From a virus: a stretch of 20,171 bases of DNA. Shown here piece by piece: positions 1-20,171 of the stretch. Below the pieces are notes generated by a model. That model did no database searches. It saw nothing but the letters and a program-made list of their open reading frames with translations, and had not been told where the DNA came from. Made by a program: the position numbers and the translations under genes. How positions within the stretch are numbered: position 1 is the stretch's first letter; each line of letters starts with the position of its first letter. Location: the IMG/VR virus record IMGVR_UViG_3300047550_002271, positions 1 through 20,171 of that record; one strand, written 5' to 3'.

Positions 1-3000
1 GTCATGGACCTCAAGATAAAAGACGCTACTGCCGCATACGTTTACGCGGACCTCATTGACAGGTTGGAGACGGCGAGGTTCACCAACCTGGAGGACAGTT
101 CGCTCAGCCCACAGGAATACGTAGACGCGCAGAACGAGCTGCTTGAATTGCAGGCCAGGATGATTAAGGAGTTCTCTGGCGTGGCAACCGCAGGCGGTCA
201 GTTCAACAACGCCCTCAAGGACATTTACCGCAACTCGCTGTTCAACTACACTGTAGATAACCAGATCAACGAGTACAAGAAGGCAAACTTCGGCTACATA
301 CCTGCTGAGGTAGAGGAAAAGTATCGCAAACTAGACGAGCAGATTAAGGAACTAAACAAGAGGATAGCAGAGGCCGAGCAACGCGCACAAGAGGCCGAGG
401 ATGCCCGAAACCTAGCCGAGATAGAGAAGGCGGCAGCAGAAGACAAGCTCGCAAACATTGACCTCAAGGACACCAACGATGCGGCCGCTGAGGTGCTGAA
501 GTTTAAGGGCAAGTCGGTGTCGTTTAAGGACTCAAACGGCAAGCCCATCAACATGCCCAAGGGCACGTGGTCCAAGATTGTAGACGCGGCAGCCAACGCC
601 GTAAAGAACATAAAGAACAAGCCGTCGCTTGTGTCCAAGGCAAGCCTGTCTGGAGCGGCATCAAACGCGGCACTCGACGCGGCACTGGCCACGGTGCGTG
701 CAGAGCCATGGTTCCAGTCCCTGTCCGACGCGGACAAGAGGGCTGTAGAGGACCAGTTCCAGAGCGTGACCCCTGGCAAGATATCTATCCCGTCCTCTTT
801 GATCCGTGAGATCGTAGAGAACGGCGTTGCGGACATGAACGACCTGGTCACCAAGGTTAGGGAGCGCATGTCTGAGAAGTATCCCAACGCCACAGACCGC
901 CAGATACGCGACGCGATAAGCGGCTACGGCCGTGAGCGTTCGTTGACCCGCGACGACATGCAGCGTGAGATCGGAAGGCTCCGCAACATCGGGCGCATGG
1001 AGTCTCGACTTGAGGACATCCGCAGGGGGATAGTCAAGGCCAAGAATCCACAGGAGAGGGCAAAACTTACCGACAAGGAGGAGCAGTTAAAGCTAGACAT
1101 ACAGGACGCATATGAGGCGGCAGGCATTGCCGACGCGCAGAGGCTTATAAACGCCAAGCGGAACGCCCAGAAGCGTATCACAGAGCTGGAGCGCAGACTT
1201 GCAGAGGGCGACTTCACCAAACAGGAGCGAAAGAAAGTTAAGGAGGACGAGGAGTTGGCACAGCTGCGTGCAGAGCGTCAGACCTTACAGAACCAGTTCG
1301 ACAAAGAGCTTGACAGGATCAAGAAACAGAACAGTCCTACCAAGTTTTGGGACAACATGGGTGGTTTCTGGGAAATCTCTCGTTTGTTGCAGGCCACCTT
1401 TGACTTGTCCGCAGTACTTGTGCAGGGATTGAAGTTGACCGTGTCACACCCCGTGCATGCCTCTAGATCTTTTACTAAGACAGCAGAACACTTTCTTAGC
1501 GAGAGTAAGGCCCGTAAGTGGGGTGAGTTTATTAAGGCCCAGCCATACTACGAGGAGATGATAAAGGCGGGACTGTCTTTGTCTGAATATGACGCATCGC
1601 TTTCTGAAAAGGAAGAGGGTTTCTTGGGTGGCGTGGGTAATATGATGTGGGACTACCTTGTGTTGCCTTTCAAGATGTTTGGCGACAAGGGATATACTCG
1701 GGTTGCCCAGGCAAACCCATTCAAGGCGTTTGAACGTGCTGGTATTGGATATCTAAACACCATGCGCGTACTTCGATACCTTGACGGTCAAAAAATGTTG
1801 CAGGACAGGGGAAAGACCTTTGAGACCGATCCAGACTCATTCAAGGCTGTGGCAAACGAGGTTAATAGCTTTACGGGACGTTCGTCACTTGGTCCATTGG
1901 AAAAGAATGCTGGGCTTTTGTCTAAGATATTCTACTCGCCAAAGAACTGGGCGTCTCAGTTAAAAACATCAACTATCGGTTTTCCTATATTCCTTTTGAC
2001 TTTAAAGGACAAGGGCACATTAATGCCGTCGGTGGCTCAAAAGATGGCTATGCGCGACTGGATCGTATGGTTTGTTGTTACCGCAGGAGTCGTTAAGATG
2101 GTTGCAGAAAAGGCTAACGAGGACGATGAAGACGAGATCGAGGTTGATATGAACCCGCTTAGCTCTAAGTTTGGTAAGATCCGATTGGGTAGCATATACG
2201 TAGACCCTTGGGGTGGTTTTATCCAGCACATCGTTTTACAGGCCCGTCTTTACAACGAGGCTATGGTGCGCGGTGGTGAAGAGAAAAAGCTAGGAGATTA
2301 TAACACGCCTACACGTGGTGGCTTGATGGCAGAGTTTGCCAAGAACAAGCTACACCCGACAGCCAGTCTTTTGGTAGGATACCTTACCACGCACGAGGAG
2401 GACGGCAAGCGTGTGGACGCCTATGGCAACGACTTTATTTGGAGCGATGAGTTACAGGAGCGTGTTGTTCCTATGATCGGCAGCACACTCGCCGAGATAT
2501 ACAAGGAGGAGCCCAACCTCAAGGGCGCATTCCTGGGTGCGTATGCATTCCTTGGTGCCGGCGTCAACGTGTACAAGAATGAGAAGGTTGCTCCTAAGTT
2601 TGATAGCCCAGAAACTGCTAGTATGATGAAGGAATACAAGCCTAAGGGATTGCCAGACATCAAGAAGGATACGTTTGCGGTTCCTTTATCAGACGAAGAG
2701 TTAATACAGCTGAACGTAAACTACCGTAAGAAGGCTACCGCTATTCTCGACGTGTATTCAGCTACTAAGCCGGCTGAGGACAAAGACATGGAGACGGCTA
2801 AGTTTAAGAAGCTCACTGACAGTCAACTCGAAGAGGCCAGGGCACAGGCCGTCAAGAAGGGTGTACAGGAGGCGGACCTCGACAAGGAGTCAGAACGCAT
2901 TGCGCTTGAGAATAAAAAGAGAGACAGGATATCTGACAGCATAGGCGATCTGACCAGGTTAGCTAAAGACGCAGCCGCTTATGAGTACTTCAAAGCCCTT

Positions 3001-3084
3001 GGAAAGCGCATCCCGCCTACTATTGAAGACGCCGCTAAAGACTACGAAAAAAAGTTGAAGGATTTACAAAAGGAACTCGACTGA
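1..3084 (+). CDS. Large internal virion / polyvalent-type phage protein (5' partial)
   Basis: The frame is open from base 1; the first Met is at position 4, but the protein very probably begins upstream, so this is the C-terminal part (1026 residues visible). Residues about 105-150 and 325-440 are charged heptad-rich coiled coils. A hydrophobic segment near residues 683-704 (WIVWFVVTAGVV) is followed by an acidic patch and by 'FGKIRLGSIYVDPWGGF' (about 723-739). That pattern resembles the C-terminal region of very long phage 'large polyvalent' or internal virion proteins, which are packaged in the head and ejected with DNA in podovirus-like phages; I recall it from such proteins but cannot run a search. 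The last 150 residues are again charged and helical. It is followed 21 nt later by a small membrane protein gene. The role (ejection or membrane conduit) is inference from family resemblance; no catalytic motif was recognised in the visible part. Confidence 0.7.
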   Translation, partial: VMDLKIKDATAAYVYADLIDRLETARFTNLEDSSLSPQEYVDAQNELLELQARMIKEFSGVATAGGQFNNALKDIYRNSLFNYTVDNQINEYKKANFGYIPAEVEEKYRKLDEQIKELNKRIAEAEQRAQEAEDARNLAEIEKAAAEDKLANIDLKDTNDAAAEVLKFKGKSVSFKDSNGKPINMPKGTWSKIVDAAANAVKNIKNKPSLVSKASLSGAASNAALDAALATVRAEPWFQSLSDADKRAVEDQFQSVTPGKISIPSSLIREIVENGVADMNDLVTKVRERMSEKYPNATDRQIRDAISGYGRERSLTRDDMQREIGRLRNIGRMESRLEDIRRGIVKAKNPQERAKLTDKEEQLKLDIQDAYEAAGIADAQRLINAKRNAQKRITELERRLAEGDFTKQERKKVKEDEELAQLRAERQTLQNQFDKELDRIKKQNSPTKFWDNMGGFWEISRLLQATFDLSAVLVQGLKLTVSHPVHASRSFTKTAEHFLSESKARKWGEFIKAQPYYEEMIKAGLSLSEYDASLSEKEEGFLGGVGNMMWDYLVLPFKMFGDKGYTRVAQANPFKAFERAGIGYLNTMRVLRYLDGQKMLQDRGKTFETDPDSFKAVANEVNSFTGRSSLGPLEKNAGLLSKIFYSPKNWASQLKTSTIGFPIFLLTLKDKGTLMPSVAQKMAMRDWIVWFVVTAGVVKMVAEKANEDDEDEIEVDMNPLSSKFGKIRLGSIYVDPWGGFIQHIVLQARLYNEAMVRGGEEKKLGDYNTPTRGGLMAEFAKNKLHPTASLLVGYLTTHEEDGKRVDAYGNDFIWSDELQERVVPMIGSTLAEIYKEEPNLKGAFLGAYAFLGAGVNVYKNEKVAPKFDSPETASMMKEYKPKGLPDIKKDTFAVPLSDEELIQLNVNYRKKATAILDVYSATKPAEDKDMETAKFKKLTDSQLEEARAQAVKKGVQEADLDKESERIALENKKRDRISDSIGDLTRLAKDAAAYEYFKALGKRIPPTIEDAAKDYEKKLKDLQKELD

Positions 3085-3089
3085 TAGAC

Positions 3090-3097
3090 TATATTTG
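3090..3097 (+). promoter_or_regulatory. Bacteroidota-type -7 promoter element (TATATTTG)
   Basis: TATATTTG matches the TAnnTTTG -7 consensus. It sits only 8 nt before the ATG at 3106, so a transcript starting here would be leaderless or nearly so. No TTG box is seen about 19 nt upstream, so the match is half a promoter. Confidence 0.4.
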
Positions 3098-3105
3098 TAA
3101 CCACA

Positions 3106-3291
3106 ATGCATCACGACGTAGGACATACAGGAGGAATAAGCTCGGTTTTACTGACCGTGTTCGCCTCTATTGTATCCTGGCAGGAGCAGGCGGAGTGGTT
3201 ATTCCGCATCTCGTCTCTCCTCCTTGCCTGTACGGTGTCTGTTGTAGTTCTTTATGGCCACTATAAGAGGGCCAAGAAAAAGAAAGCCTAA
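3106..3291 (+). CDS. Small two-helix membrane protein, possible holin
   Basis: 61 aa. Two hydrophobic stretches are visible: residues about 12-27 (SSVLLTVFASIVSW) and about 32-52 (LFRISSLLLACTVSVVVLYG), ending in a lysine-rich tail (KRAKKKKA). Size, two helices and a basic C terminus fit small phage holins, but they also fit other small phage membrane proteins, and a better-placed holin candidate lies next to the endolysin at 8211. The gene starts 21 nt after the stop of the large virion protein and has a TATATTTG element directly upstream, so it may have its own transcript. The start is the only ATG that includes both helices. Function is inferred from topology only. Confidence 0.6.
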   Translation: MHHDVGHTGGISSVLLTVFASIVSWQEQAEWLFRISSLLLACTVSVVVLYGHYKRAKKKKA

Positions 3292-3324
3292 GTTTTACGA
3301 CATCTTCCCGATTGTACCTTCTAT

Positions 3325-3356
3325 AAAACACAGAGGGCGGTGATCAGCCCGCCCTC
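3325..3356 (-). terminator. Intrinsic terminator of the candidate small RNA
   Basis: Perfect 8-bp stem, 3333-3340 with 3349-3356, with an 8-nt loop. On the - strand it is followed by TGTGTTTTA. On the + strand no T-run follows, so the orientation favours the - strand, though the hairpin could still slow or protect the + transcript ending after 3291. Confidence 0.55.
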
Positions 3357-3399
3357 AAAGTTCTCGTCTCCCGACTGCACGTTTGTGCGCGAACTTGCG
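3325..3399 (-). ncRNA. Candidate structured small RNA (antisense orientation to virion genes)
   Basis: There is no convincing ORF here. Downstream of a two-box - strand promoter (3403-3434), the predicted transcript folds as follows: AAGTTC (3396-3391) pairs with GAACTT (3363-3358), enclosing a GCAC-aaac-GTGC hairpin (3388-3377). An 8-bp GC-rich stem GAGGGCGG/CCGCCCTC (3356-3349 with 3340-3333) follows, then a U-rich run (TGTGTTTTA). Promoter, compact fold and terminator together give a unit of about 75 nt. Function unknown; expression is inferred. Confidence 0.5.
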
Positions 3400-3402
3400 A
3401 GG

Positions 3403-3434
3403 CAAATATATGACATTTCTTAATTAATACAAAA
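3403..3434 (-). promoter_or_regulatory. Two-box Bacteroidota promoter (TTTTG - 19 nt - TATATTTG)
   Basis: Read on the - strand: TTTTG (3434-3430), a 19-nt spacer, then TATATTTG (3410-3403). Both boxes and the spacing fit the known Bacteroidetes primary sigma factor consensus (TTTG near -33, TAnnTTTG near -7). It is the best promoter match I found in the window and it points into a non-coding interval, giving a predicted start near 3399. Confidence 0.6.
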
Positions 3435-3442
3435 TAATTTTG
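3435..3442 (+). promoter_or_regulatory. Possible + strand -7 element (TAATTTTG), divergent from the - strand promoter
   Basis: TAATTTTG matches TAnnTTTG but lacks a clear -33 box. It directly adjoins the TTTTG box of the divergent - strand promoter. A 15-nt inverted repeat (ATGCAC-act-GTGCAT, 3447-3461) lies at or just after the expected start, so it could be an operator or the first hairpin of a transcript. Confidence 0.3.
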
Positions 3443-3446
3443 CATC

Positions 3447-3461
3447 ATGCACACTGTGCAT
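3447..3461. repeat. Inverted repeat, operator-like or RNA hairpin
   Basis: ATGCAC (3447-3452), spacer act, GTGCAT (3456-3461). Six-base perfect arms at the expected start region of the + strand element TAATTTTG suggest a repressor site or a 5' stabilising hairpin; the sequence cannot say which. Confidence 0.35.
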
Positions 3462-3519
3462 ATATCTTCGCCCCAGGTTTTGGTAATAGTAGTACATAGT
3501 GTTTAAGTTATTGTTGTTT

Positions 3520-3548
3520 AAACCCTCGGCAACGGCTGGGGGTTTTTT
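3520..3548 (+). terminator. Intrinsic terminator before the 3576 gene
   Basis: AAACCC (3520-3525) pairs with GGGTTT (3540-3545) around a 14-nt loop and continues into a run of T (3543-3548). It lies just upstream of the next promoter element, so it would end transcription coming from the left. The 3' arm (CTGGGG, 3536-3541) could instead pair with CCCCAG at 3471-3476, an alternative fold that would disrupt the terminator. Confidence 0.5.
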
Positions 3549-3550
3549 CA

Positions 3551-3558
3551 TATATTTG
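3551..3558 (+). promoter_or_regulatory. Bacteroidota-type -7 element (TATATTTG) for the fibre gene cluster
   Basis: TATATTTG is followed by an A-rich leader (CAACAAAACGAT) and the ATG at 3576. No good -33 box is seen. Its place directly after a terminator supports a fresh transcription start for the 3576-9061 gene block. Confidence 0.5.
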
Positions 3559-3575
3559 CATCTCAACAAAACGAT

Positions 3576-4223
3576 ATGATTGAACTGATGATCGCGGACC
3601 CGACCCCGCACGAATTAGGTGAATATAGAGAACTAATTAAGGAACTAAAGAATAAGTTTCCCGATGCGTATGTGTTGGTTGAAAGAGGCATCGGGGACTA
3701 TGCTATAAGCAACACGTCTATTTATATAAACGATGAGAAGAGAACTGACTGGCACTCCGCCATCTACCCCTCAGTTCCCAACCGGGGAACCGCGCAAATC
3801 AAGGCAGACCTTCTCGCCCTTACCTTCGCTATGCGTGAACTTGGGTTTGATATCAAGTTCCTCGACAGCGATCCGCCAGTTCGTGAGAAGGTTGTCATAA
3901 CACGCGGACGTTTGGATTCGTGTGTTTCCCTTCGTCAGTTAGTTGAGTTGCTCGAAGATGCCAACCACGAGAAGCTGCAAGAGGTAAAGGTGATGATAGA
4001 GAACAAGCGCAAGAACGGCGGTCGTCCAAGCAAGAAGTCTGTGATTGACTTTATCTTTTCCGGGCCTAAGGAGGAGCGCAAGCAACAGCCTGTTCGCACC
4101 GGGGCAGAGTGGGCGCGTGTCAAGATGGAATGGCGCGATAAATTTGCCACTTCTAAGTATGCGAAAATGTACAAAAGTCTCGACGAATTTTGTACCTTCG
4201 CGACTGAAGAAGAATGTAAATAA
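3576..4223 (+). CDS. Hypothetical protein, first gene of the tail-fibre cluster
   Basis: 215 aa, family not recognised. The first ~110 residues look like a mixed alpha/beta domain (LVERGIGDYAISNTSIYIND; RGTAQIKADLLALTFAMRELG). Residues about 113-150 are helical (LRQLVELLEDANHEKLQEVKVMI). A basic linker (NKRKNGGRPSKK) follows, and the C-terminal ~60 residues are charged and aromatic (GAEWARVKMEWRDKF). No signal peptide, membrane helix or cysteine motif is present. Its stop codon overlaps the ATG of the fibre gene by one base (TAATG), so the two are probably co-translated; by position it may be a tail or fibre-assembly protein, but that is inference only. The start has the A-rich leader CAACAAAACGAT. 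Confidence 0.75.
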   Translation: MIELMIADPTPHELGEYRELIKELKNKFPDAYVLVERGIGDYAISNTSIYINDEKRTDWHSAIYPSVPNRGTAQIKADLLALTFAMRELGFDIKFLDSDPPVREKVVITRGRLDSCVSLRQLVELLEDANHEKLQEVKVMIENKRKNGGRPSKKSVIDFIFSGPKEERKQQPVRTGAEWARVKMEWRDKFATSKYAKMYKSLDEFCTFATEEECK

Positions 4224-7200
4224 TGGCAAACCCGATAATCACTAGAATACAGGTAGAAGGCAACGATGTAGTATCGTTTTTGAATGGTACTACACCTCCG
4301 TACACCTACGTCCGTTCGATGAGTCAGATTCTCCCACAGAGTCCGACCTACATCTCCTACCGATATGACTCGATAACCATCTCACAGGTAGGCGGGGAAG
4401 CGTTTACATTCACGGTATATACAATTCTACAGGTCGGCGGCAATGCGTTTACTGCGCTGAACTTCCAAGACCCTGCAACCACCGTTCAGGCAAAGACCGT
4501 TGAGATATACAGACTGCTTGTAACATCCATCTTCAAGGGATGTTGCGAGTGTGGTAATACAGAGCCGGAATGTGCGATTCAGTATACCTATGGAAATTCG
4601 GGATTTACTGGTGAGTTTGATTATACTTATGGAACCCCTGGCTTAATCAGGTTTAACGATATAACAGGGAACAATCAAAACTTCTCCGGCTTCTTCCCTC
4701 TTATACCAGACGGATCGTGGGTGTTTTTATTTAGTAAGACAGACCCCACGGTGTATGCTGTTCTACAGCTTTCTAATTATAGTAGCGGAGGAGGGTCTGC
4801 TGGTTTTGATGCTATAGAGCTAAATGCTGCGGGGACTCCGTTTGTTGAAGGTACAGAATTCTGTATCGATTTCACAAGCGTGGGTGGCTCACTCGTACAA
4901 GGGTGGCAGGACACATTGAACATAAACCCCAACCTCAATCAGGACAACACAATTGATGGAGGTGGATACGACTTTGTGTTTGATAACAATGCATCGTTTA
5001 CCATCAACGGTCCCGGCGGATCTTTGGAGGTAGACGCGTTTGGTCCGGCTATGAACGCGGGGACTCAGCAGATACTTGTAACGGCAGGTTACATTGACAT
5101 CAACACTCCGCTGATAGGTTTGGCCTCTCCGGGATGGGTTCTTTCGTTAACTGCTTCTGGTCACGTTGAGTATGCCCCAGCCGCGACAGGCACTGTATCA
5201 TCTGTTGGCCTTTCAATGCCTTCTGCATTTACGGTTACAAATAGTCCCGTCATATCGTCGGGCACATTGACCGTGACAGGGGCAGGAACAAGTGGTCAGT
5301 ATATAGATGGGACTGGAGCGTTGCAGACGTTCCCGACTATTCCAACTCCAAATGTTTATACCGTAGATAATGGACTTAGCCCTCAAACAACTCCAACGCC
5401 AAACCCGAATAATTTCCAATTAGGCGGTCCTCTTGTTCAAGACACAACGGTTGACGGAGTTAGCACATACAGCATGACGTTTAATGCTCTTGATGGTTTT
5501 TTTGCAAACTCTATAGCGGACACTTTTTTAACTTCTCAAACATCGTATAACAATTGGACTCCAATAAGTCCAACAGCGCCTACCTATACCCATCACGATG
5601 TTAATCCTGGGTATAATTGGATGGAGACTAGAGATACCGATATTAGAGATGGATCTATTACGTACAATCAGTTGTACATGAAGTCCGCTCTGTTTGGAAC
5701 TAAATTAATGAGTTTAACCCATAGCACTAGCTCCATTAACGTAGGTTTATCTTTGGGTATACATAGCTCATTCAGCACGACAACTCCATGTATTACCTTA
5801 ACAACTACCAATGTAGCCGCTAATACAGCAACGGTTGGCCAGGTCTTGACTTTAAAGAGTATGACCGGAAGTGACAAGGGTCGTGTAGAATTTGAAACAA
5901 TTACTATAGGTACAGGCACGGTTACATCCGTAGGTCTTTCGATGCCACCCGCCTTCACGGTAACAAACAGCCCTGTCACCACACTAGGAACCTTGACCGT
6001 TACAGGCGTCGGGACAAGCGCTCAGTACATAGATGGAACCGGGGCGTTGCAAAACTTTCCAGCGCTAGGAGTATACGACTCTAACCAAGGTATCTACAAA
6101 GATACTGTGCCAGTCAACGACACGTTCATGCTTGGTGCGCCATTGGGAAGTGAAACAAGCATTCCGTTCCTAATAGATCGCTACGTTTATACAGACACGT
6201 TTAAGTTAGCATTAAGAGGAAACCCAACCAATAGCGCTATAGATACTGCTTATGGGGCTGTACTTCAAGTTTCGTTAGATTCAAGCACCACAGGCGATTA
6301 TGCGGCGGCAATAAAGGCGGATACAACCTTGTTAGAGGGGAAGAATATAGGTATCGTAATAGACTCTAGTAACTTAGGAATGTATATAGAGTCAGCCTCT
6401 GAATCAATTACTACAATCTCTCCTGGGTTGTCTCTTCTCGGTACTACAAGAAATGACATTTATCTTAATCAGGTCGTAGAGACGGCTAGATTAGTTAGAG
6501 ACACAGTTGTTGGGGGAGGATCTCCTAGCGTTGGTTTCGGTAATTCGTTAGTGTTTCAATTAAATGATAATAACAGCATTGTGCCTACGGCTAGTGCTAA
6601 TATATCATCTTATTATTCAAACATCACAACGGGTGTCGAAAGCGCAGACATGGCTTTCAGTGTTACGACAGCAAATGGATCAGGGCCTTTGGCTCCTGGA
6701 ATAAAAACTGTTTTAACACTAAGGGGGCAGAATGGCGAGGGTCAAATTCAATTCAATGAATACGGCCAAACCCCTGCTAACTTCCCTGCATCCCCTGTAT
6801 GGGCGTTAGGTGTGGATTCAAGCGGTAATGTGGTAGAGTTTACTCCTAGTGGAGGCGGCACGGTAACATCCGTGGACTTGTCGGTCCCAACCCCTGTAAA
6901 TCCTGCGTTTAGTGTAAGTGGCAATCCTATTACCACGTCGGGAACCTTGGCCATATCAGCTAATGGGACAAGCGCTCAGTACATAGATGGAACCGGGGCG
7001 TTGCAAACCTTCCCATCATTGACTGGTTATGTTCCATATACTGGAGCCACACAAGACGTAGACTTGGACACATTCAAGTTAAGCACTAAGAGTGTGTACA
7101 TTACAGGAACTGCGGGGAATGGTCATCTACACATGAAGCATCAAAGTGCGGATGCGACAGCCACAGGGCAAAGCACGGTGCTATGGGCTGACTCAAATGG

Positions 7201-7951
7201 TGACATAAAGTGGAAAAATGATGGTCAATGGAAGACTACGTTAAAGACATCAAGTAACACAGCGGACAGGGTTTATACCTTCCCTGATCTAGATTGCACA
7301 TTGGTTCCAACGACTCGCTCCATTTCAACCACGCCTCCACTAACCGGGGGCGGGGACTTGAGTGCGGATAGAACATTGTCTATAGCCAATGCCGCTGCTG
7401 ACGGATCAACCAAGGGCGCGGCCGCGTTTACTGCTTCTGACTTTGATGATAACGGAAGTGGTTTGATATCCATTGACTACACGAATGGACAAAAGGCTAC
7501 GGCCTCACAGCCTGGATTCTTAACCGCTGCTGACTGGACTACGTTTAATAGTAAACCAGCTGGCGACTCTATTGTGTTTGCATCTTCGCCTAACAATATA
7601 ACACATACAACTGGTACAAGTTATTGGTCAATTACTGGTAGTGTTGGTGGAGCATTGGAAAACAACAGGGTTGTAATAATGCCATGTGCTGGTATACTAA
7701 AGAATTTTTATGTGAGAATTGGTGCAGCAGCTGGTTCTACTTCAACTATTACTATGACCATAAGAAAGAATGGAGTAAACTCAAGTATTTCTGTAACCTT
7801 CGTACAGGCCAATGGATCAAACTTTACGTTAAGTGATACAACAAATACCTTAACCGTAGCCGCTGGTGATAGAATTGTAATAGAAAGTTCTAACTCAGGC
7901 TCACAATCTGGTGGTGTCGTATCAACCTCAATACTTTTAGAAAGAACATAA
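4223..7951 (+). CDS. Tail fibre / receptor-binding protein with repeated modules
   Basis: 1242 aa, very rich in Ser, Thr, Gly and Asn. An N-terminal region with a Cys cluster (C107, C108, C110, C117) probably belongs to the particle-attachment part. Three copies of a module of about 50 residues follow: 323-371, 565-613 and 879-931, each running from GTV(S/T)SV to QYIDGTGALQ(T/N)FP. After the third come YVPYTGATQDVDL (about 936) and TPPLTGGGDLSADRTLSI (about 1037), motifs I know from Bacteroidota prophage tail fibres, and FLTAADWTTFNSK. The last ~128 residues (from 1114) look like a beta-sandwich head domain (NRVVIMPCAGILKNFYVRIG; VAAGDRIVIES), the likely receptor-binding tip. No chaperone-type autoprotease motif was noticed. 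It is co-translated with the genes on both sides (1-nt overlap upstream, 2-nt gap downstream). Receptor binding is inferred from architecture. Confidence 0.85.
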   Translation: MANPIITRIQVEGNDVVSFLNGTTPPYTYVRSMSQILPQSPTYISYRYDSITISQVGGEAFTFTVYTILQVGGNAFTALNFQDPATTVQAKTVEIYRLLVTSIFKGCCECGNTEPECAIQYTYGNSGFTGEFDYTYGTPGLIRFNDITGNNQNFSGFFPLIPDGSWVFLFSKTDPTVYAVLQLSNYSSGGGSAGFDAIELNAAGTPFVEGTEFCIDFTSVGGSLVQGWQDTLNINPNLNQDNTIDGGGYDFVFDNNASFTINGPGGSLEVDAFGPAMNAGTQQILVTAGYIDINTPLIGLASPGWVLSLTASGHVEYAPAATGTVSSVGLSMPSAFTVTNSPVISSGTLTVTGAGTSGQYIDGTGALQTFPTIPTPNVYTVDNGLSPQTTPTPNPNNFQLGGPLVQDTTVDGVSTYSMTFNALDGFFANSIADTFLTSQTSYNNWTPISPTAPTYTHHDVNPGYNWMETRDTDIRDGSITYNQLYMKSALFGTKLMSLTHSTSSINVGLSLGIHSSFSTTTPCITLTTTNVAANTATVGQVLTLKSMTGSDKGRVEFETITIGTGTVTSVGLSMPPAFTVTNSPVTTLGTLTVTGVGTSAQYIDGTGALQNFPALGVYDSNQGIYKDTVPVNDTFMLGAPLGSETSIPFLIDRYVYTDTFKLALRGNPTNSAIDTAYGAVLQVSLDSSTTGDYAAAIKADTTLLEGKNIGIVIDSSNLGMYIESASESITTISPGLSLLGTTRNDIYLNQVVETARLVRDTVVGGGSPSVGFGNSLVFQLNDNNSIVPTASANISSYYSNITTGVESADMAFSVTTANGSGPLAPGIKTVLTLRGQNGEGQIQFNEYGQTPANFPASPVWALGVDSSGNVVEFTPSGGGTVTSVDLSVPTPVNPAFSVSGNPITTSGTLAISANGTSAQYIDGTGALQTFPSLTGYVPYTGATQDVDLDTFKLSTKSVYITGTAGNGHLHMKHQSADATATGQSTVLWADSNGDIKWKNDGQWKTTLKTSSNTADRVYTFPDLDCTLVPTTRSISTTPPLTGGGDLSADRTLSIANAAADGSTKGAAAFTASDFDDNGSGLISIDYTNGQKATASQPGFLTAADWTTFNSKPAGDSIVFASSPNNITHTTGTSYWSITGSVGGALENNRVVIMPCAGILKNFYVRIGAAAGSTSTITMTIRKNGVNSSISVTFVQANGSNFTLSDTTNTLTVAAGDRIVIESSNSGSQSGGVVSTSILLERT
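5189..5335 (+). repeat. Fibre module copy 1
   Basis: Encodes residues 323-371 (GTVSSVGLSMPSAF ... GTGALQTFP). It is the most diverged of the three copies at DNA level. Confidence 0.8.
5915..6061 (+). repeat. Fibre module copy 2
   Basis: Encodes residues 565-613 (GTVTSVGLSMPPAF ... GTGALQNFP). Bases 6011-6053 are identical to 6965-7007 in copy 3 (43 bases). Confidence 0.85.
6857..7015 (+). repeat. Fibre module copy 3
   Basis: Encodes residues 879-931 (GTVTSVDLSVPTPVNPAF ... GTGALQTFP), four residues longer than the other copies. Its second half shares 43 identical bases with copy 2 while the first half differs in many positions. Confidence 0.85.
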
Positions 7952-7953
7952 AT

Positions 7954-8214
7954 ATGAAATCAATTCAACCATTATCAGTCTGGAAGGACGGACAAGAACA
8001 ACAAGCCACACGGCTGACTCTAACTATTAAGTTTGACAATCTTGATACCGAGGCCGTATTCGGATACGTGTTAAGCGATGGCGATAATAATGCGATTATA
8101 AGTGGTAGTCTTTCTATTGATGGGGATGCATATCAGACCTGGGGGCAATCGCTCGATGCTAACACAGACGCATACATATACGCGGCTACGCAATTAAATT
8201 TAACACTCATATGA
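7954..8214 (+). CDS. Small fibre-associated phage protein
   Basis: 86 aa. It begins MKSIQPLSVWKDGQEQQATR and ends in an amphipathic stretch (AYIYAATQLNLTLI). I recognise the general pattern (MK.I.P...W..G....A..L...., then W......YAA..LNLT) as a short protein often encoded directly after tail-fibre genes in Bacteroidota phages; its function is not known to me. Predicted mostly beta, with no signal or membrane segment. It starts 2 nt after the fibre stop codon, and its stop overlaps the next start as ATGA, so it is translated with the fibre and lysis genes. It may be a tail-tip or fibre-capping component, which is inference from position only. Confidence 0.7.
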   Translation: MKSIQPLSVWKDGQEQQATRLTLTIKFDNLDTEAVFGYVLSDGDNNAIISGSLSIDGDAYQTWGQSLDANTDAYIYAATQLNLTLI

Positions 8215-8609
8215 AAAACATCCTACGCAAACTGCAACTCTTCGACGGCATCTGGTCTATCCCTGTCGTCTTCTTCCTGTTCCTTCTCGCCGGGTCTTAC
8301 AGCTCGGAGTACTTTGGTGACGGACTCATCTCCATCGAGTACATTCAGCAAGTAATTCTCGCCGCACTTATACTAATTTTTGGTAACTTTGTGGTATTCC
8401 TTGGCGGGTACTTTAACTTCAGAGGTTTGCAGAATTACTTCTACTCAAGCCGCGCCAAGAGTGACTTAGATTATACATCAACGCCATGGCAAAGAATCGT
8501 ATTATATGTCTGTGTTTACTTTGGACTCTTCTTGTGCTTCCTGTTTATCCTATGGCTTATAATGACGGCTACTGTGTCCGTGTCAATGCCGCCTCTTACG
8601 TTGGAGTAA
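8211..8609 (+). CDS. Three-helix membrane protein, holin candidate
   Basis: 132 aa. Hydrophobic segments lie at residues about 14-28 (IWSIPVVFFLFLLAG), 45-67 (IQQVILAALILIFGNFVVFLGGY) and 95-118 (IVLYVCVYFGLFLCFLFILWLIM), with a charged linker between the second and third. Three membrane helices, small size and a position directly before the endolysin fit a phage holin, the inner-membrane pore former that times lysis. The start overlaps the previous stop (ATGA). The last 124 nt also encode the N terminus of the endolysin in another frame, so the third holin helix and the endolysin export signal come from the same DNA. Other phage membrane proteins are possible, so the holin role is a contextual inference. 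Confidence 0.7.
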   Translation: MKNILRKLQLFDGIWSIPVVFFLFLLAGSYSSEYFGDGLISIEYIQQVILAALILIFGNFVVFLGGYFNFRGLQNYFYSSRAKSDLDYTSTPWQRIVLYVCVYFGLFLCFLFILWLIMTATVSVSMPPLTLE

Positions 8610-9061
8610 AGGAGAAGGGAGGAAACAATCAGGGCTTCAACGACTGGGAGCTTCAGAAGATGATGTCCGCTGTCGGGTGGAAGCCCGGCTATGCTTGGTG
8701 TGCGTTCTTTGTCCGCGCCATACTCGATGACTGCGGCGTGGAGAATAAGATATCGGGATGGTCACCCTCGGCCTATAACAAGAAGGATGTAATCTTTACT
8801 GACGGAAGGTTCTATCAAACCTACAGCGGTAGGGACGTGCTTGTTATGACCCTGTCGTATTCAAAGTTCAAGAACACAGCAAGGTACAAAGGCATCGGGC
8901 ATACCGGGATTGTGGATCAGATTGGAGAGCATTCGATAAGAACTATCGAGGGTAACACCAACGAGAGAGGGTCGCGTGATTCCCGGTCAAGGGATGGCGT
9001 GTACATCAAGATTCGTCCCCTGTCTAAGAACATCCACATTACAAGGTGGAAAAAGGGGTAA
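8486..9061 (+). CDS. Endolysin, CHAP-type cysteine peptidase/amidase with export signal
   Basis: 191 aa. Residues 1-24 resemble a signal or signal-anchor sequence: basic MAKNR, hydrophobic IICLCLLWTLLVLPVYPMA, possible cleavage after PMA. Residues about 36-180 look like a CHAP-like domain: catalytic Cys72 in YAWCAFFV, His139 in GIGHTGIV, and Glu155/Asn157 in IEGNTN, with the spacing expected of CHAP/NlpC-type peptidoglycan hydrolases. Such enzymes cut peptide or amide bonds in the cell wall at lysis. The export signal implies Sec-dependent delivery, as in SAR or secreted endolysins, with the holin controlling timing. The start at 8486 lies inside the holin candidate gene; a later start would lose the export signal but keep the domain. 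A palindrome follows the stop. Exact bond specificity cannot be read. Confidence 0.85.
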   Translation: MAKNRIICLCLLWTLLVLPVYPMAYNDGYCVRVNAASYVGVKEKGGNNQGFNDWELQKMMSAVGWKPGYAWCAFFVRAILDDCGVENKISGWSPSAYNKKDVIFTDGRFYQTYSGRDVLVMTLSYSKFKNTARYKGIGHTGIVDQIGEHSIRTIEGNTNERGSRDSRSRDGVYIKIRPLSKNIHITRWKKG

Positions 9062-9088
9062 ACAAAAGTGGGGACAAATTGTCCCCAC
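9060..9088 (-). terminator. Terminator of the 353-aa gene (perfect palindrome between convergent genes)
   Basis: GTGGGGACAA (9068-9077) and TTGTCCCCAC (9079-9088) form a perfect 10-bp inverted repeat with one central base, so the realistic hairpin is 8 bp with a 5-nt loop. Read on the - strand it is followed by TTTTGTTTA, the usual intrinsic terminator form. On the + strand, after the endolysin, no T-run follows. Confidence 0.7.
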
Positions 9089-9111
9089 CATTGCACAATC
9101 TAAATCACACA

Positions 9112-10173
9112 CTAGAACAACCCTTCGGTGTATTTTTCAAGGCTGTAGATGCGCCCTGCATTCTCGTTCTTGCCCCCGGCAGGAGAGAACTCAGCGTAGG
9201 CAACGATCTGCGCCTCGTAGCTTAGGCTTGGATTATAGGTCAGGGTCTTGGTGTTGTTATCCCAAGTGTTTGTGGTTCCTGACACTACCTTAATTGTTGA
9301 GTCGGCCATAGGATTGATTCCGATGTTGAGCGTACTTCCGTACACGTTGTCCACCACCGTTCCTGGGCCGTTGTTCAGTCTGTATAACCAGATGTAACCA
9401 TCGTAGGTCTTATCAAACGAGTTGATAAGGGTCTTGTAGTCGAAGGTCTGCGCGTCTTGTCCGTTGATGTAGAACACGCTCTTGATTTGGTCTGCACCGA
9501 TATGCTCGATGTCCATAGCAATGTTGTTGATGTGGGTATCAGAGTCGGTTACTACGCGGTTGTAAGTCCAGCGTGTCTTGTAGATGAACTCCTCCATGGT
9601 CATGTTAGCCACCTGAAGGAATTCAGAACGGCGCAGACGGCGCTTAGGAGTGATTGCGTAGCGTGATGTCCAGGCAACCATTGGCTTACCATCGGGGCCT
9701 TTCTTTACAAGACGAGACTTGTATCCGATGCGAATCATAGGGTCTTTCATATCGTCTACCACTCCCTTCCATACGGTTTCATACGGCTCAAGGAGGTACT
9801 CAAACCCGGCATCTGTTGCCTGAATCTGTGACCATACGTAGTACACGTTCTGCCCAGCAAGTGTGCTTGGAGCCTCGTGCTTAACGAACTGACCGGGGCG
9901 AGTGAGAACGGCTGTTCCTTCCTCGTTGATTCCCTCGTAGATGTACCCGGCCTGATGGATGGAGTTGGCAAGGTAGTTCAGTGGATACATTCCGAATGCG
10001 TCTGTCTTCGGATCATCGAACCCAAGGGTGTAGTACACGCGGGTGGGGGAGGACGAGATGTCTGTAACCTCGTAGATCCACGCCTGACGCTGTGTGCGGG
10101 TCTTGATTTGACCATCGAACTGACCTAATTCTTCGGGCAGTTCTAATACTTCTAGTGCTTTCTGTAATGACAT
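9112..10173 (-). CDS. Hypothetical 353-aa protein, separately transcribed
   Basis: The family is not recognised. There is no signal peptide, membrane helix or cysteine motif. The N-terminal ~150 residues are aromatic-rich and mixed (DPKTDAFGMYPLNYLANS; NVYYVWSQIQATDAGFEY). The middle has a basic patch (RYAITPKRRLRRSEFLQVAN) followed by a helix (MTMEEFIYKTRW), and the C-terminal ~100 residues look like a beta domain (STIKVVSGTTNTWDNNTKTLTYNPSLSYEAQIVAYAEF). It lies alone between a promoter (10208-10215) and a terminator (9060-9088), and another terminator closes the unit upstream, so it is a monocistronic unit running against the neighbouring virion genes. A long A-rich leader (about 34 nt) precedes the ATG. 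This arrangement would suit an abundantly made protein such as a structural or decoration protein, but that is inference. Confidence 0.75.
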   Translation of the reverse strand: MSLQKALEVLELPEELGQFDGQIKTRTQRQAWIYEVTDISSSPTRVYYTLGFDDPKTDAFGMYPLNYLANSIHQAGYIYEGINEEGTAVLTRPGQFVKHEAPSTLAGQNVYYVWSQIQATDAGFEYLLEPYETVWKGVVDDMKDPMIRIGYKSRLVKKGPDGKPMVAWTSRYAITPKRRLRRSEFLQVANMTMEEFIYKTRWTYNRVVTDSDTHINNIAMDIEHIGADQIKSVFYINGQDAQTFDYKTLINSFDKTYDGYIWLYRLNNGPGTVVDNVYGSTLNIGINPMADSTIKVVSGTTNTWDNNTKTLTYNPSLSYEAQIVAYAEFSPAGGKNENAGRIYSLEKYTEGLF

Positions 10174-10207
10174 ATATTGATTGGTTTAATTAACGTAATA
10201 TGCGTGG

Positions 10208-10215
10208 CAAATTTA
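10208..10215 (-). promoter_or_regulatory. Promoter -7 element (TAAATTTG) of the 353-aa gene
   Basis: TAAATTTG on the - strand, 34 nt before the ATG at 10173. Nineteen nt upstream is a T-run (TTT) rather than TTG; this run is the tail of the preceding terminator. The intervening leader contains an A/T-rich block (TTAATTAAACCAATCAATAT) typical of Bacteroidota translation starts. Confidence 0.5.
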
Positions 10216-10231
10216 TGCAACTTTCTTGAAT

Positions 10232-10264
10232 AAAAAAAATGGGAACCACGTTAGATTCCCATTT
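10232..10264 (-). terminator. Intrinsic terminator after the spanin-like genes
   Basis: On the - strand, AAATGGGAA (10264-10256) pairs with TTCCCATTT (10245-10237) around a 10-nt loop, followed by a run of T (eight T at 10239-10232). It is the cleanest intrinsic terminator in the window. It ends the 11017-10288 unit and its T-run abuts the next promoter. Confidence 0.85.
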
Positions 10265-10287
10265 CAACAATAAACAACTATAACAAC

Positions 10288-10704
10288 TTAGAACACATAA
10301 AAGAATAATGCTGCTGCGGAAGTTACAATGGTTGTACACTTCCAAAATATCTTCTTTCTCTTCTCGGACTTCTGCTCCTTCCGGGCCTCGGCATACTGAG
10401 CCTGTAAGAATTCAATCTCTGCTTCCTGATTCTTCCTGATCGTGGTGCATAGCTTACCATTCTCAAGGGCAAGGTCGAGTGCCTGTTGAGACGCTGTGAG
10501 TTGGTCACGGAGCATCTTGATGCGCTCTGACCGGGCCTCCATGGTAATCTTGTTGTTGCGGATGGTTTCAGCGGCGGCTGATACAACCTCTTGGGCTTCT
10601 CGGTTTAACTGAGGTGTATCAGTTACTTGGGATGAGGCGACCGTTGCGGTACTCATCAAGAAGATAATTCCAAGAGCTAATGTAAAGAGTCTTGAGTGAA
10701 TCAT
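10288..10704 (-). CDS. Secreted coiled-coil protein with C-terminal membrane helix, spanin-like partner
   Basis: 138 aa from the Met at 10704; an in-frame ATG at 10731 would add nine residues (MFHEYPECP) that spoil the signal peptide, so the inner start is preferred. It starts with a Sec-type signal (MIHSRLFTLALGIIFLMSTATVASS), then a periplasmic coiled coil (about residues 35-110, e.g. ERIKMLRDQLTASQQALDLALENG), a lysine-rich stretch and a terminal hydrophobic helix (CTTIVTSAAALFFYVF). It overlaps the upstream gene out of frame by 86 nt, an arrangement seen in Rz/Rz1-type spanin pairs that disrupt the outer membrane at lysis. Unlike Rz1, it has a C-terminal helix and no lipobox. The spanin role is inferred from topology, overlap and phage context. 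Confidence 0.6.
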   Translation of the reverse strand: MIHSRLFTLALGIIFLMSTATVASSQVTDTPQLNREAQEVVSAAAETIRNNKITMEARSERIKMLRDQLTASQQALDLALENGKLCTTIRKNQEAEIEFLQAQYAEARKEQKSEKRKKIFWKCTTIVTSAAALFFYVF

Positions 10705-11017
10705 TGGACATTCGGGGTATTCGTGAAACAAATTTTTGTGACTTGGCTATGCGCTCCTGTTCGGCAAGGAACTGCTGTTGGTCTTGCACCATGAATGAGT
10801 CAAGGGCGGCCTTGGTTGCGGCTATGACCACGGTGTTGGAGTCCATCTGTGCTTGGTACTCCTTGTTAATCTCGTGTAGCCTCTCGATGGCTATGTTCTC
10901 ATTCTCGGAGTTCTTCTCGACCGTCCCCATGTGGAAGACGAGGAAGAACACTCCGCATAAGATCACAACGGACAGGCCGAGGATGATCAGGGTGTAGATG
11001 TTTTTGGTCTTTTCCAT
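10619..11017 (-). CDS. N-anchored periplasmic coiled-coil protein, i-spanin-like
   Basis: 132 aa. An N-terminal membrane anchor (residues about 8-29, TLIILGLSVVILCGVFFLVF) follows a short basic start (MEKTKN). The rest is predicted periplasmic and helical (ENENIAIERLHEINKEYQAQ; AAKAALDSF-type segments) and ends with LKTLYISSWNYLLDEYRNG. Type II topology with a coiled coil matches inner-membrane spanins (Rz-like), and the overlapping downstream gene fits a partner. A TAACTTTG element lies 4 nt before the ATG, so the transcript may be leaderless. Alternative: any phage membrane-anchored coiled-coil protein. Confidence 0.6.
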   Translation of the reverse strand: MEKTKNIYTLIILGLSVVILCGVFFLVFHMGTVEKNSENENIAIERLHEINKEYQAQMDSNTVVIAATKAALDSFMVQDQQQFLAEQERIAKSQKFVSRIPRMSNDSLKTLYISSWNYLLDEYRNGRLIPSN

Positions 11018-11021
11018 TATT

Positions 11022-11029
11022 CAAAGTTA
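11022..11029 (-). promoter_or_regulatory. Possible -7 element (TAACTTTG) upstream of the spanin-like pair
   Basis: TAACTTTG matches TAnnTTTG and lies 4 nt before the ATG at 11017. No -33 box is visible. Just upstream is a direct repeat GACCTGGGA-a-GACCTGGGA (11033-11051) of unknown role. Confidence 0.3.
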
Positions 11030-11063
11030 GCATATCCCAGGTCTTCCCAGGTCGGTGGGTCTA

Positions 11064-11603
11064 TCATTTTTTTAGTTCTCTTATCTTGTCCTTATACTCG
11101 TATATCAATTCCTTTATCTTGTCAAGCGGGAGGCTCAGTCGTCCATTGCGGATGGATTTCAGTTCCTCCAACTTCGTCTTGCCAATTCGCTTCTCGATGC
11201 CGATGGCGTACTCAAGCAAGTTACCATGCTTGTGCTGGTTACACGATACGCACTGTCCATGTACGTTCCATTCGTGGAACCTTAGGTTTGGATAAGACCC
11301 CACGGAGTAGTAGTGTCCGGCATCATACTTCCCTTGCAATGGCCGACCACAACTGATGCAACCCTTCCCCTGATCTCTGACCCGGATGAATTGGTTGAAC
11401 ACCTGTTGTAGTTCCTTGCGCCATTGGGAGACGGACTTGTTCCGCTCCTTTACTTCCTTGAGTTCTCTCTTTATCTTCTTATCCTTCTGCTTGGAGGAAT
11501 AGGTGAGCATACACTCGATATTCTCACACGTTGCTTGCATCGTGCTGTACTTCGGAATAAACTCCTGTCTACAGATTTTGCACTTCTTATTCCTCACCTT
11601 CAT
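11064..11603 (-). CDS. ninG: NinG (Rap) recombination nuclease
   Basis: 179 aa, matching the lambda NinG/Rap family, a Holliday-junction endonuclease that supports phage recombination. An N-terminal zinc finger is visible (C8, C11, C26, C31), followed by a charged helix (residues 36-60) with the linker SVSQWRKELQQVFNQFIRVRD. The HNH-like core then has C82/C85 (GCISCGR), H97 (YDAGHYYSVG), N113 and H115 (WNVHGQC), C118/C121 (QCVSCNQH), H124 and N128, the family signature. The C terminus is helical and basic. Length is close to that of lambda NinG (about 200 aa). It sits in a run of small - strand genes with another Nin-type gene and a PD-(D/E)XK nuclease, forming a recombination/replication region. 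Confidence 0.92.
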   Translation of the reverse strand: MKVRNKKCKICRQEFIPKYSTMQATCENIECMLTYSSKQKDKKIKRELKEVKERNKSVSQWRKELQQVFNQFIRVRDQGKGCISCGRPLQGKYDAGHYYSVGSYPNLRFHEWNVHGQCVSCNQHKHGNLLEYAIGIEKRIGKTKLEELKSIRNGRLSLPLDKIKELIYEYKDKIRELKK

Positions 11604-11611
11604 ACTCTATC

Positions 11612-11890
11612 TTATTTTGCGGTCGGCTTCCAGTCTGCCTGTTCTTTAGCCAAGTTTGCCTTGACGGTTTCCTTGAGAGTCTCAACACAGAACGCAACCG
11701 ATTCCTTGTAGTCTTCAAAGTGTTCATTGAATTGTTTTTCATCGATTTCCACGTCAAAGGTAGTGATTCCGTTCGTGGTACGCAAGACCGTGAACGTCCA
11801 TTCCTTGTTTTTAATACCGGGGAATGACATTGTAATTGTTCCTTGAAAGTGTTCCACTTGCTTGGATGGCTTGTTAGAGATGTTGATCAT
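11612..11890 (-). CDS. Hypothetical 92-aa protein
   Basis: Family not recognised. Predicted beta-rich N-terminal half (GTITMSFPGIKNKEWTFTVLRTTNGITTFDVEID) and a helical C-terminal half (FNEHFEDYKESVAFCVETLKETVKANLAKEQ). No export signal or metal motif. Its start overlaps the stop of the upstream gene (ATGA at 11887-11890), and ninG begins 8 nt after its stop, so it belongs to the ninG transcript. Role unknown. Confidence 0.7.
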   Translation of the reverse strand: MINISNKPSKQVEHFQGTITMSFPGIKNKEWTFTVLRTTNGITTFDVEIDEKQFNEHFEDYKESVAFCVETLKETVKANLAKEQADWKPTAK

Positions 11891-12102
11891 AGTTTTATGT
11901 TATAGTTGTTAATGATTTCATAGAATTGTTCGTACACCTCATTGTACGCCTCCCACTTCTTCTCGTCATGGGTGTCGTACTTTACCTTGCCTCTGAGGTA
12001 CTCTCTGACCCCATCGAGGGCTATCCTCATGTCGAGAGCCTTGTTGCATAGTTCGTATTCGGACTGGTCTTCGGGTAGATTGAATTCAAGTATTGCTTTC
12101 AT
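11887..12102 (-). CDS. Small conserved phage protein (MKAILEFNLPED type)
   Basis: 71 aa. The opening MKAILEFNLPEDQSEYELC and a helical remainder with a C-terminal 'FYEIINNYNIKL' match a pattern I know from small proteins of many tailed phages (K.[IT]LEFNLPED..E.......D....L....) whose function is not established. No motif suggests an enzyme. It overlaps both neighbours by ATGA-type junctions (11887-11890 and 12099-12102), so translation is coupled through the cluster. Confidence 0.75.
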   Translation of the reverse strand: MKAILEFNLPEDQSEYELCNKALDMRIALDGVREYLRGKVKYDTHDEKKWEAYNEVYEQFYEIINNYNIKL

Positions 12103-12296
12103 GGTCGTTTTTTTATTTTAATAACCTGTTTGTCTCTTTCGTATTCCTCTTTACTTATCAACCACCAGTCTGCACCCAAATAACTATGATACCATATAGA
12201 TATGGGGTCGTATTTACCACGTCTTTGTTCAAGAGTACATTTAAAACATCGTTCTTTATGGAACATTCTATAGTACCATCTGCGTATTGCTTTCAT
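12099..12296 (-). CDS. Hypothetical small basic protein
   Basis: 65 aa, strongly basic (MKAIRRWYYRMFHKERCFKC; IKIKKRP) with a single CxxC-like pair (C17, C20) and an aromatic centre (ISIWYHSYLGADWWLISKEEY). Family not recognised. The start has a full Shine-Dalgarno sequence (AGGAGGTGA, 6 nt from GGAGG to the ATG), unusual in this window, located in the last codons of the upstream lipoprotein gene, with an ATGA overlap. Role unknown. Confidence 0.65.
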   Translation of the reverse strand: MKAIRRWYYRMFHKERCFKCTLEQRRGKYDPISIWYHSYLGADWWLISKEEYERDKQVIKIKKRP

Positions 12297-12502
12297 TGCT
12301 CACCTCCTTTTGTTATCCTCACCATATGTCCGGTTCGGTGGTTTATTAGGAACTCAATCGAGTCAACGGCAACTATTGACAAGGATGCGTGGTTGTCGCA
12401 GTTGTAGTCCTTGAATTGAATCCTGTTGACTTGCTCTTGTGTTTGATACTCATCGCACCCGCACAATGCGAGGCATAAGATAAATGCTGTTAGTTTACTC
12501 AT
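12293..12502 (-). CDS. Small lipoprotein
   Basis: 69 aa from the Met at 12502. An ATG at 12565 would add 21 residues and cause a 71-nt overlap, whereas the chosen start gives a clean signal peptide and an 8-nt overlap. N terminus MSKLTAFILCLALCGC: a hydrophobic core with a lipobox-like end (Cys at residue 16 as lipidated residue), then a short polar mature part (DEYQTQEQVNRIQFKDYN) with a beta-like stretch (HASLSIVAVDSIEFLINHRTG). A membrane-attached lipoprotein in the envelope is the likely product; such small phage lipoproteins sometimes act in superinfection exclusion or lysis, but nothing specific can be read here. Confidence 0.65.
   Translation of the reverse strand: MSKLTAFILCLALCGCDEYQTQEQVNRIQFKDYNCDNHASLSIVAVDSIEFLINHRTGHMVRITKGGEQ
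12303..12311 (-). promoter_or_regulatory. Canonical Shine-Dalgarno site
   Basis: AGGAGGTGA on the - strand, a near-perfect complement of the 16S 3' end, just before the ATG at 12296. It overlaps the codons for KGGE of the upstream gene. Most other starts here have no such site. Confidence 0.55.
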
Positions 12503-12938
12503 GAAAGTATGTATTAAAAAATTGTTTTGGTATATCCGCGTGGGGCAAGTTAACGTACTTAGCATCGCCCCCTGTCTTGTTTATCTGCTCTGCTACGGGT
12601 CGCATACTCTTGTTGCTCGTCCCCCAGTTTCTGTTGTTGTACATCATGTGAGTGTTTACTCCGTACTCTACCGATACAAACTTCTCCCGTGTGCTTGGGT
12701 CAATCAGTCCCACAAATGCGTAGTCCTTTCTGTAGTTCTTTAGAACGTCCAAGCCCCCGGCACTAAACCCGATGAGGGCAGTTGTCTTGGGGTCGTAATA
12801 CGTTGGCAATGGTGTGCTGTATGGATAGATTAGTATCTCGTATCGAGACCACATCCACTCCGGGATTTGTTTGTCCATCCAATCGGGCGTGGCGTAGTAC
12901 ATCCCGCCCCAAATGATTATTGTGCAGATACTATTCAT
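12495..12938 (-). CDS. Small alpha/beta-hydrolase-like protein
   Basis: 147 aa from the Met at 12938; the longer start at 12965 would give a 35-nt overlap, while 12938 gives the 8-nt overlap also seen at two other junctions. A first strand and turn resembling an oxyanion segment (ICTIIIWGGMYY), then the nucleophile elbow G-F-S-A-G (Ser59 in ALIGFSAGGLDVL), Asp80 (FVGLIDPS) and His133 (NLPHADIPKQFF) follow in the Ser-Asp-His order of alpha/beta-hydrolases. The protein is much shorter than most of that fold (about 250-300 aa), so it is a minimal version. The substrate could be a lipid, acyl or sugar ester; it is not predicted to be secreted. It sits between a four-helix membrane protein and a lipoprotein, so an envelope-related role is possible but inferred. 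Confidence 0.65.
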   Translation of the reverse strand: MNSICTIIIWGGMYYATPDWMDKQIPEWMWSRYEILIYPYSTPLPTYYDPKTTALIGFSAGGLDVLKNYRKDYAFVGLIDPSTREKFVSVEYGVNTHMMYNNRNWGTSNKSMRPVAEQINKTGGDAKYVNLPHADIPKQFFNTYFHE

Positions 12939-13332
12939 GGCTATGTAGGGACAGCTTGTCCCCATTATTTATTTTTCTGATACGTTTCACTAGATATATG
13001 TGGAACAATATAGGAACTATTACACAAAATATTACAGACGCCGCTGTATAGTTGATTCCTATGGGGTAGAATAGGCACAGGAATATCTGACAAAGCATAA
13101 ACACGTCGTCGCAATTGTTTTCAAAGGTGCCGCCGCCAAAAAAGAATAGCACCATGACTAGATATGCTATCTTAAACCGATGGAATCTACGCGCCTTGTC
13201 TATCATATACGCCCAAACTAGGGGTATGACAAGGATGTAAACTATTACGTTCAGTTCGTTGTAGGTTATGCCTAACATCTTGGCGCCGTTGTACAGGGCG
13301 CTTGCTACAATTTCAAATGTGGTCCGTATCAT
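12931..13332 (-). CDS. Four-helix membrane protein, unknown
   Basis: 133 aa with hydrophobic segments at residues about 27-43 (LNVIVYILVIPLVWAYM), 54-67 (FKIAYLVMVLFFFGGG), 78-95 (VFMLCQIFLCLFYPIG) and 98-114 (AASVIFCVIVPILFHIYL), and basic loops (DKARRFHRFK; VKRIRKINNGDK). Family not recognised. It overlaps the upstream gene by ATGA (13329-13332) and the downstream hydrolase gene by 8 nt. A phage membrane protein of the early region, perhaps modifying the host envelope; inference only. Confidence 0.65.
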   Translation of the reverse strand: MIRTTFEIVASALYNGAKMLGITYNELNVIVYILVIPLVWAYMIDKARRFHRFKIAYLVMVLFFFGGGTFENNCDDVFMLCQIFLCLFYPIGINYTAASVIFCVIVPILFHIYLVKRIRKINNGDKLSLHSHE

Positions 13333-13763
13333 GTTGTTTCAATTTGTTCGTTAGGGTCTGGTATGTAAATGTCTAGCGTCTCGGCAGCAAACTGCTTGAC
13401 ATGTTCAATGTAGTCAATAAACTCGCCCGTGGCTAGTTCAGAGGTCTTGCGCGGTATGCGCATCACCTCTCCTGTGCTAGGGTCTGTTAACTCAGAAAAC
13501 AGGAACCGGCACTTTAGAAACTCGTGTGTCAAGTCCCTGTCCACGTCGTGCCCTAGTTCTCTGAGCCTGTCTGCAATCATGGCCACGACAACGCCCCAGT
13601 AGTACGCGTTCTGTACGTCCGACCGGAAGCGTTTCTTTGGCTTCACTTCGATGGTCACAGCCAAGTCCTTGTCACGGGACATGGCTCTGACCTCCTCTTC
13701 GAAGAGGGGGCGGTCGTAGATCCGCAACGCCCCCTGTGGTGTAATTACTGCATTGTGTTTCAT
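13329..13763 (-). CDS. NinB-like recombination protein
   Basis: 144 aa from the Met at 13763, which follows a GGAGGG sequence and forms an ATGA overlap; an ATG at 13775 would add four residues (MEGR). The pattern RSDVQNAYYWGVVVAMIADRL near residues 47-67 and IPRKTSELATGEFIDYIEHV then IPDPNE at the end match the NinB family as I know it from phages (R...Q..YYWG...., STT.L....F..Y...., IPDP). NinB (lambda Orf-type) helps load recombinase onto single-stranded DNA. The neighbourhood (NinG and a PD-(D/E)XK nuclease) agrees. The match is from pattern memory, so moderate confidence. Confidence 0.7.
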   Translation of the reverse strand: MKHNAVITPQGALRIYDRPLFEEEVRAMSRDKDLAVTIEVKPKKRFRSDVQNAYYWGVVVAMIADRLRELGHDVDRDLTHEFLKCRFLFSELTDPSTGEVMRIPRKTSELATGEFIDYIEHVKQFAAETLDIYIPDPNEQIETT

Positions 13764-13999
13764 TCTACCCTCCATATGCGCACGCCTGTCACGTACAGCT
13801 TGGTGTAAAAGTTATACCTCTTGTTTTTCTTTTTGTAGTACGAAGCCGCGCTTGCTATCGTGTTCCGAGTCTTGTCCGGAGTCTTTGTGTCTCTGACAAA
13901 GAAAGAGTCTCCTACCTCCATGTCGGCAAATGGATACTTTTTTGTTGAGCGCTTTGCGCGTGCGGGTATGGCTATACCCTTTTGGATTGTTATTTTCAT
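13760..13999 (-). CDS. Small conserved phage protein (YPFADMEVGDSFFV type)
   Basis: 79 aa. It shows the arrangement KYPFADMEVGDSFFV (residues about 21-35), a lysine-rich middle (YYKKKNKRYNFYTKLY) and a terminal VRIWRVE, which I recognise from short proteins common in tailed phages of many hosts (YPF..M.VGDSF.V, ....G.R.WR). Their function is not established; the basic character suggests nucleic acid contact. It overlaps both neighbours by ATGA (13760-13763 and 13996-13999). Confidence 0.75.
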   Translation of the reverse strand: MKITIQKGIAIPARAKRSTKKYPFADMEVGDSFFVRDTKTPDKTRNTIASAASYYKKKNKRYNFYTKLYVTGVRIWRVE

Positions 14000-14304
14000 T
14001 TGATGTCTGTTGTTTGTGATATAAACTTGTTTATTCTTTCTTGAAACTCAGAGGTAGTCATTTCCGTGATGCTATACCTCTTGAATATGTCTTCAAGATA
14101 CTCTTGCACCTGTTCGTCTGTGCGTTGTGATATGCTCATGGAGTTGTGTGTGTCTCCGGAGAACACCTTGACTATTTTAAGGTCTTCGGTAATCATTACG
14201 CACTCACAGGAGTATGAGTATTCACTAGTTGAAAAACAGAAGGGTAGTTTAACCTCTTCGGTGTCTACGGTTGTCAGTACTCTGACTCTTACTTGGATTG
14301 TCAT
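13996..14304 (-). CDS. Hypothetical 102-aa protein
   Basis: Family not recognised. The first half looks like a beta domain (IQVRVRVLTTVDTEEVKLPFCF; CECVMITEDLKIVKVFSGD) and the second half is helical (TDEQVQEYLEDIFKRYSITEMTTSEFQERINKFI). No export signal. It starts 20 nt after the stop of the nuclease gene with an A/C-rich leader (ACACAAACCAA) and overlaps the next gene by ATGA. Probably part of the recombination transcript. Confidence 0.65.
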   Translation of the reverse strand: MTIQVRVRVLTTVDTEEVKLPFCFSTSEYSYSCECVMITEDLKIVKVFSGDTHNSMSISQRTDEQVQEYLEDIFKRYSITEMTTSEFQERINKFISQTTDIK

Positions 14305-14324
14305 TTGGTTTGTGTATTGAATTA

Positions 14325-15323
14325 TTAAATTGTTTCTTCTTCTTCTTCGGTTACTCCGAATCGTTTGGCCTGTTCTACTATCTGATTGAAGTTGTAGCCA
14401 GCATCCTCAATCTCCTTGCGTACCTCCTCGTTCTTCTTGGTGATGTTCTCACCCTTGGCGTATCGGGCAACTACGCGAGTCCACCGGGCAACCTGTGACT
14501 TGACTGAGTCTGAGTAGTCGCGTGGTTCATCGAAGTCGTATAGGTGCTTGAGGTAGTTTGAATACTCGATGCCGAAGTTCTTCTTGAACTTGCCATCCTC
14601 CACTACGATGTGTTTCTCAAGCGGGGGCAGAGTGTTGGCTGTGAAGTAGTGGGTGATTCCCGCAAGGTCTGCGAGGTACTCCTGTTCGAGATCAGCAGAA
14701 GGCTCGTACTGGAAGCACATCATCCGGAGGTCGTCCTTGCAGATGTATACTAACTCTCCATTCAGTCCAAGCCCCTTCATGTAGTGGAACAGCTGAAGCC
14801 TGTGGTGTTTAATCGGCTTCTCAGTTTTCTCCATCATGTCCATCACGAAGGATGAGCAGGACTTAATTTCGAGTACTTTCTTTTCCAATTCCTTGTCACC
14901 AAACTTCTCGTATAGTTTCTCTGCGATGTACAGGGAGGATGCTTGGATGGATTCCGGCAGATGGGATGAGGTGATGTCTTGCTTGGCACGTTCGATGTCA
15001 ATCTTGCCTCCGGCTAAGAAGTCCAATCGACCCGATACCTTGAGCATGTTAGGGTACTCGACCATCACACGTTCTTGGGTATTGTTGATGAGTCCTGCAC
15101 GTTCGAGAACGTAGCGTACTACCCACTCGACAAGGTTACCCGCCTCAAACTTGCGAAGGCTTCGCATATTCGGTGGGTTGGTAGGTGTGACGGCTTTCAT
15201 CTTCAGATACCGGTCAACTAGTGGCTGTCCGATTTCTGACGCGTAGCAGTAGTCGCGTGGCTCTAGGGCACGCTGTTGGGAATAAACGCATTCATTCCAT
15301 AGCTGTTGTAGGTTCCAATTCAT
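14325..15323 (-). CDS. PD-(D/E)XK exonuclease (RecB/Cas4-like)
   Basis: 332 aa. The catalytic series is visible: E60/E66 in KFEAGNLVEWVV, D101 in VSGRLDFL, E152-x-K154 in VLEIKSCSS, then Q177 and Y181 in HRLQLFHYMKG, the motif set of RecB-type PD-(D/E)XK nucleases. No C-terminal cysteine set for an iron-sulfur cluster is obvious, so Cas4 proper is unlikely. Such phage enzymes resect DNA for recombination, often with a single-strand annealing protein; the NinB-like and NinG genes downstream fit. The C-terminal region (residues ~250-325) is highly charged and ends in an acidic tail (TEEEEETI). The leader is ATATATAACAAC, with no Shine-Dalgarno sequence. Confidence 0.85.
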   Translation of the reverse strand: MNWNLQQLWNECVYSQQRALEPRDYCYASEIGQPLVDRYLKMKAVTPTNPPNMRSLRKFEAGNLVEWVVRYVLERAGLINNTQERVMVEYPNMLKVSGRLDFLAGGKIDIERAKQDITSSHLPESIQASSLYIAEKLYEKFGDKELEKKVLEIKSCSSFVMDMMEKTEKPIKHHRLQLFHYMKGLGLNGELVYICKDDLRMMCFQYEPSADLEQEYLADLAGITHYFTANTLPPLEKHIVVEDGKFKKNFGIEYSNYLKHLYDFDEPRDYSDSVKSQVARWTRVVARYAKGENITKKNEEVRKEIEDAGYNFNQIVEQAKRFGVTEEEEETI

Positions 15324-15327
15324 GTTG

Positions 15328-15558
15328 TTATATATTAAAGAATTTCTTTATTGTTTTAGCTGTCTCTTCGTCAAACCATACTGCAAGATTTTCTACAAAG
15401 GTTTCGATGTAGTTATACTTCATCGAGTTGATGTCTTTAATCTTGCTGAATATGTCTTTGGCCTGTTTTAGTTGGCCGTTGAAATAACTTTCTACCAAGT
15501 ATCGGTATAGTTCGTTTTCGCTTGATAGGCCATAGCCTTGATAAATTTGTTCAATGTT
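15328..15558 (-). CDS. Hypothetical 76-aa helical protein
   Basis: Starts at the Met at 15558 (MNIEQIYQGYGLSSENELYR); an open frame extends further upstream to 15756 but overlaps the 15575-15781 gene and has atypical composition, so it is not part of the gene. Almost entirely helical (LVESYFNGQLKQAKDIFSKI; FVENLAVWFDEETAKTIKKFF). Family not recognised. The leader has repeated AAC (AAAACAACAACACCA) before the ATG. It ends 4 nt before the nuclease start codon, so the two are probably on one transcript. Confidence 0.65.
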   Translation of the reverse strand, partial: NIEQIYQGYGLSSENELYRYLVESYFNGQLKQAKDIFSKIKDINSMKYNYIETFVENLAVWFDEETAKTIKKFFNI

Positions 15559-15574
15559 CATTGGTGTTGTTGTT

Positions 15575-15781
15575 TTAGATTTCTGATTTGTGTCTTTGGA
15601 TGTCGAAAAATGTCTGTCTGATTTGGGGCGGGATGTCTCGCAGTTTCCTGCCACGCGACCTGTAGTCTGCCGTGCCCCTGCCGATGTACTTAATTGTCCT
15701 GCCGGTGTAACTAATGGCGTAAATGTCACGTGAATTGGTAACCATTTCGTAGCCATCTTTGAGTTTGAATAGTGTTGCCAT
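15575..15781 (-). CDS. Hypothetical 68-aa basic protein
   Basis: Family not recognised. The N-terminal half is beta-like (TLFKLKDGYEMVTNSRDIYAISYTG) and the C-terminal half is basic (RGTADYRSRGRKLRDIPPQI). It directly follows a TATATTTG element, with only 8 nt between the element and the ATG, so it is probably the first gene of the transcript that carries the nuclease, NinB-like and NinG genes. The small size, basic charge and first position would suit a regulator, which is inference. Confidence 0.65.
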   Translation of the reverse strand: MATLFKLKDGYEMVTNSRDIYAISYTGRTIKYIGRGTADYRSRGRKLRDIPPQIRQTFFDIQRHKSEI

Positions 15782-15789
15782 TGCTTTTA

Positions 15790-15797
15790 CAAATATA
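15790..15797 (-). promoter_or_regulatory. -7 element (TATATTTG) for the recombination gene cluster
   Basis: TATATTTG on the - strand, 8 nt before the ATG at 15781. No TTG at the expected -33 distance. It is one of three -7 elements within 8 nt of a start codon in this window. Confidence 0.45.
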
Positions 15798-15829
15798 GTG
15801 TAAGATGTTGATTGCCCTATTGTTTATTG

Positions 15830-16150
15830 TTAATTAAGGCTAATTAGTTCCTCTTGGAACACCTCTGCAAGCACGTCTGCGAGGTCTTCCTCCTCCGATC
15901 GGGAGAGTAGTCTCCGGAATGCGCGAGCCTCGACCCACCATATGTTGTCGGTCTTCTCGTCATTGGTTCTGCATACAGGACATTGGGTAAACGGCCTGTC
16001 AGATTTCAATCCTATGTCCACAAGTATGATGCATCCACAGCCATTCCTTTGCAGGCTTATAGCTGTGAACACATCGCCCTTTTTGTATATACCCTGTGAG
16101 TGGTCTTTGATTGCGACAATGTCGTCGCCTGCCCTGTAGTCTAGTATCAT
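15830..16150 (-). CDS. Hypothetical protein with four-cysteine zinc-ribbon-like motif
   Basis: 106 aa. Cysteines C38, C40, C57 and C60 (NGCGCIILVDIGL and QCPVCRTN) could bind one zinc. The opening (YRAGDDIVAIKDHSQGIYKKGDVF) is a small beta barrel-like pattern I know from Bacteroidota phage proteins (GD.V.....G...KG..Y, CGC...VDVG, C..C, W....F), function unknown. The C terminus is an acidic helix (SEEEDLADVLAEVFQEELI). Its ATG overlaps the stop of a 22-codon gene (ATGA at 16147-16150). Confidence 0.7.
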   Translation of the reverse strand: MILDYRAGDDIVAIKDHSQGIYKKGDVFTAISLQRNGCGCIILVDIGLKSDRPFTQCPVCRTNDEKTDNIWWVEARAFRRLLSRSEEEDLADVLAEVFQEELISLN

Positions 16151-16215
16151 TTGTCAATGTCTTTTAGGAGCCACATCATGAGGGTGAATGCTAGGTAGTC
16201 AATTACGCGTCTCAT
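16147..16215 (-). CDS. 22-residue hydrophobic microprotein
   Basis: Reads MRRVIDYLAFTLMMWLLKDID plus K, then TGA. Basic start (MRR), a hydrophobic helix (YLAFTLMMWLL) and a charged end, so a single short membrane-associated helix. It fills the gap between two genes exactly, with ATGA overlaps at both ends (16212-16215 and 16147-16150). This is why I take it as real despite its size: otherwise the coupling chain would be broken. Function unknown; alternatives are a leader peptide that couples translation. Confidence 0.5.
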   Translation of the reverse strand: MRRVIDYLAFTLMMWLLKDIDK

Positions 16216-16562
16216 ATCTTAACAATTCTGTCTATTAGTTGACGCACCTCTTTGTACTGCTCTTCGAATTCTTCGAAGTCAGTTTCTGCGTAGTCTGAGA
16301 ATCGCAGTTTGATTGCGTGGATTGTGTCTTCCAATTCCTCCATGGTTGGATTCATTTGGTTGACATCAATGCTCGGAGAGCCAGCGTACCGGTGAACCCT
16401 CACGTCGTATCCATCGTCGGTAATCATTCCGTAAGTCCACGAGCCGTGGTTGCGGTACTTAAACGTAAATGCCTCCACAATAGGGGTAGTTTCTTCCTCG
16501 CCATAGTGTCCGTCGTCCCAAGGGTTGGACAATTTCCAAGCGTCATATCCTTGTATGTTCAT
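16212..16562 (-). CDS. Hypothetical 116-aa acidic protein
   Basis: Starts at the Met at 16562 (MNIQGYDAWKLSNPWDDGHY). The 51 residues of open frame further upstream are Arg-rich and overlap the next gene, so they are excluded. 'YDAWKLSNPWDD' is a typical opening of small phage proteins of unknown function. A beta stretch follows (VEAFTFKYRNHGSWTYGMIT; DDGYDVRVHRYAG), then a long acidic helix (EELEDTIHAIKLRFSDY; FEEFEEQYKEVRQLIDRIV). Coupled by ATGA to both neighbours. Confidence 0.65.
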   Translation of the reverse strand: MNIQGYDAWKLSNPWDDGHYGEEETTPIVEAFTFKYRNHGSWTYGMITDDGYDVRVHRYAGSPSIDVNQMNPTMEELEDTIHAIKLRFSDYAETDFEEFEEQYKEVRQLIDRIVKI

Positions 16563-16831
16563 TGGTCTTTGCGTATTAGGTTTATAAATATTGGCATCTG
16601 ATTTATGGCCTCGGCAATGTCGTGTTGAATTTCCGGAATGTCCATGTAGTTGAACGACTCGAGCGCGGCAGACTCGTCTAGCAGGTCCACGTTGTGCAGG
16701 TCTACGTAATAGCACCCGTTGTCCTCGTCGTAGTAGACGTTGGCGTTTAGCGTCTGATTGCGCTGCTGTTTACAGGTGTCGTTAATCCATTCGGCAAAGC
16801 CCCAATGGTTGAATTGCGTGATGTCTTTCAT
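16559..16831 (-). CDS. Hypothetical 90-aa protein
   Basis: Starts at the Met at 16831 (MKDITQFNHWGFAEWINDTC), which follows the ACACAAC leader; the frame is open to 16879 but that extension contains a GC-rich hairpin and is not likely coding. A short helix is followed by a beta pair (LNANVYYDEDNGCYYVDLHNVDLL) and a C-terminal helix (IPEIQHDIAEAINQMPIFINLI). Family not recognised. It overlaps the next gene by ATGA (16559-16562). Confidence 0.6.
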   Translation of the reverse strand: MKDITQFNHWGFAEWINDTCKQQRNQTLNANVYYDEDNGCYYVDLHNVDLLDESAALESFNYMDIPEIQHDIAEAINQMPIFINLIRKDQ

Positions 16832-16850
16832 GTTGTTGTGTTGTTTAAAT

Positions 16851-16885
16851 GCGGGGGCAATATACGTACCGCATACCACCCCCGC
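16851..16885 (-). other. GC-rich hairpin in the leader of the 90-aa gene
   Basis: GCGGGGG and CCCCCGC (16885-16879 with 16857-16851 on the - strand) form a 7-bp GC stem with a 21-nt loop, 20 nt before the ATG at 16831. No T-run follows. It may be a partial terminator, an RNA-stability element or a translation control hairpin. Confidence 0.45.
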
Positions 16886-16898
16886 TTGTTAATGAGTG

Positions 16899-17084
16899 TT
16901 AATAAGCCCAACCGCAGTTTCGGTTTGGTGCGCTAGTCCAATTCTCGGGCGTCTTGGTTGGCGCGTGCGGCCGGCATGAGCCGCGTTGTGTTGAGCATGA
17001 TGCGAGAAGCATGGCTGCCACCGCTAACACGACAAGCACCGCCATGATGTTGTCGTACCTTCTGAGTTTTTCCTGTCTGTCCAT
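16899..17084 (-). CDS. Small lipoprotein or membrane protein
   Basis: 61 aa. Basic start (MDRQEKLRRYDN), hydrophobic core (IMAVLVVLAVAAMLLAS) and lipobox LLASC with Cys30 as the probable lipidated residue. The 31-residue mature part has several prolines and two more cysteines (C37, C57) and ends NRNCGWAY. This resembles small Bacteroidota lipoproteins (SCSTQR...C). An Rz1-like outer-membrane spanin is possible from the size and Pro content, though the gene is not next to an Rz-like partner. The leader AAACACAACAAC precedes the ATG. Confidence 0.6.
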   Translation of the reverse strand: MDRQEKLRRYDNIMAVLVVLAVAAMLLASCSTQRGSCRPHAPTKTPENWTSAPNRNCGWAY

Positions 17085-17094
17085 GTTGTTGTGT

Positions 17095-17328
17095 TTATTG
17101 TACTAGTTCATATTGAGCGTTACGATTACTTTTTGATTTGTAAACGGGTAGCTTTGTTTTGAAGAATTGTTGGATTTTATACACGTTCATCCATTGAACG
17201 TGTTCGTAATAGCCGTGATTACTTTTTATGTAGAGTGTCCACATATTTTCATTCGACCAATCGCTTGTGTCCTTTACTGCCTTGAGGTTGCCTTCTACAA
17301 CCTCGAATGGTTTGATTCCGTTGTTCAT
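17095..17328 (-). CDS. Hypothetical 77-aa protein
   Basis: Family not recognised. Predicted beta-rich and compact: GIKPFEVVEGNLKAVKDTSDW, MWTLYIKSNHGYYEHVQWMNV, then a short helix (IQQFFKTKLP) and a basic tail (YKSKSNRNAQ). No export or metal motif. Leader AATAACAACAAC before the ATG; the next gene starts 10 nt after its stop. Confidence 0.6.
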   Translation of the reverse strand: MNNGIKPFEVVEGNLKAVKDTSDWSNENMWTLYIKSNHGYYEHVQWMNVYKIQQFFKTKLPVYKSKSNRNAQYELVQ

Positions 17329-17335
17329 GTTGTTG

Positions 17336-17566
17336 TTATTTTAAGAAGTCGTTGTATTGAAATGTTCCTGTCTTGATGTACTGCATGGCCTCGGCCTCGT
17401 ACGCGTACTGAATCGTGGTGTCGGGCAGGAAGAGGGTGTACATCGATCTGCCGGTATCCTCGTCCTCGCCTTCGTAAACGATTGTGCCTTCGTCCTGCAT
17501 TTCCTTGAAGCGCGTCTCGGCGCAGTGCTGTGCGACCACCATGGCCGCGAAGAATAGTATTTTCAT
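17336..17566 (-). CDS. Hypothetical 76-aa protein with hydrophobic N terminus
   Basis: Begins MKILFFAAMVVAQHC, a short hydrophobic segment that could be a weak signal or anchor, followed by an acidic soluble part (EGTIVYEGEDEDTGRSMYTL; TTIQYAYEAEAMQYIKTG). Family not recognised. Leader AAACACAACAACGAA before the ATG. Envelope or periplasm location is possible but uncertain. Confidence 0.55.
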   Translation of the reverse strand: MKILFFAAMVVAQHCAETRFKEMQDEGTIVYEGEDEDTGRSMYTLFLPDTTIQYAYEAEAMQYIKTGTFQYNDFLK

Positions 17567-17579
17567 TTCGTTGTTGTGT

Positions 17580-17753
17580 TTAGTAGTTGTCGTTGTACTT
17601 GATTATTGAATTGAGGTCTTCGTCATCCATCCATCGTTCGATGAGGACGAGCATACCTTCCGTGCCTAGCTGCTGGAGCAGGGCGTTGTACTGCTTAGTT
17701 AATTCGGGGTCATGGCTAACCTTGCCGCTGATTCCCATGTACTCTTGGTTCAT
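17580..17753 (-). CDS. Hypothetical 57-aa acidic protein
   Basis: Read directly: starts MNQEYMGISGKVSHDPELTK, continues through LLQQLGTEGMLVLIERWMDDED and ends IIKYNDNY. Acidic, mostly helical, no export signal. It fills the 17567-17754 gap with a normal leader (TTAACAACGAATACTAAC) and ends 13 nt before the next start. Family not recognised. Confidence 0.55.
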   Translation of the reverse strand: MNQEYMGISGKVSHDPELTKQYNALLQQLGTEGMLVLIERWMDDEDLNSIIKYNDNY

Positions 17754-17754
17754 G

Positions 17755-17904
17755 TTAGTATTCGTTGTTAAGGTGTTTGATTTCGTCCTCGCTTAGATAG
17801 ATACGGATGCCGTTCTCTAATTTTATGGAGGTTAAGTCGACCTCGATAATTTTGAGGCCTATCAGTTCTTTTGCCGTGCAGGCACTTAGATGTGTGTTAA
17901 TCAT
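17755..17904 (-). CDS. Hypothetical 49-aa protein
   Basis: Read directly: starts MINTHLSACTAKELIGLKII, continues EVDLTSIKLENGIRIYLSED and ends EIKHLNNEY. The pattern of short beta strands (LKIIEVDLTSIKLENGIRIYL) resembles a tiny beta sheet domain as found in phage regulators of unknown role. Leader AAACAACACAGCAAA. Its stop is one base from the next gene's ATG. Confidence 0.55.
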   Translation of the reverse strand: MINTHLSACTAKELIGLKIIEVDLTSIKLENGIRIYLSEDEIKHLNNEY

Positions 17905-17917
17905 TTTGCTGTGTTGT

Positions 17918-18085
17918 TTAGTGTGTTGGGTATGTTCCGTAGATTGCTTTATAGCAGCTGTCGCATTCGAGGTCGCTGCCGTCGGTTTGCTGTACGCACT
18001 CGTGCAGCAGTACTTCCTTGTCTAGGGAAGAGCCGAGCCACAGCATTGCTGTGACTACGGCCATGAATAGCATTGCTCTTTTCAT
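17918..18085 (-). CDS. Small exported protein with three cysteines
   Basis: Read directly: 55 aa, MKRAMLFMAVVTAMLWLGSS as signal or anchor, then a polar part with C30, C41 and C44 (HECVQQTDGSDLECDSCYKA) ending YGTYPTH. The basic start and 15-residue hydrophobic core suggest Sec export, with possible disulfide or metal binding by CxxC. Family not recognised. The leader has the A/C-rich form AAACACAGCAA. Confidence 0.55.
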   Translation of the reverse strand: MKRAMLFMAVVTAMLWLGSSLDKEVLLHECVQQTDGSDLECDSCYKAIYGTYPTH

Positions 18086-18094
18086 TTGCTGTGT

Positions 18095-18331
18095 TTAAAA
18101 GGGTTGGTATTGTGTATCGTCGCTGTCCTCGTCATCGACTGACAGCTCTATCATGAAGTCGTGCCCATGGCCGCCGCCGTAGTAGGTGCCTTCCATGGGG
18201 TTTTCTCGTACCTCGTACGAGCGCTCGTCGCACATTTCATTGAAGAGGGTGTAGGCCTTGGTGTAGCCGCTGATTTCCCTGTCGTACACAACCTCTCCCG
18301 AGGTCATGCGCGTCATTGTGATTCTATACAT
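18095..18331 (-). CDS. Hypothetical 78-aa protein
   Basis: Starts MYRITMTRMTSGEVVYDREI, with the following aromatic-helical segment GYTKAYTLFNEMCDERSYEV and a Gly/His-rich stretch (YYGGGHGHDFMIEL) that could bind metal, then an acidic tail (VDDEDSDDTQ). The 'tyrosine helix' pattern resembles small phage proteins of unknown role in which a short beta hairpin precedes a helix. Leader ACACAACACAACA. Family not recognised. Confidence 0.6.
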   Translation of the reverse strand: MYRITMTRMTSGEVVYDREISGYTKAYTLFNEMCDERSYEVRENPMEGTYYGGGHGHDFMIELSVDDEDSDDTQYQPF

Positions 18332-18349
18332 TGTTGTGTTGTGTATGGT

Positions 18350-18604
18350 TTATAAATCGATTTCGTATCCATAGCCTCTAGCCTTTAGAGCTCTGTTAAC
18401 GGCCTTGCGGATGTGGTAGCGGGGCTCGGTGAGAACTACCTCGCCGTGCCTCTCTTTGAGGGCATCTAGCAGGCTCATTAGCTTGGCGTCTAGCTCATGC
18501 TCGGTGATAAACTTGTCTCCATTGATGCGCTCAACTAGGGCATCGACTAGACGTTGGCAGGCTATATCGCCTGCCGTCGTGTACATTTCGAATCTTGGGT
18601 TCAT
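18350..18604 (-). CDS. Hypothetical 84-aa helical protein
   Basis: Mostly helical and charged: CQRLVDALVERINGDKFI, EHELDAKLMSLLDALKERHG and RYHIRKAVNRALKARGYG. Family not recognised. The 5' leader (AATAAACACAACAAC) is identical to that of the 61-aa lipoprotein gene over 20 bases including the ATG region. The repeated helix pattern could suit a protein-binding or DNA-binding factor, without further support. Confidence 0.6.
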   Translation of the reverse strand: MNPRFEMYTTAGDIACQRLVDALVERINGDKFITEHELDAKLMSLLDALKERHGEVVLTEPRYHIRKAVNRALKARGYGYEIDL

Positions 18605-18614
18605 GTTGTTGTGT

Positions 18615-18917
18615 TTATTGTTTCCAAAATAGGTTGCTGCTCATGTCGACGGGTACCTTGCCGGCATTGGTACACTCGTACCATACGCCGTCGTGCTTCT
18701 CATACCATTCGCCCTCGTCTTCCCAATCCCATTCGGTGTAGCAGTAGGCGCCGTCATCGTACGCCTCGTCGAGGTCGGCGTAGCCAATCTCGTTAGCGTA
18801 ATTGATTGCGTCACCTTCATCGATGAAGTACATGAGGTTCTCTTCGAACAGGTAGCCCTCGTTCATGCCCTCGTTTGTTGCGCTGCATATGCGAGCGAAT
18901 CTTTCAGTGTTACTCAT
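18615..18917 (-). CDS. Small acidic conserved phage protein
   Basis: 100 aa, very acidic and aromatic. The opening RFARICSATNEGMNEGYLF, then MYFIDEGDAINYANEIGYAD, DDGAYCYTEWDWEDEGEWYE follows a pattern I know from short proteins of many marine and gut phages (C...N.GMNEGY, A..YA...G, YYTEW); function not established. It may mimic nucleic acid charge, as acidic phage proteins sometimes do, which is inference. Its ATG overlaps the upstream gene by 8 nt (ATGAGTAA at 18910-18917). Confidence 0.65.
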   Translation of the reverse strand: MSNTERFARICSATNEGMNEGYLFEENLMYFIDEGDAINYANEIGYADLDEAYDDGAYCYTEWDWEDEGEWYEKHDGVWYECTNAGKVPVDMSSNLFWKQ

Positions 18918-19164
18918 GACTGTAAATTGATTTTAGTGTGTAGTAATCGTATGCGCTCTCGTCGTACATGGCGTCTAGACTAGCCTCTTCGAGGTAGAAG
19001 CGCTCGACCTCTTTGCCGTAGTAGACGCGCATAACAAAGTCATGCAGGCTAGGGAAGATGATTGCCTCGCCATCTTTGATGAATACATGGATAGCGTTGC
19101 CGTTGTTGTCGTGGCGGACCTCGTACGATTCGTCCGCCTTGCTTAGGTGTTCGTTGTGTAACAT
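18910..19164 (-). CDS. Hypothetical 84-aa protein, first gene after the ribozyme
   Basis: Acidic, with beta character at the start (YEVRHDNNGNAIHVFIKDGE) and helix and aromatic residues later (FVMRVYYGKEVERFYLEEAS; YDESAYDYYTLKSIYSHE). Family not recognised. Its leader is set by the hammerhead ribozyme cleavage site at 19187/19186, which leaves 22 nt before the ATG. Part of that leader pairs with the end of the upstream gene in the uncut fold. It ends with an 8-nt overlap into the next gene. Confidence 0.6.
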   Translation of the reverse strand: MLHNEHLSKADESYEVRHDNNGNAIHVFIKDGEAIIFPSLHDFVMRVYYGKEVERFYLEEASLDAMYDESAYDYYTLKSIYSHE

Positions 19165-19167
19165 GGT

Positions 19168-19250
19168 ATTGTATGTTGTTGGTAAAGACTACAGGCTGTC
19201 ACCCTGTAGTTTCGTCTATTGAAGACTCGTCAGTTTACCTAGGCTACAAT
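19168..19250 (-). ncRNA. Hammerhead self-cleaving ribozyme (type I topology)
   Basis: Read on the - strand. Stem I: GGTAAA (19239-19234) with TTTACC (19186-19181). Core CTGACGA (19233-19227). Stem II: GTCT (19226-19223), loop TCAAT, AGAC (19217-19214). Core GAAA (19213-19210). Stem III: CTACAGG (19209-19203), 7-nt loop, CCTGTAG (19195-19189). Then TC (19188-19187), completing a GUC triplet with cleavage after 19187. All invariant nucleotides of the hammerhead (CUGANGA, GAAA, UH) and the closing pairs are present. An outer stem I helix, ATTGTA (19250-19245) with TACAAT (19173-19168), leaves an internal loop (GCCTA / AACAACA) suited to contact loop II. The 5' strand of stem I begins in the stop codon of the DUF932 gene. 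Activity is inferred; the structure is seen. Confidence 0.9.
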
Positions 19251-20162
19251 CTTAGCGAGAATGTCGAAGGCCTGCGCGTCCATTGCGCCTGCCTGTCCTG
19301 TCATCTTAGCCTCGATACGGCCGTTCTCGCGGTTAGGAGCCGAGGCCTTGTGGGTGGTGTAGTGAGTCACCCCGCTCATCAGTCCCCACAGCGAGCCGCC
19401 CTTGTATGAAGTCTCGCGGCGTATGCTGTCGAGTAGGTCGCTAGCAATGTTAAACTTGCGGGCGCTGTGGTCGGCGCGTATCGACTTCTCGGTCTTGGTA
19501 ATGTCGACGTCGGTCAACTGCTGCACCACGCTGCGCACAATCTCGGGCGTCATCGGGGCGCTAGCCATCTTGAAGAACGTGTCGTACAGGCTCTCGTCGG
19601 CCTTCACTATACCGAGTATTTGCTGCTTAGCTGCCTCAATACGTTCGCGCATGCTAGAGGTGTGGCGTACGCGGCTCATGGCCTTGTCGCGGGCTGCCCT
19701 GTAGAAGGTGTTCTGACAGCTAATGGTGTAGCCTAGCGACCCGAAGCAAACGCTGCTGCTGCCGTCAAATGAGTTGAGAGCGGTCACGTACTTTTCTACG
19801 CGGTCGTTGTTGTCACCGATACCGGTAACGCTGCCCGCCGATAGTTGCAGGTAGACTTTCTTGCCGCCGTTCAGAGCGCCGCCCTTGTGAATGCTGTAGC
19901 CAAACTCGCCTGCAATGGCCTCGCATAGTTCAGCTAGTTCTTCGTTCTGAAACACCGCGTACTGCTCTGACATGACGCCTAGCACGGCGCCGTTGTCGGC
20001 CCGTTGGTTGGCCCACGCGCTGTCGACAGGCGTGCCGTCGGGGGTGTAGAGTTGTACCTTGTTTACGTGCCAATCGAGGCCTGTAGCTTGGAGGGTTTCG
20101 ATTGTCTTAGCGCCTGTGGCGATGTTTGACAGCATGCTGTCGAGATTGAAATTGTTGTTCAT
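19239..20162 (-). CDS. DUF932 phage/plasmid-like protein
   Basis: 307 aa, complete, with the ATG 9 nt from the window edge. It matches the DUF932 / 'phage-plasmid-like protein TIGR03299' family: GLDWHVNKVQLYTPDG near the start (W-x-V), DNGAVLGVMSEQYAVFQNEE (the typical G.V...Y...QN.E), GGKKVYLQL and YVTALNSFDGSSSV, CFGSLGYTISCQNT with a following R-rich segment, and a helical C terminus. The biochemical role of this family is not established; it is widespread in phages, plasmids and other mobile elements. Its last codons and stop codon (TAG at 19241-19239) form part of the hammerhead stem I, so translation through this end should affect ribozyme folding. The visible leader is CAACACATT. Confidence 0.85.
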   Translation of the reverse strand: MNNNFNLDSMLSNIATGAKTIETLQATGLDWHVNKVQLYTPDGTPVDSAWANQRADNGAVLGVMSEQYAVFQNEELAELCEAIAGEFGYSIHKGGALNGGKKVYLQLSAGSVTGIGDNNDRVEKYVTALNSFDGSSSVCFGSLGYTISCQNTFYRAARDKAMSRVRHTSSMRERIEAAKQQILGIVKADESLYDTFFKMASAPMTPEIVRSVVQQLTDVDITKTEKSIRADHSARKFNIASDLLDSIRRETSYKGGSLWGLMSGVTHYTTHKASAPNRENGRIEAKMTGQAGAMDAQAFDILAKIVA

Positions 20163-20171
20163 AATGTGTTG

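Follow-up and report, generated by a model that had tools for sequence, protein, structure and literature searches.

A type I hammerhead ribozyme and a small tRNA-like element occupy the same gene junctions in related phages

The window (the whole stretch of viral DNA analysed here, 20,171 nt) carries on its minus strand a DUF932 gene followed by a short ORF with no match in Pfam or PHROGs, and between these two genes lies a complete type I hammerhead ribozyme, as had been proposed by a sequence-only reading of this DNA (Table 1). Read directly from 19239 to 19181, the minus strand gives GGUAAA-CUGACGA-GUCU-UCAAU-AGAC-GAA-ACUACAGG-GUGACAG-CCUGUAGU-C^UUUACC. Every core letter claimed by that reading is present, namely C3U4G5A6N7G8A9, G12A13A14, A15.1-U16.1 and H17, and these letters are invariant or nearly so across 35 homologues; the closing pairs that it named are also found, and its predicted cut falls where the motif itself places it. 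The three helices, which had been described as 6, 4 and 7 bp (6, 4 and 8 bp when A15.1-U16.1 is included), are recovered together with a distal AUUGUA/UACAAU helix, and nothing else, in both the MFE and the centroid structures, and the 59-nt core folded alone gives the same three helices by both methods. In the window fold, stem I is open and stems II and III are closed by loops, which is the type I layout. The element is almost certainly a hammerhead and would very likely cleave in vivo. Elsewhere in the window, a NinG homologue points most closely to Flavobacterium phages (47% identity), from which a Bacteroidota host can only be guessed; no relatives of the exonuclease were found among the named phages searched. 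A 1026-aa ORF (4-3084, plus strand) has no match in Pfam, PHROGs or named phages.

Table 1. Features of the DUF932 junction, in window coordinates, and locations of a structured RNA found downstream of tRNA-like elements in other records.
Feature	Position	Strand	Basis or remark
Upstream gene, 307-aa DUF932 protein (family F10)	19239..20162	-	stop codon overlaps the ribozyme
Complete type I hammerhead ribozyme, 59 nt	19181..19239	-	direct reading, fold, covariation, orthologues L006, L007 and L010
Stem I, 5' strand GGUAAA	19234..19239	-	G 19239, the first base of stem I, is the final base of the DUF932 stop UAG
Core CUGACGA (C3-A9)	19227..19233	-	invariant except N7 in 35 homologues
Stem II GUCU/AGAC with 5-nt loop UCAAU	19214..19226	-	GUCU 19226-19223, UCAAU 19222-19218, AGAC 19217-19214
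Core G12 A13 A14 (GAA)	19211..19213	-	direct reading
Stem III, A15.1-U16.1 plus 7 bp, loop GUGACAG	19188..19210	-	direct reading, fold, covariation
Stem III strands	ACUACAGG 19210-19203; loop GUGACAG 19202-19196; CCUGUAGU 19195-19188	-	
Predicted cleavage site, C17 (19187) ^ U1.1 (19186)	19186..19187	-	position deduced from the hammerhead model
Stem I, 3' strand UUUACC	19181..19186	-	predicted 5' end of the downstream RNA
3' strand UACAAU of possible distal stem I helix	19168..19173	-	partner 19245-19250; not conserved in orthologues
Downstream ORF, 84 aa	18910..19164	-	start codon 22 nt past the predicted cut
Structured RNA of about 75 nt (loci among others)	L014:8295-8405	-	
	L031:3404-3480		
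	L042:8383-8493	-	
	L054:1327-1400		
	L204:613-690		

Relatives of the locus have also been found. The DUF932 protein is encoded on eleven contigs with 86-98% identity to that of the window, and orthologous hammerheads lie at this junction in L006, in its near-copy L007 and in L010. Stem II reads GUCU/AGAC in the window and GACU/AGUC or GGCU/AGCC in the orthologues, all of which pair; the sequence of stem III also differs with its pairing kept, and the core bases are intact throughout. The orthologues thus preserve the stems by compensatory changes, stems broken without compensation having been named beforehand as one outcome that would speak against the ribozyme. In an alignment of 35 hammerheads, 97.4% of the cells are paired and double-sided changes occur in 11 of 15 pairs; the covariation score is 0.586 against 0.127 in shuffled alignments (reached in 0 of 500 shuffles), and pairing falls below 40% when the partner is shifted by one column. 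In dinucleotide-shuffled windows, a loose descriptor (stems of at least 4, 3 and 4 bp) was matched in 1 of 300 and a strict one, requiring the actual 6, 4 and 7 bp, in none of 300. Across 1.86 Mb of loci, descriptor matches numbered 272 on the real DNA and 0 on the reversed DNA, the real count being enriched because many of these loci were retrieved by hammerhead patterns, so that only the reversed-DNA side of this control is unbiased. A chance match had been judged very unlikely from the sequence, and the shuffles, the reversed DNA, the covariation and the orthologues exclude a chance origin.

Rfam gave a different picture. No match in the window reached the gathering score, which is a cut-off set by the database rather than a property of hammerhead structure or catalysis. 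At permissive E-values, RAGATH-1-hammerhead (RF03152; 22.6 bits, gathering 56.3, E 0.086) and Hammerhead_3 (RF00008; 21.5 bits, gathering 48.5, E 0.02) were the only, and weak, hammerhead matches; the significant type I match that had been expected failed to appear, the type I model giving none in the window even at permissive E-values. The core of both families is that of the window, whose hammerhead differs in being type I with an open stem I and in scoring far below their gathering scores. Since these thresholds are not reached, standard automatic annotation would miss this hammerhead. The covariance model R1 scores it at 66 bits, a value that is not independent because the window belongs to the training set of R1; on the cultured phages elemoA_7-9A, HTVC019P and Jormungand, where the score is independent of training, the same model gives 47-60 bits.

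A further claim of the sequence-only reading concerned a distal 6-bp extension of stem I as the site of contact with loop II. The helix AUUGUA/UACAAU is indeed present in the window, but it is not conserved. Its 5' strand is conserved C-terminal coding sequence of DUF932 (KIVA-stop), kept also where there is no hammerhead, and its exact 3' partner is absent from the other orthologous hammerheads G005 and G009. On the other hand, among 241 hammerheads the length of loop II is strongly associated with the first base after stem I, a 4-nt loop being followed by T in 23 of 34 cases and a 5-nt loop in 2 of 155 (Fisher p 3e-19, inflated by the relatedness of the sequences), and the window is typical in this respect, with UCAAU as loop II and AAC as flank. 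This association suggests that the contact of loop II more likely involves the nucleotides directly 3' of stem I than the distal helix.

Hammerheads have been described before in comparable positions. In prophages they occur in series flanking genes, their proposed role being to divide long phage transcripts into mRNAs of gene length, and several of the phage type self-cleave in vitro and in E. coli. Another example is a halovirus hammerhead that precedes a start codon by 13 nt; a transcript 5' end maps no more than 3 nt from its predicted cut (these cases being taken from the compared part of the text of Perreault et al., 2011, PMC3088659). The intercistronic arrangement, of which the sequence-only reading knew no case between a DUF932 gene and a train of small genes, therefore has published antecedents. 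Like that of the window, the hammerheads in the compared text are intergenic and often several per locus; this text has no alternative junction element, no stop-codon overlap, and neither the present contig family nor a DUF932 context (Perreault et al., 2011). The purpose of prokaryotic hammerheads has been described as an open question (PMC6155905). In our pattern scan of viral contigs, at least 120 stretches were retrieved for one sub-pattern alone, so hammerheads of the window's kind are common in phages, and series of up to seven or eight exist on several contigs. L022, L023, L024, L025 and L038 each bear about four to eight at successive gene junctions. The window ribozyme taken alone being a further member of a published kind, the interest of the locus lies in the exchange of the ribozyme with an armless tRNA mimic.

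This exchange is seen at the DUF932 junction of eight other relatives, where a mini-tRNA of 44-46 nt stands in place of the hammerhead behind a DUF932 protein that is up to 98% identical; no mini-tRNA was found within the window itself. The element consists of a 7-bp acceptor-like stem, a linker of 11-13 nt in which UGG is invariant, and a T arm of 6 bp closed by the loop UUCGANU; it has neither D arm nor anticodon arm. The 7-bp acceptor stem and the T54-T55-C56-R57-A58 loop are as in tRNA, with variant T loops in some copies. These variants (CUCGUUU, CUCGACU and UUCGCUU) are found at F8, F28 and F56 junctions, and both stems are kept in them. The linker GG and the letters of the T loop correspond to those building the tRNA elbow. 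In an alignment of 12 distinct rows, 99.4% of positions are paired and 7 of 13 pairs show compensatory changes, which fall in both stems. Searches of the 18 regions and the window gave 29 mini-tRNAs against 0 on reversed DNA (47 against 3 in 2.0 Mb). None of them was called by ARAGORN, or as tRNA by Rfam, and the nearest Rfam match is mascRNA-menRNA (RF01684) at L012:813-870, with 30.7 bits against a gathering score of 42.5. The mini-tRNA is a tRNA mimic and not a tRNA, and these elements form a group of phage RNAs missed by both programs.

Some known systems resemble the mini-tRNA. The mascRNA and menRNA of MALAT1 and NEAT1 are likewise small tRNA-like RNAs that end a longer transcript and are cut out by tRNA enzymes; they are mammalian and nuclear, whereas the phage element is smaller, intergenic and only predicted to be cleaved. 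Another example is found in mitochondria, where tRNA punctuation and the t-elements of plants place intergenic tRNAs or tRNA-like structures as marks for cuts by tRNA nucleases in polycistronic RNA. The phage mini-tRNA differs from these in having no D and anticodon arms and in being swapped for a self-cleaving ribozyme in relatives. No description of mini-tRNAs alternating with hammerheads was found in the literature searched, which leaves subscription journals mostly outside and so does not prove novelty. Two candidates were set aside. The single match of the mini-tRNA pattern in species genomes, on a Verrucomicrobia contig, was read as the 3' end of an ordinary tRNA or tmRNA; and a BLAST match in Acinetobacter phage ZZ1 (L210:1491-1524) was left out because it adjoins a tRNA cluster and its layout differs. 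The ZZ1 segment is short and resembles an acceptor stem plus T arm, but with a shorter linker; it is placed just after the tRNA cluster and before a small gene.

Whole records were searched with covariance models of both elements, the gene map covering the 18 regions and the window, and both were found to cluster close to a single variable block made up of small genes. In three gene families the gene end always carries a hammerhead or a mini-tRNA (29 of 29 junctions, counts that include some near-copy contigs): F8, with 7 hammerheads and 6 mini-tRNAs (13/13 occupied); F10, which is DUF932, with 4 hammerheads (window, G005, G006 and G009) and 8 mini-tRNAs (12/12); and F51, with 2 of each (4/4). 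In a within-genome permutation on 14 representative contigs, one per near-identical group, 61 pairs of same-family junctions had both members occupied by an element, against 16.6 expected (reached in 0 of 5000 permutations), an excess that arises because the elements concentrate behind particular genes; the families holding both kinds, three in these contigs, are not above the permutation mean of 4.1. The DUF932 tree needs three changes between hammerhead and mini-tRNA, and well-supported branches force at least two of these. In the F8 tree one change suffices, and the pattern fits a single change followed by descent. Both elements also co-occur on other contigs (L083, L084, L089 and L197).

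Taken as a whole, the best explanation, which is probably correct, is that both elements are cleavage sites splitting polycistronic phage mRNA. In the window, the type I hammerhead would cut the polycistronic RNA in cis between DUF932 and the next gene. The folded ribozyme would then remain as a structured 3' end of the DUF932 message, and a new RNA, the downstream message, would start with a leader of 22 nt; an effect on expression may be expected. Hammerhead chemistry leaves a 5'-OH and a 2',3'-cyclic phosphate. In the sister phages, the mini-tRNA would do the same job at the same DUF932 junction. Its 7-bp acceptor stem would stack coaxially on the T arm, the conserved GG of the linker docking into the T loop, and host tRNA-processing enzymes would recognise the whole. 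Its recognition by RNase P or RNase Z is presumed from the minihelix substrates that these nucleases accept, and the missing D and anticodon arms, together with the atypical T loops of some copies (CUCGUUU, UUCGCUU), speak against it. A cut by RNase Z, on the 3' side, would mirror the hammerhead, in that the upstream message would keep the structure and the downstream message would start with a short leader, whereas a cut by RNase P, on the 5' side, would often fall within or before the upstream stop codon and remove it; for these reasons RNase Z appears the more likely nuclease. That hammerhead and mini-tRNA share one mRNA-cutting role is reasonably likely, and on balance we lean towards the broader view that interchangeable RNA-cleavage modules mark the ends of particular phage genes, two unrelated catalytic solutions serving one function of mRNA punctuation. 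The presence of a ribozyme or a tRNA mimic behind upstream proteins that are 98% identical points to RNA cleavage as the selected function of the junction, and the natural replacement series at orthologous junctions makes this function directly testable by module swap. Neighbouring genes change along with the element, so whole-cassette recombination could move the elements without selection for equivalence.

The placement of both elements relative to stop codons bears on how cleavage might be controlled. A census covered 241 distinct hammerheads. For 201 of them an upstream ORF terminates close to the core, and in 139 of these 201 its stop codon shares bases with stem I or the core, the UGA of the invariant CUGA being itself the stop in 30. 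This overlap is partly built in and its count inflated, since one fetching pattern, the second, demanded TAA before the core. The next ATG follows the cut at a median distance of 28 nt. With near-copies included, the acceptor strand of the mini-tRNA overlaps the stop codon in 24 of 39 cases, and the next ATG mostly lies 13-37 nt downstream. Such overlaps would suit a regulated cleavage in which a ribosome terminating at a stop inside stem I or the core blocks folding, so that cleavage reports upstream translation. This possibility, a refinement of the best explanation and not an exclusive alternative to it, is unlikely: the overlap may merely reflect compact genomes, and where a mini-tRNA occupies the DUF932 junction, the stop precedes it by 4-9 nt.

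It is also quite unlikely that only the hammerhead is a processing site and that the mini-tRNA has another role, for example in integration, as an attP or tRNA-gene remnant, or as an uncut protector of 3' ends. Partial tRNA genes in viruses can indeed be attP sites, as in haloviruses (PMC7230728), and folding-only z-scores are modest for some mini-tRNAs. Against this, mini-tRNAs occur in one to four copies per contig, at different gene ends and on the coding strand, both of their stems are maintained by compensatory changes, sister phages carry a hammerhead at the same gene ends, and the armless layout does not resemble that of ordinary tRNA gene fragments serving as attachment sites. Very unlikely is the view that the two elements are chiefly patches for recombination, or hitchhikers, at the borders of cassettes, neutral or selfish and spread by gene shuffling. 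The gene order around them is heavily shuffled, and stem I, the core and a ACAGGCAUGGUG block are well conserved; yet in both elements the stem sequences vary widely between copies with their pairing maintained, which a patch of homology would not need, and the elements are tied to the ends of F8, F10 and F51 genes without exception, on the coding strand and at the stop codon. Finally, that the window hammerhead is a chance resemblance or an inactive relic is extremely improbable, since the unreached Rfam gathering score is outweighed by the controls against chance and by core bases intact in the window and its orthologues.

Some cultured phages carry the same kind of hammerhead, so that the hammerhead half of the proposal can be tested in the laboratory now. 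In Flavobacterium phage elemoA_7-9A (NC_055852.1), it lies at L208:17290-17347 on the minus strand, between gp67 and gp69, and scores 59.5 bits; gp68, an annotated ORF on the opposite strand, overlaps it and may be spurious. In the Pelagibacter phages HTVC019P and Jormungand, a related hammerhead (L209:2948-3008 and L211:2998-3058) has A in place of C at position 17 and is located upstream of a transcriptional regulator and an integrase gene. Neither hammerhead nor mini-tRNA was found in Flavobacterium phage hattifnatt9-1. Another observation concerns mini-tRNAs whose linker is UUGGAGCAAG or AUGGAGCAAG, which are directly followed on their 3' side by a structured, conserved RNA about 75 nt in length (Table 1); it has no Rfam match above chance, and its three predicted hairpins show double-sided changes in 7 of 18 pairs.
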